Of a stretch of 64,000 bases of DNA, positions 1 to 64,000 are shown piece by piece. The stretch covers positions 1 through 64,000 of the forward strand of contig NZ_LFCV01000092.1 in NCBI RefSeq assembly GCF_001037465.1, given 5' to 3'. Below the pieces are notes generated by a model. The model did no database searches and was not told the DNA's origin. It was given only the letters and a program-made list of their open reading frames with translations. The translations under genes were made by a program, and so were the position numbers. Numbering within the stretch: the stretch's first letter is position 1; every line of letters begins with the position of its first letter. The DNA is from Xenorhabdus khoisanae. GTDB lineage: Bacteria > Pseudomonadota > Gammaproteobacteria > Enterobacterales > Enterobacteriaceae.

Positions 1-1
1 A

Positions 2-127
2 CTTATGACACCTATTACTGCGGCTGTGGCTTTTACAGATTCACCTTTAAATAAAATCGCACAATTTGAAGGAACGGGAAGAGGAACGATATCTGCCACA
101 ATCTTAGGTGGTGGTTATTGGGAATAG
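2..127 (+). CDS. C-terminal fragment of an unrecognised protein cut by the window edge
   Basis: An open frame enters from the left edge and ends at a TAG at 125-127, giving about 41 residues. The last residues are glycine- and threonine-rich with alternating hydrophobics (FEGTGRGTISATILGGGYWE), which resembles a closing beta strand of a surface or fimbrial-type domain. I do not recognise the family and the rest lies outside the window. It runs towards the ape operon, so the two are convergent. No start is visible, so even its being a gene is only moderately supported. Confidence 0.4.
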   Translation, partial: LMTPITAAVAFTDSPLNKIAQFEGTGRGTISATILGGGYWE

Positions 128-386
128 TTTTGTAATAAAAACACTTATTCCATTTTTCTGATGAGTTTATCAAGTGTATTTCTGTTTGAATTATATTTAA
201 TCCTAAAAATTAAATTCTTGGTATTGATAAATAATCTAAAATTCGGCCTGATTCGGTTATGGAATGATATCCGAATTTATCAGAATTAAACTATTCGCAG
301 TGATTGATTAAATTCGTAATAATACATCTGAGTTGAACGGAAGAGATTAAATGCCATCGGGTTAACCATCCGATGGCATTTAATGT
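128..386. other. AT-rich gap between the left-edge frame and apeR
   Basis: No convincing gene is seen in these 259 bases. The stretch is AT-rich and holds only the inverted repeat at 349-381 that probably ends the ape operon. Confidence 0.6.
349..381 (-). terminator. Probable terminator of the ape operon
   Basis: A 12-bp perfect stem (aaatgccatcgg / ccgatggcattt) with a 9-base loop starts 6 bases beyond the apeR stop codon. On the minus strand it is followed by TTAATCTCTTCC, a weak T-tract, so termination may be imperfect. It could also stop the convergent left-edge frame. Confidence 0.65.
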
Positions 387-1631
387 TTATGCCCAGCGCT
401 GGATCACTATCGAAGTATTAATACCACCGAAGGCAAAGTTATTACTTTGGATAAACTCGGTCTGGATTTGACGCGGTTGGTGCATGATGTAATCCAATTC
501 ACCACAAGCGGGATCAACCTCGTTGAGATTGATGGTCGGTGCAAACCAGCCTTCATTCATCATTTCCAGCGTTAACCAGGCTTCAAGCGCACCACAGGCC
601 CCCAGTGTATGGCCGAAATAGCTTTTCAGTGAAGAGATAGGCGTTTGGTTGCCAAAGATATTGGCAGTGGCTTGACTCTCCGCCACATCTCCCCGATCGG
701 TTGCCGTTCCGTGAGCGCTGAGGTAACCGATATCGGCTGGCTGTAAGCCTGCTGATTTCAGCGCCATTTCAATACATATTTGCATGGTTTCGGATTTTGG
801 CTGAGTGATATGGGAAGCATCACAGTTAGTCGCAAATCCAATGATTTCACCATAAATTTTGGCGCCACGCGCTTTAGCGTGTTCCAATTCTTCAAGGATC
901 AGCGTGCCAGCACCTTCACCAATCACCAGCCCATCGCGGTTAACATCAAATGGGGAAGGCGTAGTTTTTGGTGCTTCATTTTTCTGGCTGGTGGCGAACA
1001 GGGTATCAAATACCGCTGCTTCGGATGGACACAGCTCTTCCGCGCCACCCGCAACCATCACGGTTTGATAGCCATGACGGATAGCTTCCCACGCATAACC
1101 GATCGCCTGACTACCCGATGTACAGGCACTTGAGGTTGGGATCACTCTGCCACGCAGACCAAAGAACAGCCCGGTGTTGACGGCAGTGGTATGTGGCATC
1201 ATCTGTACATAAGTTGTACCTGTGATGTTATTGGTATGCTTTTCTGTCAGCATGGTCGCAAATTCACTGACCGGCTTGGTACTGCCCGTCGAAGAACCGT
1301 AAGCAATGCCTGTTTCCCCATTGGTCAGGATGGGATCATCCAGTAAACCTGCCATCCCTAAAGCCAGCTCTGTGGCGCGCGTAGACATCAGAGAAACACG
1401 CCCCATGGAGCGAATGCGTTTACGGGTATAGTGTTCGGGTAAAATGAAATCCGTGACAGGTGCACCGAGGTGGGTATTAAGCCCGTCATATTCTGCCCAT
1501 GCCGGCATTTGTTGGACGGTGTTGATACCCGCTTTCAATCCTGCGGAAACAGATTGCCAATCATGCCCCAGAGCGGTAATACCGCCCATTCCCGTAATAA
1601 CTACCCTGCGAGTTGTTCCATTATGGCTCAT
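387..1631 (-). CDS. apeR: ApeR, 3-oxoacyl-ACP synthase (ketosynthase) of aryl polyene synthesis
   Basis: A 414-residue FabF-type ketosynthase, full length for the family. The thiolase-fold active site is intact: Cys170 in SSACTSG, His307 in AHGTATDRGD and His341 in FGHTLGACG. In APE systems ApeR is the second ketosynthase, condensing malonyl units on ACP either early or as support for the ApeO/ApeC pair; the exact division of labour cannot be read from sequence. It is the last gene of the operon. Its ATG overlaps the apeQ stop by 4 bp (ATGA), which implies translational coupling. Cytosolic, with no signal peptide. Confidence 0.9.
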   Translation of the reverse strand: MSHNGTTRRVVITGMGGITALGHDWQSVSAGLKAGINTVQQMPAWAEYDGLNTHLGAPVTDFILPEHYTRKRIRSMGRVSLMSTRATELALGMAGLLDDPILTNGETGIAYGSSTGSTKPVSEFATMLTEKHTNNITGTTYVQMMPHTTAVNTGLFFGLRGRVIPTSSACTSGSQAIGYAWEAIRHGYQTVMVAGGAEELCPSEAAVFDTLFATSQKNEAPKTTPSPFDVNRDGLVIGEGAGTLILEELEHAKARGAKIYGEIIGFATNCDASHITQPKSETMQICIEMALKSAGLQPADIGYLSAHGTATDRGDVAESQATANIFGNQTPISSLKSYFGHTLGACGALEAWLTLEMMNEGWFAPTINLNEVDPACGELDYIMHQPRQIQTEFIQSNNFAFGGINTSIVIQRWA

Positions 1632-2356
1632 AGCATTCCTCCATTGATTGAAATGACCTGACGGGTCACATAGCCTGCAATATCAGACATCAGGTAGCTG
1701 GCAAGACCGGCAACTTCATCGGCTTGCCCCATGCGTTTCATCGGGATCATATTCATGGCCTCTTTCAAGGCGACCTCTTCCATTTGAATCATATCTGTGC
1801 CAATTAGCCCTGGCGCAATACAGTTCACGGTGATTTTCCTTTTCGCCAACTCGATTGCCAGCGCTTTGGTGGCTCCGATAATGCCCGCTTTGGCTGCACT
1901 GTAATTGACCTGCCCACGGTTGCCCATCAAGCCAGACACGGATGACAAAGTGATGATTCGTCCTCCCTGACGCAAACCGATCATTGGCATTACGCAGGGA
2001 TGGATAACATTGTAGAAACCATCCAGATTGGTATGGATGACGCTATCCCAGTCACTGCCTTCCAGAGCAGGAAAAGCCCCGTCTTTGGCAATTCCGGCAT
2101 TGCAGACAATGCCATAATAGGCACCGTGGGTTTCGATATCTTTTTCCAGTACTTCACGGCAAGTTGTGCGATCTGAAACATCAAATTTCAGTACACGGCC
2201 ATGACCGTCATTTGCCTGAATGTGTTCCAGTGTTTTTTCTGCGCCTTTAGCATCGCTGTGATAATGAACGATGACGTTGAATCCGTCTGCTGCCAGTCGG
2301 CAGGCAATTGCTCTGCCGATTCCTTTGCTGGCACCGGTCACTAGAACTGAACGCAT
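1628..2356 (-). CDS. apeQ: ApeQ, 3-oxoacyl-ACP reductase (FabG-like SDR)
   Basis: A 242-residue short-chain dehydrogenase/reductase. The cofactor motif TGASKGIGRA is at residues 7-16, NAG at 86-88, and the catalytic triad is Ser138 or Ser139, Tyr152 and Lys156 (NYSAAKAG). It reduces each beta-keto intermediate on ACP with NADPH during polyene extension; the dehydratases then remove water to leave the conjugated double bond. Its start shares one base with the apeP stop (TAATG), and its stop overlaps the apeR start by 4 bp. Length and motifs match FabG; the APE role comes from the surrounding genes. Confidence 0.9.
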   Translation of the reverse strand: MRSVLVTGASKGIGRAIACRLAADGFNVIVHYHSDAKGAEKTLEHIQANDGHGRVLKFDVSDRTTCREVLEKDIETHGAYYGIVCNAGIAKDGAFPALEGSDWDSVIHTNLDGFYNVIHPCVMPMIGLRQGGRIITLSSVSGLMGNRGQVNYSAAKAGIIGATKALAIELAKRKITVNCIAPGLIGTDMIQMEEVALKEAMNMIPMKRMGQADEVAGLASYLMSDIAGYVTRQVISINGGML

Positions 2357-2832
2357 TATGCTACTCCATCCCTTTGAAATAATTGTTTAAGCTCTGTTTT
2401 ATCTGGTTGGTAGGTATTTAGGCGACCCGTTGTCAGCACCGTGCCGTTGCAACAGATCGAACCTTCAAAGCTGCCAACTTTTTCATCTTGTAGTAATAGA
2501 TTCATCTGGATATCCAGCACACTGCCTTGTGTGAAAACAGGGGCCTGACATCGTACTGCGCGCCCACCAAGCAACATGCCCAATGCGGAATCTTCTTCTT
2601 TTCTTTCCTTGCGATGCCAGCCAGACCAAACGCCAATGGTTTGTGCCATGATTTCAATGGCAAACCAACCCGGCAGGTGGCCTTCTCCGTTAAGAAAAGG
2701 CGACAGGACACCTTCTTTGCTGACGGTGACTTGGCAATGGACATGGTCACTGGAAACGTTGATCACTTTTTCCAGTAACACCATCGGTGCTTCATGAGGG
2801 AGGTAACAATCTACCGGTAAATAGTCAGGCAT
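2356..2832 (-). CDS. apeP: ApeP, hotdog-fold 3-hydroxyacyl-ACP dehydratase
   Basis: A 158-residue protein of the FabA/FabZ-like hotdog family (YiiD/ApeP group), with the central helix region GHLPGWFAIEIMAQTIGVW near residues 51-69. It dehydrates 3-hydroxyacyl-ACP intermediates, in APE systems probably alongside ApeI. I chose the ATG at 2832 because it shares one base with the apeO stop (TAATG), the same coupling used elsewhere in this operon. The frame stays open further upstream, but that extension lies inside apeO and does not look like dehydratase sequence. Confidence 0.85.
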   Translation of the reverse strand: MPDYLPVDCYLPHEAPMVLLEKVINVSSDHVHCQVTVSKEGVLSPFLNGEGHLPGWFAIEIMAQTIGVWSGWHRKERKEEDSALGMLLGGRAVRCQAPVFTQGSVLDIQMNLLLQDEKVGSFEGSICCNGTVLTTGRLNTYQPDKTELKQLFQRDGVA

Positions 2833-3998
2833 TATACAGTTCCCAATATCAGGCTGGTATTGTTTCCACCAAAGGCAAAAGAGTTCGACATGATGATCGG
2901 TTTTTCCAGTGGCTTGGGTTGAGCCAGAAGGCCACAAGCAACCAGTGAGGCGTCAATGCCTGAACGCGAGAAATCTTGTACAGGCAGGGGTAAATTGCGG
3001 GTAAGCAATAACCAGCAAAGACCGGCTTCACATGCGCCAGCCGCACCCAGAGTATGGCCGGTTAAATATTTGGTTGAACTGCACGGGGTGTTTTCGCCAA
3101 AAATCTGATTGATGACGAGGGATTCCATTTGGTCATTTAATTTTGTGCCAGTGCCATGCAGGTTGATATACCCAATCTCGGCGGGAGATAACCCTGCGTT
3201 GTCCAATGCCATATTGATGGCTTCAATCGCCCCTTTTCCTTCAGGATGAGGGGCAGACATATGCCATGCGTCACTGGATTCTCCAACACCGAGCAATGCA
3301 ATAGGCTGAGGCTCCCGTGTCAGCAGCAGTAATGTTGAGGCTTCCCCAATGGTAATGCCTTCGCGGTTTTCACAAAATGGCTCACATCGTGTTGAAGAGA
3401 GGGATTCAAGGCTATCGAAGCCATTGATTGGCATGCGGCTTAGTGTGTCTGCACCACCGACAATCGCTACATCGACCATGCCCATTTCAATCAGGCGCTG
3501 ACCAGTGATAACCGCCCGTGAACTGGATGAACAGGCCGTGGAGATGGTCAATGCCGGCCCATCGGTATCAAGGTAATTGGCAAGGAAGCGGGAAGGATCG
3601 CCCAGTTCTTGTTGGTAATAATGGTACTGCTCATTAGGTTGCTGATGGATTGTTCGGCTAACATGTTGATCACCTTCGTCAAGGCCAGATGTACTGGTTC
3701 CCATGATAATTGCGATGCGTTCCCGTCCGAAACGGGCGATAGCTTCATCCACTTGTGGTTTTATTTGCAGAAAGGCAGCCAGTAGTAAGCGGTTATTACG
3801 GCTGTTGTGCTTAAACAGAGCATCAGGAATGGCAGGTAATTCACCGTCAACGCCGCCCAGACAGCAGGTTTTATCAGGTTGCAACCAGCCAGAACGCTCA
3901 TACATGCCGGGTGCTTGGCCGATCACGAGGTTCTGGGCGATTTCATCCGTATTATTACCCAAGGCATTGAGCATACCCACGGCAGAAATATAAATCAT
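2832..3998 (-). CDS. apeO: ApeO, ketosynthase alpha of the APE type II PKS
   Basis: A 388-residue ketosynthase with Cys156 (TACSSSS), His281 (NLHGTGT) and His315 (TGHTLGAAG). In the characterised X. doucetiae system ApeO works as a heterodimer with the ketosynthase-like ApeC and performs repeated elongation, so it is the main chain-building enzyme. It starts 3 bp after the apeN stop and runs directly into apeP. It differs clearly from ApeR, for example in a shorter N-terminus without FabF's usual opening, so the two are not recent duplicates. Confidence 0.9.
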   Translation of the reverse strand: MIYISAVGMLNALGNNTDEIAQNLVIGQAPGMYERSGWLQPDKTCCLGGVDGELPAIPDALFKHNSRNNRLLLAAFLQIKPQVDEAIARFGRERIAIIMGTSTSGLDEGDQHVSRTIHQQPNEQYHYYQQELGDPSRFLANYLDTDGPALTISTACSSSSRAVITGQRLIEMGMVDVAIVGGADTLSRMPINGFDSLESLSSTRCEPFCENREGITIGEASTLLLLTREPQPIALLGVGESSDAWHMSAPHPEGKGAIEAINMALDNAGLSPAEIGYINLHGTGTKLNDQMESLVINQIFGENTPCSSTKYLTGHTLGAAGACEAGLCWLLLTRNLPLPVQDFSRSGIDASLVACGLLAQPKPLEKPIIMSNSFAFGGNNTSLILGTV

Positions 3999-4001
3999 GT
4001 T

Positions 4002-4565
4002 TTACTCTTCCAGATGCTGAATGGCGATGTTATAGCCAAAAATGAACTGCTGGACGCGAATCGGGCGTCGTTTGCCATTCGCGGTATCATAATGAATTTC
4101 CGTGATTAATTTTCCATTCTTATCATGCAGTTGGCGGGAATTACCGCTGTCCTTGAGTGTCCAGCCAGAAGGAAGCCGGGTCTGCCAGGCGGAAACGGGC
4201 CAATAACTCAGCATGATATCAGCCAATACTTGATTGGCTGGTGGAAGTTCCGGCAAAACAATAGATTGCTCGGTATGGATGCCGTTTTTGTCGTAATCCA
4301 GTTTGAATAACCGAATGCCTAACGAAGACAACCCCGCCAGAGACAGGTGTTGTTCATTAGCACTAAGCAACACAATTAATGATTGTTGTTTGTCTTTGAC
4401 GGTGGCTGTCAGCAATTGTTGTTCATTAATCGCAGGCGCAATGCTCGGTCCTGGCAGAGAAACGCGTACACCCGGCTTTAGCCACGCGCTGGGCGAGCTA
4501 TCTTGTGGAAAATTCGTACAAGCTGCCAACAGGCAAACCAGAGATAAGATAACTATCCGTATCAT
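4002..4565 (-). CDS. apeN: ApeN, DUF3261-type lipoprotein
   Basis: A 187-residue lipoprotein. A hydrophobic signal (MIRIVILSLVCLLAACTN) ends in the lipobox LAAC, so Cys16 is the likely acylated residue. The rest is soluble and probably periplasmic. DUF3261 proteins occur in APE clusters and are thought to help place the aryl polyene lipid in the outer membrane, but no mechanism is known to me. The ATG at 4565 overlaps the apeM stop by 4 bp (ATGA), which favours it over the longer upstream reading. Confidence 0.82.
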   Translation of the reverse strand: MIRIVILSLVCLLAACTNFPQDSSPSAWLKPGVRVSLPGPSIAPAINEQQLLTATVKDKQQSLIVLLSANEQHLSLAGLSSLGIRLFKLDYDKNGIHTEQSIVLPELPPANQVLADIMLSYWPVSAWQTRLPSGWTLKDSGNSRQLHDKNGKLITEIHYDTANGKRRPIRVQQFIFGYNIAIQHLEE

Positions 4566-6886
4566 GATTTCTTTTTCCTTTTTTGGCGTTCGGGCATAGC
4601 CAGTGGAGAGAGCAGGAATGCGGTAAAGATCCCACTGCATAACACAATGCCAAAACTACTGATTGCTTGGGTACTACTGAATACCAACATGCCGAGCGTG
4701 AGCAATGAAGTACACATTGCTACGCTGATTGCCAGCAAAGAGGTGAGTGGCGTACCACGGGGATTGCTGAAAAACAGGGTGTAGTTGATACCAATGCCCA
4801 GCACCAAAACCAGCGCCAAGATTGAGAATAAGTTAAGGCTATAGCCGCTAAAACCGAGAACAGCCAATCCACACCCTAATGACAGCAATGATGGCAATAT
4901 ACTGATGACACCCCGGCGCAGGCCCAGCCGAATAATATAACTGACGGCGATCAAGATGATTGAACCCGCCAGCAACCAGCCAAGCATGGTGCGGTAAAAC
5001 TGAAACATTTCATCAAAAGCCAGTTTGCGGTCGATCCAACTGACACCTGCCTGTTTCTCCGCTAATTGGCGCATCAGCACACTGTCCTTAACGCCGTTGA
5101 CGGGTAGCAGGACACCGCTTTGACCGTTTGGCAGGGTTATCCACATCAGGCGCCAGCCTTCACTGACCACACTGTTGAGCCAGTCATTCGGTATAACCGT
5201 CATAGGGTGGATATCTGGCTGTTTGATTGTCAGTCCCGCGTCTGCCAAACGAGCCATGATATTGGGAATGGCGGCCTTGATAAGCCCAAGATCCCGCTGC
5301 TGTTGTGCCAGAGAGGAAAGGGGCAGACGCTGGTACTGACTGATATTACCTTGCTGTTTTTCTGCATCCAGTTTGGGTATAAAAGACTCTAATCGCTGTA
5401 ATGTTTGTTCTGCATTATCGCCGTAAACCACGAACCATTTTTGGTCACTTCGCTGTCCGGTCAGTGCGGCAATGTGTTTTTCCTGTTGATGAATATCCTG
5501 TGGCAGAGCCTGCAATTGGGCAATGTCATCATTGACGTGCAAACGAGAGATCCCCAATAAAGCAAAAACTGCCAACATAGCGGGTAACCCGATATAAAAC
5601 AGACGATTACGTCTCCACAAAGCCAGCCAGCGCATTAGCATAATCATGGCAGGAATTGGGCGCACAGGCAGATTCTTAGCCAGTCGGGGATACCAGCAAA
5701 CGACGGTTAAGCAGGAAGCTGTCAGCCCCGCAGCGGCAAATACAGCCAATTGGCGCAGGCCGGGGAAGGGGGCAAACATCATGATGAGATAGGCAATAAC
5801 AGTGGTCGCTAATGCCATTAATAAAGCAGGCAAAACTTTCCGCATGCTTTGCCACGCTGTGACTTCCTGCCCGTGCACCATGCGCTCTGTCAGGTAATAA
5901 ATGGCGTAGTCAGCAGAAATACCGATGATGCTGATACTCATCACCAGCGTCATAAAATGCAATTCGCCAAAGACACCCAAGGTTGCCACGGTTCCGGCCA
6001 AAGCGCCGATGCTGATAGAGAGAACACACAGTAACAAGGGTTTCAGTGAGCGGAAAACACCATAGATAAGCAGCAATACTCCAAACACGGTAGCGCTACC
6101 CAATGTTGAAATATCGTGTTTTGCCTGTTGAGTCGCGTAATCGCTGTAAAACAGAGTTCCCCGTGAAATGACTTCGGCATCAGGAAATTGCGTTTTTAAG
6201 GTTTGCTGCAATTTATCGAGTTCAGTGACAGCATGATGCCCTTGCTGCATATCAAAAGAGGAACTGTTCAGCTCTCCGTGGAGCAGATACCAGTTTCTTC
6301 CTGACTCATCTTTAGCAACTAACCAGCCATTCTGAAGGCGTAATTGGCTGGATGTTTGTTGAAGCGCCAGTTGCGAACCCCTGACCAGCATCAAGGGATC
6401 ATTACTGAGCTCTTGCCCACTGACACCGGAAAAGGCGGAATAAACCTGAGACAGTATCCAGTTTGCCTGCTGACTGCCATCGTCTTTCAGCCTGCCACGG
6501 GTAGCAGGATCGAGCAGCGCATTACGGTGCTCATAGTAAAAGCGTCCCCATGCTTGTTGCTGTTCTGCGGTCATTGGCCCTTTGACATGGGTCAGAAATG
6601 AGGTTTTTTGCAGATGTTCCAGCCAATATTGCGCAGGTGCAGAGTCTTCTTTCTTCCCCGGACTGACCATCCAGACCAATTGGCGATCAAGGCGTTGTAT
6701 AAACTCTTCTTGCAGAGCGGGTGGCATCTCTCCGGCACTTTGTGCAGGTAGTAATGCCAGTACGCTGGTGGACAAGCGGGATTGCGGTAACAAGACTACC
6801 AGTGATATCAGTAAGATAGTGCACATGAGCAGCCAGAATAATGCCAGCAGACGCGGCTCAGAATTTGAAGTGTTGCTCTTCTTCAT
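4562..6886 (-). CDS. apeM: ApeM, MMPL/RND-family exporter
   Basis: A 774-residue inner-membrane protein with two repeats of a transmembrane helix, a large periplasmic loop and a bundle of five helices, the layout of MMPL/RND lipid exporters. The first helix is near residues 12-34. The bundle after the first loop carries MSISIIGISADYAIYYL; the matching position in the second half is LALVLVLGIGINYTLFF. Such proteins use proton flow to move lipid-linked products, so this is the likely APE-lipid transporter. It overlaps apeL by 29 bp and apeN by 4 bp. The C-terminal tail is rich in Lys and Arg. Confidence 0.88.
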   Translation of the reverse strand: MKKSNTSNSEPRLLALFWLLMCTILLISLVVLLPQSRLSTSVLALLPAQSAGEMPPALQEEFIQRLDRQLVWMVSPGKKEDSAPAQYWLEHLQKTSFLTHVKGPMTAEQQQAWGRFYYEHRNALLDPATRGRLKDDGSQQANWILSQVYSAFSGVSGQELSNDPLMLVRGSQLALQQTSSQLRLQNGWLVAKDESGRNWYLLHGELNSSSFDMQQGHHAVTELDKLQQTLKTQFPDAEVISRGTLFYSDYATQQAKHDISTLGSATVFGVLLLIYGVFRSLKPLLLCVLSISIGALAGTVATLGVFGELHFMTLVMSISIIGISADYAIYYLTERMVHGQEVTAWQSMRKVLPALLMALATTVIAYLIMMFAPFPGLRQLAVFAAAGLTASCLTVVCWYPRLAKNLPVRPIPAMIMLMRWLALWRRNRLFYIGLPAMLAVFALLGISRLHVNDDIAQLQALPQDIHQQEKHIAALTGQRSDQKWFVVYGDNAEQTLQRLESFIPKLDAEKQQGNISQYQRLPLSSLAQQQRDLGLIKAAIPNIMARLADAGLTIKQPDIHPMTVIPNDWLNSVVSEGWRLMWITLPNGQSGVLLPVNGVKDSVLMRQLAEKQAGVSWIDRKLAFDEMFQFYRTMLGWLLAGSIILIAVSYIIRLGLRRGVISILPSLLSLGCGLAVLGFSGYSLNLFSILALVLVLGIGINYTLFFSNPRGTPLTSLLAISVAMCTSLLTLGMLVFSSTQAISSFGIVLCSGIFTAFLLSPLAMPERQKRKKKS

Positions 6887-7481
6887 GGCTTAGCGTCTCA
6901 GGAGTCAGTCGGTGTTGAGTAAACGATAATTCTGTGCGATCACCCTGGCGATCGGTGAGTAAAATAGCATCAAGATTAGCTTGACCGTTCAGGGTAATCG
7001 CCGTGAACAGTTTATCCAAAGGGGAGGTTTTTGGCGTTAATACCAAACGCCACTTTTCCTGCCCTAAGTCACTGAACTCGATTTTGAAATTTTCTTCCAG
7101 CACGGCACGATCGGCCTGAAACAAGGCCCGCATCAAATGATTGAACTGAAACAGTTGTGGATTGGAGTCAGCAGTAATCACCTGAGGCGCTTGCCCCGAC
7201 ATGATTTGCACCATATGGCTGTCATCCAATACCAGTGTCAGCGGGAAAGGTTTCTTCTGATGCCACCACAGCCCTTGATGCTGTGAAACCAACATGTCAC
7301 CGTTGGAGCGCAGCGGTTGAGGCATGCCCTGAATTTGACGCTCCTGTGTAAAGTGAGCACGGACAACAGGCTGGTGTGTAAAGCGCTGTTGTAACTCTTC
7401 AAGGGTAACGGCATGTGCCACATTATTGATTATCAGAAAATTTGCTGTCAGAAATAGCAGCATCCAGCGCCATTTTTTCAC
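6858..7481 (-). CDS. apeL: ApeL, LolA-like periplasmic carrier
   Basis: A 207-residue protein with a clear signal peptide (MKKWRWMLLFLTANFLIINN, then VAHA as the cleavage region) and the LolA/LolB-like fold seen in APE clusters: an N-terminal LEELQQRFTHQPVVRAHFTQ stretch and several beta-rich segments. It probably carries or receives the lipid-linked pigment in the periplasm, between ApeM and the outer membrane. The start overlaps the apeK stop by 4 bp. Functional assignment is by family and context only. Confidence 0.83.
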   Translation of the reverse strand: MKKWRWMLLFLTANFLIINNVAHAVTLEELQQRFTHQPVVRAHFTQERQIQGMPQPLRSNGDMLVSQHQGLWWHQKKPFPLTLVLDDSHMVQIMSGQAPQVITADSNPQLFQFNHLMRALFQADRAVLEENFKIEFSDLGQEKWRLVLTPKTSPLDKLFTAITLNGQANLDAILLTDRQGDRTELSFTQHRLTPETLSHEEEQHFKF

Positions 7482-7900
7482 GGCCTAACTCCCATGCGTT
7501 CGAATAGAATATCCGGGCTGACAAAACTCATCTCCTGTGTTTCTTCGGAAACGGCAACCTGAATGGTGTAGCCCATCGTTGTTTTTTGGCCGCTTGCTGC
7601 ATCAAAAATCTGGTAAGCAATTTTCAGGCGGTTTTCAAATTCTTCAATGGTAGCCCTCACGCGTATTTTTTGTTCAAAGCGCACTGATGCACGGTATTTG
7701 ATTCGGGCATCAACGACAGGCCAAACGTAACCGGATTCGCGCATTTCGCTATAACCATAATTGAATTGGTTCATCAGCGCTTCACGGGCAATTTCAAAAT
7801 AGCGGAAGTAATTTCCATGCCAAACGACGCCCATGGGATCTGCGTCATGAAATGGCACGGTCAATTCGACCTCAGCGGTAAAACGGGGATCAGTCAGCAT
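7478..7900 (-). CDS. apeK: ApeK, YbgC-like acyl thioesterase (hotdog fold)
   Basis: A 140-residue 4-hydroxybenzoyl-CoA/YbgC-type thioesterase. The signature VPFHDADPMGVVWHGNYFRY lies near residues 15-34 and includes the catalytic Asp of the family (DADPMG) and the WHGNY segment. In APE synthesis it is thought to hydrolyse acyl-ACP or acyl-CoA, either to free the polyene or to edit stalled chains. It lies 5 bp after apeJ. Its length is typical for the family. Confidence 0.85.
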   Translation of the reverse strand: MLTDPRFTAEVELTVPFHDADPMGVVWHGNYFRYFEIAREALMNQFNYGYSEMRESGYVWPVVDARIKYRASVRFEQKIRVRATIEEFENRLKIAYQIFDAASGQKTTMGYTIQVAVSEETQEMSFVSPDILFERMGVRP

Positions 7901-7905
7901 TTTTT

Positions 7906-9621
7906 TTATTCCTTATTTGTCCGATCAGCTGGCAATTGCCAGAAATCGAAAAAATTGAACCAATCAAGGGGAGATTGCAGAGCGTAATGTTCCAGACGGG
8001 AAGCGTAGTGATCCACTGCCTGCTGCAATGCCTGTTCTCTTTGTTTACGCGGCAGTTCCAGCGGATTGGCGAAGTGCTCACAATAAATTCTGAATTGGTT
8101 ATTTTGTCGGAGAGCGAACATTAACAGTACTGGGCAGCGCAACACGGATGCAAGGATAAACGGCCCTTGCGGAAAGGGAGCTGGATGACCAAGGAATTGG
8201 CTCCAAACCACACGCTGGGTATTGGCTCGGGAAGGATTAACAGCAATCCGATCACCGACAATAGCGACCCATTCACCGGCATCAATTTTTTCTTTCAGCA
8301 TGATGGCGGTATCGGCTCCCACATCCGTCACCGGCAATAAATTGATGCCTGCCTGTGGTGAGACTTCTTCAATAATTTGTTTGAAACGTTGGGCATGTTC
8401 AGTAAACACCAGTGCATTGATGGTTTGTTTCCCTGCCTTTTGTGCCAGTGCCCGACAAACTTCAATGTCGCCCAGATGCGAAACCAGAAGCAGCTTGCCA
8501 CCTGAATTCCCATCCAAAAGCGTCTGTTCTGCGTCTGGTGCAAATTCGATATCTTTTCCCCATTTTAAATCACCGCGCCAGCTTGCGATTTTATCCAACA
8601 TGGCTCCGCCGAAACGCAGGTAATGACGGTAACTATCAAGGTGTTGTGGAATGGGGACCCCTTTGCGTTGCATGGTCTGTTTCAGACGCGCAAGATACTG
8701 ACGCGATGCCTGACGTTGTGAGCCGCCAGTGGCCCAGAAATAGCCAACAACAGGATAAAGCAGCCACTCAAAGGGCTTGCGTCCGAGCCATCGATAAACC
8801 GCCAGCATAAACTTCATGCCAAGCAGCCCCTTGCGCTCTTTAATATCAGACCAGTGACGGTGGTTGCGCCATAATCGTTTACGCCATAACAGCGAGGGAA
8901 TGCGTGGTAACATGCTGAAAAACAGACGGGTATGCATCCATGAGATGCTGAGGTTATCCCGCAGTGCATCGAAATGGGACAAGCCATTTTCAGGATAAAT
9001 CACTTTTGTTGGCACAAACTCACTTTCTGTTCCTTGCCAGTAAAGCCGCACCATGATTTCGATATCAAAATCCATCCTGCGGCCAATGTCTTTTTTAGCC
9101 AACAATTGCAGCGTAGGCGCCAACGGATAAACCCGGAAGCCACACATGCTGTCTTTGATGGAAAAAGAAAGCGTCTCTACCCAAACCCAGAAATGAGTGA
9201 TATAGCGTCCATAAAGGCGGGATTTTGGCACGGAAACGTCATATATCGGATTGCCGGAAATCAAGCTGTTAGGATGCTGCTGTGCCTTTGCTAAAAACGC
9301 GGGAATATCGTCAAGGCAATGTTGCCCATCTGCATCAACCTGCAAGGCGTGGCTATATCCTGCATCTGCGGCAGCCCGCATTCCTGCCATAACAGCCCCC
9401 CCTTTGCCCTGATTATGTGCAAGGCGGAGAAGCGTCACATTGGGAACCGATTTTGCCAAATCTTCAAGGCGACGTTGAGTATCAGCTTCACTTCCGTCAT
9501 CGACGATAAAGCAGTGAAGTTGATAAGGCGATAACCTTTCCAATACAGCAGGCATGGTTGCGCCGTGGTTATAACAAGGAATAACCACGCAGGGCGTAAT
9601 GGTGTTCACGCTCAGCGACAT
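7906..9621 (-). CDS. apeJ: ApeJ, fused family-2 glycosyltransferase and LpxL-like acyltransferase
   Basis: A 571-residue two-domain protein. Residues 10-240 form a GT2 glycosyltransferase (CVVIPCYNHG, then DADGQH as the DxD-like site). Residues about 290-560 form a lysophospholipid acyltransferase of the LpxL/HtrB type with the HX4D-like motif SHLGDIEVC. The fusion is characteristic of APE clusters and probably joins a sugar to a lipid and transfers the polyene acyl chain, making the membrane anchor. It overlaps apeI by 10 bp. There is no frame break at the domain boundary. Confidence 0.87.
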   Translation of the reverse strand: MSLSVNTITPCVVIPCYNHGATMPAVLERLSPYQLHCFIVDDGSEADTQRRLEDLAKSVPNVTLLRLAHNQGKGGAVMAGMRAAADAGYSHALQVDADGQHCLDDIPAFLAKAQQHPNSLISGNPIYDVSVPKSRLYGRYITHFWVWVETLSFSIKDSMCGFRVYPLAPTLQLLAKKDIGRRMDFDIEIMVRLYWQGTESEFVPTKVIYPENGLSHFDALRDNLSISWMHTRLFFSMLPRIPSLLWRKRLWRNHRHWSDIKERKGLLGMKFMLAVYRWLGRKPFEWLLYPVVGYFWATGGSQRQASRQYLARLKQTMQRKGVPIPQHLDSYRHYLRFGGAMLDKIASWRGDLKWGKDIEFAPDAEQTLLDGNSGGKLLLVSHLGDIEVCRALAQKAGKQTINALVFTEHAQRFKQIIEEVSPQAGINLLPVTDVGADTAIMLKEKIDAGEWVAIVGDRIAVNPSRANTQRVVWSQFLGHPAPFPQGPFILASVLRCPVLLMFALRQNNQFRIYCEHFANPLELPRKQREQALQQAVDHYASRLEHYALQSPLDWFNFFDFWQLPADRTNKE

Positions 9622-9971
9622 AACTTTATCTTTCCTTGGCTTGCAGTCTGATGTTCGCTGCCGTTTGAAACTTCCACTTCATAGCTGAAGGCCAGAAGCT
9701 GTTTTTCTTCTGCCCACGTCATTTTTAACAGAAGTTTGTCACGGGGTTGCAGGGGAAACTGGAATTTAACCATTTCAATCGAAGAGAAAGACCAGTCTGG
9801 CGCGAGTAAAGTCTCAGCATAGTGCATAACCCAATCGATTTGGGCCACACCCGGCAAGAGCGGTTGAATGGGAAAATGCCCACGAAACCAAGCCAGATCG
9901 GGATCTAAATACAGTTGTATAATGGCCTCATTTTGAGCAGGTTGCCCGCGGTGAATTTCAATGGGTTTCAT
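9612..9971 (-). CDS. apeI: ApeI, FabZ-like 3-hydroxyacyl-ACP dehydratase
   Basis: A 119-residue single hotdog domain with the FabZ-type active site FRGHFPIQPLLPGVAQIDW (His near residue 32, followed by the helix entry PGVAQ). It dehydrates the 3-hydroxy polyene-ACP intermediate to form each conjugated double bond. The chosen ATG at 9971 has a GGAG ribosome-binding site (CAGGAGCTATTTAATG) and lies inside the end of apeH, a 14-bp overlap. The open frame extends upstream but there lies entirely within apeH. Confidence 0.85.
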   Translation of the reverse strand: MKPIEIHRGQPAQNEAIIQLYLDPDLAWFRGHFPIQPLLPGVAQIDWVMHYAETLLAPDWSFSSIEMVKFQFPLQPRDKLLLKMTWAEEKQLLAFSYEVEVSNGSEHQTASQGKIKLCR

Positions 9972-11346
9972 TAAATAGCTCCTGTAACGCAGGCCATGAA
10001 CGTTTGCTTTGGGCATTCAAGGGGATGGATTCGATCACTCGCCAGTAGCGGGGTAATGCGACGGGTTCCAGCCAAGGCTTCAATTGGCAACGCCAATGTC
10101 GGGAAAACTGATTAACACCTTGTTGCTGATAGCGTTCGTAGTCTTCATGCTCTAAAACCACGACTGCGCCAATGTAGTTGCGTTTTCCCCGATTGATGAG
10201 CAGTGCCGCAGCATCAGCGATGCCATGAATGTCACACAAACGGCGCTCAATTTCAGACAGTGAAATGCGCTTTTCTTCAATTTTTACCAGCCGGTCACGA
10301 CGTCCCAATAAAGTGAAATTACCCCGGTCATCGAAGGCAAACTGATCATCCAAAATTAAGCCTTTGGGTTCAGTCACCAGCGGAGAATAAACGCGTAGAT
10401 TTCCTTCCTCATCTTCACGGAATGAAACATTCTCAAATGTTGTCCAAACGGCATTGTCTGTTTTACGCTCGCGCCAAGCCATGATGCCTGTTTCGGTACA
10501 GCCATAAATTTCATTGGGGAGAATATTGAGCCATTGTTGCACCCGTTCTGCATGGGCAAAATGCAAAGGGCCGCCCGCCGAAACCACAAAAGCGCATTCT
10601 GGTGCGGGAAGTTTGTCATCAAGCCTTTGTAAAAAGGCGGGGCTACTGATCAGAACGCAGCGTGGGCTACCGATGAGTTGCTCGGGAAACTCCACCATTT
10701 TGCGGTCGAATGGCAGACCCAATGACATAGGCAACCAGATGCGGAAGGTCAAACCATACAGATGTTGATGACTGACCGACGCTCTGACAATACAAGATTG
10801 CAGTTGATCTCCCCATAAAGCCGCCAGCCATTGGGATTCAAGATCCATGACTGCGACAGGTTTGATCACTTGCTGAGGTTTACCCGTTGAACCGGAAGTG
10901 AACATCACCAAAGCGGCATCAGCCGGAATAGCCGGTAATGTGATGTCAGGTGAGGCTTTTTCCATAACATCAACTTCTGGGTTAGACAGCGAGATTTGCC
11001 AGCAAGGACAAGATAAAGTCAGAGGCAAATCGGTTAATACACCATCAAACAGAGGCAGTTGTTCCTGCAACTGAGCCTCACGGCAGTGCCCCGGAATAAC
11101 GGGAGTCTGGCCGGCATGAAGTGTTGCCAATAGTGCGACACAGAAATGGTAACTATCTTCAAAACACAGCGCCCAGCGGAGAGTTTTCTGTTCTTGGTCT
11201 TGCAAACTCCGCTCTTTGAGACGCCAATACAGGGCGATGACATCCTGCCGGAGTGTATTCAGGCTGATAGCATGATTGCCCCAACTGATGATTCTATTGG
11301 GGCAATTATCTTCTGATAGCCATTGGGATATGGGTTGTACTTTCAT
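9958..11346 (-). CDS. apeH: ApeH, acyl-AMP ligase (ANL superfamily) for the aryl starter
   Basis: A 462-residue ANL adenylation enzyme. It has the ATP-binding loop MFTSGSTGKPQQVIK, the YGCTETG motif, the hinge LLGRRDRLVKIEEKRISLSE and a C-terminal lid. In APE systems it activates 4-hydroxybenzoate (or a related aryl acid) with ATP and loads it on an ACP to start the chain. Start chosen at 11346: it overlaps the apeG stop by 4 bp (ATGA). A longer reading from 11376 is possible but would begin inside apeG. Confidence 0.86.
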   Translation of the reverse strand: MKVQPISQWLSEDNCPNRIISWGNHAISLNTLRQDVIALYWRLKERSLQDQEQKTLRWALCFEDSYHFCVALLATLHAGQTPVIPGHCREAQLQEQLPLFDGVLTDLPLTLSCPCWQISLSNPEVDVMEKASPDITLPAIPADAALVMFTSGSTGKPQQVIKPVAVMDLESQWLAALWGDQLQSCIVRASVSHQHLYGLTFRIWLPMSLGLPFDRKMVEFPEQLIGSPRCVLISSPAFLQRLDDKLPAPECAFVVSAGGPLHFAHAERVQQWLNILPNEIYGCTETGIMAWRERKTDNAVWTTFENVSFREDEEGNLRVYSPLVTEPKGLILDDQFAFDDRGNFTLLGRRDRLVKIEEKRISLSEIERRLCDIHGIADAAALLINRGKRNYIGAVVVLEHEDYERYQQQGVNQFSRHWRCQLKPWLEPVALPRYWRVIESIPLNAQSKRSWPALQELFNETH

Positions 11347-11921
11347 CTTTTCTTTACCCGTTGGCGTATCAGCCATTCAACGGTGATGAGTAACCCGATT
11401 AATAGATAACTCACCATTCCGTTCCACAATGTCCATAAAACCATATCGTTATACAGGCAAGTCCCAAGTGCTACAGCGCCATTGAACATAAAAAACAGGC
11501 ACCAGATATAAGTGACTTTACGTGTATAGATAACGCCCTCTGGAGGTAAATCCGGCTCTTTGTAACGGGCCATTCTTTCAATGATGGGAGGCCCATAATG
11601 TAATGAACCACCGAACAGGATCAGCAGAACGGTATTAACGACCACTGGGTAGTACATCAGCAATTGATGATTGCGCAGGAATAAACTGGCTAGCCCCAGA
11701 ATTATTCCGGCTATGGATAATATCCATCCGGCATTCCAACCCGTTTTTTGCTGATTTTGCGTTTGGTGTTTGCTTAACAGTAATCGCAAAACAAAAAACA
11801 GAATAATGACAACTAATATTGCATGAAATTGCCCGTAGTTGACCATCGCCCACACCAAGAAAGGCCAGGCGATCAACATCACGGTATTGGCAATACGGAA
11901 CAATAAAATCAATGGCTTCAA
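11343..11921 (-). CDS. apeG: ApeG, multi-pass membrane protein of the APE cluster
   Basis: A 192-residue hydrophobic protein (COG4648-like). Hydrophobic segments lie near residues 5-28, 30-48, 66-84, 88-105, 130-155 and 160-182, giving about five or six helices. It belongs to APE clusters, but its biochemical role is not known to me; an inner-membrane scaffold or a lipid-handling partner of ApeM or ApeJ is possible. It follows apeF after 41 bp and overlaps apeH by 4 bp. Confidence 0.8.
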   Translation of the reverse strand: MKPLILLFRIANTVMLIAWPFLVWAMVNYGQFHAILVVIILFFVLRLLLSKHQTQNQQKTGWNAGWILSIAGIILGLASLFLRNHQLLMYYPVVVNTVLLILFGGSLHYGPPIIERMARYKEPDLPPEGVIYTRKVTYIWCLFFMFNGAVALGTCLYNDMVLWTLWNGMVSYLLIGLLITVEWLIRQRVKKR

Positions 11922-11962
11922 TTAACTACCCAAATGTTTGCAGCTTGTTTTTGTTGTACTGA

Positions 11963-12211
11963 TTATTGCCCTTTCAGCAATTGCTCTACGGCATCCACAA
12001 CATCCTGAACTGTGCGGACAGATTTGAATGCTTCTGGTTTGATCTTGCGGCCGGTTTTTTTCTGCAAATGGACGACCATATCAACCGCATCAATGCTGTC
12101 GAGTTCCAGATCTTCGTAAAGACGTGATTCAGGCGTAATGTCTTCAGGGGACAGTTCAAACAATTGAACCAAGAGTTGTGATACTTCCTGAAAAATAGCT
12201 TGTTTTTCCAT
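11963..12211 (-). CDS. apeF: ApeF, acyl carrier protein
   Basis: An 82-residue acyl carrier protein with the phosphopantetheine site LELDSIDAVD; Ser39 is the modified residue. One of two tandem ACPs that carry the growing polyene and the starter. It must be charged by a 4'-phosphopantetheinyl transferase, which is not encoded in this window. It is separated from apeE by 14 bp. Confidence 0.9.
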   Translation of the reverse strand: MEKQAIFQEVSQLLVQLFELSPEDITPESRLYEDLELDSIDAVDMVVHLQKKTGRKIKPEAFKSVRTVQDVVDAVEQLLKGQ

Positions 12212-12225
12212 GATGACACCTGTTC

Positions 12226-12498
12226 TTATACTTGTTGTGACTGGATATAAGTTGCCAGTGCGGCGACAGAAGAAAAGTGCTGGCGCATCTCTTCACTTTC
12301 GGAAGATAAGACGATGCCATAACGGTTTTTGACTGCCAAACCCAGTTCCAGCGCATCAATAGAGTCTAGCCCTAAACCATCGCCAAATAAGGGCGCATCG
12401 GTTTCAATATCAGCAGGTGTGAGCTCTTCCAGATTCAGGGTATCTATGATTAATTGTTTTATTTCATTGTGTAGTTTTGGGTGTAGTTCTTGCATCAT
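12226..12498 (-). CDS. apeE: ApeE, acyl carrier protein
   Basis: A 90-residue acyl carrier protein with GLGLDSIDALEL; Ser46 is the phosphopantetheine site. It is only distantly similar to ApeF outside the DSID core, which fits two ACPs with separate partners rather than a recent duplication. Its frame ends 14 bp before the apeF start, so both ACPs would be made from one transcript in similar amounts. Confidence 0.9.
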   Translation of the reverse strand: MMQELHPKLHNEIKQLIIDTLNLEELTPADIETDAPLFGDGLGLDSIDALELGLAVKNRYGIVLSSESEEMRQHFSSVAALATYIQSQQV

Positions 12499-12519
12499 CG
12501 TATCCGATATCGATTAATT

Positions 12520-13305
12520 TTATGGTGTTAATAAATGAGTAAGCTGGCGATTGAGCTGACGGGCAGCGATGGCGTGTCCGTTCTCTGTATCGACAGCAAA
12601 ATTTTCATTGGTGAGTTGTTCACCAATGGTGATCGTATAAATGGGTTTTTGGGGTGGAATTTGATACCACTTGCTTTTCTTATCTAACATTTTCTGGCTG
12701 CAAGTAATATGTATGATCCGTAAATCGCACTCACATCGCACGGCGATATTGGCCGCCCCACGTTGAAGCGAAATAGGATGCCCCGGCGTCGTGCGCGTTC
12801 CTTCCGGAAAAATCAGAATATTGTGTCCGGAAGCTAACCGTTCGCGGCAAACAGGAAGCAAAATTTCTGCATCGCTGTTGATGAGATAACGGGCAGAACG
12901 GATTGCACCACTGACAAACGGATTGCGCAGCAGCGCTGATTTTACGATGCAATCCACATCCGGCAGGGTTGAGGCCAATATGACGTAATCCAGCAAAGTA
13001 GGATGATTTGCAACGATCAAACAGCCTTTGTCTGTGCGAATTTTTTCCAGACCACTAAAATGGTAATCCAGTACGCCCAATTTTCTGGTTAAAAAGAGGA
13101 ACAGACGGAAGCTGAACGAAATACTGTGGCGCGCAAGACGGCATCGTTTGTCTTCATTGCGTTGAAAAAACAGCAATAAATTAAACCAGATAAGGGAAAG
13201 CAGTAGCCCGCCTACGCCAAACAGGACGAAACAGAACCCTGTCATGAGCAGACGCCAGAGCCAGTTAATTCGTTCAGCGATATTGACTGTAATTCTTTTC
13301 ACCAT
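12520..13305 (-). CDS. apeD: ApeD, PlsC-like membrane acyltransferase
   Basis: A 261-residue lysophosphatidate-acyltransferase-family protein. An N-terminal membrane segment is near residues 14-46, the catalytic NHPTLLD (HX4D) near residue 100, and FPEGTRTTPG forms the second block. It likely transfers an acyl group during assembly of the APE lipid anchor. The start at 13305 leaves one base after the apeC stop and fits the operon spacing; the frame is open 72 bp further up, but only inside apeC. Confidence 0.84.
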   Translation of the reverse strand: MVKRITVNIAERINWLWRLLMTGFCFVLFGVGGLLLSLIWFNLLLFFQRNEDKRCRLARHSISFSFRLFLFLTRKLGVLDYHFSGLEKIRTDKGCLIVANHPTLLDYVILASTLPDVDCIVKSALLRNPFVSGAIRSARYLINSDAEILLPVCRERLASGHNILIFPEGTRTTPGHPISLQRGAANIAVRCECDLRIIHITCSQKMLDKKSKWYQIPPQKPIYTITIGEQLTNENFAVDTENGHAIAARQLNRQLTHLLTP

Positions 13306-13306
13306 C

Positions 13307-14041
13307 TTATCGGTTCCAATTCCATTGACAACGATCCCCAGTAACCATGAAATTTTGTTCACCTCGCAGCCAGCCATGAAGAAACTGTAAGCTTTGGGGA
13401 AGATTAGGTTCGGTTTCCGGGGAAGATAGCCTTGTGGAAGACTGCTTTGTACAGCACAGGCCAGTGCCTTGCTCCAGTAGCAGCGCTACCGCAAACGGAT
13501 AGGTTGGGGTATTGGCATCAATGACATTGTGATAAAAGCCAGGGATCTCGCCATCAAAATCAACGAGCAGGATTTTACGATGACCCGCATGGAGCAGTGT
13601 CAGGGCTTCAAACAGACCTTGCTGAAAACTGTCAATGCCTGCCGAAATGGAAGAGGAAACCAGAGGCGCTTTAGCCACAATGGTCAGATTGCCGACTGAA
13701 GAGTTATGAACTGACATGGCAAAATTGGTTGGCGAAACGCTCTCTGTCTGTGCCAGATTGTGCAATATCTGGTAATTGCGCTCCAATTCACCATGACGAC
13801 TGCTATAAACAATAGCATCGACTTGATTGCGACGAAGGATAGTCAAACCACAGTCTACGGCAAGGCGGCTACCTGAACTGAGACGACGAGCCGTCATCAT
13901 GGGTAACTGGGAGCATTTTGCTAATGGGCATGAACCATCAATAACGGCGGGTGATGCCGCAGACCATTCTTTCCATTCTTCATCCATGGAAAGTCCCGGT
14001 GCGATGGCTTGCCAATCTGTAATATCCAATGTCAATTTCAT
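13307..14041 (-). CDS. apeC: ApeC, ketosynthase-like chain-length factor lacking the active Cys
   Basis: A 244-residue protein of the short ketoacyl-synthase N-terminal-like family (Ketoacyl-synt_2). It is much shorter than a full ketosynthase (about 400 residues). The region around MSVHNSSVGNLTIVA corresponds to the nucleophile elbow but has Ser rather than Cys, so it should not condense on its own. In X. doucetiae ApeC pairs with ApeO as a heterodimer and acts like a chain-length factor. It starts 13 bp after apeB. Confidence 0.86.
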   Translation of the reverse strand: MKLTLDITDWQAIAPGLSMDEEWKEWSAASPAVIDGSCPLAKCSQLPMMTARRLSSGSRLAVDCGLTILRRNQVDAIVYSSRHGELERNYQILHNLAQTESVSPTNFAMSVHNSSVGNLTIVAKAPLVSSSISAGIDSFQQGLFEALTLLHAGHRKILLVDFDGEIPGFYHNVIDANTPTYPFAVALLLEQGTGLCCTKQSSTRLSSPETEPNLPQSLQFLHGWLRGEQNFMVTGDRCQWNWNR

Positions 14042-14054
14042 GAAATACCGTTCG

Positions 14055-15128
14055 TTACTGCTTTTTGCAGATCAGTAATGTGTGTCCAAGCCCTAACTGA
14101 TCAATTTGGCTTTCTATTACCAACCCTGCTTTATTCAGGAATTGGGTAAAGTCATCAATGCTGTAAAAACGACTATTGCCATTTGCCATACAAGTAAAAT
14201 AAAGCGAGGTCGCATTAAGACTATAAGCCGCTGCTTCAAAAGGCTGGCAGTCCCAGAACAGCTCCATAATGCAGATTCGTGCATCAGGTTTCATTGCTGC
14301 TGAGATCTTGCGTAAGATGCCTATAATTTGTGTTTCGGAAAAACAATCCAAGAATTGGCTCATCCACCAGATATCTGCTTCTGTGGGTAAGTCGTTATCC
14401 GATAACATGTCAACAGGATAGCCGAAAATACGGTCAGCCATGCCTTGGCTGCGTATATTTTCTTCAGCCAGTTTTATTTGCTGGGGTAAATCCAGAATAG
14501 TGACGCTGACTTTACTGTCATATCGGCAGCAGCGCAATGCCCATTTTCCTGTATTGCCACCGACATCATAAATCACTTTAGGATTCATGGAGAAAATGGT
14601 TTTCAAGGCTGCGCTAAAGGCAGAGTCAGAATAAAAATGATCGAATGAAAACCAGCTTGTTTTTGCAGGCTCAGGTAATTGGCTAAGGGCGGGATAAATG
14701 GTTGGCCATTCACCGAATACTTTTAATCCGGCAGGCTTATTTTTCATAAGCGATTCTTTTAGATGAAATAGCCCCTGATAACAAACATCTTGGGTGAAAT
14801 CCATATTGACGCGGGTCATTTTGTCATGCAGCAAATAGTGGCCGATTTTACTGAGAAAATAACGTTCATCTTGTTTGATGATAATTTTACCGCTCAATCC
14901 CATATCCAGCAAAATACCCACGCCGTAGCTGTCTAATTCTGAACTGCTACAAATTTCATCTTTAGTTGCACCATTCTTATGATTTTTATCTAAGAAAGAT
15001 AAAATTCCACAATCGCGCAATCCGATTGCGGTTTGAAATAGCATGGGAGCAAAAGCAATGCGCTGAGCTTCAGTAATCGCTTCCAGAGCACTGAATTCGT
15101 CTTTGTCATAATTGTAGGGTGCAGTCAT
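14055..15128 (-). CDS. apeB: ApeB, SAM-dependent O-methyltransferase
   Basis: A 357-residue class I methyltransferase with an N-terminal winged-helix dimerisation region (about residues 20-110). The SAM-binding motif YDVGGNTGKWALRC is near residue 190, then the acidic loop (ILDLP), with a catalytic region near MSQFLDCFSE. It probably methylates the aryl head group of the pigment. Start placed at the ATG at 15128; a TTG at 15137 in the same frame would add three residues. It may be the first gene of the core transcript, because a hairpin separates it from apeA. Confidence 0.84.
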   Translation of the reverse strand: MTAPYNYDKDEFSALEAITEAQRIAFAPMLFQTAIGLRDCGILSFLDKNHKNGATKDEICSSSELDSYGVGILLDMGLSGKIIIKQDERYFLSKIGHYLLHDKMTRVNMDFTQDVCYQGLFHLKESLMKNKPAGLKVFGEWPTIYPALSQLPEPAKTSWFSFDHFYSDSAFSAALKTIFSMNPKVIYDVGGNTGKWALRCCRYDSKVSVTILDLPQQIKLAEENIRSQGMADRIFGYPVDMLSDNDLPTEADIWWMSQFLDCFSETQIIGILRKISAAMKPDARICIMELFWDCQPFEAAAYSLNATSLYFTCMANGNSRFYSIDDFTQFLNKAGLVIESQIDQLGLGHTLLICKKQ

Positions 15129-15179
15129 ATATCCCAATATCCGATATGTCTATAGCCAGAAAATATATTTAAAGATTGA

Positions 15180-15220
15180 AGCCTACCTCATCAGGAATTT
15201 TTTACCTATCGGGGTAGGCT
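15180..15220 (-). terminator. Hairpin between apeA and apeB
   Basis: An 8-bp inverted repeat, agcctacc and ggtaggct, frames a T-rich loop in the 103-bp gap between the two genes. It lacks a clear T-tract, so it may be a weak terminator, an attenuator or an mRNA-stabilising stem that lowers expression of the core operon relative to apeA. Confidence 0.4.
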
Positions 15221-15231
15221 CTAAGATGATG

Positions 15232-15624
15232 TTACTGATTAGCCAGCAGGACTAAATTTGACTGAATATCTTTATCCAGATTATTGATCCAGCGATTGTA
15301 ATTGCGGTGAATTTTACCGTTACTTTCTCTCAGCTTATGGCTGGTAACATAATTAATGGAGTAATTTTTGGCGGTATAATTGATGCGTATTTGAACGTCA
15401 TGTTTGCGCTTTTTCAGGAAGCCATCAATAACACCCGGGGAAACTTCAGTCATAACCCATTTGCGTTTTTTGCCTGCTTCCAAAATAGCTTTTTTCACGG
15501 AAGGCTGGGAGTTATGTGTCACGATAGTAGTTTGAGGCGTTAATATTGGCACATTCCGTGCGCAACCTGCGAGCGTGACGATGCAAGCCAGACTGATTAA
15601 CAGTTTATGTGAAGTTTTCATCAT
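15232..15624 (-). CDS. apeA: Small lipoprotein at the head of the ape cluster (probable ApeA)
   Basis: A 130-residue protein with a lipoprotein signal ending in the lipobox LAGC (MKTSHKLLISLACIVTLAGC), followed by a basic domain of about 110 residues with conserved-looking stretches (AGKKRKWVMTEVSPGVIDG). A lipoprotein of this size heads the characterised APE clusters, so I assign ApeA from position and type; I am not certain the sequence family is identical. The signal is tight after two tandem ATGs (15624 and 15621), preceded by AAGAG. Its function is unknown. Confidence 0.6.
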   Translation of the reverse strand: MMKTSHKLLISLACIVTLAGCARNVPILTPQTTIVTHNSQPSVKKAILEAGKKRKWVMTEVSPGVIDGFLKKRKHDVQIRINYTAKNYSINYVTSHKLRESNGKIHRNYNRWINNLDKDIQSNLVLLANQ

Positions 15625-16190
15625 TTTTCTCTTGTTAGATGAGGCAATATAGCTTGTGACATAATTACTTTGCGTAGAATATCTTAAATAAATTCTTACA
15701 ATACTGCTACATCTATCATTTCACTATAAATATTATTAAGAATATTTCCACTTTCCACCCGATTTTTATCTCTATGTTTTATTGCTTTTTCATGACTCAT
15801 TGACTATACAAAAGTATATTTGCATGTATTTCTACTATTGGTTTGAAGTTGGGCGGGTGAAGATTAATTGTGCGATTTTGCTTTATATAGTTAATGTAAA
15901 TTCTATCCTTGGAATGTATTTATATGGTGAATGAGTTATTTTGTAATATGAGTGATAAAAAGCCAGTGAATAGTCACTTCTGTTATTTTTTATTATTAAT
16001 ATTTTAATATTATTTTAAGGGATTTCCTTTCATCATTAGAGAATGTGGTCATTTTTCCTTATCTTAACTACCTCTTAATTGATATTCCCGAATTTGGACC
16101 GGAAGGAACGCCTAAAGCAGTATCTACACCTTTATGTGACCGAAGATCCTTTTTGAATTCCGTTTTCTAACCAAATGTCACTATGACGAA
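15625..16190. other. AT-rich upstream region of the ape operon
   Basis: No plausible gene over about 560 bases. It must contain the ape promoter, but I see no confident -35/-10 pair. A short open stretch at 16081-16170 (+) reads like decayed coding sequence (IPEFGPEGTPKAVSTPLCDR) without a start, and I cannot assign it. Confidence 0.5.
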
Positions 16191-16499
16191 TTGCTTCTTC
16201 CAATAAGGGGGATCATGTGGCCTTTTAACGCCAGCACATAATCTGCCTTGTTTTCGACAATCTGGTCAGCGATTTTGTACTGGCAGCCCATCGCGTCAAT
16301 CGTGATGGTAGAACCACCAATATCCAGCAAGACCAGCAGCTTGGGGATCAAGCCGGTTTATCACATCGTTAAAGGTATCGTGGCTGGGGATACCATTGTG
16401 AAGATCCAGAAATTGCCGAAACCAATCTTCCTTGGATTTACCGTACTCTTCAATCGCATTGAAACCTTCACAACCCAGAAGCATAAAAGATACCCCCAC
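16190..16499 (-). pseudogene. Remnant of an ISAs1-family transposase
   Basis: On the minus strand 16499-16296 reads like the N-terminal part of an H-repeat/ISAs1 transposase (YGKSKEDWFRQFLDLHNGIP, then [14 protein letters not shown]). The later reading [20 protein letters not shown], then [14 protein letters not shown], comes from another frame further on. In an intact transposase well over 50 residues lie between these blocks, so there is an internal deletion plus a frame change. The copy is dead and marks earlier mobile-element activity next to the ape cluster. Confidence 0.72.
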
Positions 16500-17090
16500 C
16501 CTGTATGGGTAAAATCATTTTAATTGATTGAATCATCTGGAAATAAATTTATAATTTACGACTGTTAGTTGAGCAAGCGCGGTGACCGCCGCTAAAGAGC
16601 ATTTGATATAGAAAAGGAATTCAGCATTTCGTAAATTTTGCGTGACGTATCATAGTCATCCCAGATGTAGCAAAGCTTTCAGGGCATTGCGCACAGGGTG
16701 CATAGTGGAGAGGGGGAAAAGATTTTTAGGGATATCTCTGGCAGGAAAACTAAATTTTCTAATTTTAAGTGTTCATTTTTCTTGTTTAAGAAAATAATTA
16801 GTACATAAAAATATCTTTATGTTTTTGATATGTCAAAACATAATTAAAATTAGCAGCTTAATTAGTTGTTTTTATAAGCTATCTAATGAAATATTCTTTC
16901 ACAACAGAATTATCAAAATCACTCAATGTAATATATATTAGTATCATTGAGTGATAATATTTTTGATTTCTATATTATATTTTTTATTATTGTTATTTTG
17001 TTTTATAGTAAGTTATTAATGTGGCTATTGACAGGAAGACAAATAGTTATATATTTTATGACGGTAAAATAGCAAGAAAAAGGAAAGGAA
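16500..17090. other. AT-rich intergenic stretch before hcp
   Basis: About 590 bases without a supportable gene. 16560-16720 has a more balanced base composition and may be decayed coding sequence, but I cannot assign it. 16740-17080 is extremely AT-rich and presumably holds the hcp promoter, a composition typical of H-NS-silenced foreign DNA. Confidence 0.5.
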
Positions 17091-17570
17091 ATGGCTAATA
17101 TTATTTATATGACTTTAAATGGTAAAAAGCAAGGGCTGATATCGGCAGGTTGCTCAACTTATGATTCAATAGGCAATAAATACCAAGAAGAAAATAAAGA
17201 TAAAATATTAATTTATTCTATAGATCACGATATCAATAGAGAGCAAAATGTAAATCACCACCCTATGGTAATAACAAAACCAATCGATAAATCATCTCCA
17301 TTATTAGGTGTTTCAATATCAAATAATGAGCATTTAGATTGCCTGCTTGATATATATAGGAATAGCTCAGCCGGGGGATTAGAAAAATTTTACTCTATTA
17401 AATTAACGAATGCCACTATAAAAAACATCTCCAGCCACTACCCTAATTCACTAAGCCATAATGATATGCAACCATATGAAAGTATAACAATTTCATATGA
17501 TAGCATAACTTGGATACATCACATCGCTGGCACATCAGGTTACAGTATAAGAGAAGAGAATGTATTTTAA
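17091..17570 (+). CDS. hcp: Hcp, type VI secretion tube protein (orphan copy)
   Basis: A 159-residue Hcp-family protein, full length for the hexameric tube subunit. Opening MANIIYMTLNGKKQGLISAG, middle REQNVNHHPMVITKPIDKSS, then YSIKLTNATIKNISSHYPNS and TWIHHIAGTSGYSIREENVF, all typical of enterobacterial Hcp. It has no C-terminal toxin extension. Hcp is secreted through the T6SS and binds small cargo effectors in its pore. No other T6SS structural gene, VgrG or PAAR is in the window. The start has a strong AAAGGAAAGGAA site. Its stop overlaps the convergent gene's stop by 3 bp. Confidence 0.88.
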   Translation: MANIIYMTLNGKKQGLISAGCSTYDSIGNKYQEENKDKILIYSIDHDINREQNVNHHPMVITKPIDKSSPLLGVSISNNEHLDCLLDIYRNSSAGGLEKFYSIKLTNATIKNISSHYPNSLSHNDMQPYESITISYDSITWIHHIAGTSGYSIREENVF

Positions 17571-17998
17571 TTCTTCTCAACTAAAAACAAAATGGTACGG
17601 TCAGTATCATTTTGTTTTATCTGTATAAAAAAATCTCCTTTACTCCAAGATTCACTTCCATCTGTATTCCAATATGCGTTTATGTCTTTTATATAACCTA
17701 ATTTTTCAATATAGTTTATTAATTTTATTTTACGATTTGGATTTACATTCGAAAATAAAACTGAATTAGTCATTGGTTTTACACCATCTGGAGAATCATA
17801 ATAGATAACATAATCATTTGAAATAATTGGCATTTTTTTGACCTCATCAAAGGTAAATAAATTATATTTAATAAAGTCACTTTTTGTATATGAAAAATGA
17901 TTATCTACAAAGAAAATAGGAATGGTAAAAATCAGCCCTAAAAAAAACAGGGCGATAAATGCAATTTTCAAAAATTTATTCAAGTTCAATCCCCACAT
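17567..17998 (-). CDS. Membrane-anchored small protein, candidate T6SS immunity protein
   Basis: A 143-residue protein I do not recognise. A single hydrophobic segment at about residues 9-31 (FLKIAFIALFFLGLIFTIPI) is followed by a soluble domain, so the bulk probably sits in the periplasm. It begins 23 bp inside the end of the upstream gene, a strong sign of co-translation, and is convergent with hcp. A toxin gene followed by an overlapping small membrane-anchored gene next to hcp is the classic effector-immunity layout. The immunity role is inference only. The gene is very AT-rich, unlike the neighbouring core genes. Confidence 0.6.
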   Translation of the reverse strand: MWGLNLNKFLKIAFIALFFLGLIFTIPIFFVDNHFSYTKSDFIKYNLFTFDEVKKMPIISNDYVIYYDSPDGVKPMTNSVLFSNVNPNRKIKLINYIEKLGYIKDINAYWNTDGSESWSKGDFFIQIKQNDTDRTILFLVEKN

Positions 17999-18662
17999 CT
18001 CTTACTGCATGTATGTTATACCCAGTTATATCATTAATATGTATTATCAAATGACTTCTATCTATATCAGTTATGGGTGATATAGTATTAAGAAACGTAG
18101 GCAAAGAAGAATAATATGGCCTAGCATTATTTGGGTATTTTTCCGGATCAGGGAACAACAAAGGCTTAAACATTTTATTTTTATACTTTCCTATGGGACC
18201 ATAGTAATCCCATCTCTTTAGTGCATCTTTTTTACTTATAGGTTGAAGCTGAGGTAAATAATCAATTTCATTTATCGCTTGATAAAAACCAAGCAGATTT
18301 GAAACTAAATCCTCACCACTGTATCCACTATCTGTATACCAATTAAAAGGAAAGGAATCTTGATGTGCTTCAAATAGATGAGTTGTATACATCATAATAG
18401 TAAGAGCAACTCTTTTTTTATCATGTAAAGATAATCCTCTCCTTACTCTCCATCTTGTTATTTTAGATGTGCCATATTTTAATCCAAGCCCCATGTATTG
18501 TGTGTACTTAATGGTAAAGTATGATTCTTTAGTATCATCACCTGAATTTATAGCAGTCATTAATATTCTGGCATCATTACCTTTTGAATGCCCAGTATCT
18601 ACCCATCCTAATTTTTCGGTATAAACTAACCTTCCTTCGATTACATCACTTCTACTACTCAT
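17976..18662 (-). CDS. Candidate Hcp-linked T6SS effector, DUF4056-like
   Basis: A 228-residue soluble protein without signal peptide. The segments LGWVDTGHSKGNDARI (residues 18-32, with His25) and YTDSGYSGEDLVSNLLGFY (108-126) recall the uncharacterised DUF4056 family, as I remember it; this is not verified. His25, the Glu-Asp of SGEDL and invariant-looking Trp/Arg (RWRVRRG) are candidates for an active site. A good AGGAGCT site precedes the ATG. Lying beside hcp and overlapping a membrane-anchored downstream gene, it may be an Hcp-carried antibacterial effector acting in the periplasm. The reaction is unknown. Confidence 0.55.
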   Translation of the reverse strand: MSSRSDVIEGRLVYTEKLGWVDTGHSKGNDARILMTAINSGDDTKESYFTIKYTQYMGLGLKYGTSKITRWRVRRGLSLHDKKRVALTIMMYTTHLFEAHQDSFPFNWYTDSGYSGEDLVSNLLGFYQAINEIDYLPQLQPISKKDALKRWDYYGPIGKYKNKMFKPLLFPDPEKYPNNARPYYSSLPTFLNTISPITDIDRSHLIIHINDITGYNIHAVRDVGIELE

Positions 18663-18930
18663 GAAAGCTCCTGTAATTTAGTTAAATACACTATAAAACT
18701 TTAGATCACATAATAGTATATAAAATAATTAACCGACTGCCTAATAGAAGCCTTTTAGCAAAAGGTTACCGTTTTTTTACCTTACACTAAACAATAGGCT
18801 TCTATAGAATATGATACTATAATTACATAGTAGATTAGTAAATCTCAATCTCACTTTTTCGAAGGCCATTTCATATTCCACCGGCGTTAAATAACTATTG
18901 GCCGTGTGTAACCGGGTTAAATTATAATAA
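18663..18930. other. AT-rich spacer between effector gene and phage remnants
   Basis: No intact gene. It contains the promoter side of the candidate effector gene and, from 18848, the end of an IS3-type transposase remnant (separate entry). An imperfect palindrome surrounds 18738-18805 (cctaatagaagcctttt ... aataggcttctatag). Confidence 0.5.
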
Positions 18931-18938
18931 TGCAGGTA
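18848..18938 (-). pseudogene. IS3-family transposase C-terminal remnant
   Basis: The minus strand reads YLHYYNLTRLHTANSYLTPV and then EYEMAFEKV, the ending typical of IS3-family OrfB transposases (rve_3 region, after the catalytic Glu). Only about 30 residues survive. At 18936-18940 the sequence changes abruptly into a phage terminase reading on the other strand, so this marks an insertion or deletion junction. Confidence 0.65.
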
Positions 18939-19163
18939 ATCTGTCACAATGGCGATCCGGTGCTCGCTTGGGCGATGTCTAATGTGGTGATGGAAACAGA
19001 CGCAAACGCCAATATCAAACCAAACAAGAAGAAATCAGCCAACAAGATTGATCCTGCAATCGCGTTCCTGATGAGTTTTGGTACATGGCAAGTAGAGTAT
19101 GAAGATTTTGCGTTTAGTCTCAGTGATGAGCAGCAGCGACTAGCTAACTTTGATGGAATTTAA
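18930..19163 (+). pseudogene. Phage terminase large subunit, C-terminal fragment
   Basis: About 70 residues (HNGDPVLAWAMSNVVMETDA, then KKKSANKIDPAIAFLMSFGT) match the end of the nuclease domain of HK97-type terminase large subunits, with the late Asp in KIDPAIA. The ATPase half is gone; the 5' side is replaced by the IS3 remnant. The first residues of the open frame (MQV) come from the IS side, so the start is an accident. It is evidence of a former prophage. Confidence 0.72.
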
Positions 19164-19432
19164 TTTATTTATTACTTGGTGGGAGTTATTAATAATCAGT
19201 TAATTGACAAATTTTATTAATTAAGCATCTGTTATTTTATGTCATTCTGCAATCAAAACATGCAATTTATCCGTTGAATTAAATCAAGCCGTACTCTCCA
19301 GTATTGCTGAACCAATTTTATTGATGTTCACAGGCGGAGAAGTATCCCACCGCCTCATATTGCCAAAGATTTTTTAATAAACCTCTTTGGCTTAATTAGC
19401 AATCTACGTTGTTAATACATGAGGGAATAAAT

Positions 19433-20230
19433 ATGAGCATTCAAGATAAAAAGCCTGAGTCAAAAGCTTTCGAAGATGATGGCCTTGTTGTTGTTACAAC
19501 ACCGGAGTATGTCAAAAATTCGATTAGAAAAGCGGTCGAAGATCATGCTAAAAGTCGTAATCATCCGGATGCAACACTGCAAGATAAAGGATTTGTTACT
19601 CTGAGTAATGATGTTAGTAGTGATAGTGAAACTAATGCAGCAACACCAAAAGCAGTTAAGACAGCATACGACTTAGCAAACAAAGCAAATGAGAATGCCG
19701 ATACCCGTCTGGCGAAAGACCAGAACGGAGCTGATATACCTAACAAAGAAGAGTTTGTTAAGAACCTTGGGCTGGCAGAAGGATCGGTCTTGCCTGTCGG
19801 TGTTCCCGTTCCTTGGCCGACAGAAACAGCACCAGAAGGATGGCTTATATGTAACGGTGATTCATTTGATAGAGCAAAATATCCTAAACTTGCTCTTGCC
19901 TATCCATCTGGTGTGTTACCTGATTTAAGAGCGGAATTCATTCGCGGATTGGATAATGGGCGTGGTGCAGATCCAAACAGGGAAATATTAACGCACCAAG
20001 AGGGAACGATCGTTTCTGGTTTCGATGACAACGATACAGGAGATATAAGTTCTATTGGTGAACCTAAATATGCGTTTGGTGATCCTATGACGGATACCCA
20101 ATGGAAGAATATTAAAGGTAAGAAATGGATACTTTGGAATAAGGGAGATTCAAAACTTTATGATTGGTGGGCTTATACTTCAGCACGTCCACGTAACGTG
20201 GCATTCAATTATATAGTGAGAGCCGCTTAA
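19433..20230 (+). CDS. Phage tail fibre protein with a collar domain
   Basis: A 265-residue tail-fibre-type protein. Residues 25-100 hold a repeat-like segment typical of lambda/P2-type fibres (NHPDATLQDKGFVTLSNDVS, then NAATPKAVKTAYDLANKANE). Residues 125-190 form a tail-collar domain (LPVGVPVPWPTETAPEGWLI, then CNGDSFD, LPDLRAEFIRGLDNGRG), and the end is ARPRNVAFNYIVRAA. It would bind the host surface at the tail tip. The ATG at 19433 follows GAGGGAATAA, a better start than the ATG at 19409. No chaperone or other tail gene follows, so it is probably a relic, though the frame is intact; use by a tailocin elsewhere is possible. Confidence 0.82.
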   Translation: MSIQDKKPESKAFEDDGLVVVTTPEYVKNSIRKAVEDHAKSRNHPDATLQDKGFVTLSNDVSSDSETNAATPKAVKTAYDLANKANENADTRLAKDQNGADIPNKEEFVKNLGLAEGSVLPVGVPVPWPTETAPEGWLICNGDSFDRAKYPKLALAYPSGVLPDLRAEFIRGLDNGRGADPNREILTHQEGTIVSGFDDNDTGDISSIGEPKYAFGDPMTDTQWKNIKGKKWILWNKGDSKLYDWWAYTSARPRNVAFNYIVRAA

Positions 20231-20350
20231 TCCTGAGTGTTAATAATGTTCAGGGAATGTGATAAATATCACAGGGAGAAATACGACAACGGTTCATTAC
20301 CGTAGCGGTGTTAATCGGTTATACCTCACGCTACTGCCAGAAGGTATCCT

Positions 20351-20389
20351 AGAAAAAACTAAGGGGTCGCACTTTTGATGCAACCCCTT
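20351..20389 (-). terminator. Rho-independent terminator of the tRNA-Ile gene
   Basis: On the minus strand aaggggttgca pairs with tgcgacccctt (one G-U wobble), followed directly by AGTTTTTTCT. It lies 9 bases past the tRNA 3' end. Confidence 0.8.
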
Positions 20390-20397
20390 GATAATTC

Positions 20398-20473
20398 TGG
20401 TGGCCCCTGCTGGACTTGAACCAGCGACCAAGCGATTATGAGTCGCCTGCTCTAACCACTGAGCTAAGGGGCC
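20398..20473 (-). tRNA. ileX: tRNA-Ile(CAU), read as AUA after lysidine modification
   Basis: A 76-nt gene that folds as a standard cloverleaf: acceptor ggcccc/ggggcc, D-loop with AGCTCAGTGGTTAGAGC, anticodon loop CTCATAA (anticodon CAT), T arm with GGTTCAAGTCC, and an encoded CCA end. It is nearly identical to E. coli ileX/ileY. The C34 would be converted to lysidine by TilS so that the tRNA decodes AUA rather than AUG. The 3' end faces the prophage remnants, a usual site for integrases. Confidence 0.93.
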
Positions 20474-20487
20474 GTTGAAGTGAGACG

Positions 20488-20517
20488 ATTATACGGCACA
20501 CTTTGGTATTAGGTCTA
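20488..20517 (-). promoter_or_regulatory. Sigma-70 promoter of tRNA-Ile
   Basis: On the minus strand TAGACC, an 18-base spacer and a perfect TATAAT stand 14 bases before the tRNA 5' end. Confidence 0.55.
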
Positions 20518-20700
20518 GTCCCCAAAATTCATATGCGTATTTTATATACAATAATTAGTATTTTTTAACATGTTTACAGTCACTGGGAGTGGTCTAAAAT
20601 CATTCTTAGTGATGTTGATTGCTTTTTTAATAAGTCTTTCTGATTGTTTTCTGTTCTTTGTTTAGACTTTAGCCAACGAAAAATACCTTTGTAAATTAAT

Positions 20701-21480
20701 ATGAAAAAACATCCTTTATCTGCGGCTATCCTAGCTTATCTTCAAATAGAAGATCACTTTTTCTCATCTATCAGCCAGATGTATCAACATATCAGCGAAG
20801 ATGTCCGAGCTTATGTGACAGGCGTTGAAACCCCAGCGTTAAATTTGCTACTGGTAACAGGGCGCTCTGTCAAAATCGCAGAAGAGCTTAAAACGGCTAT
20901 TCGGCTGCTGGATGAACACCTTAGCGTGCCTTTCATGATTGCTGCCGTCGATCCAGATAGTCAAATTCTGGTGGTTATCCAGCAGGCAGGATTTGTCCCC
21001 GATCCTGATAGTATCACTACAGCCATGCAGCTTGATTTGACAGGTTGGCAGATGAGTGATGCATCAGCGATGGAGTATGAAATCAGGCGTGTTGACCATT
21101 GCCTGGATGATTGGGCAACTCCGGTAGAAAGCGCATTTGAGACAGAAGGCCCTACTTCTGGGCAATATCGAAAATGCCATCAGGCGGCATTGGAGGCAGG
21201 AAAAGATCTACAACATTATGCGTTATATGTTGAAGGGCAACCCGTATGCGCTTTAACCTTATCAAGACAAGGCAATATTGCTCGTTTTGATGATATCGGT
21301 ACAGTGGTGGAAATGCAGGGCAGGAGATATGCTTCTGTCTTGATTAATCATGTATTGCACGAAGCCAAACAGCAAGGCGTGACTGAGTGTTATTTAGAGG
21401 CTTCTCGTGAGGGTAATGGGTTGTATCGGCGCGTTGGATTTAAGCCATTATTTGAGTATCAGGGATTTATCCGTGAATAA
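20701..21480 (+). CDS. GNAT-family N-acetyltransferase (unknown substrate)
   Basis: A 259-residue protein whose second half (about 120-255) is a GNAT fold of the FR47 type: the acetyl-CoA-binding region is GTVVEMQGRRYASVLINHVL (about 200-219), followed by ECYLEASREGNGLYRRVGFK with the usual late Tyr. The N-terminal 110 residues form a degenerate GNAT-like or helper domain. It transfers an acetyl group to an amine; the substrate is not predictable. It stands alone between the tRNA and rpoD, reads convergently with rpoD and shares its terminator. No strong ribosome-binding site is visible, so expression may be low. Confidence 0.75.
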   Translation: MKKHPLSAAILAYLQIEDHFFSSISQMYQHISEDVRAYVTGVETPALNLLLVTGRSVKIAEELKTAIRLLDEHLSVPFMIAAVDPDSQILVVIQQAGFVPDPDSITTAMQLDLTGWQMSDASAMEYEIRRVDHCLDDWATPVESAFETEGPTSGQYRKCHQAALEAGKDLQHYALYVEGQPVCALTLSRQGNIARFDDIGTVVEMQGRRYASVLINHVLHEAKQQGVTECYLEASREGNGLYRRVGFKPLFEYQGFIRE

Positions 21481-21483
21481 TAA

Positions 21484-21511
21484 AAAAGCGTCTGCCGGAA
21501 CAGACGCTTTT
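21484..21511. terminator. Bidirectional terminator between the acetyltransferase gene and rpoD
   Basis: An 11-bp stem, aaaagcgtctg/cagacgctttt, with loop ccggaa. It is flanked by A-runs on the left and T-runs on the right, so it can work on both strands. Confidence 0.88.
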
Positions 21512-21535
21512 CAGATTGATCAGCAAATTCGTTGA

Positions 21536-23386
21536 TTAGTCATCAAGGAAGCTGCGCAGTACTTCAGAACGGCTTGGATGGCGCAGTTTGCGCAATGCCT
21601 TGGCTTCGATCTGACGAATACGTTCGCGGGTTACATCAAATTGTTTACCCACTTCTTCCAGTGTATGGTCAGTGTTCATATCAATACCAAAACGCATACG
21701 CAGAACTTTCGCTTCACGTGCAGTCAGGCCAGCCAGCACATCGTGAGTTGCAGAACGCAGGCTTTCGGAAGTTGCAGAATCCAGCGGCAGTTCGAGGGTC
21801 GTATCCTCAATGAAATCGCCCAGATGTGAATCTTCATCATCACCTACAGGTGTTTCCATGGAGATTGGCTCTTTGGCAATTTTCAGTACCTTGCGGATCT
21901 TGTCTTCAGGCATCAACATACGTTCTGCCAGCTCTTCTGGTGAAGGCTCACGTCCCATTTCCTGCAACATCTGGCGGGAAATACGATTGAGTTTGTTGAT
22001 GGTCTCAATCATATGTACCGGGATACGGATGGTACGCGCCTGATCAGCGATAGAACGCGTGATTGCCTGACGTATCCACCATGTGGCGTAAGTTGAGAAT
22101 TTGTAACCACGACGGTATTCAAATTTATCAACCGCTTTCATCAGGCCGATATTACCTTCCTGAATCAAATCGAGGAATTGCAGACCGCGGTTGGTATATT
22201 TCTTCGCAATCGAAATAACCAGACGCAAGTTAGCTTCAACCATCTCTTTTTTCGCACGGCGGGCTTTCGCTTCACCGATGGACATACGACGGTTGATATC
22301 TTTGACCTGCTCAATGGTCAGGCCGGTTTCTTCTTCGATTTGGCGTAACTTTTGCAGGCTACGCATGATTTCTTCTTCAACTTCCAGCAACTTATCAGAC
22401 CATGGTTTGTTCATTGCTTTTGCAGCGGTGAACCATGTGTCAGTCGTTTCATTGCCAGAGAATAGCGTGATGAAGTTTTTCTTCGGCATTTTGCACTGTT
22501 CAACACACATCTTCATGATTTGACGTTCTTGAAGACGAACACGATCCATCATGGAACGCATGTTGTTGACCAGATAATCAAACTGTTTCGGTACCAGACG
22601 GAACTGTTTGAATACCTCAGATAAGGTCAATATTTCTGCTGCGGTACTTGGATGACTGCGCCCGTGCTTCTTGATTGACTGACGGGTCAGTTCATATTGT
22701 TCACGCAGTTCCAGAAACTTCTGGCGCGCCAGTTCTGGATCAATGCTGTTATCATCGTCGCTGTCAGTATCATCCTCGCGCTCTTCATCGTCATCCTCTT
22801 CGTCGTCGTCAAGCTCTTCCTGAGGAAGTTCTGAGCCAACGTGAGTCGCTGTTGGTGCGAGATCTTCTTCTGCATTAGGATCGACGAAACCCGTGATTAA
22901 ATCAGACAGACGGCTTTCGCCGGCTTCAACGCGATCATACTGCTCCAGCAGATAAGTAATCGCTTCAGGGTATTCGGCAACGGAGCACTGCACTTGGTTG
23001 ATGCCATCTTCAATGCGCTTTGCAATGTCAATCTCACCTTCGCGAGTCAGTAACTCCACCGTACCCATTTCACGCATGTACATGCGAACAGGATCGGTGG
23101 TACGACCGATTTCTGACTCGACACTGGATAACACTTGCGCAGCCGCTTCTGCCGCGTCTTCATCGGTGTCGTTTGTGTTTTCTGCCAACATGAGATCATC
23201 AGCATCAGGTGCTTCTTCCATTACCTGGATGCCCATGTCATTGATCATTTGGATGATATCTTCTATCTGATCAGAATCGACGATATCTTCCGGCAGATGG
23301 TCATTGACCTCAGCATAGGTCAGATAGCCTTGCTCCTTACCTCGGGTGACAAGTAGCTTTAGCTGTGACTGCGGGTTTTGCTCCAT
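21536..23386 (-). CDS. rpoD: RpoD, primary sigma factor (sigma-70)
   Basis: A 616-residue housekeeping sigma factor, directing RNA polymerase to most promoters. Region 1.1 opens [20 protein letters not shown]. An acidic stretch ([20 protein letters not shown]) lies in the non-conserved region. Region 2 has [20 protein letters not shown] and region 4 ends with the helix-turn-helix [20 protein letters not shown]. The start at 23386 is the E. coli-like start; the open frame runs 23 residues further without support. It is the last gene of the rpsU-dnaG-rpoD operon, with an inverted-repeat element and two leader hairpins in front. Confidence 0.97.
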
Positions 23387-23474
23387 AAGACGGTATCCAC
23401 ACTTCAGAGTATTGGTTGGTGTCGGTCGGCGAAACAAATATGCCAACAATAACATTTGGGGGCGGTTTCATTGT

Positions 23475-23520
23475 ATTGCCGCTGCCCTCAATAGCGGCAA
23501 TCGTAGGGCTGTCTCCCTAC
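23475..23520 (-). promoter_or_regulatory. Two stem-loops in the dnaG-rpoD leader
   Basis: The first hairpin is attgccgct/agcggcaat and the second gtaggg/ccctac, in tandem about 90 bases before rpoD. In E. coli this junction is an RNA-processing site that sets different levels of DnaG and RpoD; these stems may do the same. Confidence 0.4.
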
Positions 23521-23576
23521 CTAATGCGGCAGTTAAGCCGTGAATTCTGTATCAGAGTGATTTTACACTTGGTATA

Positions 23577-23740
23577 GAACCTGTTTCATCAAGCTATATT
23601 TCTTTAAAAAAATATATTTTCAAAAAATTATGTTTTTCAAAGATATATTTTCACCCAGTGATGTTACGGACCTAAACGTATTGAGTAAGTAAGCCAAGTA
23701 ATATAGTCTTCATACAAATATAGCTTGTTGAGACAGATTC
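23577..23740. repeat. 164-bp MITE-like element with about 25-bp inverted ends
   Basis: The left end gaacctgtttcatcaagcta and on to 23601 is repeated in inverted form at 23716-23740 (about 22 of 25 positions match). The interior is AT-rich and non-coding. The right end touches the dnaG stop codon. It resembles a non-autonomous transposable element; I see no matching transposase or second copy in the window. Confidence 0.65.
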
Positions 23741-25489
23741 TTATTTCCTCGCACCAGATTCCGTAATTAAGCGGACTTCTTCCCGTTCTTCTGGTGTCAG
23801 TCCTTCTGTCCTCTCTTTGGCCATCAGAAAGTTAAAACGTTCATCAAGGGCTGACGCGAAAAGATGGTTCAGCGCATCGCTGAAAGTTTTCTCAGCAATT
23901 TCTTCTATTTGTATATCGTTCCATGCAGCGAGTTTTTCAAGCTGTGTTGCATACTTATTATCGCGATACTGCTCTAAAAGTTGCCCGGTCGTTAAACCCG
24001 GTTGGGCAAGGCACGTGTCGACAAGCTCTATAAATAACGGTAACCCCGCTACCTGAGCAGAAAACATTCCCTGTAATGAAGGAACTAATGTCGCTAAATG
24101 CGGATTCTGCACCAGCAATGCGATAAGAATACGCATTGTTGTTGGTTTCAGTTTTAGCGCCTGATATGTATTGGTATCTTTTTTGACAAGTTTTGCCAAA
24201 GATCGTTCCAATTGTGTTGTATCAGGTATGCCAAGCAGTTTTCCAATTTCTTGGAGCAAGTAGAGCCGCAGTGCTTCCCCAGGAATTTGACTAATCAGCG
24301 GCATAGCAAGTGAACTGAGTTTGGTCGCACCTTCTGGGGTACTCAAATCTACCTGTGGCAATAGCGATTCAAACAAGAATTCAGATAAGGTTAATGCTTT
24401 CTGCATTCTTTGTTCGAACGTCGCTCGTCCTTCCTTGCGAACCAGTGAATCTGGATCTTCGCCATCAGGCAAGAACATAAAACGTAATTGTCGACCATCA
24501 TTCAGATAGGGTAACGCTGTTTCCAGTGCCCGCCAGGCAGCATCACGGCCTGCACGGTCACCGTCGTAACAACAGATGACATTATCCGTTGTGCGGAAAA
24601 GTAGCTGAATGTGTTCGGCTGTCGTAGATGTTCCCAACGAAGCCACGGCATAGTCAATGCCAAATTGGGCTAACGCAACAACATCCATATAACCTTCAAC
24701 CACCAATAGCTTTGAAAGCGTATTGTGGCTCTGCTGCGCTTCATAAAGACCATATAATTGGCGGCCTTTATGAAATATTTCTGTTTCCGGTGAGTTCAGA
24801 TACTTGGGAAGTGCATCTCCCAGAACTCGGCCACCGAATGCAATTACACGACCACGACGATCGCGAATTGGGAACATCACACGTTCGCGGAAACGATCGT
24901 AAGTGCGGCCATTGTCGTTAGTGACCAGCATTCCTGCGTCGTTGAGTTGTTTGCGATCTTCCCCATTATGGGCAAAGCGTTTTAGCACGTTGTCCCACCC
25001 AGCCGGCGCAAAGCCGATGGCAAAGCGCTGGATGATCTCTTCACTGAGCCCACGTTGAGCCAGATATTGCCGGGCTGACTGAGCGCCGGGAATTGTCAGT
25101 GAATGCTGATAGAAGCCGTTGAGCTTATCCATCAGTTGGTAAAGATTTTGCCTTTGGTGGCGTTCAATATGACCACCGCCGGAGCCTGCTTCATAGGGAA
25201 CTTCCAGCCCGTGCATTGCCGCCAGTTCTTCGATGGATTCGACAAAGTCTAATCTGTCATAATTCATCAAAAAATCGATAGCATTGCCATGAGCACCACA
25301 ACCGAAGCAATGGTAAAACTGTTTATCGCCATTAACGGTGAATGAAGGAGTTTTTTCGTTATGAAAAGGACAGCACGCCTGATGGTTTTTGCCTTTCTTT
25401 TTGAGAGGCACTCTTACATCGATCAAATCAATGATATCGGTTCTTGCTAATAAGTCATTGATAAATGCGCGTGGAATTCGTCCAGCCAT
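23741..25489 (-). CDS. dnaG: DnaG, DNA primase
   Basis: A 582-residue replication primase, making the short RNA primers for Okazaki fragments. An N-terminal zinc finger (CCPFHNEKTPSF, then CFGCGAHG) sits within the first 70 residues. The Toprim domain carries VVEGYMDVVALAQFG (acidic Glu) and YDGDRAGRDAAWRALE. The C-terminal part (about 450-582) is the DnaB-helicase-binding domain. The length is standard. It follows rpsU by 114 bp in the macromolecular synthesis operon. Confidence 0.97.
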   Translation of the reverse strand: MAGRIPRAFINDLLARTDIIDLIDVRVPLKKKGKNHQACCPFHNEKTPSFTVNGDKQFYHCFGCGAHGNAIDFLMNYDRLDFVESIEELAAMHGLEVPYEAGSGGGHIERHQRQNLYQLMDKLNGFYQHSLTIPGAQSARQYLAQRGLSEEIIQRFAIGFAPAGWDNVLKRFAHNGEDRKQLNDAGMLVTNDNGRTYDRFRERVMFPIRDRRGRVIAFGGRVLGDALPKYLNSPETEIFHKGRQLYGLYEAQQSHNTLSKLLVVEGYMDVVALAQFGIDYAVASLGTSTTAEHIQLLFRTTDNVICCYDGDRAGRDAAWRALETALPYLNDGRQLRFMFLPDGEDPDSLVRKEGRATFEQRMQKALTLSEFLFESLLPQVDLSTPEGATKLSSLAMPLISQIPGEALRLYLLQEIGKLLGIPDTTQLERSLAKLVKKDTNTYQALKLKPTTMRILIALLVQNPHLATLVPSLQGMFSAQVAGLPLFIELVDTCLAQPGLTTGQLLEQYRDNKYATQLEKLAAWNDIQIEEIAEKTFSDALNHLFASALDERFNFLMAKERTEGLTPEEREEVRLITESGARK

Positions 25490-25603
25490 AAGCCCTTTTA
25501 CGCCTGTTGATGAACGAGAATAAGCCGCGCTTCCTGTTGGAAAGCACGGCCTTTAACTGCAGTAGTTTGTTAATACAACCACTAAGCGGATTGACCGCAA
25601 GGA

Positions 25604-26188
<585 letters not shown>

Positions 26189-27226
26189 ATGCGAGTTTTA
26201 GGTATAGAAACGTCCTGCGATGAAACCGGAATCGCAATTTATGATGACAAAGTCGGTCTGCTAGCGAATCAATTGTACAGTCAGGTCAAGCTACATGCTG
26301 ATTATGGCGGTGTTGTGCCTGAATTGGCGTCCCGTGACCACATTCGTAAAACGGTTCCCTTGATTCAGGCGGCTTTGCAGGAAGCGGGCCTGACAAATAA
26401 AGATATTGATGCCGTTGCTTACACTGCCGGGCCGGGTTTGGTTGGTGCGTTGCTGGTTGGGGCAACCATTGGTCGTTCATTGGCGTTTGCGTGGGATGTA
26501 CCTGCTATTCCGGTGCATCATATGGAAGGCCATTTATTGGCACCGATGCTGGAAGAAAATAGCCCGGAATTTCCTTTTGTCGCCTTGTTGGTTTCTGGCG
26601 GTCATACCCAGCTTATTAGTGTCACGGGTATTGGTGAGTACAAACTGTTGGGGGAATCCATTGATGATGCAGCCGGTGAAGCCTTCGATAAGACCGCAAA
26701 ATTGCTCGGATTGGATTATCCGGGCGGTCCCGTACTTTCCCGTATGGCGCAACACGGCAAAGCAGGGCGTTTTGTCTTCCCGCGTCCAATGACGGATCGT
26801 CCGGGATTGGATTTTAGCTTCTCCGGCCTGAAAACATTCGCTGCCAATACAATCCGCAATAATATTCACGGCCATGATGCGGTTGAGGATGAGCAAACCA
26901 AAGCGGATATTGCCCGCGCATTTGAAGATGCGGTTGTAGATACGCTGGCGATTAAATGCAAACGAGCACTGGAACAGACGGGATTTAAATGTCTGGTGAT
27001 GGCGGGCGGGGTGAGTGCAAACCGGACTTTGCGTACCAAAATGCAGGAATTAATGGGAAAATTGGGGGGAGAAGTTTTCTATGCCCGTCCTGAATTCTGT
27101 ACTGATAATGGCGCAATGATCGCACTGGCTGGCATGATCCGTCTGCAAGGCGGAACTGCGGGTGAATTGGGTGTTACGGTGAAAGCACGCTGGCCATTGG
27201 CGGATCTTCCTGCTCTGCAAAAATGA
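26189..27226 (+). CDS. tsaD: TsaD, tRNA N6-threonylcarbamoyladenosine transferase subunit
   Basis: A 345-residue ASKHA-fold protein that, with TsaB and TsaE, transfers threonylcarbamoyl from TC-AMP to A37 of ANN-decoding tRNAs. The metal-binding motif HHMEGHL is near residues 110-117, with an N-terminal phosphate-binding loop ([10 protein letters not shown]) and a later [10 protein letters not shown]. Start at 26189 ([14 protein letters not shown]); the in-frame ATG at 26135 would add 18 polar residues not seen in the family. It is divergent from rpsU, as in E. coli. Confidence 0.96.
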
Positions 27227-27249
27227 TAAAAAACACGCGGTTTGATATG

Positions 27250-27279
27250 GGCTGAACGTCATTTGGCGCTCAGCCTTTT
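27250..27279 (+). terminator. Terminator of tsaD
   Basis: The stem ggctga-acg / cg-ctcagcc is followed by TTTTAAATG, 24 bases after the tsaD stop; it lies before the convergent plsY end. Confidence 0.6.
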
Positions 27280-27313
27280 AAATGTCTTATTGCCTTTGTT
27301 GAGGCTATCCGCT

Positions 27314-27973
27314 TCAATCGTCTTGTTGCTCCTGCTGTTTGGCAGCTTGAATTTTCTCTTTATCAGTCATTTCTTTTTTCTTTTTCAACTTCTGCCAGAT
27401 GCGACTTTCCTGCCCTCGCCACAGGCGCTGGATATTATCATGGTGACGAACCAGCACCAGACATGACAGCATTGCGACGGGAAAGGTGAGCTCAGGTTTG
27501 AACCACCAAACATAGAAAGGGGCGATTAATGCACTGATGATGGCACCTAATGAAGAGTAGCCACTTAACAGCACTGTCAGCAGCCATGTGCCGGCGATTA
27601 ACCCCATGAGATCCCAACCAATGGCGGCAATAGCCCCGAAAGCGGTTGCAACGCCTTTTCCCCCTTTGAAATGGAAGAAAATGGGATAAATATGTCCCAG
27701 ACAGGCGGCAATGGCGATAACACCTAAATAAAACGGGGGAATATTCAGTTTGTACGCCAGCCAAACCGGAACCATTCCTTTGAGGACGTCACAAATCAAC
27801 ACTGCTAATGCGGCCCATTTACCGCCGATGCGCAGTACATTCGTTGCCCCGGGATTGCCTGAACCATGCTGACGAGGATCTGGAAGCCTTGCCAAACGGC
27901 AGATTAATATCGCGCTGGATATAGAGCCACATAAGTACGCGAAGATGATCATGCCAAGCGCGATTGCACTCAT
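27314..27973 (-). CDS. plsY: PlsY, acylphosphate:glycerol-3-phosphate acyltransferase
   Basis: A 219-residue integral membrane enzyme, the first step of phospholipid synthesis in the PlsX/PlsY route. About five helices. The conserved loops are [11 protein letters not shown] (about residues 37-47), the glycine-rich [10 protein letters not shown] and a later region near the C-terminal helix. A charged C-terminal tail ([19 protein letters not shown]) extends beyond the last helix. Divergent from folB, as in E. coli. Confidence 0.93.
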
Positions 27974-28081
27974 AAGATATCTCCAATGATAAGAGTCGTT
28001 TTCTTAAGTCTAACAGTGGATAATACGCATATTTCGTCGGAAGTGGTATCTGGCGAACCGAAAAACGGGGAAAAGGGCGTG

Positions 28082-28435
28082 ATGGATATCGTATTTATTG
28101 AAGAATTAACAGTGACTACCACGATTGGTGTTTATGACTGGGAACAAACAATTAAGCAAAAATTAGTGTTCGATATCGAAATGGGATGGGATAACAAACG
28201 AGCCTCTTCCAGTGATAATGTTGAGCACTGTCTGGATTATGCGAAGGTGAGCCAAGCCGTGATTAGCCATGTGGAAAACCAACGTTTTGCTTTGGTCGAG
28301 CGGGTGGCGGAAGAAGTGGCTGATATTTTATTGACTCAATTTCATTCACCTTGGGTAAGGGTCAAAGTCAGTAAACCGGGAGCGGTTGCACAGGCAAAAA
28401 GTGTCGGCGTGGTTATTGAGCGGAGTGCAGGTTAA
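28082..28435 (+). CDS. folB: FolB, dihydroneopterin aldolase
   Basis: A 117-residue tunnelling-fold enzyme of folate synthesis, cleaving 7,8-dihydroneopterin to 6-hydroxymethyl-dihydropterin and glycolaldehyde. Start MDIVFIEELTVTTTIGVYDW with the usual Glu; the later VERVAEEVADILL and VSKPGAVAQAKSVGV hold the conserved Glu and Lys. The start at 28082 matches the family; the frame is open upstream to 27986 but the extra 32 residues are not FolB-like. In E. coli uppP follows; here cca does. Confidence 0.93.
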   Translation: MDIVFIEELTVTTTIGVYDWEQTIKQKLVFDIEMGWDNKRASSSDNVEHCLDYAKVSQAVISHVENQRFALVERVAEEVADILLTQFHSPWVRVKVSKPGAVAQAKSVGVVIERSAG

Positions 28436-28462
28436 TTGGCTGGTTATTTAGCCGATCATATT

Positions 28463-28504
28463 AAAAAAGCGTCCCAATAATTCATTAAATTGGGACGCTT
28501 TTTT
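28463..28504. terminator. Bidirectional terminator between folB and cca
   Basis: A 16-bp perfect stem, aaaaaagcgtcccaat/attgggacgctttttt, sits between the two convergent genes and works in both directions. Confidence 0.92.
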
Positions 28505-28519
28505 ATTTATTATCAGCAA

Positions 28520-29710
28520 TTAATCCATTGAATGCTGTTTCCAGTTTTCAATGGCAATGCGTCTCTGACGTTCTAATTCTGTGCGAATCTCCGCGCCCTG
28601 AAATCCACGGGCAATCACTTCTTGGACGCTGACTTGGCTGGCAATGGTAAACACTTTGCGTAGATAATTACCTTGTGGATAGGGCGCAGCTTCCGAATCG
28701 GTATAGCCATGGTTATCTGCTTCACTACAGATAATTAATTGTTCGATTCGCTGTGGTTTACGCCAGGCATCTACAGCATTAAACAAGGTCAGCAGGGTTT
28801 CGGGAGATAATTGCTCTGCGGTATGTACCCAACTGTGATATTGCGCCACAATTGTGGCTAAATCGCGTACTGAGTTTGGGATACGCAGCCGTTCGCACAT
28901 TTGCTTCACTGACATAGCACCGATATGGCTGCATAATGAAGCGAAACGAATATCTGCCTCGTCGCTCAATTGGGTAGACATACGCAAAACTTGCAGTGAA
29001 TGGAACCCGGCATCAAGTCTGAGAGGCGTTTTTTCCTGTATTTCGTCCCGTAATGGCAGAGGAATGCCAAACAAGTTATCAATCTCAGGAAAAAGAACAG
29101 CCAATGCGCCGCAATCGCGTAACACTTGAAAATAGACCTGCGGTGACTGTGAGGCGAGTGCTTTTTCAGTTTCCCGCCAAACCCGTTCAGCGGTCAATGA
29201 TGACAACTCACCGCTTGCGACCATCTCTGCAATTAGTGATTGGGTTTCCGGTGCAATTGAAAAGCCTAAATGGGCAAAGCGGGCGGCAAAACGGGCCAAG
29301 CGCAGCACACGCAAGGGATCTTCTGAAAACGCGGCGGAAACATGCCGTAAAGTGCGATTTTTGAGATCATCGGCACCATGATAAGGATCGAACAATTCGC
29401 CTTCAGGTGTTTGGGCCATGGCGTTAATCGTTAAATCGCGGCGCAGCAGATCTTCTTCCAGTGTCACATCGGGAGCGGCATAACAGGTAAAACCGGTATA
29501 CCCCTGACCAGATTTTCTTTCTGTACGTGCCAGAGCATACTCTTCATGGGTTTTAGGGTGCAGGAAGACGGGGAAATCTTTCCCAACCTGTTGATATCCT
29601 TCTGATAGAAGTGTCTCTGGATTCCCGCCAACGACAACCCAATCCCTTTCGGTAACGGGCAGCCCCAATAATTGATCGCGAACTGCGCCGCCAACCAAAT
29701 AGACTTTCAC
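28520..29710 (-). CDS. cca: Cca, CCA-adding tRNA nucleotidyltransferase with an inactivated HD domain
   Basis: A 396-residue class II nucleotidyltransferase that builds or repairs the CCA end of tRNA with CTP and ATP. The catalytic head is intact: [12 protein letters not shown] (residues 5-16), then TERDWVVVG with Asp23, and [11 protein letters not shown]. It is shorter than the E. coli (412) or Yersinia protein. Where those have LCHDLGKGLTPPELWP and a long HHGHG loop, this protein reads [20 protein letters not shown]. The HD pair is replaced by Ser-His and about 19 residues are missing, so its phosphohydrolase function is probably lost while tRNA maturation remains. Confidence 0.93.
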
Positions 29711-29725
29711 TCTTGCTTCCTTAAA

Positions 29726-30346
29726 TCAGCTCATCCAGCGATCTTTCTTTTTGCGACGTGGAATAATATGCGGCAATACCAACCCAAAAATCAGGCCGAC
29801 TCCGGCCACACCACCGCCATAGGTAAACCACTGTAAGATAATTTCTCGTTGTTTATCATCCAGTTGTAAATTAGCCATTTCTACTTTTTTCTCAGCGATT
29901 GTTAATTTACTCTGGAGCTGGGCATTTTCTTTTTTCAGGTCATTGATGGCCTTATCACTGGTCGCTACCTTGTTTTGTAACTCTGCGGTACGTTTATTCC
30001 ACGTATCATCAATATTTGCCAAATTCTCGGTCAGCGTTTTGATTTTTTGCTCCATAGCCGGCAGGCGTTCACGCAGGCTTGGAATGTCACTGAGTTCACT
30101 TGCGAGGATCCAGCTTGTACGTCCTTTGCGGTCTTTTACCTGAAAGAAACCATTTTCTGATTTTGAGCTGAGCAGGATGACTTCCTCACCGGAATTCAGT
30201 GAGCCAATGATACGGTTTTGAATGCTTGGGCCGCTACGAATGTAGGCTGATAATTCATCAGAAACATAATGTGTTTCTTCAGCATGTACGGATAATGGCA
30301 GCGTGAAGCCCAATAATAAGATAAATAATCGATGTAGTTTTTTCAT
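29726..30346 (-). CDS. ygiM: YgiM-like SH3-domain envelope protein
   Basis: A 206-residue TIGR04211-type protein: signal peptide (MKKLHRLFILLLGFTLPLSV, HA), a bacterial SH3 domain (YVSDELSAYIRSGPSIQNRI onwards, to residue about 90), a coiled coil (100-170), and a C-terminal helix (GVAGVGLIFGLVLPHII) followed by basic residues RRKKKDRW. The SH3 domain is outside, anchored to the inner membrane. It is 15 bp ahead of cca and likely shares its transcript. Start chosen at 30346; upstream residues do not look like a signal peptide. Confidence 0.85.
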   Translation of the reverse strand: MKKLHRLFILLLGFTLPLSVHAEETHYVSDELSAYIRSGPSIQNRIIGSLNSGEEVILLSSKSENGFFQVKDRKGRTSWILASELSDIPSLRERLPAMEQKIKTLTENLANIDDTWNKRTAELQNKVATSDKAINDLKKENAQLQSKLTIAEKKVEMANLQLDDKQREIILQWFTYGGGVAGVGLIFGLVLPHIIPRRKKKDRWMS

Positions 30347-30616
30347 TCTGTATTCAACTGTCTCTTTGTGTATGGACCAATCGTGATTCAAACTACTTAA
30401 ATGATAGTAAAGAGTTAAGTTTGTGTGTGCAATCAGTAAACCAGAATCAATCCTCTCTCAACTGACCGAATACAGACCTTGTTAGGGGGTTTTTAACAAG
30501 GTGAGCATGATGATTGTTGAGATAACACCCTATTATGGTTTATTTTTCTCTTTTGTTAACGCAAGTGTGAACAGTATATAAAAAATTCTGTTATATGAAT
30601 TGAGGAATAAAAAAAT
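30347..30616. other. Divergent region ygiM/ygiF
   Basis: The 270-base divergent spacer contains an inverted repeat near 30478-30502 (ccttgttagggggtttttaacaagg) and AT-rich sequence that should hold promoters for both genes; I cannot place them confidently. No gene is seen. Confidence 0.5.
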
Positions 30617-31570
30617 ATGAGTTCTGTAGAAATAGAGTTGAAACTGTCTGTAAAATCTGATGCGATATCAGCAGTCCGCCAGCAGTTATTTCAGCTTCCT
30701 CATCAACACACTTCACCAAAGCATCTGACAAATATTTATTTTGAGACGCCGGATAATAAGTTACGGCGCTGGGATATGGGATTGCGCATCCGTGGTTTTG
30801 ACGGGCACTATGAGATGACAATCAAAACCGCAGGTAAAGTGATTGGTGGGTTGCACCAGCGTCCCGAATTCAATGTACCTCTGCATCATCCTGAGCTGGA
30901 TTTAGCACAGTTTCCCCCGCATATCTGGCCTGAACATACTGATCTTGCACATCTGCAAGCTGAATTGACCGTATTATTCAATACCGATTTCACTCGTGAA
31001 AAATGGCTTGTGACTTATGGGCAAAGTGAAATTGAAGTGGTGTTGGATCAAGGGAGCATTTTTTCTGGAAATCAGGCGTCACCCATTTGTGAGTTTGAGT
31101 TGGAGCTAATAAACGGCAATGTCACCGATATTCTGTCACTGGCAGAGAAACTGGCATCACAGGATGGGCTGCGTTTGGCGAATAAAAGCAAAGCAGCACG
31201 GGGATATGCACTTGCTCATGGTTTGTCGCATAAGGCGTTATCGTGTGTCCCTGATGAATTGGAATGGCAGCAGCCATTGTCTGTGCTTCTTTCTGAAATT
31301 TTGACGCAATGGCAGGAACAGGAAGAAGGATGGTTGGCGGGATTGAACGAAGGTAAAACGGGATTGATTCGGGTTGTACATTTGGTGATACAGCTAACTG
31401 AAAAGCAGGCCGGATATTTACCAGCACTGGAGCGATTGCCTGATTTACTCTCCGAATTAAGGCAGAGTTTATCTGCTGCCGATGCAGAAGCAGAAATGTT
31501 GTGTTACAGCGCTGCATGGCTGCAATGTAAGCTGGCGTTAACCCAATGTTTGATGGCTCAGTCTCGATAA
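30617..31570 (+). CDS. ygiF: YgiF-like inorganic triphosphatase (CYTH) with a shortened CHAD region
   Basis: A 317-residue protein. The N-terminal CYTH domain (1-200) has the tunnel signature EIELKLSV (residues 5-12) and the strands RIRG, EFNV, VVLDQG and CEFELELING, with NKSKAARGYAL closing it. This domain hydrolyses tripolyphosphate to pyrophosphate and phosphate. The E. coli protein continues into a full CHAD domain to about 433 residues; here the reading stops at residue 317 and the next gene begins 80 bp later with no CHAD-like sequence. CHAD is thought to bind polyphosphate. Confidence 0.85.
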   Translation: MSSVEIELKLSVKSDAISAVRQQLFQLPHQHTSPKHLTNIYFETPDNKLRRWDMGLRIRGFDGHYEMTIKTAGKVIGGLHQRPEFNVPLHHPELDLAQFPPHIWPEHTDLAHLQAELTVLFNTDFTREKWLVTYGQSEIEVVLDQGSIFSGNQASPICEFELELINGNVTDILSLAEKLASQDGLRLANKSKAARGYALAHGLSHKALSCVPDELEWQQPLSVLLSEILTQWQEQEEGWLAGLNEGKTGLIRVVHLVIQLTEKQAGYLPALERLPDLLSELRQSLSAADAEAEMLCYSAAWLQCKLALTQCLMAQSR

Positions 31571-31650
31571 GTTCAGCGCTTATTACCATTAATGATTAGC
31601 ATTTTTATAGTAATAAGCGGTAATAAACGGTAATCAAGGGAAACCCAGTC

Positions 31651-34497
31651 ATGTTGCCATTTTCATCACCTTTAGCTCAGCAATTACAGCGTGTCATCGC
31701 GAATTTCCAGCCATTAGAGGGGACTGTCGCGCCTTTTTCACTTCATGAACAGGCTGTCCTGTCATTAAGTGATTTTGCGGCAGAAAATTTACTTTCTCAC
31801 CCCGCATGGCTGGAGGATATCCGCCAGAATCCGCCGCAATCGGATGAGTGGCAATGTTATTCCGATTGGTTAGAACACGCATTGTCTACGGCAAATGATG
31901 AAAATGGATTGATGCGGGTTTTGCGCCTGTTCCGTCATCGAATGTTGGTCAGGATTGCATGGTCACAGGCTTTACAAAGCAGCACGACAGAACAGACTTT
32001 ACAGCAGTTAAGTATGCTGGCTGAAACCCTGATTGTCGCCGCTCGTGATTGGCTTTACCTGCGTTGCTGTCAGGATTGGGGAACGCCGACCAATAGTGAT
32101 GGCGTGGCACAACCGTTGTTAATTCTGGGAATGGGTAAATTGGGCGGCGGAGAACTCAATTTTTCCTCTGACATTGACCTCATTTTTGCTTATCCGGCAA
32201 ATGGCGTCACCCAAGGCGGGCGCCGTGAAATGGATAACTCCCAGTTTTTTACTCGCTTGGGACAGAAATTAATTAAGGTGTTGGATCAACAAACCGTAGA
32301 TGGATTTGTTTATCGTGTGGACATGAGGCTGCGTCCGTTTGGTGACAGTGGGCCTTTGGTATTCAGTTTCCCTGCTCTGGAAGACTATTATCAGGAACAA
32401 GGGCGTGACTGGGAACGTTACGCGTTGGTGAAAGCGCGTATTTTAGGGCATGACGAGCAGGCTTATTCACAGGAATTGCGCCAGATGTTGCGTCCTTTTG
32501 TCTTCCGTCGCTATATCGATTTTAGCGTGATCCAGTCCTTGCGGAATATGAAGGGCATGATTGAGCGGGAAGTTCGCCGTCGTGGATTAAAAGACAATAT
32601 TAAATTAGGCGCGGGCGGGATTCGGGAAATCGAATTTATCACTCAGGTTTTTCAGCTTATTCGCGGCGGAAGGGAACCGAGTCTGCAATCCCGCTCATTA
32701 TTGCCAACATTGAAGGCCATCGAAAACCTGGCTTTACTGCCACCGGAACAGGTAAGGCAGCTCGAAGAAAGTTATTTGTTCCTGCGTCGGCTTGAAAACC
32801 TGCTGCAATCGATTCGCGATCAGCAAACACAAACCTTGCCGGATAATGTATTGGATCGTGCTCGTTTATCTTGGGGAATGGGTTTTCCGGATTGGGATGC
32901 GTTGATGGCAGAAACAGAACGCAAAATGCATGCTGTCCGAGGTATTTTCCAGCTGTTGATTGGCGATGAAAGCGAAGAGAATGGCGAGGAAGCTAACCAT
33001 GTGCCATTTAAAAGTTTATGGCAGGAAGCGTTGAACAGGGACGAACTCATCACATTGGTTCCTCATCTTGATGAAGCAGAAGCCCAGAAAATGCTGGATG
33101 TGATCGCACTTTTTCGTCAGGACGTCAGTAAACGCACGATCGGCCCAAGGGGACGAGATGTACTTGACCAACTGATGCCACGCTTGTTGGCAAAAATTGG
33201 TGTGCGGGAGGATGCTAATGCCGTTTTGGAGCGGATTATCCCGCTGTTACTCAGTATTGTCAGCCGGACGACTTATCTGGAACTGATGCTGGAATCAGAG
33301 CAAGTCATGATTCACGTGATTCGCCTGTGTGCCGCTTCCCCGATGATTGCCAGCCAGCTTACCCGCCATCCCTTGCTGCTGGATGAATTGCTCGATCCAA
33401 AATCGTTGTATCAGCCGTTGCCGATGGAAGCCTATCGCGATGAGCTTTATCAATATTTGCTGCGTATTCCTGAAGATGATGATGAGCAATTGCTGGAAGC
33501 CTTACGTCAATTTAAGCAAGCTCAGTTATTGCGGATTGCAGCAGAAGACATTGTAGGTGCTTTGCCGGTGATGAAAGTGAGTGATCACCTGACTTATCTG
33601 GCGGAAGCCATTATTGGTGCCGTTGTGCAGCAGGCGTGGAACCAGATGGTCAAACGCTATGGCACTCCTGCTCATTTATCCCAGCGAGGGGGGCTGGGGT
33701 TTGCCATTATCGGTTATGGCAAATTAGGGGGCTGGGAGCTGGGTTATAGTTCCGATTTGGATCTGGTTTTCCTGTTGGATTGCCCAATGGGGGTAGTGAC
33801 CGACGGTGCCCGCGCCATTGATGCCCGTCAGTTTTATTTGCGCCTTGCTCAACGCATCATTCACCTGTTCAGTACTCGAACGGCATCGGGAATATTATAT
33901 GACGTTGATGCCCGCTTGCGTCCATCCGGTGAATCAGGAATGTTGGTCAGCACGCTTGAGGCTTTTGATGACTACCAGAAAAATGAAGCGTGGACTTGGG
34001 AACACCAAGCGTTGATTCGGGCGCGCATGGTTTTTGGCGATGAGAAAATGCGTAGTGACTTTGAGCGCATTCGCCGTGAAACATTATGTATTCCTCGCGA
34101 CCCTGCGTTTTTGCGCCAGCAAGTGCGTGAAATGCGTGAAAAAATGCACCGGCATTTAGGCAGTCATCAACAAGATCAATTTGATATCAAGGCTGATCCG
34201 GGCGGGATCACCGATATTGAGTTTATTGCCCAGTATCAGGTACTGCGTTATGCGCCGGAAAATGCCAAATTGACCCGTTGGTCTGATAATGTGCGCATTT
34301 TCGAATTAATGGCGAATCATAATATTATGGATGAGCAGGAAGCGATGGCATTGACGCAGGCTTATATCACCATGCGTGATGAACTCCACCACCTTGCCTT
34401 GCAAACACTACCCAGCCGGATTTCATCTGACCATTTTAGCCAGCAGCAGACATTGGTTCGTGATAGCTGGCAGAAGTGGCTAGCAGATAATCGTTGA
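31651..34497 (+). CDS. glnE: GlnE, glutamine synthetase adenylyltransferase/deadenylase
   Basis: A 948-residue bifunctional enzyme that adds AMP to, or removes AMP from, glutamine synthetase in response to PII. Two nucleotidyltransferase-like halves: the N-terminal deadenylylase ([20 protein letters not shown], about 168-187) and the C-terminal adenylylase ([20 protein letters not shown], about 685-704). Length is standard. It lies 80 bp after ygiF and before hldE, as in E. coli. Confidence 0.97.
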
Positions 34498-34585
34498 AAT
34501 TGTCGGTTTTGCTGCTGATCTTACTGGCATTCAGACGGGTTATGGTAATATCCACCACAGTTTATTTTGATATTTGGAGCATGGG

Positions 34586-36010
34586 ATGAAAGTAACACTC
34601 CCTGATTTTCACCGCGCAGGTGTTTTAGTTGTTGGTGATGTCATGTTAGATCGCTATTGGTACGGCCCTACCAGCCGCATTTCACCGGAAGCGCCGGTTC
34701 CCGTGGTTAAAGTGGAAACGATTGAAGAGCGTCCTGGTGGCGCGGCGAACGTCGCCATGAATATTGCGTCACTGGGGGCAAATTCACGTCTGGTCGGGTT
34801 GACGGGTGTTGATGATGCGGCAAGGGCATTGAACGAAAAACTCAGTAGTGTGAAAGTCCAATGTGATTTTGTTCCTGTTCCAACTCATCCAACTATCACG
34901 AAATTGCGTGTTTTATCACGTAACCAGCAATTGCTTCGTCTGGATTTTGAAGAAGGTTTCCAGAATGTTGATGCTCAGCCGATGCTGGAGAAAATTCGAC
35001 AATCTTTGCCACATATTGGGGCGTTGGTTCTGTCGGATTATGCAAAGGGAGCGCTGAACCAAGTTCAGGCAATGATTAAGCTTGCTAACGAAGCCGACGT
35101 TCCTGTGCTTATCGATCCAAAAGGCAGCGATTTTGAGCGTTATCGTGGCGCAACATTACTCACGCCAAATATGTCAGAATTTGAAGCGGTTGTAGGACAC
35201 TGTAAAGACGATGACGATCTGGTACAGAAAGGCACGCAACTGGTACAGGATCTGGAACTGAAAGCGTTGCTGATCACGCGTTCTGAGCGTGGCATGAGTT
35301 TGCTGCGAGTCGGGCAGCCGCCTCTGCATTTGCCAACTCAGGCACAGGAAGTTTTTGATGTCACGGGTGCGGGCGATACCGTAATTGGTGTATTGGCAAC
35401 GGCTCTTGCTGCCGGCAAACCGCTGAATGAAGCTTGTTACCTTGCCAATGCGGCGGCAGGTGTTGTGGTTGGTAAACTGGGAACTTCTACTGTTTCGCCT
35501 GTCGAACTGGAAAACGCAGTGCGTGGACGGGCAGAAACCGGGTTTGGCATAATGAGCGAAGCGCAACTGAAAGAGGTTGTTGCACAGGCTCGTCAGCGCG
35601 GCGAACGTATTGTGATGACTAACGGCTGTTTTGATATTCTTCACGCCGGGCATGTTTCTTACCTGTCCAATGCGCGCAAATTAGGTGATCGTTTGATTGT
35701 TGCCGTTAATAGCGATGCCTCCACCAAGCGACTGAAAGGGGAAACCCGCCCGGTCAACCCACTGGAACAGCGTATGATTGTATTATCGGCACTGGAATCC
35801 GTGGATTGGGTGGTGGAATTTGAGGAAGATACCCCTCAGCGTTTAATTGCAGGTATCCTGCCGGATATTTTGGTCAAAGGTGGTGATTACAAACCAGAAG
35901 AGATCGCCGGTAGCGAAGAAGTTTGGGCGGCTGGTGGCGAAGTTAAGGTATTGAACTTCGAAGATGGTATTTCCACGACCAATATCATCAAAACCATTAA
36001 GCGCCAGTAA
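34586..36010 (+). CDS. hldE: HldE, heptose-7-phosphate kinase / heptose-1-phosphate adenylyltransferase
   Basis: A 474-residue two-domain enzyme for ADP-heptose, the precursor of the LPS inner core. The N-terminal ribokinase-type domain (1-318) ends with the catalytic [11 protein letters not shown] near residue 264. The C-terminal nucleotidyltransferase domain (340-474) has [16 protein letters not shown]. Start at 34586; a TTG at 34574 would add four residues. Loss should give a deep-rough LPS. Confidence 0.96.
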
Positions 36011-36024
36011 GTTTGGTATTGTGT

Positions 36025-36181
36025 CCGTTATGCTTCTTTGTGAGCATAACGGCATATACCCTTCGTCTTTCAAGTTGTCTCTTTGTTGGCTGCACTCACT
36101 CACCCCGGCCACATAGTTATCTATGCTCCCGGAGATTCGTTCCCTTGCCGCCGCGACGCAACTTGAAATCCATTGGGTATA
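36025..36181 (+). repeat. Hairpin plus 127-bp inverted-end repeat after hldE
   Basis: 36025-36052 is a perfect 10-bp stem (ccgttatgct/agcataacgg). 36055-36181 is a repeat whose ends are inverted copies (tatacccttcgtctttcaag at the left, cttgaaatccattgggtata at the right). Its interior has the chattery sequence ccggccacatagttatctat and ends gcggcgacg-like. A related, shorter copy lies at 37753-37815. This looks like a genome-wide small repeat; it may act as a transcript end. Confidence 0.7.
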
Positions 36182-36270
36182 GAGAAAAATATAAGATGAT
36201 TTTTTTATGTTGAAAATAAAAGGAAACGATGGAGGAGAACGAAGCTACGATAGCTATTCTCCTCACACAA

Positions 36271-36546
36271 TTATTCAGCCTGCTCAGTTTTCTTGTCTGA
36301 ACCTTCCTGACGGGCTTCCAATTCAGTTAAGCGTTGTTCCAGCGCAACCAACTTTTCACGTGTACGCAGAAGAACTTGTGTCTGAACATCAAACTCTTCA
36401 CGGTTGACAAGATCCAGCTTGCTCAGTTGAGATTGCAGAACGGTACGCAATTTTTTTTCTACGTCGTCACCAAACTCTTTGACACCTTTCGGCATTGCAT
36501 TGTGGATTTGGCGGGCAATTTGTTCAATTTTCTTTGGATCAAGCAT
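36271..36546 (-). CDS. ubiK: UbiK (YqiC), ubiquinone biosynthesis accessory factor
   Basis: A 91-residue protein: [20 protein letters not shown] at the N-terminus, then an amphipathic stretch and a C-terminal coiled coil ([20 protein letters not shown] onwards, with [11 protein letters not shown]). It helps the late steps of ubiquinone synthesis, probably by assisting the UbiJ-containing complex. Start at 36546 with AAGGAT upstream; seven extra residues are possible from 36567. It is divergent from the ribB riboswitch. Confidence 0.88.
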
Positions 36547-36686
36547 GATGATCATCCTTTTATGCATAATTGTGTTGGCAGTATTCTAATACTTGATGAT
36601 GAAAGCATAAATGATTGCGAGCCAGGTTTCATATTTGATTTTGTAGATTGCCCCTACAGATTATTAGCGCTATAGTGAAATTGTTT
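36547..36686. other. Divergent region ubiK/ribB
   Basis: About 140 bases between ubiK and the FMN riboswitch. It presumably holds the ribB promoter, but no strong elements are seen. Confidence 0.4.
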
Positions 36687-36860
36687 ATCTCAGGGCAGGG
36701 TGAAAGTCCCTACCGGCGGTAACATGAAATGATCGAATGATCATTTTATGAAGCCCGCGAGCGCTCTGTTTGTTGTTATCCGTAACGAAATAAAACAGAG
36801 GTCAGCAGATCCAGTGTGATTCTGGAGCCGACGGTGATAGTCCGGATGGGAGAGAATAAC
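36687..36860 (+). promoter_or_regulatory. FMN riboswitch (RFN element) controlling ribB
   Basis: The RFN signature is complete: ATCTCAGGGCAGGGTGAAAG, then CCCTACCGGCGGTAA, the AGCCCGCGAGCGC block, GGTCAGCAGATCC, the GATTCTGGAGCCGACGGTGA block and AGTCCGGATGGGAGAG at the end. It sits 120 bases before the ribB start. When FMN binds, ribB expression falls, a feedback loop on riboflavin synthesis. Confidence 0.96.
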
Positions 36861-36869
36861 AGCATCAAT

Positions 36870-36898
36870 CGAGTGCTTGCGCTCGTCTGTTGTTTTTG
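36870..36898 (+). terminator. Possible intrinsic terminator after the FMN riboswitch
   Basis: A 6-bp stem (cgagtg cttg cgctcg, one wobble) is followed by TCTGTTGTTTTTG. It lies between the riboswitch and ribB, so FMN could act through premature termination, though the stem is short and control through the start region is equally possible. Confidence 0.4.
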
Positions 36899-36979
36899 TT
36901 GCCGTATTTTTGTGCAGCACGAACTCCTCAAAATTGCCCTGATTCTGGTAATCCATACATTTAAAGAGGTTTCTTTACC

Positions 36980-37633
36980 ATGAATCAGACGCTACTTTCC
37001 TCATATGGGACGCCATTTGAACGTGTTGAACGTGCGCTTGTTGCTTTGCGTGCGGGTCAGGGTGTGATGGTATTGGATGATGAAAATCGTGAAAATGAAG
37101 GCGATATGATTTTCGTTGCCGAAACAATGACGGTAGAACAAATGGCATTGACCATCCGTCATGGCAGTGGAATTGTTTGCCTTTGCCTGACCGAAGAACG
37201 TCGTCAGCAGTTAAATTTACCCATGATGGTAGAAAATAATTCCAGTCAGTACCAGACAGCTTTCACTGTCACCATTGAAGCCGCGCAGGGGGTAACCACC
37301 GGCGTGTCTGCGGCAGATCGTATCACCACGATCCAAGCCGCCATTGCAGACGATGCTCAACCAAACGATCTGAATCGGCCCGGGCATGTTTTTCCTTTGC
37401 GGGCGCAACCGGGAGGCGTTCTGACTCGCCGTGGTCATACTGAAGCCACCATTGACTTGGTTAAATTGGCCGGTTTCAGGCCTGCGGGGGTACTGTGTGA
37501 ATTGACGAACGACGATGGTTCAATGGCCCGTGCACCTGAAGTGATTGAATTCGCAAAACTGCATGGTATGCCGGTAGTCACTATCGAAGACTTGGTGGAC
37601 TATCGCTTAAAGATAGCAAAGGCGGCGAGTTAA
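36980..37633 (+). CDS. ribB: RibB, 3,4-dihydroxy-2-butanone 4-phosphate synthase
   Basis: A 217-residue enzyme converting ribulose 5-phosphate to 3,4-dihydroxybutanone 4-phosphate and formate for the riboflavin xylene ring. Conserved features: [16 protein letters not shown] (acidic metal site, residues 33-48), RHGSGIVC, and the C-terminal [16 protein letters not shown] with HTE. It is the single-domain E. coli-type RibB, without the GTP cyclohydrolase II fusion. It lies under the FMN riboswitch. Confidence 0.97.
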
Positions 37634-37752
37634 CAGCCTCCTTAAATAGGTTACTTTAAGACACCAGTTCATCATGATGGGTAAGAGATATTGTTTTCTT
37701 TAGTATGGATAGAAAACAGTGGATGAAAAAAAATCGGATAGAATATATCGGT

Positions 37753-37815
37753 TATACCCAACAGATTTTGAGTTACTGTGCAGTAGCACAGTAAATTGAA
37801 AGATGAGGAAAAATA
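37753..37815. repeat. Short, decayed relative of the 127-bp inverted-end repeat
   Basis: The left end tatacccaacagattttgag resembles the inverted right end of the repeat at 36055-36181 (tatacccaatggatttcaag), and the right part aaattgaaagatgagg resembles its inverted left end. The interior is shrunk to a hairpin, actgtgc-agta-gcacagt. Confidence 0.5.
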
Positions 37816-37829
37816 TCGCATGCACGTAT

Positions 37830-37861
37830 GAAAGGCCACCGCCCATCTTCTGTGGCCTTTC
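37830..37861. terminator. Terminator after ribB
   Basis: A perfect 10-bp stem gaaaggccac/gtggcctttc with a 12-base loop, followed by AGTATTTTTG on the plus strand. Confidence 0.8.
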
Positions 37862-37995
37862 AGTATTTTTGAAACACTCCATCATTTTTGATTGACTGTA
37901 TTCAGGGAAGAAAAGTCTTAATCTTGTCATAGTTTTTTTACCATAACTCACAATCCATTATTCTAAATGTTTAATTTGCTGTATAAGGGGCGAAA

Positions 37996-38772
37996 ATGAG
38001 TCTCCTGAGAATGCCTGCATTGTTCATTGGTCATGGTAGCCCAATGAATGCCATTGAAGATAACTGCTACTCACGTGCTTGGTTTGAGCTGGGGAAAAAA
38101 TTGCCCAGACCAAGAGCGATTCTTGTGATTTCTGCGCATTGGTATACGGAAGGTACAGCAGTGACAGCCATGACACAGCCCAGAACGATCCACGATTTTG
38201 GTAATTTTCCCAGAGAGTTACATGAGAAGCAGTATCCGGCCAAAGGATATCCTGAGCTCGCTGTATTGGTACAAGATATTCTGGAACCGATTGAAGTCGA
38301 GACTGATTTTAAAGACTGGGGATTGGATCATGGCTCTTGGGGGATATTAGCCAAAATGTATCCTGATGCAGATATTCCCGTTGTCCAATTGAGCATGGAT
38401 CGTACTCAGCCATCGTCTTTTTATTACGAGATGGGCAAAAAATTGGCCCTGCTTCGTGATGAAGGCGTCTTAATTATGGGAAGCGGTAATGTCGTACATA
38501 ATTTGTCGGCTGGGATATTGAAGGCAAAGCCTTTCCCATGGGCACTCTCTTTTGAGCAGTTTGTGCGTGAGAGCTTAACCAGCCTTGAAGAGCCTCATCC
38601 TCTGGTTAATGCTTTGGATAGAGAAGATGGTCAGTTATCTAATCCAACCCCAGAGCACTTCCTGCCGTTGCTGTATGTGATGGGAACATGGGATAAAAAA
38701 GAGCCGATTTCAACCCCGGTTGAGGGTATTGAAGACGGCTCCTTGAGTATGTTGTCTATTCAGCTTGGATAA
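37996..38772 (+). CDS. ygiD: YgiD, extradiol ring-opening dioxygenase family protein (4,5-DOPA dioxygenase)
   Basis: A 258-residue LigB-like dioxygenase, binding Fe(II) and opening catechol rings with oxygen; the E. coli homologue acts on L-DOPA. Metal ligands: His in FIGHGSPMN (residues 11-19), His in ISAHWYTEG and later HNLSAG. Length matches E. coli YgiD. It has an AGGGG site before the ATG. It is convergent with ygiC; the natural substrate here is unknown. Confidence 0.9.
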   Translation: MSLLRMPALFIGHGSPMNAIEDNCYSRAWFELGKKLPRPRAILVISAHWYTEGTAVTAMTQPRTIHDFGNFPRELHEKQYPAKGYPELAVLVQDILEPIEVETDFKDWGLDHGSWGILAKMYPDADIPVVQLSMDRTQPSSFYYEMGKKLALLRDEGVLIMGSGNVVHNLSAGILKAKPFPWALSFEQFVRESLTSLEEPHPLVNALDREDGQLSNPTPEHFLPLLYVMGTWDKKEPISTPVEGIEDGSLSMLSIQLG

Positions 38773-38777
38773 TTGAA

Positions 38778-39938
38778 TTAATCCAAAATAATATGCGGGT
38801 AGAAACGTGACAGATCTTGAGTTATCAACTCTTGATCTTCACGGATACAGATACCCGCCGATTGATCATTCACCAACCAACTACCCACCAACACATAGCT
38901 ATCGCCAAATTTTGGCAATGAATGGAATTGCTGAACGATCATGCCTTCTTCCCCATAAGGGCCATCGGCACTGGCTATTTCCCGTCCATTTTCGATGATA
39001 CGAATATTGGCACCTTCACGGGAAAACAGCGGCTTAATAACATAGCTATCCATATCTGAAGGGCGTTCATCCGCAAAATAAGCAGGCAGCAGATTAGGAT
39101 GATTCGGGAACATTTTCCACAGCATTGGCAATAACGCTTTGTTGGAGATAATGCTTTTCCATGCCGGTTCCAGCCAACGCACACCCGCATCAGCCAGTTT
39201 GGTGGAAAACATCTCACGCAACATGAATTCCCACGGATACAGTTTAAACAGATTGCCGATCACTTGATCCTGCAAGTCAGTAAACTGCCCTTTTTCACCC
39301 AGCCCGATATCTTCAATAAACAGGAATTCGGTTGGAATACCAGCTTCCGCAGCGCAGTCCTGTAAATATTGGATAGTGCCACGATCTTCCTCAGTATCCT
39401 GACAGCAGGCCATATGCAGCAGGCCAAATCCATGTTTTTCACGTAACTGCACAAAACGATCAATCAGCTTTTCTTGCAGGCTATTGAACTGATCTGCATC
39501 TGACGGCAGGTTGCCGGCATTGATCTGGTCTTCCAGCCAGATCCACTGAAAGAAAGCAGATTCATACAGAGACGTCGGGGTATCGGCGTTGTTTTCCAGT
39601 AACTTAGGCGGATTTTTGCCATCATAGGCTAAATCCAGACGGGAATAGAGTGAAGGCTGGCTGGTTACCCATGAAGAGCGGATAAACTCCCAGCAGTGTT
39701 TTGGGATCTGAAATTTTGCCAGCAGCTCTTCGCTATTGACCACTTTTTCCACGACCTGCAAACACATTTGGTGCAGTTCTGCTGTCGCATCTTCAATTTC
39801 TTCAATCTGGTTCAGAGTGAACTGGTAATAAGCATCTTCACTCCAGTAAGGCTGACCATACATAGTATGAAAGTTAAAGCCATATTCTTCAGCCTTTTCG
39901 CGCCAATCCGGGCGCTCGGTAATACCAATGCGTTTCAT
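38778..39938 (-). CDS. ygiC: YgiC, glutathionylspermidine-synthase-like ATP-grasp enzyme
   Basis: A 386-residue ATP-grasp ligase of the GSP_synth family. Conserved blocks: [23 protein letters not shown] (residues about 110-123) and the late [16 protein letters not shown] and [18 protein letters not shown], the nucleotide- and metal-binding parts. It probably forms a peptide-amine bond; no proven substrate. It is 6 bp downstream of ygiB, so the two form an operon. Its stop lies 5 bp from the convergent ygiD stop. Confidence 0.9.
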
Positions 39939-39944
39939 CTTTAA

Positions 39945-40619
39945 TTAACCACCCATAGAACGGGAAGAACTGGAGCTTGAGCTGGCAGACGAACGCTGCA
40001 TAGTCGATTGTTTCGCCACAGACTCACCGAACCCGCCGCGGGTAATGGTGGTTGTGGTGGCGGGTTTTGGCGCCATTGCGGTTTTTGGCACAGTCATGCT
40101 GCGACCGCCTGCGGTAGCAGGGCCATAGCTTTTACCTGTCGCATCAACAAACTTGCCGTTAGCCGGGCTGGAAGCTGATTTTGAGGTAAACAGCGGTTGT
40201 GATGGTGCAGAGCTGCCGCCCATTAAGCGACCCATCATATAACCTGCCATCAAAGGCATCCAGAAACTGCCGCTGCTGCTGTCTTGTGCCTGAGCCTGAC
40301 CGACGCCAGCCTGAGCCGGTGTTTGCGTACATTGCTGTTCACCAAACTCTGCAACACACTCTTCGCGAGAAGCATATTTCGGTGCGGTTTTCTCCGCTTC
40401 TTTCACGGCATTGTTGTAAGCGACTTTACATTGTTCGCTTTGAGAAGGATTCGCCTGAGAGCACTCATCGGCATTCGTATAGAGTGACACCGTTTCATCG
40501 TTTTGTTCACAGGCAGAAAGCATGAAAACAGCACTGACAGCGAGCGCTACAGGTGCCAGACGATAGCTTCGCCACGTTTTGCGAAAAGAATCGCGGTTTA
40601 TCTCTTTTGTCCGTTTCAT
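39945..40619 (-). CDS. ygiB: YgiB, DUF1190 lipoprotein-like protein
   Basis: A 224-residue protein with a hydrophobic signal ending in a lipobox ([12 protein letters not shown]), then a Cys-bearing domain (residues about 55-110) and a low-complexity, Ser/Gly/Ala-rich C-terminus containing [20 protein letters not shown] and ending SRSMGG. Probably a membrane-anchored periplasmic protein; function unknown. The chosen ATG at 40619 ([14 protein letters not shown]) is the E. coli-like start; 40625 is an alternative. It pairs with ygiC. Confidence 0.87.
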
Positions 40620-40710
40620 TGTCATAGGGGGCATCCATCTTAAAGGTATCTGATTAAGAGCGTGTCCCACATAGGATATCCAGGGGATTGGCTCTCTGGG
40701 ATATGCTTAA

Positions 40711-40741
40711 AAAGCAGCCCACACAATTGGCGGGCTGCTTT
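40711..40741 (-). terminator. Terminator of tolC
   Basis: A 10-bp stem aaagcagccc/gggctgcttt; on the minus strand it is followed by TTAAGC, 58 bases beyond the tolC stop. Confidence 0.75.
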
Positions 40742-40798
40742 CTTTAGTATAGCGTCTTTAATATAACGTTTTTTAATGTAAAACGATAGAGCATTAAA

Positions 40799-42172
40799 TC
40801 AGCGAATTGATGGCGTTTTCATCTCTTTAATGATGCTGCTGGCAGAAGTAGAGATTTGCGCGCCTAACATCTTGTTCAACTCTATCAAATCATTTTCATT
40901 CAAAGTGCCACGCGCCTGTTTGTTCTGCAACAGTGAAAGCAGATAATCATAACGTGCTTTAGACAGATTCTGTTTGGCTTGATAAAGCTTGGTTGTCGCT
41001 TGCAACACGTCAACGATAGTACGGGTTCCGACCTGATAACCAGCCTCCATTGAATCCAATGAACTTTGTGTAGAGAGCACAGTCTGTTTGTTGGCGTCAA
41101 CACTACTGATCGCAGCAGAAATATTATTGGTAGAGGAATGCACTTCTTGTGTCACTTTACGGTAAGTGTTTTCCAAATCCTGACTCGCGCCGACGAAATT
41201 ATATTTTGCTTGTTCTACTTGAGAATAGGTTAATCCACCACTGAATAGCGGTAGATCTAAGGATACTCCAACAGAATTACTTCCGGTGTATGAATTCCTT
41301 CCATCTGGTTGGACGTTGCCGCGACTATGATTGTTGGCGATTTCTGTGCCTGCAGTCAACTTAATCGTTGGCATATAGCCTGTCTGTGATTCTTTGATCT
41401 TTTCACGACTTAAATCTTGGTTTAAACGTGCTGATAGCAGGCTCAGGTTGCGGTTTTCTGCTTCTTTTAGCACCTTATCAGCAGGTTCAGGTTGTTTAGT
41501 TTTAAATTGATCAATATTTAATGCGGCTAGTTGCGGGTAGTAAGTGCCCGTAATCATGCGTAGTTTTTCTAACGCATTCTCTAGATCGTTACGGTTAGAA
41601 ACCTCTTGGGCCAGAATTGAGTCATATTCGGCGCGGGCATTCTGCACGTCAGTAATGGCAACCAGTCCTACATTAAAACGCTGGGTTGTTTGATCTAACT
41701 GACGGTATAGTGAGGCTTTCTGGGCTTCGCTATATGTCAGGGCATCAATTTTATTCAGAACGCCAAAATAGGCTTGTGCAGTATCCAGAATTAGTTTTTG
41801 TTGGGCTGTTTGGTAATTGATATCCGCGATACCAGCACTTTTCTCAGATTGATTTAGCTTATTCCATTTCGCCATATCGAAGATGGTCTGGGTCAACTGC
41901 AAGCTTGCATTTGTACCATGGTTTTCAGTGTCTTTAGAGTCGCGAAAGCCCTTTCTATAACTCGCACCTGCGCTTAATCCCAATTGAGGCAGTAAAGCAC
42001 TACGGGATTGATTAACATTTTCAACTACTGAATTGCGGTCAGCTTGTGCCTTAAGCAATTCCGGGTTTGTTTCTTTTGCCTGCTGATAAATCTGGAGTAA
42101 ATCTGCAGCATGGCTTGAAGTACTAAAACCGACCAGATTCATAGCAATAAAAAGAGAGAGCAATTTTTTCAT
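40799..42172 (-). CDS. tolC: TolC, outer-membrane efflux and secretion channel
   Basis: A 457-residue TolC: signal peptide (MKKLLSLFIAMNLVGFSTSS, HA), mature start ADLLQIYQQAKETNPELLKA, and the usual two structural repeats forming a beta barrel with a long coiled-coil tunnel. It exports drugs and toxins with AcrAB-type and type I systems. It is about 36 residues shorter than E. coli TolC, all at the variable C-terminus. Divergent from nudF, as in E. coli. Confidence 0.95.
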   Translation of the reverse strand: MKKLLSLFIAMNLVGFSTSSHAADLLQIYQQAKETNPELLKAQADRNSVVENVNQSRSALLPQLGLSAGASYRKGFRDSKDTENHGTNASLQLTQTIFDMAKWNKLNQSEKSAGIADINYQTAQQKLILDTAQAYFGVLNKIDALTYSEAQKASLYRQLDQTTQRFNVGLVAITDVQNARAEYDSILAQEVSNRNDLENALEKLRMITGTYYPQLAALNIDQFKTKQPEPADKVLKEAENRNLSLLSARLNQDLSREKIKESQTGYMPTIKLTAGTEIANNHSRGNVQPDGRNSYTGSNSVGVSLDLPLFSGGLTYSQVEQAKYNFVGASQDLENTYRKVTQEVHSSTNNISAAISSVDANKQTVLSTQSSLDSMEAGYQVGTRTIVDVLQATTKLYQAKQNLSKARYDYLLSLLQNKQARGTLNENDLIELNKMLGAQISTSASSIIKEMKTPSIR

Positions 42173-42389
42173 TTGCGTTCCTTGTTGTGCAGCTATTTTG
42201 CTTAAGTTGCCTCTGCATAAAAACTAACTACCACAGATTCTAGCAGAAAATACCAATAAGGCAGGGTGGCTGTTTGTGCCATATTGCCTCATTTTTCAAC
42301 TTGTTTATATCATCAAAATGAATTTATTTAGACAATGTAGAAAAATACCTTTTAATAATAGGAAATTTTAAAAATAATCAGGAGCTTTT

Positions 42390-43031
42390 ATGAGCGAAGA
42401 TCTTTCCCCGTCGCGTACTTTTACAAAACAAGATGTTGAAGTTATTTCCCAAAAAACGCTTTATCGCGGTTTTTTCACCATGACGGAATATCAATTCAGG
42501 CATCGTCTGTTTCGGGGTGGCTGGAGTGAAACCGTTAAACGCGAGGTTTTTGAACGCGGTCATGCAGGCGTGTTATTGCCTTATGATCCGGTACGCGATG
42601 AAGTCGTTTTGATTGAGCAAATCCGTATTCCTGCGCTTGAAACCAGCCAAACGCCGTGGTTGCTGGAAGTGATTGCCGGCATGATCGAAGAGGGTGAAGA
42701 GGGTGAACAGGTTGTGCGCCGTGAGGCAGTGGAAGAGGCTGGTATTGAGGTTAAGCGCTGTCAGCCTGCGTTGAGCTATCTCTCCAGCCCTGGCGGTACA
42801 ACAGAGCGCATGCATATCTTTGTCGGTGAAGTGGATGCTTCTACCGCGTCAGGCGTTCATGGTCTGGAAGGTGAACATGAAGATATCCGCGTTCTGGTTG
42901 TCAGCCGTGAGCAAGCTTACCAGTGGGTAGAAGAAGGGGTTATCGATAATGCCGCTTCGGTTATTGCAATACAGTGGCTTGCATTGCACCATGAAAAACT
43001 GAAGAGAGATTGGTTGGGGAACCATTCCTAA
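42390..43031 (+). CDS. nudF: NudF, ADP-ribose pyrophosphatase
   Basis: A 213-residue Nudix hydrolase. The Nudix box is GMIEEGEEGEQVVRREAVEE followed by AGI (about residues 97-119, with REAVEEAG). It hydrolyses ADP-ribose to AMP and ribose 5-phosphate. It is divergent from tolC. In E. coli yqiB follows; here cpdA comes next after 97 bp. Confidence 0.93.
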   Translation: MSEDLSPSRTFTKQDVEVISQKTLYRGFFTMTEYQFRHRLFRGGWSETVKREVFERGHAGVLLPYDPVRDEVVLIEQIRIPALETSQTPWLLEVIAGMIEEGEEGEQVVRREAVEEAGIEVKRCQPALSYLSSPGGTTERMHIFVGEVDASTASGVHGLEGEHEDIRVLVVSREQAYQWVEEGVIDNAASVIAIQWLALHHEKLKRDWLGNHS

Positions 43032-43128
43032 TTTATGCTGGAAAACGGGAAGTGTGCCCCAGTCAGCAGATCTTTTACATAAAGACACGCTAGAATAATC
43101 CTTATGATCGACAGGAAAAGGAAACCAT

Positions 43129-43968
43129 TTGGAAAGCCTGCTTGAAATACCTGTGGCAGAAGGTGCCACAGCCAGAATACTACAAATCACTGATACGCAT
43201 CTTTTCGCCAATAAGGGTGATTCACTGCTGGGCATCAATACTTATCGTAGCTATCATGCTGTGTTGGATAAGATCCTTGAGCAGAATCTCGATATTGATT
43301 TGATCGTTGCGACAGGTGATTTGGTTCAGGATCAGACAATCAATGCCTATCAGCACTTTGCTGAGGGGATTGCTCGTTTGCCTGCGCCTTGTGTTTGGCT
43401 GCCCGGTAATCATGATTATCAGCCAGCGATGGTTGATACATTGGCAGCCGCAGGGATTTCACCTTCCAAGCAGATATTTATCGGTCAGCATTGGCAATTA
43501 ATTATGTTGGATAGTCAGGTGCAGGGCGTTCCTCATGGAGAGTTGACGGATTATCAGCTCGAGTGGATGAATAAATGTTTGGATGAGCACAGTGAGCGCC
43601 ATACCATTGTCATGCTGCACCATCATCCCATTCCTTCTGGATGTACATGGTTAGATCAGCACAGCTTACGTAATGCCCCTGAATTATCAGAGTTTTTGAA
43701 AGGCAAAGCACAGGTGAAAGCCATACTGTGCGGACATATCCATCAGGAAGTTGATGAAATGTGGAATGGCATTCGTGTTATGGCAACACCATCAACCTGT
43801 GTGCAATTTAAGCCACATTGTACTAATTTTATGCTTGATACAGTGGCTCCGGGATGGCGTTACCTCGAACTGTCTGTGGCTGGCAACGAAGAAACAAGAT
43901 TGCAAACACAGGTTCACAGGCTTAAGAGTAACGAGTTTTGCCCGGATTTAGATTCGGACGGGTATTAA
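43129..43968 (+). CDS. cpdA: CpdA, 3',5'-cyclic AMP phosphodiesterase
   Basis: A 279-residue calcineurin-type metallophosphoesterase that hydrolyses cAMP and so dampens CRP signalling. Metal motifs in order: ITDTHLF, GDLVQD, GNHD and LCGHIHQE, spread over residues 20-205. The start is TTG (as I recall for E. coli cpdA), with AAGGAAA upstream; the N-terminus ([12 protein letters not shown]) matches. Its stop shares one base with the yqiA start (TAATG). Confidence 0.93.
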
Positions 43969-44576
43969 TGTCAACGTTACTTTATCTACATGGTTTCAAT
44001 AGCTCACCCCAATCAGCGAAAGCCAATGCACTGAAAACATGGTTGCACCAGCAGCATCCTGAAATTGAGATGCTGACGCCGCAATTACCGCCTTATCCTG
44101 AAGAAACGGCGACCTTGCTGGAAGAACTGGTGATGGAGTGCGCTGGTGAAAATATCGGTCTGGTGGGCTCTTCCCTTGGCGGCTATCTGGCTATCTGGCT
44201 TTCCCAGTGTTTTGGATTACCTGCCGTGGTTGTTAACCCTGCGGTACGCCCATTCGATTTGCTTCAGGATTATCTCGGGGAAAACGTGAATCCCTATACC
44301 GAAGAGCGGTATACTCTCGAACAAAGTCACATACATGATCTCAAAGTGATGCACATTGACCCGCTGGAATCGCCCGATCTTATCTGGTTATTGCAGCAAA
44401 CCGGGGATGAAGTGCTCGACTACCGCCAGGCCGTTGCTTACCTGATGCAGTGCCGGCAAACGGTCGAATCTGGTGGGAATCATGCTTTTGTTGGCTTCGA
44501 ATACTATTTCCCTCAAATCATCAACTTCTTGGGTCTGACCAGTGGTAATAGTAAAAAAATTGCCAAAAATAGGTAA
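43968..44576 (+). CDS. yqiA: YqiA, alpha/beta-hydrolase esterase
   Basis: A 202-residue UPF0227/YqiA-type esterase. The oxyanion region is [11 protein letters not shown]; the nucleophile elbow is VGSSLGGY (Ser near residue 72) and a late His follows in GNHAFVGF. The E. coli protein cleaves short acyl esters; the physiological substrate is unknown. The start overlaps the cpdA stop by one base, so the two are coupled. Confidence 0.88.
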
Positions 44577-44649
44577 GCGACTGGTATTATCAACAGTATA
44601 TCAATACTGATTGGCCCTCTAATAACGAAGCAACCGACAGAATTACAAC

Positions 44650-46545
44650 ATGACTCAATCTAGTTACAACGCAGAGGCCATTGAAGTCCTCAGTGGCCTG
44701 GAGCCAGTTCGTCGTCGTCCCGGCATGTATACCGATACAGCCCGCCCGAACCATCTGGCACAGGAAGTGATCGATAACAGCGTGGACGAAGCCTTGGCTG
44801 GTCACGCGAAGCATATTGAAGTAATCCTTCACAGCGATCAGTCTCTGGAAGTGATAGATGATGGCCGTGGTATGCCGGTTGATATCCATCCTGAAGAAAA
44901 AGTTTCTGCTGTTGAATTGATCCTCACCCGCCTGCATGCGGGGGGAAAATTTTCCAATAAAAATTACCAGTTTTCTGGTGGCCTGCATGGTGTCGGGATC
45001 TCGGTGGTCAACGCCCTGTCCAAACGGGTAGAGGTCACGGTTCGTCGCAACAGTCAAGTTCATCAGATCGCTTTTGAAAATGGCGAAAAAGTACAAGAGC
45101 TGGAAATCATCGGCAGTTGTGGCAAGCGCAACACCGGAACGAGTGTTCATTTCTGGCCGGATGAAAGCTATTTCGATATCCCCCGTTTCTCTGCCACTCG
45201 TTTGACACATTTACTGAAAGCGAAGGCGGTATTGTGTCCGGGTGTTGAAATTGTCTTTAAAGACAAATTGAACGATACAGTGCAGAAATGGTGTTATGCC
45301 GACGGGCTGACAGATTATCTGCTGGAAGCCATTAATGGTTTGGTAACGTTACCACAAGCGCCTTTTGTGGGCACATTAAGCGGGGATACTGAAGCCGTTG
45401 ACTGGGCATTGCTTTGGTTGCCGGAAGGCGGAGAATTACTGGCAGAAAGTTACGTTAACCTGATCCCGACAGTACAGGGGGGAACCCACGTTAATGGATT
45501 ACGCCAAGGTTTGCTTGATGCCATGCGTGAGTTCTGTGAATTCCGCAACATCCTGCCACGTGGCGTTAAACTCTCGGCTGATGATATCTGGGATCGCTGT
45601 GCTTACGTGTTATCCCTCAAAATGCAAGATCCGCAATTTGCAGGGCAAACCAAAGAACGCCTCTCTTCACGCCAATCTGCGGCTTTCGTTTCTGGGGTGG
45701 TGAAAGATGCATTCAGCCTGTGGTTGAACCAGCATATTCAGGAAGCAGAACAACTGGCTGAAATGGCCATTGCCAGTGCGCAACGCAGAATGCGTGCGGC
45801 GAAGAAAGTCGTGCGTAAAAAGCTGACCAACGGCCCTGCGTTGCCGGGCAAATTAGCCGATTGTACCGCTCAGGATCTCAATATCACGGAGCTGTTTCTG
45901 GTGGAAGGGGATTCGGCCGGCGGCTCTGCTAAACAAGCCCGCGATCGTGAATTCCAGGCGATTATGCCGCTGCGCGGAAAGATCCTGAATACATGGGAAG
46001 TTTCTTCTGATGAAGTACTGGCCTCGCAGGAAGTGCATGATATTTCTGTTGCGATTGGTATCGATCCTGATAGTGAAGATTTGAGCCAGCTTCGTTACGG
46101 TAAAGTCTGCATACTGGCGGATGCGGATTCTGATGGATTGCACATTGCCACCCTGCTGTGTGCCCTGTTTGTCCGCCACTTCCCGACGCTGGTAAAACGT
46201 GGGCATGTCTATATGGCAATGCCGCCACTGTACCGCATCGACCTCGGCAAAGAAGTGCACTATGCGCTGGATGAGGGAGAAAAGAGTGCCATACTGGATC
46301 GCTTGAGCCGCAAACGGGGTAAACCGAATGTTCAGCGCTTTAAAGGCTTGGGTGAAATGAACCCGATGCAGTTGCGCGAAACCACGTTAGATCCCAACAC
46401 TCGCCGTCTGGTGCAATTGACTATCGACGATGATAATTATCAGGAAACCCTTTCAGTCATGGATATGCTTCTGGCGAAAAAACGCTCAGAAGATCGCCGT
46501 AACTGGCTACAAGAGAAAGGTGATTCCATCAATATTGAAGTTTAG
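44650..46545 (+). CDS. parE: ParE, topoisomerase IV subunit B
   Basis: A 631-residue ATPase subunit of topoisomerase IV, which decatenates daughter chromosomes. GHKL ATP site: EVIDNSVDEALAG and DDGRGMPVDIHPEEK, then GGLHGVGISVVNALS. Toprim domain: LVEGDSAGGSAKQARDREFQ and ADADSDGLHI. Length matches E. coli (630). It follows yqiA after 73 bp. Confidence 0.97.
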   Translation: MTQSSYNAEAIEVLSGLEPVRRRPGMYTDTARPNHLAQEVIDNSVDEALAGHAKHIEVILHSDQSLEVIDDGRGMPVDIHPEEKVSAVELILTRLHAGGKFSNKNYQFSGGLHGVGISVVNALSKRVEVTVRRNSQVHQIAFENGEKVQELEIIGSCGKRNTGTSVHFWPDESYFDIPRFSATRLTHLLKAKAVLCPGVEIVFKDKLNDTVQKWCYADGLTDYLLEAINGLVTLPQAPFVGTLSGDTEAVDWALLWLPEGGELLAESYVNLIPTVQGGTHVNGLRQGLLDAMREFCEFRNILPRGVKLSADDIWDRCAYVLSLKMQDPQFAGQTKERLSSRQSAAFVSGVVKDAFSLWLNQHIQEAEQLAEMAIASAQRRMRAAKKVVRKKLTNGPALPGKLADCTAQDLNITELFLVEGDSAGGSAKQARDREFQAIMPLRGKILNTWEVSSDEVLASQEVHDISVAIGIDPDSEDLSQLRYGKVCILADADSDGLHIATLLCALFVRHFPTLVKRGHVYMAMPPLYRIDLGKEVHYALDEGEKSAILDRLSRKRGKPNVQRFKGLGEMNPMQLRETTLDPNTRRLVQLTIDDDNYQETLSVMDMLLAKKRSEDRRNWLQEKGDSINIEV

Positions 46546-46600
46546 CGTATTGAGATATAGCGCAATAGATAGTCAATACAGATTCTGAGGAAATTAATAC

Positions 46601-48853
46601 ATGAGTGAGATAGCTCACGATGGTGTGGAGCGTCAACCGCTTCACACGTTCACTGAAAACGCCTATTTGAACTACTCCATGTACGTCATCATGGACAGGG
46701 CGTTGCCTTTTATCGGTGATGGTTTAAAACCTGTTCAGCGCCGTATTGTCTATGCGATGTCAGAACTGGGGCTGAGCAGCAGCGCCAAATTTAAAAAATC
46801 TGCCCGTACCGTGGGTGACGTGCTGGGTAAATACCATCCACATGGGGATGGCGCATGTTATGAAGCTATGGTTTTGATGGCACAGCCTTTCTCATACCGT
46901 TATCCGCTGGTTGATGGGCAAGGTAACTGGGGGGCCCCGGATGATCCGAAATCTTTTGCGGCGATGCGTTATACCGAATCCCGGTTGTCCAAATATGCTG
47001 AGTTGCTGTTGAGTGAGTTGGGGCAAGGCACGGTGGATTGGGTGCCAAACTTTGACGGTACATTGCAGGAGCCGAAAATGTTGCCTGCACGCCTACCCAA
47101 TATTTTGCTGAATGGCACTACCGGCATTGCCGTTGGTATGGCAACGGATATTCCACCGCATAATGCCCGTGAAGTGGCGAATGCACTGATTGCCATGCTG
47201 GATAAGCCTGATCTATCGCTTGATGAGGCAATGGAATATGTCAAGGGTCCGGATTATCCAACCGAAGCCGAGATCATCACGTCTAAAGAAGATATTCGCA
47301 AGATCTACAAAAATGGCCGTGGTTCGGTGCGTATGCGGGCTATTTGGACGAAAGAAGAGAGCAACGTTGTCATTACCGCCCTGCCACACCAAGTGTCCGG
47401 CGCGAAAATTCTGGAGCAGATCGCCAGCCAAATGCGGGCGAAGAAGCTGCCAATGGTGGATGATCTACGCGATGAATCTGATCACGAAAACCCAACCCGT
47501 TTGGTGATTGTTCCACGGAATAATCGTGTTGATGTCGAACAAGTTATGAACCATCTGTTTGCGACGACCGATCTGGAAAAAAGCTATCGCGTTAACCTCA
47601 ACATGATCGGTTTGGATAACCGTCCTGCGGTTAAAGGCTTGGTTGAGATCCTCAGCGAATGGCTGGTTTTCCGTCGTGAAACAGTGCGTAACCGTCTGAA
47701 TTACCGTTTGGAAAAAGTCCTTAAACGTTTACATATTCTGGAAGGTTTGTTAGAGGCTTATCTTAACATTGACGAAGTCATCCTCATTATTCGCAATGAA
47801 GATGAACCAAAGCCAGTGCTGATGCAGCGTTTTGAATTAACCGAAACGCAGGCTGAAGCAATTCTGGATCTGAAATTGCGTCACTTGGCGAAATTGGAAG
47901 AAGTCAAAATTCGTGGCGAGCAGGATGAATTGGCGAAAGAGCGTGACAAACTTCAGTCGATTTTGGGTTCCGAACGTAAATTAAATACCTTGCTGAAAAA
48001 AGAGATTATTGCCGATGCTGAAAGCTACGGTGATGTTCGCCGCTCTCCGTTGAAAGAGCGCACAGAAGCGAAAGCCATGAGCGATCATGACATCCTGCCA
48101 TCTGAGCCAATTACGGTCGTTATGTCTGAAATGGGCTGGGTGCGCAGTGCGAAAGGGCATGAGATTGATCCGGCTGGCTTGAATTATAAGTCTGGTGACA
48201 GCTTCCGCAGTGCAGTACGGGGTAAAAGTAACCAACCCGTGGTCTTTATTGATAACACCGGGCGTAGTTACTCTATAGATCCGTTGGATTTGCCATCAGC
48301 CAGAGGTCAGGGCGAACCGTTGACGGGGAAATTGGCATTGCCGGCCGGAGCATCCGTTGAGCATCTTCTGATGGCGAAAGAAGAACAGAAACTCCTGATG
48401 GCATCAGATGCGGGTTATGGTTTTATCTGTACTTTCAGTGACCTGATTGCGAAAAACCGTGCAGGTAAGGCGTTGATTACCCTGCCTGAAAAGGCCAAAG
48501 TGATGTTGCCGTTGGAAATTAACAACGAGCAGGATGATATGCTACTGGCGATAACCAAAGCGGGCCGCGTGTTAATGTTCCCTGTAGCGGATCTTCCTCA
48601 GCTTTCCAAAGGCAAGGGCAACAAGATTGTGTCTATCCCCGCAGCTCAGGCCGCATCAGGGGAAGATATGCTGAGTTGGTTGCTGGTGCTGCCTCCGCAA
48701 TCCACCATTACGCTCTACTTTGGTAAGCGTAAATTGCAACTCCGCCCAGAGGACTTACAGAAATTCAGAGCAGAAAGAGGGCGTAAGGGAACCTCACTGC
48801 CTCGTGGATTACAGCGCGTGGAACGTGTTGAAGTAGAAACGCCTAACCAATAA
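46601..48853 (+). CDS. parC: ParC, topoisomerase IV subunit A
   Basis: A 750-residue cleavage-reunion subunit. Opening [20 protein letters not shown], active Tyr in [10 protein letters not shown], and C-terminal beta-propeller blades ([20 protein letters not shown] and related). In the quinolone-resistance region E. coli reads HPHGDSACYE (Ser80); here it is [10 protein letters not shown] (Gly84 here). Paired with parE after 55 bp. Confidence 0.97.
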
Positions 48854-48874
48854 GTAACAACAAAAATCATAATT

Positions 48875-48899
48875 GCGGGCCAGTATGATACTGGCCCGC
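48875..48899 (+). terminator. Inverted repeat after parC
   Basis: A perfect 11-bp stem gcgggccagta/tactggcccgc with a 3-base loop, between parC and plsC. There is no T-run, so it may stabilise mRNA rather than end it. Confidence 0.5.
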
Positions 48900-48915
48900 T
48901 CTGAAAGAGGCCGAT

Positions 48916-49647
48916 ATGCTAGCAATCATTCGTGGAATTATTGTTATTCTGTTTACAATCCTGATCTTTATTTTTGGTTGTATCTACTGTTTATTCAGTC
49001 CGCGCAATCCACGTCATGTTATGACCTTCGGTCATGCGTTTGGCAAACTGCATAAAATATTTGGTATTAAACTGGTGGAACGTATTCCGGCAGGCGCTCA
49101 GGAATATGGGCCTAGCATTTATATCGCTAATCATCAAAACAATTACGACATGGTAACCATGTCTAATGCAGTGCAGCCACGTACCGTCACTGTGGGCAAA
49201 AAAAGTCTGGTTTTTATTCCGTTCTTTGGTCAGCTTTATTACCTGACAGGTAATATTTTGATCGACAGAGAAAACCGCACAAAAGCACACGGTACAATCT
49301 CACAGGTTGTTGATCAAATTACCAAAAAGCAGGTTTCGGTCTGGATGTTCCCGGAAGGAACGCGCAGCCGTGGTCGCGGATTGTTGCCGTTTAAAACAGG
49401 TGCTTTTCATGCTGCTATTGCAGCAGGTGTACCTATCGTGCCGGTGTGTGTTTCTTCAACACACGGTAAAGTAAAATTGAATCGTTGGAATAATGGCGCT
49501 GTGATTGTCGAAATGTTACCTCCGATTGATACCACGAAATATACCAAAGAGCAGGTTCGTGAATTGGCGGGGCATTGTCGGCAAATGATGCAATCTAAAA
49601 TTGAAGAATTGGATAAAGAAGTTGAGGCGCTGAATAAGCGAGGATAA
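48916..49647 (+). CDS. plsC: PlsC, 1-acylglycerol-3-phosphate O-acyltransferase
   Basis: A 243-residue membrane acyltransferase making phosphatidic acid. An N-terminal helix (IIRGIIVILFTILIFIFGCI), the catalytic ANHQNNYDM (HX4D) at about residues 72-80, and FPEGTRSRGRGLLPFKTGAF (about 144-163). The start at 48916 matches E. coli PlsC. It follows parC, as in E. coli. Confidence 0.95.
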   Translation: MLAIIRGIIVILFTILIFIFGCIYCLFSPRNPRHVMTFGHAFGKLHKIFGIKLVERIPAGAQEYGPSIYIANHQNNYDMVTMSNAVQPRTVTVGKKSLVFIPFFGQLYYLTGNILIDRENRTKAHGTISQVVDQITKKQVSVWMFPEGTRSRGRGLLPFKTGAFHAAIAAGVPIVPVCVSSTHGKVKLNRWNNGAVIVEMLPPIDTTKYTKEQVRELAGHCRQMMQSKIEELDKEVEALNKRG

Positions 49648-49971
49648 ATTCGGATGACGATAAAATGTCCGAAATCGTCAAATATATTTCCCCACACGTT
49701 GACCGAATTTTGGCTATCAATTTAAGATAGTTTTAGAATTTATTTCCCATTCGCGATATGATTGCGTTTAATAACTTAATGTTTTTATTAAACGCAATCG
49801 ATAGAATAATAAATCCTGATAGCCACAATATCGGGATATTCATCCCAGTAATTATTTGAATTTTTTAGTCATTACTAGTGCTTGCGTTTACATAAGCAAT
49901 CATTGTGGATTGCTATTTTTGTCGTAGATACTATTCCTTGTCGTAGATACTATTCCTGCTGTGGAGAAAGT
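49648..49971. other. Intergenic region plsC-ftsP
   Basis: No gene supported. It carries a 14-bp inverted repeat (49760-49799: gattgcgtttaata / tattaaacgcaatc, loop of 12) and an exact 18-bp tandem duplication (gtcgtagatactattcct, period 19) at 49921-49957, just before ftsP. Confidence 0.55.
49760..49799. terminator. Strong hairpin between plsC and ftsP
   Basis: A 14-bp perfect stem with an AT-rich 12-base loop containing TTTT; it may end the plsC transcript. There is no T-tract after the stem. Confidence 0.45.
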
Positions 49972-51402
49972 ATGTCACTGAGTCGACGCCAGTTTATTCA
50001 GGCATCTGGTTTGGCAATGTGTTTAGGGGCGCTTCCTTTTGCGGTTCGAGCCAATAAAAATCAACAAACGAAATTGCCACTTCCCCCCTTACTGGAACCC
50101 CGAGGCGGACAACCTCTATTTTTAGCCATACAGAAAGCCAAATGGTCATTTAACGGTCAGAATAAAGTTCATGTTTGGGGCATCAACGGGCACTACCTGG
50201 GGCCGACTATTCGGGTTCGTCGCGGAGATGATGTCAAACTGATATATAGCAATCGTCTGTCTGAACCGGTTTCAATGACGGTAGGTGGTTTACTGGTGCC
50301 CGGAACCCTGATGGGAGGCTCGGCCCGCTTAATAGCACCGGGTGAAAGTTGGTCGCCCGTTATCCCAATCGATCAACCTGCGGCTACCTGTTGGTATCAT
50401 GCCAACACACCACACCAAATGGCACGGCATGTTTATGCTGGTCTGGCCGGAATGTGGCTGGTGGAAGACGAAAGCAGCCGTAGTTTGCCTTTACCTGAAC
50501 ATTATGGCGTTGATGATTTCCCTGTTATTTTGCAGGATAAACGACTGGATAATTTTGGCGTACCACAATATGACCCATCAGCCAATCAGGGTTTCCTTGG
50601 CGATACTTTAGTGGTTAATGGGGTTGAAAATCCTTTTGTTGAAGTTGCCAGAGGCTGGGTCAGGCTACGTTTGCTGAATGCTTCTAATGCCCGGCGATAT
50701 CAATTAGAACTCAGCGATGGGCGTCCTTTCTATATGATTGGAACTGATCAAGGGCTATTGCCTGCTCCTGTAGCCATACAGCAACTGCCACTTGCCCCGG
50801 GCGAACGTCGTGAAGTCTTGATTGATATGTCGAAAGTGGAAAGTGTCACTATTACTGCGGGAGAATCCGCAAGCGTGATAGATCGTTTGAAAGGATTGTT
50901 TGAACCTTCAACCAAATTGATATCAACCACCGTACTGACGCTAAAAGCCAGTGGTTTGCTCCCTCTGGTGACGGATCAATTACCTTCTCAGCTCGTACTG
51001 GATAATACACAAATCAATTCTTCTATCCGAAGCAGGCAGTTGGCTTTGGGAGATTATTCTCAGGGAATTAATGGTTCAGTGCTGAATGAACACCGAACCG
51101 ACATAGCCAGCCAGCAAGGTGCATGGGAACGTTGGGTAATCACAACCCCAACACCCCAGCCTTTCCATATCGAAGGCGTAAGATTTAAAGTTATCAGCCT
51201 TAATGGCAATCGCCCAGAGCCACAGGATTATGGTTGGAAAGATACTGTCTGGATTAATGAACGGGCAGAACTACTGGTTAATATGATGCAGCCCTCTTAT
51301 GAGAATTTCCCCTTTATGTATCACAGCCAGATACTGGAAATGGCGGATCGTGGAGTTGCAGGACGATTAATTGTTAACCCTGCCAGTTTTAGTATTGGGT
51401 AA
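49972..51402 (+). CDS. ftsP: FtsP (SufI), Tat-exported multicopper-oxidase-like division protein
   Basis: A 476-residue protein of the multicopper oxidase fold that lacks most copper ligands and supports the divisome under stress. A twin-arginine signal opens it (SLSRRQFIQASGLAMCLGA). The cupredoxin blocks include WGINGHYLGPTIRVRRGDDV and YHANTPHQMARHVYAGLAGM. The start at 49972 has the twin-arginine signal right at its N-terminus and a GGAGAAAG site; the longer reading adds 30 unlikely residues. Confidence 0.92.
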   Translation: MSLSRRQFIQASGLAMCLGALPFAVRANKNQQTKLPLPPLLEPRGGQPLFLAIQKAKWSFNGQNKVHVWGINGHYLGPTIRVRRGDDVKLIYSNRLSEPVSMTVGGLLVPGTLMGGSARLIAPGESWSPVIPIDQPAATCWYHANTPHQMARHVYAGLAGMWLVEDESSRSLPLPEHYGVDDFPVILQDKRLDNFGVPQYDPSANQGFLGDTLVVNGVENPFVEVARGWVRLRLLNASNARRYQLELSDGRPFYMIGTDQGLLPAPVAIQQLPLAPGERREVLIDMSKVESVTITAGESASVIDRLKGLFEPSTKLISTTVLTLKASGLLPLVTDQLPSQLVLDNTQINSSIRSRQLALGDYSQGINGSVLNEHRTDIASQQGAWERWVITTPTPQPFHIEGVRFKVISLNGNRPEPQDYGWKDTVWINERAELLVNMMQPSYENFPFMYHSQILEMADRGVAGRLIVNPASFSIG

Positions 51403-51664
51403 CAATAATATTGGGTAAAAATGGCATTAAGAAATAGCAACTCAGAATAGCAATGAAGAGCAGTGGTGGATGCCCGTCCGGTTGAATCGGGCTGCTATGG
51501 GGAATCCTTTTGTCAACCAGGGGTTGATTAGGCAATAAATTGCTTAACATTTAGTGTATAGACTAACAATTTGTTCTGAATAAATTGCTAATTTTATCGA
51601 CTGAGCGTAGCCCTTTCCGTATAGTGTCCCAAATTTTCATACTACTTGCCTGTAAGGTGACTTA
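51403..51664. other. Intergenic region ftsP-folA, rearrangement breakpoint
   Basis: No gene. A nested hairpin is possible at 51459-51497 (agcag ... cccg ... cggg ... ctgct). In E. coli different genes sit on each side, so this is where the core order breaks. Confidence 0.4.
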
Positions 51665-52150
51665 ATGAATATTAGCTTGATTGCTGCGATGGCCATGGAT
51701 CGAGTTATTGGTATGGAAAATTCCATGCCGTGGACTCTGCCGGGTGATTTAGCCTGGTTCAAACGCAACACACTCGGAAAGCCGGTTGTGATGGGACGAG
51801 TTACTTATGAATCAATTGGCCGTCCTTTGCCGGGACGTCTGAATATCGTGATCAGCAGTCAACCTGCAAGCGATGATCGGGTCACTTGGGTAAGCTCCAT
51901 CGAAGCTGCTTTAGCTGCGGCTGGTGATGTTGAAGAGATTATGGTGATGGGAGGAGGACAAATTTATGAGCAGTTTATTCCTCTGGCCAATCGTATGTAT
52001 CTGACTCACATCGATGCAGAAGTGATTGGTGACACGCACTTCCCTGATTATGAACCTGATGAGTGGAATTCAGTTTTTACTGAATATCACGATGAAGATG
52101 AAAACAATTCACACAGCTATTGTTTTGAAGTCTTAGAACGCAGAGAGTGA
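51665..52150 (+). CDS. folA: FolA, dihydrofolate reductase
   Basis: A 161-residue dihydrofolate reductase. Features: [37 protein letters not shown] with the active Asp (position 28 here), and [10 protein letters not shown]. It reduces dihydrofolate with NADPH and is the trimethoprim target; the usual contact residues look like the sensitive E. coli form. It is convergent with apaH. Confidence 0.97.
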
Positions 52151-52160
52151 TTTAATTTTA

Positions 52161-52186
52161 CGCCGGAGTGCCCGGGCACTCCGGCG
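52161..52186. terminator. Bidirectional palindrome between folA and apaH
   Basis: A perfect 26-bp palindrome (cgccggagtgccc/gggcactccggcg) lies between the convergent stops, so it can act for both genes. Confidence 0.8.
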
Positions 52187-52194
52187 TCGTCAAT

Positions 52195-53022
52195 TCAGTC
52201 TTTCGTTTTCGTGAGCATTGCATCCTGACTGAAATACTGTTTATCTTCCCAACGTAGCATTGTCAACTTACCTCCCCAACAGCAGCCTGTATCCAGCGCA
52301 TAAATACCATCAGGAGCACCTTGTCCTTCCAGCGCAGCCCAGTGACCAAACGCAATGGAATAATCTTCAGGAATGTTGCGCGGTAATTCGAACCAGGGTT
52401 TCAGCGGAGCAGGGGCATTTTCGGGCTTAGATTTACAGATCATATCCAACTGACCATTTGGGAAACAATAACGCATCCGGGTCAGTGCATTGGTGCTGTA
52501 ACGCAGCCGGGCAAGGCCACTTAACTCAGGGGCCCAGTTATTTGGCATATCCCCATACATTTCATTGAGAAATAAAGGATAACTGTCACTGCGAAGAATG
52601 GCTTCCACTTCACGGGCACATGTTTTGGCAGTCTCTAAATCCCATTGTGGGGTGAGTCCTGCATGAGCCATGACCAGTTTCAACTCATCATCGATTTGTA
52701 ACATTGGCTGTTTTCTCAGCCAATTTATCAATTCATCGATATCTGGTGCAGTGAGCAATTCATCCAGTAAGTCTTTCGGCTTATTGCGGCTGATTTTTGC
52801 GTAAACAGCCAACAAATGCAGATCGTGATTACCCAACACCAGTTTAACTGCTGTGCCGAGCTGTTTGATATAACGAAGTACTGCCAGAGAGTCAGGGCCA
52901 CGAGCGACCAAATCGCCCGTTAGCCACAACGTATCTTTGCCGGGATGAAAATCAACTTGTTCTAATAAGGCACGTAATTCACGGTAACAACCGTGAATGT
53001 CGCCGATAAGGTATGTCGCCAT
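52195..53022 (-). CDS. apaH: ApaH, diadenosine tetraphosphatase
   Basis: A 275-residue PPP-family phosphatase hydrolysing Ap4A to two ADP (and decapping Np4-RNA). Motifs: [10 protein letters not shown] (8-17), [14 protein letters not shown] (63-66) and AHAG. Length matches E. coli. It is the last gene of the surA-pdxA-rsmA-apaG-apaH operon. Confidence 0.96.
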
Positions 53023-53024
53023 AA

Positions 53025-53402
53025 TTAATTAATCAGTGTTGGAATTGCCAGTCGAAATACGGGAATGGCGGCCCGAAATGGGTGGCCCTCGTGATCAACC
53101 ATTTCATAATGACCTTCCATCGTGCCCAGAGGTGTTTCCAGGATTGCCCCGCTGCTGTAGCTATACTCTGCTCCCGACGGGATCAAAGGTTGTTTCCCCA
53201 CAACCCCTTCACCCTGAATTTCGGTTCGGTGACCATCACTGTTGGTTATGCGCCAGTAACGGCTAATCAGTTGCACTGGGAAATGCCCAAGATTGCGAAT
53301 TGATATTGTATAAGCAAATACAAAGCGCTGTTGTTCCGGCTGTGATTGACTTTCTACATAGGTACTTTGTACTTGAATATAAATTCTTGGTTCATTGAGC
53401 AT
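53025..53402 (-). CDS. apaG: ApaG protein
   Basis: A 125-residue single FN3-like beta domain (DUF525), with [20 protein letters not shown] and [17 protein letters not shown]. Biochemical role uncertain. The stop is 2 bp before apaH and the start 37 bp after rsmA, the standard order. Confidence 0.95.
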
Positions 53403-53439
53403 AGGTGCCTCCTGTTACTGTAACGACTGTTTGTTGATT

Positions 53440-54255
53440 TCAGGCAACTTCAGACTGAGACGATAACCAGTTTGCCATTTTACAGTATTGCTCGACAGAG
53501 ATGTTTTCAGCCCGAATGGTTGGATCAACACCCAGTTCAGATAACTGTTCAGCAGAAAAAATATTCCCAAGGCTGTTACGGATAGTTTTTCTCCGTTGGT
53601 TAAACGCTTGAGTTGTGATCCGGGCTAACATGTTAATGTCCTGAACCGGATAAGGTATGGTCTTGTACGGGATCAGGCGCACAATAGCGGAATCCACCTT
53701 TGGTGCCGGCGTGAATGCCGTAGGCGGTACCTCAAGAACAGGGATTACTTGACAGTAGTATTGAGCCATCACACTTAAACGCCCGTAGGCTTTGCTGCCC
53801 GGGCCAGCGACAAGACGATTCACCACTTCTTTTTGCAGCATAAAGCTCATATCAGCGATAGCATCAGTATAGCTGAAAAGGTGGAACATCAATGGCGTGG
53901 AAATATTATAAGGCAGATTACCAAATACACGCAGTGACTGCCCGCGCTCTCTGGCAATCTGACCAAAATCAACAGTCATCGCATCTTGTTGAATGATTGT
54001 CAGCTTATCTTTTAGTTTCGGATGGACATGCAGTCTGGCCGCCAAATCGCGGTCAAGCTCGACGACCGTCATTTTATCCATGCGCTCACCAACGGGTTCA
54101 GTCAGTGCTCCCAGACCCGGGCCAATCTCCACTACAGCCTGACCAGCCTGTGGGTTTATCGCATCGACAATGCTATCAATAATAAACTGATCGGTTAAAA
54201 AGTTTTGCCCGAAACGTTTACGGGCATGGTGCCCTTGATGGACTTTATTATTCAT
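53440..54255 (-). CDS. rsmA: RsmA (KsgA), 16S rRNA dimethyladenosine transferase
   Basis: A 271-residue methyltransferase modifying A1518 and A1519 of 16S rRNA, a checkpoint of 30S assembly. SAM site [14 protein letters not shown] (about 41-54), then the NLPYNIS motif (about 113-119). Loss gives kasugamycin resistance. It overlaps the pdxA end by 8 bp. Confidence 0.97.
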
Positions 54256-55261
54256 TACTGTTTTGTATCATTTTAATTGCTAGATTTAATGCGGTGATAA
54301 AACTACCCACATCAGCTTGACCTGTCCCCGCCAGCTCCAGTGCTGTGCCATGATCGACAGAAGTTCGGATAAATGGCAGACCCAATGTAATATTCACGGC
54401 CCTGCCAAAACCCTGGTATTTTAACACGGGTAGCCCCTGATCGTGATACATAGAAAGCACAGCATCGGCATTATCCAAATATTTGGGCTGAAAAAGTGTA
54501 TCAGCGGGTAATGGGCCTTCCAGCCATATCCCTTCTGCTCTCAGGCTATCCAGCGCAGGAATGATCACATCTATTTCTTCATGCCCCATATGCCCGCCTT
54601 CACCCGCATGGGGATTCAGGCCGCAAACATAGATGTGGGGACGTTGGATACCGAATTTGGTTTTCAGATCATGGTTGAGAATGGTGACAACTTCCCTGAG
54701 GGAATCAAAGGTAATCGCCTTGGGAACATCTAAAATTGGCAGGTGTGTCGTTGCCAGCGCCACCCGTAACTCTTCTGTTGCCAACATCATGACCACCCTT
54801 GAGCATTGGCTGTGGTCAGCAAAAAACTCAGTATGTCCGGTAAAAGGCACGCCAGCTTCATTAATGACGCCCTTATGCACCGGTCCTGTCACCAGAGCAG
54901 AAAATTCCCCATTCAGGCAACCATCGCAGGCTTTTGCCAGGGTTTCCGTGACATAAGTACCGTTTTCTCGGTTCAATTCACCCGCAATGGTCGGAGATTG
55001 GAGAGAGACAGGCAGAATAGTCAGGGTTCCGGCTGCTTGTGATGAAGAAATGTGTTCAGGGGAGTATGTTTGTAGTCTTAGAGGTAAATTCAGTTGTCTG
55101 GCCCGGGAGAGCATCAGCTCTGGATCAGCACAGACTACCAATTGGATAGGCCACTCTTTTTGGGCGAGGGCAATCACTAAATCAGGACCAACCCCGGCCG
55201 GCTCGCCGGGGGTGATGACAATGGGGTTGATAGTGGATTTATTGTTGTGCATCGCTACCAT
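54248..55261 (-). CDS. pdxA: PdxA, 4-hydroxythreonine-4-phosphate dehydrogenase
   Basis: A 337-residue enzyme of pyridoxal phosphate synthesis. Conserved: [31 protein letters not shown] and [13 protein letters not shown]; metal-binding His residues lie within these. The start overlaps the surA end, where two ATGs (55261, 55252) are possible; the first is used here. Confidence 0.95.
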
Positions 55262-56558
55262 CTAAAATTTTCACATAAGCAGAGGCGCGTAATTCTTGCA
55301 CCCAGCTTTGTGCCTCTTCATTGAATTTACGGTTGAACAGCAGACGGTAGGCACGGTCTTTCTGTGCTGTATCAGTTCTGTCAACTTTGCGGCTATCAAG
55401 CAGTTGAATTAAGTGCCAGCCGAAAGAAGAGTGAACGGGTTGGCTGATCTCACCTTTTTGCAGTTTGGTCAATGCGTCACGGAAAGCAGGGTCATAAGCA
55501 CTCGGCAAATTCCAGCCCAGTTCTCCACCACGCATGGCGGAACCGGGATCTTCAGAATACTCTTTTGCTGCTGCTTCGAATGTCGTTTTGCCGCTTAAGA
55601 TTTCTTCCCTGAGTTTCATTAATTCGTTACGCGCCTGCTCGTCATTCATAACCGGTGATGTCTTCAGCAGAATATGACGGGCATTCACTTCAGTGACCGC
55701 AATCGGCGTCTGACCACCACGGATATCATTCACTTTCAGAATGTGAAAACCCACACCAGAACGAATCGGGCCAATGATCTGTCCCTTGTGCGCAGTAATC
55801 TGTCCCTTGTGCGCAAGCTGTTCAGCGTACAGGGTTGGCAATTCCTGCAACCTGCTCCAGCCCATATTTCCCCCTTTCAGGGCTTGGCTATCACCAGAAT
55901 ATGCGATGGCCAATTTGCCGAAATCCCCGCCACTCTTGAGTTCAGACAAGATTTTTTTGACCGTGGTTTCAGCTTTTTCTACCTGAGCCTGATCCGGATT
56001 TTCTGGCAGAGGGATCAGAATATGGCTGATGTTCAATTCCGAGTCCTGACTATTCTGGCTTTCGAGCTGATTCGCCAGTGAATCAACTTCCTGTGGCAGA
56101 ATAGTGATGCGGCGGCGCACTTCATTATTGCGTACTTCCGCAATCGTCATTTCCTTGCGGACTTGGTTGCGGTAGGTATCAAAATTAATACCATTTGCGG
56201 TCAGGTTCTGTTTCAGCTGGGCCATGCTCAGGTGGTTTTGGGCTGCAATATCGGTGATTGCAGAATCCAGGGCTTGATCGGGGATGGTAATTTGCATCTG
56301 TTTTGCCATTTGCAAAACGATGTCATCCATAATCAGGCGCTCAACGATCTGATGACGCAGTGCTTCTTCATCCGGTATTTGCTGGTCTGCATGCTTTGCA
56401 TTGAGTTTAACGGATTGTAAGAGGCTGTTGACGTCACTTTCCAGTACGACATCATTGTTAACAACGGCAGCCACCTTATTGAGTTCCTGCGGTGCTGCCA
56501 CTGCGACAGTATTTACTGAAAACATCAATCCGAGAATGAGCGTTCTCCAGTTCTTCAT
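55239..56558 (-). CDS. surA: SurA, periplasmic chaperone and prolyl isomerase
   Basis: A 439-residue chaperone: signal peptide ([22 protein letters not shown]), an N-terminal chaperone domain, two parvulin domains ([16 protein letters not shown] on; [16 protein letters not shown] on) and a C-terminal helix. It escorts outer-membrane proteins such as LptD to BAM. It is 11 residues longer than E. coli SurA; part comes from a duplicated segment [14 protein letters not shown] in the first parvulin domain (55777-55815). Downstream of lptD, with an 80-bp gap. Confidence 0.95.
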
Positions 56559-56638
56559 ACATTTCCCATCATATCAATCCCGCCTTGGCGGGGTTATTGT
56601 GTATACGTTGTGTTTATCGGTATCAGAGTTTATCGGTA

Positions 56639-59002
56639 TCAGAATGCACGCTGGTATGGAAGAATACCTTGCTGTAGCATTTTCTGGCTACCCAAACTGT
56701 GATTGTTACTTAAGCCACGAAGTTCAACATTGAATGACCATTTGTTGTCATACTGACTGCTGCCGAACCTCCAGTTGACGATTTTGCGTTCATAGCCCAC
56801 ATTGACTGCCCAACAGCAAGTGTTGTATTGCAGGCCAACCATCTGGTTCGCAGGTTGTTTCTCTTTGGTATCGTAGTAATACGCTCCGACAAATGCCCAG
56901 TGATCCGTCAATGGCCAGCTTGCCACCATCCCAACCTGCGAAATACCCTGTTGATAAGCTGGCGCACCGCCTTTGAGCGTGGCCTGAATATAATCGCGGT
57001 CAACAAAACGATAGTTTAACTGCAATATGCGATCAGCATCACGACGGTATTCCACTACTGCATTGCCCATGGTTAAACTGCCCAGACGGTTATCGTATTG
57101 CAGCCCGCCTTTGAGCCCCCAGGAATCATTGATTCTCCAGTGCGCATCTCCGGCCCATGTCGTGGCGCCCGTTCCCTTTTTGTTGCCGATGATATCTTTA
57201 GAACCTGAATTAGGTTCAGTATCTTCAGTACGTGGACGTTCAAAGTAGTAGATTTGACCTACGGACAGGCTAAAACGTTCAACTAAATCTTCATCATAAA
57301 TGCGGGTAGTTACACCCGTCGTAAATTGATTGGCAGATGAAATGCGATCTAACCCACTGTAGAAGCGGTCACGGAACAATCCGGTATAGTCGGCTTGCAG
57401 CAGGGAGGAATCAAAGTTGTTAATGTTATTTTGATTCTTGTAAGGCACATACAGATACTGAACGCGTGGCTCCAGCGTCTGGGTGTAATCCTGATTAAAA
57501 TACATGGCGCGTTCAAACACCATCTTGGCATCTGATTTAAATACAGGCAGGAGACGGTTTACTGATCTCTCCAATAAGGCCGTATCTTTATTGGCTTTGG
57601 TTTCCTCAGTAAGATCCTGTTGGTAATGCGTCGCCATCAACTTAAATTCATTGTTGATGCTGGCCCAGCCGTTGGAGAGCGGCAAGTTAATGGTGGGTTC
57701 CAGATGCCAGCGTGTTGCATTTGGCCACTGGTTACCAACACTGGTAAATTTAGCTGCTTGGGCATAGGCATTAAAATCAAATGGCCCTAAATCGTTTTTA
57801 TAATAATGCAGATCCAACTGAGGAGTTGCCCGGTAGGCCCTTCTTCTATCGTCAATGGTAAAAATCTGGAACTGTTTGGTTGCGAGTGTGGCATTCCAGT
57901 TCTGTTGCGCATAACCAATACTGAATTTCTGGGTCGCATAACTGTCCGTGCTAGAACCATACTGAGAAGTAAAGTTACTGAAATAGTTCGGATCACTGAC
58001 TTTGGTATAGTCGGCGCTAAAACGCCAGACCTGATCCATGACACCACTATGATTCCAATAGAATAACCAACGGCTATTACTGTCCCTCTTGGCTAAATTC
58101 TTATCGAATTTTTTATCATCTGCATACAAGCGATCATTATGGATCCAATCCAACGCAACCGTACCCGTACCGGCTTTAGTCAAGTAACGGAATTCATTGT
58201 CCAGTTTCAAGCCGCGCATAGTGATAAGATGCGGAGTGATCGTGGCATCATAATTAGGTGCGATATTCCAGTAATACGGCAGCAGGAATTGGAAGCCATC
58301 TTTATTGGAGAAACTGGCATTGGGGATCAGGAAACCAGAGCGGCGTTTATCACCAATCGGTAACTGCAAATACGGGCTGTAAAATACCGGCACATTGGCA
58401 ACCCGGAAACGGGCGTTCCAGATTTCAGCCACTTCTTCTTCGCGATCCAAGATCACTTCGGAACCGACAACACTCCAGCTATCATTGCCCGGCAAACAAG
58501 AGGTAAATATCCCGTTATTTAAAATGGTATAGCGGTTTTCATCACGCAGCATCATCTTATCTGCGCTGCCACGTCCCTGGCGGCCAACCATTTGGTATTT
58601 GCCTTGTTCCACGTCGGTGTCTTTATTGTTCAAATTAGCCCAGGCACGTGGCCCTTTCAAAATGATCTGAGGGTCATCATAGCTGACATTACCTGTTGCG
58701 GTAATAGTACGAACGGGTTCTTTATCTTGTGTTTGCTCAAGCCTGACTTTATCGGCTGTCAGCGTTTTATTTCCCTGCCGGATATCAACATTACCAATGA
58801 ACTCAACCGCATTAGGATATTCGCCACGAGTATCTTCGGATTTAATGTTAACGGGCATTTTATTGGGATCACCTGTGATAATCGGCTTATCATAGACAGG
58901 GACACCCAGCATACATTGTGCTGCGAGGTCAGCATGTGCCTGCTGACTGTAAAGTGCGGCCCATACCATTGTGGCCAGCAGGGTAGGATAACATTTGTTC
59001 AT
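56639..59002 (-). CDS. lptD: LptD, LPS-assembly outer-membrane translocon
   Basis: A 787-residue barrel that inserts LPS into the outer leaflet with LptE. Signal peptide ([24 protein letters not shown]), an N-terminal jellyroll (residues about 40-200) receiving LPS from LptA, and a large beta barrel. Cys near residue 31 and 173 and the late NTCC pair are the usual disulfide partners. Its upstream region is divergent from djlA. Confidence 0.96.
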
Positions 59003-59184
59003 AGATGTTTATGCGGTTCCGTCATCAGTGCCATCGTGCCGGCAAATGTTCAGAGACTAACGTAGTTGAGATATATGCACCAGAGTAAAGTTTAACTTTG
59101 CTTATCTTGTTGTTAGGCACAGAGCTTAATGAATAGTATGATAATGCAAAATTGCGCTAAGGGCATTGGGGAATTGAAGACTAT

Positions 59185-60009
59185 ATGCAGTATTGGGGAA
59201 AATTATTTGGATTAATATTTGGTATTGCGTCTGGTGCTGGTTTTTGGGGGATTGTGATTGGCGTGTTGTTGGGTCACATTCTTGACAAAGTCAGGGCACG
59301 AAATTTAGGTGCCGATGCTAAAGGCCCGACCCGACAGTTACTGTTTTTTCGCAGTACTTTCCAAGTATTGGGGCATATAACCAAAGCAAAAGGCCGGGTA
59401 ACAGAAACAGATATCCAGCTTGCCACTCAACTGATGGACAGAATGCAACTGCATGGTGAAGCCAGGCTTGCCGCCCAACAGGCATTTCGTGAGGGTAAAC
59501 AGCCTCAATTCCCTCTGCGTGAAACATTACGACAATTACGGCGTGCTTGCTTTGGTCGTTTTGACCTGATCCGGATGTTTTTGGAAATTCAGTTACAGGC
59601 TGCATTTGCTGACGGTGAACTGCATCCTAACGAAAGAAAAGTTTTATTTGTTATCGCCGAAGAACTGGGGATTTCCCGTGTTCAATTTGAACAGTTCCTT
59701 GCTATGATGGAAGGCGGGCGTCATTTTGACGGGCAGAATTTTGGTGGGCAGCATCAGCAATACGGGCATTACCAAGGTCGTGGGCAGCAGCGTGCAACGT
59801 TGGCAGATGCCTGTAAGGTATTGGGCGTCAATGAACAGGATGACGCCACAACCATTAAGCGGGCTTATCGAAAACTCATGAGTGAACACCATCCAGACAA
59901 ACTGGTGGCGAAAGGTTTGCCTCCAGAAATGATGGAACTTGCGAAACAAAAAGCGCAGTCCATCCAGTCTGCTTACGATTTAATTAAAAAAGAGAAGGGC
60001 TTTAAATAG
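59185..60009 (+). CDS. djlA: DjlA, membrane-anchored DnaJ-like co-chaperone
   Basis: A 274-residue protein: an N-terminal membrane helix ([20 protein letters not shown], about 10-29), a TerB-like central domain and a C-terminal J domain with HHPDKL. It stimulates DnaK ATPase at the membrane and affects the Rcs response. A Gly/Gln/His-rich linker (about 180-210) precedes the J domain. It is divergent from lptD. Confidence 0.95.
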
Positions 60010-60040
60010 CGCTTATCCAAATGTGCCAAAAGAGCATACG

Positions 60041-60694
60041 TTAAAAATCTGCCTTGCACTCAAAATGCATTGGAGTGCCATAAGCCGGATGAGTAATGAA
60101 GAGTTCTTGGGCATGTAATTGCAGACGAGGCGCTAATTCCCTTGCCTGTTCATGGGCATAGAATCGATCCCCCAGAATAGGGTTGCCAAGTGCTAACATA
60201 TGTACGCGGAGCTGATGCGAACGTCCTGTGATTGGTGCCAGCCTGACCCGCGTTGCTTGTGCTTCATACGCCAGTACCTGATACTCTGTCTGCGCCGATT
60301 TACCGGTTTCAAAACAGACTTTCTGTTTCGGACGATTCGGCCAGTCGCAGATTAACGGTAGATCCACCAATCCTTCTTCCGGCTCCAGTTTTCCCCATAC
60401 CCGCGCGATATACACTTTTTTCGGTTCGCGTTCACGAAACTGGCGCTTCAATTCACGTTCGGCGGCTTTAGTCAGTGCAACAACCATAATACCGCTGGTG
60501 GCCATATCCAATCGATGTACTGATTCAGCGGTGGGAAACTCCGCCTGTACCCGCGTCATGATACTGTCCTTGTGCTCTTCTGCTTTGCCCGGCACAGAAA
60601 GCAATCCACTGGGTTTATTGACAACCATAATGTGTTCGTCTTGGTACAGCACATATAACCAAGGATCTGTCGGGGGATTATAAGACTCCAGCAT
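60041..60694 (-). CDS. rluA: RluA, dual-specificity pseudouridine synthase
   Basis: A 217-residue synthase modifying U746 of 23S rRNA and U32 of some tRNAs. The catalytic Asp sits in VHRLDMATSG (about 60-69); the C-terminal ITGRSHQLRVHMLALG is typical. Start at 60694 with GGGAGC upstream; 60706 would add four residues. It follows rapA, in the same direction, as in E. coli. Confidence 0.95.
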   Translation of the reverse strand: MLESYNPPTDPWLYVLYQDEHIMVVNKPSGLLSVPGKAEEHKDSIMTRVQAEFPTAESVHRLDMATSGIMVVALTKAAERELKRQFREREPKKVYIARVWGKLEPEEGLVDLPLICDWPNRPKQKVCFETGKSAQTEYQVLAYEAQATRVRLAPITGRSHQLRVHMLALGNPILGDRFYAHEQARELAPRLQLHAQELFITHPAYGTPMHFECKADF

Positions 60695-60725
60695 AGTAGC
60701 TCCCATATGTTGAAGGATGGTTGTG

Positions 60726-60768
60726 TCGAAAAATAGTCGAATCGGAAAAAATAGTCGAATCGGAAAAA
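60726..60768. repeat. Short tandem repeat upstream of rluA
   Basis: Two near-identical units of 17 and 18 bases (gaaaaatagtcgaatcg, with one extra A in the second), followed by a partial third. It lies between the rapA terminator and rluA. Confidence 0.7.
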
Positions 60769-60772
60769 TGAC

Positions 60773-60797
60773 GGGGGCTTTCGTGAAGAAAACCCCC
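60773..60797 (-). terminator. Terminator of rapA
   Basis: On the minus strand GGGGGTTTTC pairs with GAAAGCCCCC (one wobble, 5-base loop), followed by GTCATTTTTCC. Confidence 0.75.
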
Positions 60798-60862
60798 TGA
60801 GTTTAAAGCAATTATTGGCGATAAGCCATTATTGATAAACCGCTATTACTGGTGGGAAACTA

Positions 60863-63772
60863 TTATTGATGAGAAACAACCACCAGACGAATAGCATCCA
60901 GACGCCAGTTAGCTTGATCAAGGTTAAGCAGCAAATGCTTGTGCTCAGATTCCACTGCGTCCAACTCATCATCACGGATATTCGGGTTAACCGCTTTCAG
61001 GGCTTCCAGACGTGACAACTCTGCTGACAGCACTTCATCTGCTTCTTTTTTGGCTTTTTCAATCAATTCACGCGCTTGCTTTTCAACCAGAGGCTCTGAT
61101 TGCTGCAAAATCGCATGAACTTCTTGCTGTACCGCATTAACCAGTTTGCTGGCATTGTGGCGATTGATGGCATTTAATTGGCGGTTGAAACTTTCAAACT
61201 CTACCTGAGGAGCCAGATTGGTGCCTTTCAGATCCAACAAGAGGCGCACTGGTGTTGGTGGCAAGAAGCGGGTCAATTGCAGATGTTTAGGCGCTTGAGC
61301 TTCAACAACGTAAATTAACTCAACCAACAGCGTACCGACCGGCAGTGCCTTGTTTTTCAGAATAGAAACAGCGCAGCTTCCGGTATCTCCTGACAGGATT
61401 AAATCCAGACCATTACGGATGATGGGATGTTCCCAGCTCAGGAATTGAGTATCTTCACGGGACAGTGCTTTCTCCCGGCTAAACGTAATGGAGCAGCCAT
61501 CTTGCGGTAATCCGGGAAAATCAGGTACCAGCATATGATCGGATGGTTGCAGGGCGATAATATTATCGCAGCGATCTTCCTGATTGATGCCGATAATATC
61601 GAACAGGTTCAGGGCAAAATTCACCAGATCCGTATCGTTATCTTGTGCGGCAATGGTTTCTGCCAGTTTCTGGCCTTGCTCGCCGCCGTTAGAATTCATT
61701 TCCAGCAGACGGTCACGGCCTTGTTCCAGTTGCTGTTTGAGTTGTTCGTGATGTGTGCGGCATTCCGTAATAAATTCATTGAAGCCCGCCTGCTCGTTTG
61801 GCTTGGCAAGGAAATTCAACAGAACTTCATAATACTTGTCATAGATAGGACGGCCTGTTGGGCAGGTATGTTCAAACGCATCCAGACCTTCGTGATACCA
61901 GCGCAGGAGAATCGATTGCGCCGTGTTTTCCAGATAAGGCACGCTGATCTTGATATCGCGGCTCTGACCGATACGATCCAGACGTCCGATACGCTGCTCC
62001 AGCAAATCAGGGTTGAATGGCAGATCAAACATGACGAGCTGATTGGCAAACTGGAAGTTACGCCCTTCGGAGCCAATTTCAGAACAGAGCAGCACTTGTG
62101 CCCCTTCTTCTTGAGAAGCAAAGTAAGCCGCTGCACGGTCGCGTTCCAACAGGGACAAGCCTTCATGGAATACGGCACTGCGGATACCTTCGCGCTCACG
62201 CAGAATTTGCTCCAGTTGCAGCGCAGTTTCTGCTTTGGCACAGATCACCAGAACTTTTTCGTCACGGTTTGCCATCAAGAAACCCAACAGCCATTCTACG
62301 CGAGGGTCGAAGTTCCACCATGTGGCGTTTTCACCTTCGAACTCCTGATAGATCCGCTCAGGATAGAGCATATCTTTGGCGCGTGCTTCCACGGTTTTTT
62401 TTGCGCCCATGATTTCAGAAACTTTGATTGCCGTCTGATATTGGGCAGGCAACGGTAACTTAATCTCGTGCAGTTCACGATGAGGGAAACCTTTCACACC
62501 ACCACGGGTATTACGGAACAGCAATCGGCTGGTGCCGTGGCGATCCATCAGCATGGAGATCAGTTCACGGCGAGCATTTTCACTCTCTTCGTCCTGATGG
62601 CTGTTTGCTGCTTTCAGCAGAGGTTCAATATCCTGCTCACTGATCAGCTCAACAATCACATTTTGCTGATCATTACTCAGCGTTTCACCGGACAACAATA
62701 ACGTGACGGCATCAGCAACAGGGCGATATTTCTGTTGTTCATCAATAAATGCCTGATAATCGTGGAAGCGATTCGAGTCCAGCAGACGCAAACGGGCAAA
62801 GTGGCTCTCTTGCCCCAACTGCTCAGGTGTCGCTGTCAGCAGCAGAACAGAAGGAATTTGCTCTGCCAATTGTTCGATAGCATGATATTCGCGGCTTGGG
62901 GCTTTTTCGCTCCATGCCAAGTGGTGAGCTTCATCCACCACCATTAAATCCCAGCTCGCTTCCAGCAGATGTTCGAAACGCTGCTTATTGCGGCGAACAA
63001 AATCCAGAGAACAGATAATCAATTGCTCGGTTTCAAAGGGGTTATCGCTGTCATGCAGCGCTTCGCTATATCGACCATCATCAAACAGCGAAAAACGCAG
63101 ATTGAATCGGCGCAGCATTTCTACCAGCCATTGGTGTTGCAGACTGTCTGGCACAATGACCAACACACGCTCTGCACGTCCGGCCATCAATTGCTGGTGG
63201 ATAATCATACCCGCTTCAATAGTTTTACCCAGACCAACTTCATCCGCCAGTAACACACGAGGTGCGTGACGCTTACCCACTTCATTGGCAATGTGTAACT
63301 GGTGAGGGATCAAACTGGCACGAATGCCACGCAGCCCACTTTCAGCCAGACGAAATTGTTCGCTCTGGTGCTTACGGGCGCGAAAACGTAGTGCAAAGCG
63401 ATCCATGCGGTCAATTTGGCCGGCAAACAGACGATCCTGCGGCTTATTAAACGTCAGCTTGCTATCCAGAAAAACTTCCCGCAGGCAGATATTTTCTTCT
63501 TCGGTGTCCAAACGAGTACCGACGTAGATCAGCAGGCCATTATCTTGCTGAACGTCATCGATCTTGAGTTTCCAGCTTTCGTGACTGGTTACGGTATCGC
63601 CCACATTAAACATAACGCGGGTAATGGGGGAGTCATTGCGTGCATAAAGGCGGTTTTCTCCGCTGGCAGGAAAAAGCAACGTTACCATGCGCGGATCAAG
63701 CGCTACGACTGTTCCTAATCCAAGTTCGCTTTCTGTATCGCTTATCCAGCGTTGACCAAGAGTAAAGGGCAT
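60863..63772 (-). CDS. rapA: RapA (HepA), RNA-polymerase-recycling SWI/SNF ATPase
   Basis: A 969-residue Swi2/Snf2 protein that frees stalled RNA polymerase after termination. Helicase motifs: [20 protein letters not shown] (about 174-193), [14 protein letters not shown], and later [20 protein letters not shown] and [12 protein letters not shown]. Two Tudor-like domains precede them. Length matches E. coli (968). Confidence 0.97.
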
Positions 63773-64000
63773 AAATTTTGGCTCAGTTTTCTGTTAGACA
63801 ATGTTATTTATGGTTGCAGGATGGCTGCTTTTGTTGGATATCGATCATCATTGGTTATCGATAGGGATAGTTTTAATGGGCTTTATAGCACCTGTTCTTT
63901 GATAACGAGGTCACAAAAGTACCATTCCCCTTTAGAGGGGCGATATGTTAATTGATGCTGAGCAAGCCGTCACCTGCAAAAATATCCATTACTCAAAAGA
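63773..64000. other. Upstream region of rapA at the window edge
   Basis: About 230 bases with no supported gene. It presumably holds the rapA promoter; a possible frame near 63946 cannot be judged because the window ends. Confidence 0.4.

Follow-up and report, generated by a model that had tools for sequence, protein, structure and literature searches.

Between the genes for primase and the primary sigma factor of Xenorhabdus khoisanae lies a short inverted-repeat element that begins directly after the stop codon of dnaG (Table 1). This border separates a low-abundance from a high-abundance message of one operon, and the question is whether a MITE hairpin can be part of the control of a primary sigma factor. 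As a class, such an element is ordinary; it is of interest as a possible domestication. A datable, genus-wide insertion at the dnaG stop, with filled, decayed, and empty sites among its relatives, provides a natural test set for this question.

Table 1. Features of the dnaG-rpoD junction, with positions in the window (the whole 64,000-nucleotide stretch that was analyzed).
Feature	Position	Strand	Remarks
Element, 164 bp	23577..23740	-	Arm pairing, fold, orthologous in 24/24 clade A Xenorhabdus
Hairpin 5' arm, left terminal inverted repeat	23716..23740	-	
Hairpin 3' arm, right terminal inverted repeat	23577..23601	-	Slower-changing arm
Loop	23602..23715	-	AT-rich
dnaG stop codon TAA, left copy of 3-bp flanking repeat	23741..23743	-	
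Right copy of flanking repeat	23574..23576	-	TAT in X. khoisanae, TAA in 19/24 species
dnaG (primase)	23741..25489	-	
rpoD (primary sigma factor)	21536..23386	-	MEQNPQSQ start
Conserved structured rpoD leader	23387..23548	-	Present with or without the element

An earlier note on this DNA had described a 164-bp MITE-like element with inverted ends of about 25 bp, directly abutting the dnaG stop codon upstream of rpoD. Arm pairing and shuffle-tested folds confirm the ends, which are imperfect repeats, gene coordinates confirm the position, and the boundaries agree with those inferred from relatives (TAA-GAATCTG...CAGGTTC-TAA). We take the upstream gene to be dnaG from its sequence and context; the start of rpoD was set by MEQNPQSQ, a start common to the relatives that were read, and the gap between the two genes is 354 nt. 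On the strand of the dnaG-rpoD mRNA the element reads GAATCTGTCTCA...TGAAACAGGTTC. As in a MITE, it is short, has terminal inverted repeats, and carries no transposase gene, and no open reading frame of at least 60 amino acids is listed within it.

Arms of 33 nt (23576-23608 and 23709-23741), separated by 100 nt, are 82% complementary. When positions 23570-23750 were folded as RNA, the mRNA strand reached -44.9 kcal/mol (mean of 200 shuffles -26.4, z -4.8) and the plus strand -43.3 kcal/mol (mean of 200 dinucleotide shuffles -24.4, z -4.9), with no shuffle as low in either case. The predicted stem on the mRNA strand comprises 23 pairs, with TAA-GAATCTGTCTCAACAAGCTATATTT paired with AAATATAGCTTGATGAAACAGGTTCT in its outer part, and the loop holds imperfect repeats. 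These data place a predicted hairpin in the message, immediately after the dnaG stop.

Age and distribution of the insertion

The closest named relatives of the rpoD protein are those of X. anantnagensis (L061) and Xenorhabdus sp. (L062), at 97%. The dnaG-rpoD gap was taken from all 30 Xenorhabdus genomes (X. khoisanae and 29 others) and compared across a tree of dnaG and rpoD sequence from which the gap was excluded, built by a quick method without bootstrap. The tree separated clade A (24 species) from clade B (6 species), with SH-aLRT values of 95 and 98. The arms were present at the identical site in 24 of 24 clade A species, with loops that varied. Among the six clade B species, the element was absent in three (G301 and G316, with a nearly identical short junction, and G315, with an unrelated gap) and reduced in one to a remnant of about 30 nt that resembles both element ends (G306). 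The remaining two (G300 and G305) hold a segment of similar length for which the outer stem was not predicted; a model of the clade A element gave E 0.073 on G300 (86 kb searched) and did not report G305. The tree does not place G301 and G316 (loci L197 and L185) as sisters, yet they also share the C-terminus of dnaG, a pattern suggestive of recombination.

The site was empty in the four Photorhabdus loci that were read (4/4), where TAA-A(T/C)ACTGAATTCACGGC contains a single TAA and no insert. No similar insert was found in 20 loci from other genera of the family, three of which (L215, L216, and L221) hold other extra sequence. The dnaG-rpoD gaps of X. anantnagensis (L061, 2720-2830), G315 (L189), and another genus (L221) presumably contain inserted ERIC-like elements.

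In clade A, the left flank is the TAA of the dnaG stop in 24 of 24 species, and the right flank is TAA in 19, TAT in two (X. khoisanae and G295), and TCA in three. That TAA brackets the element in 19 of 24 species, set against the single TAA in 4 of 4 Photorhabdus, indicates a target-site duplication of which X. khoisanae has an altered right copy.

Judged from these junctions, comparison shows that the insertion postdates the split from Photorhabdus and predates the radiation of the larger Xenorhabdus clade, and that the element is lost or decayed in clade B. A comparison of rpoD leaders with those of relatives lacking the insert, as the earlier note had proposed, thus had such relatives in Photorhabdus, but revealed an old rather than a recent insertion, shared by 24 of 24 clade A species. 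Since the insertion is old, vertically inherited, and without a near-identical copy, the element is either a relic or co-opted.

Change and pairing in the hairpin

Persistence in 24 of 24 species, together with a slowly changing 3' arm, suggests that the element has been preserved for its RNA hairpin, which would serve in processing or protection. Collectively, our analysis makes it probable that the element is an ancient and immobile relative of miniature elements that inserted at the dnaG TAA and was kept as a hairpin of the dnaG-rpoD mRNA with a working at the RNA level. A different explanation is that it is a dead MITE and neutral relic, which persists because deletions beside dnaG and rpoD are rarely tolerated and because intergenic DNA near essential genes changes slowly. 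We regard this as possible but rather unlikely. Its loss or decay in all six clade B species is as expected of a relic, but clade A has kept the element in every species while the loop between 30-nt arm windows ranges from 27 to 225 nt.

The rate of change points in both directions. With change counts placed on the tree of the 24 clade A species, the 5' arm accumulated 1.68 changes per site and thereby matches the spacer, in keeping with a relic (1.75 changes per site in 22 species, G295 and G317 being left out because of extra inserts). The 3' arm, at 0.62 changes per site, is about as slow as the conserved rpoD leader (0.55), which argues against a relic. For the loop, 38 of 243 columns could be aligned and had 3.03 changes per site, 115 in all, versus 57 in 49 columns for the arms; third codon positions had 3.5 (dnaG) and 4.3 (rpoD) changes per site. 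Within a subclade of seven species, the contrast was small (0.24 and 0.12 for the arms versus 0.38 for the loop).

Pairing was likewise examined. Among the 13 species counted, 95.2% of stem cells held standard pairs, which speaks against a relic. Two pairs were changed on both sides, a number reached by 19 of 500 shuffles (13 species), and covariation support for the stem is weak, as would suit a relic. Changes of Watson-Crick pairs to G-U, which keep the pair, numbered 15 versus 10 changes to C-A, which break it (p 0.21); in the outer stem alone, a cut chosen afterwards, pair-keeping changes outnumbered pair-breaking changes by 15 to 6 (p 0.039). Together, the change rates and pair-keeping counts lend modest support to a role at the RNA level, strongest for the 3' arm, and selection on the hairpin is partly supported.

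Relationship to a family of miniature repeats

Plain similarity searches had implied an element confined to a single locus, a view that was replaced once a link to a repeat family through the ends emerged. A blastn search of the X. khoisanae genome returned no second copy approaching full length. Across the 30 genus genomes, 35 of 47 matches were at dnaG-rpoD; the other 12 covered query positions 20-82 only, that is, AT-rich loop with at most seven inner arm bases, and were set aside. The same holds for a family-wide search of 295 genomes, of which 102 were matched at E <= 0.01, mostly through loop matches in small, presumably AT-rich genomes.

The arm pattern was searched for as well. In one search, 16 of 39 matches were at dnaG-rpoD and the other 23 were a recurring GAACCT[TC]TATCAGCAAGGCTA, one per genome; in a further search, 24 of 25 were at dnaG-rpoD, and the remaining one (G012, L262) lies within what we take by eye to be a transporter-like frame. 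The Photorhabdus match to the arm pattern might have been due to chance, but this was rejected given its conservation in 12 of 12 genomes, which pointed to a family. A covariance model of 13 dnaG-rpoD elements (R1) recovered the locus in 23 of 24 clade A genomes (13 of the 24 are in the model) and in none of the six clade B genomes; on G311, which has the longest loop, it gave misplaced fits only. In Photorhabdus, R1 matched G423:C1:3427131 (E 5e-4) and, weakly, a hairpin in the acnB leader (E 0.08 to about 7) and a site upstream of pdhR in G419 (E 2.7). The names acnB and pdhR, like aceE and zapG below, were assigned by eye and are presumptive. Weak model matches at L305, L307, and L308 were judged to be noise; some 180 bases from its weak match, L307 also has a distinct family fragment of 51 bases.

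A mixed model that included dnaG-rpoD rows and the Photorhabdus matches (R2) was run on 12 Xenorhabdus and 12 Photorhabdus genomes. At E <= 5 it had matches in 23 of 24 genomes, with 6-18 per Photorhabdus genome (two strands of one place may count twice). This set holds nine 152-bp Photorhabdus copies that differ in their flanks and match a common core at 98-100% identity. In X. khoisanae, five further R2 places were read, namely C89 (E 0.015), C33 (0.05), C186 (0.13), C108 (0.57), and C145 (1.0). C89 and C145 are clear family copies because both match the 152-bp core (78% over 106 bases, E 3e-17, and 80% over 110 bases, E 1e-21). C33, C186, and C108 are weak matches (R2 E 0.05-0.57), C186 being a 53-bp hairpin with GCCTGTCTCAACAAGC / TTGATGAGACAGG, similar to the arms at dnaG-rpoD.

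The link between element and family was examined with a third model (R3) from 12 family copies, none at dnaG-rpoD or acnB; these copies were found with R2, which contains dnaG-rpoD rows, and the link is therefore not fully independent. On the 30 dnaG-rpoD loci (99 kb, both strands), R3 had 25 matches at E <= 10, all on the element. They fell in 19 loci, all of clade A, and spanned both ends in 18; the best E was 1.2e-5, nine loci had E <= 0.05, and the X. khoisanae locus had 0.099. In reverse, R1 assigned scores to most of the 40 family loci read. Of 32 whole genomes searched with R3, 29 were matched at E <= 1, two Photorhabdus having 20 and 22 matches; the matches listed include the dnaG-rpoD copies of G298 and G299 (E about 5e-4) and not that of X. 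khoisanae. The X. khoisanae genome had six R3 matches at E <= 1, the best of the five listed being C110 (E 1.6e-5).

The ends themselves were compared with those of the 152-bp family. At the left end of the X. khoisanae element, 11 of 17 bases are identical and the other six are transitions, and the right end likewise, the two ends of one hairpin being non-independent in this comparison. Of 196,980 17-mers in the same loci, elements included, 116 reach at least 11 identities to the left end. The early-branching G299 agrees with the family at 15 of 17 bases of the left end; weaker left-end cases are G297 (6 of 17) and G248 (7 of 17). Terminal repeats are thus shared with the 152-bp repeat, on evidence (R3 and R1 searches, end comparison) that is circular in part. 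The interior is unrelated: blastn of the element found no such copy in the 30 genus genomes, and the 152-bp core had no match in the dnaG-rpoD loci at E <= 1e-8. Because ends are shared and the interior is not, the element is a relative by its ends rather than a member of the 152-bp subfamily. Both are of similar size with TAA/TTA flanks; the dnaG-rpoD copy differs in occupying one site per genome and in being vertically inherited.

Some IS5-family groups usually have a 3-bp repeat of the TAA/TTA kind. The nine full-length 152-bp Photorhabdus copies, recognized by their interior, have TAA on both sides in seven cases, TTA on both sides in one, and TTA with a left copy one base off in one; L376, a full-length copy from Xenorhabdus, has no such repeat, its flanks being TTA (left) and GTA (right).

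It is improbable that the element was never mobile, in which case the hairpin would have arisen in place at the 3' end of dnaG and its family likeness would be convergence. The X. khoisanae genome has no second full-length copy, the loop is unlike the 152-bp interior, and the imperfect loop repeats could reflect local growth, all of which would fit such an origin. Nevertheless, both X. khoisanae arms differ from the family ends by transitions only, the R3 matches in the dnaG-rpoD loci are confined to the element, and TAA brackets the element as it does family copies elsewhere. As for its MITE-like nature and the further copies that the earlier note called for, family ends, a 3-bp repeat, an empty site in the sister genus, and decayed, end-sharing relatives in its own genome (R2 and R3) all fit, but the element is old and neither a full-length copy (blastn) nor a near-identical one was found.

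The 152-bp repeat is widespread among enterobacteria. In E. coli, 5375 of 5426 genomes were matched, at a median of five places, and of 5385 records, 5384 had a best place 80-90% identical to a 152-bp copy. Matches also occurred in 139 plasmid records and in 25 records of the phage collection. A copy in E. coli, flanked by TTA at either end, sits between qseG and glrK/qseE, and the E. coli K-12 record has no repeat annotation there. We presume the E. coli repeat to be RSA. Among the literature matches listed, titles and abstract openings mentioned neither the dnaG-rpoD element nor the name RSA for the 152-bp repeat.

Family hairpins were also observed near other genes. The hairpin in the acnB leader (L264-L275) is present in 12 of 12 Photorhabdus genomes, five rows of which were in the model. 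In seven Xenorhabdus (L378, L379, L380, L382, L384, L389, and L392), a zapG (yhcB)-like gene is preceded by a family hairpin of 65-66 bp, apparently at orthologous positions. Others lie between pdhR- and aceE-like genes in Xenorhabdus (L387 and L388) and upstream of pdhR in Photorhabdus (L306); in L387, an Rfam match to the tp2 sRNA (1322-1448) is about 50 bases from the hairpin.

Possible working in the dnaG-rpoD message

Under the reading of an immobile relative kept as an mRNA hairpin, the ancestor would have belonged to an enterobacterial miniature inverted-repeat family with ends GARYCTRTCYCARYARG and a 3-bp TAA/TTA flanking repeat. Once the lineage had separated from Photorhabdus, but ahead of the radiation of the larger Xenorhabdus clade, a copy would have landed at the dnaG stop codon TAA, and it would have been retained since as a 23-pair hairpin. 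Located right after the dnaG stop, the stem may mark the border between primase and rpoD in the message. It could shield dnaG mRNA as a barrier on the 3' side, be cut as a double-stranded site by an enzyme of the RNase III type, or do both, and the dnaG and rpoD parts of the message would thus be uncoupled after transcription. We infer this RNA function, and the involvement of an RNase, from sequence comparison.

The ends of ERIC differ in sequence from those of the dnaG-rpoD element. ERIC (IRU, RU-1) resembles it in being a short enterobacterial palindrome that, according to accessible parts of the literature, can act via mRNA when downstream of genes. Accessible passages of published accounts describe ERIC as having 5'-TA-3' termini and an inverted repeat of 7 bp (PMC2229807), ERIC copies at the 3' ends of Yersinia genes that unmask a site for RNase E and so affect transcripts (PMC10969869), and Yersinia ERIC hairpins that regulate neighboring genes (PMC2267715). 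YPAL (RU-2) of Yersinia is a palindrome of about 168 bp for which an influence on the RNA stability of upstream transcripts has been suggested, but, as excerpts of the same account have it, its inverted repeats are internal, it is not A+T-rich, and its flanking repeats are 3 to 26 bp (PMC2229807). The Correia (NEMIS) elements of Neisseria are also small, with inverted ends and transcript hairpins handled by RNase III (PMC2229807, PMC10969869, in part), which cuts a Correia-element transcript at its ends (PMC10969869, in part); they belong to another lineage and are likened to the element by description, not by sequence. MITE hairpins that are RNase III substrates or modify RNase E cleavage thus have precedents in the portions of these sources available (PMC10969869, PMC2229807).

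The earlier note had held that the element could change RNA processing or termination between primase and sigma-70. An effect on processing is plausible from sequence. Action on transcription, through an rpoD promoter or through termination behind dnaG, is very improbable: the loop has a 10-of-12 sigma-70-like match on the rpoD strand, but shuffles average 1.2 promoter-like sites (sd 1.2) versus three here and the loops lack conservation, and an intrinsic terminator is unlikely because the stem is not followed by a U-tract, the scan having found none on the rpoD strand and its sole terminator-like site lying on the other strand, outside the element.

More tentatively, it is conceivable that miniature mobile hairpins of one family were repeatedly fixed beside core operons of Xenorhabdus and Photorhabdus (dnaG-rpoD, pdhR-aceE, acnB, and zapG) and now serve as genus-specific modules of mRNA processing or stability, in which case the sigma-70 operon of one genus would be tuned by a domesticated transposable element.

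Downstream of the element, the rpoD leader had no Rfam match in 23387-23548. Elsewhere in the window, an Rfam match to the plastid ycf2 5'UTR (Plastid-ycf2; 20400-20473) lies on the opposite strand of a tRNA gene, below the gathering score, and is presumably spurious. The leader is strongly conserved across 12 loci of 11 genera (from L207-L228 and L185), with a consensus of several hairpins comprising 25 pairs, four of which are changed on both sides.
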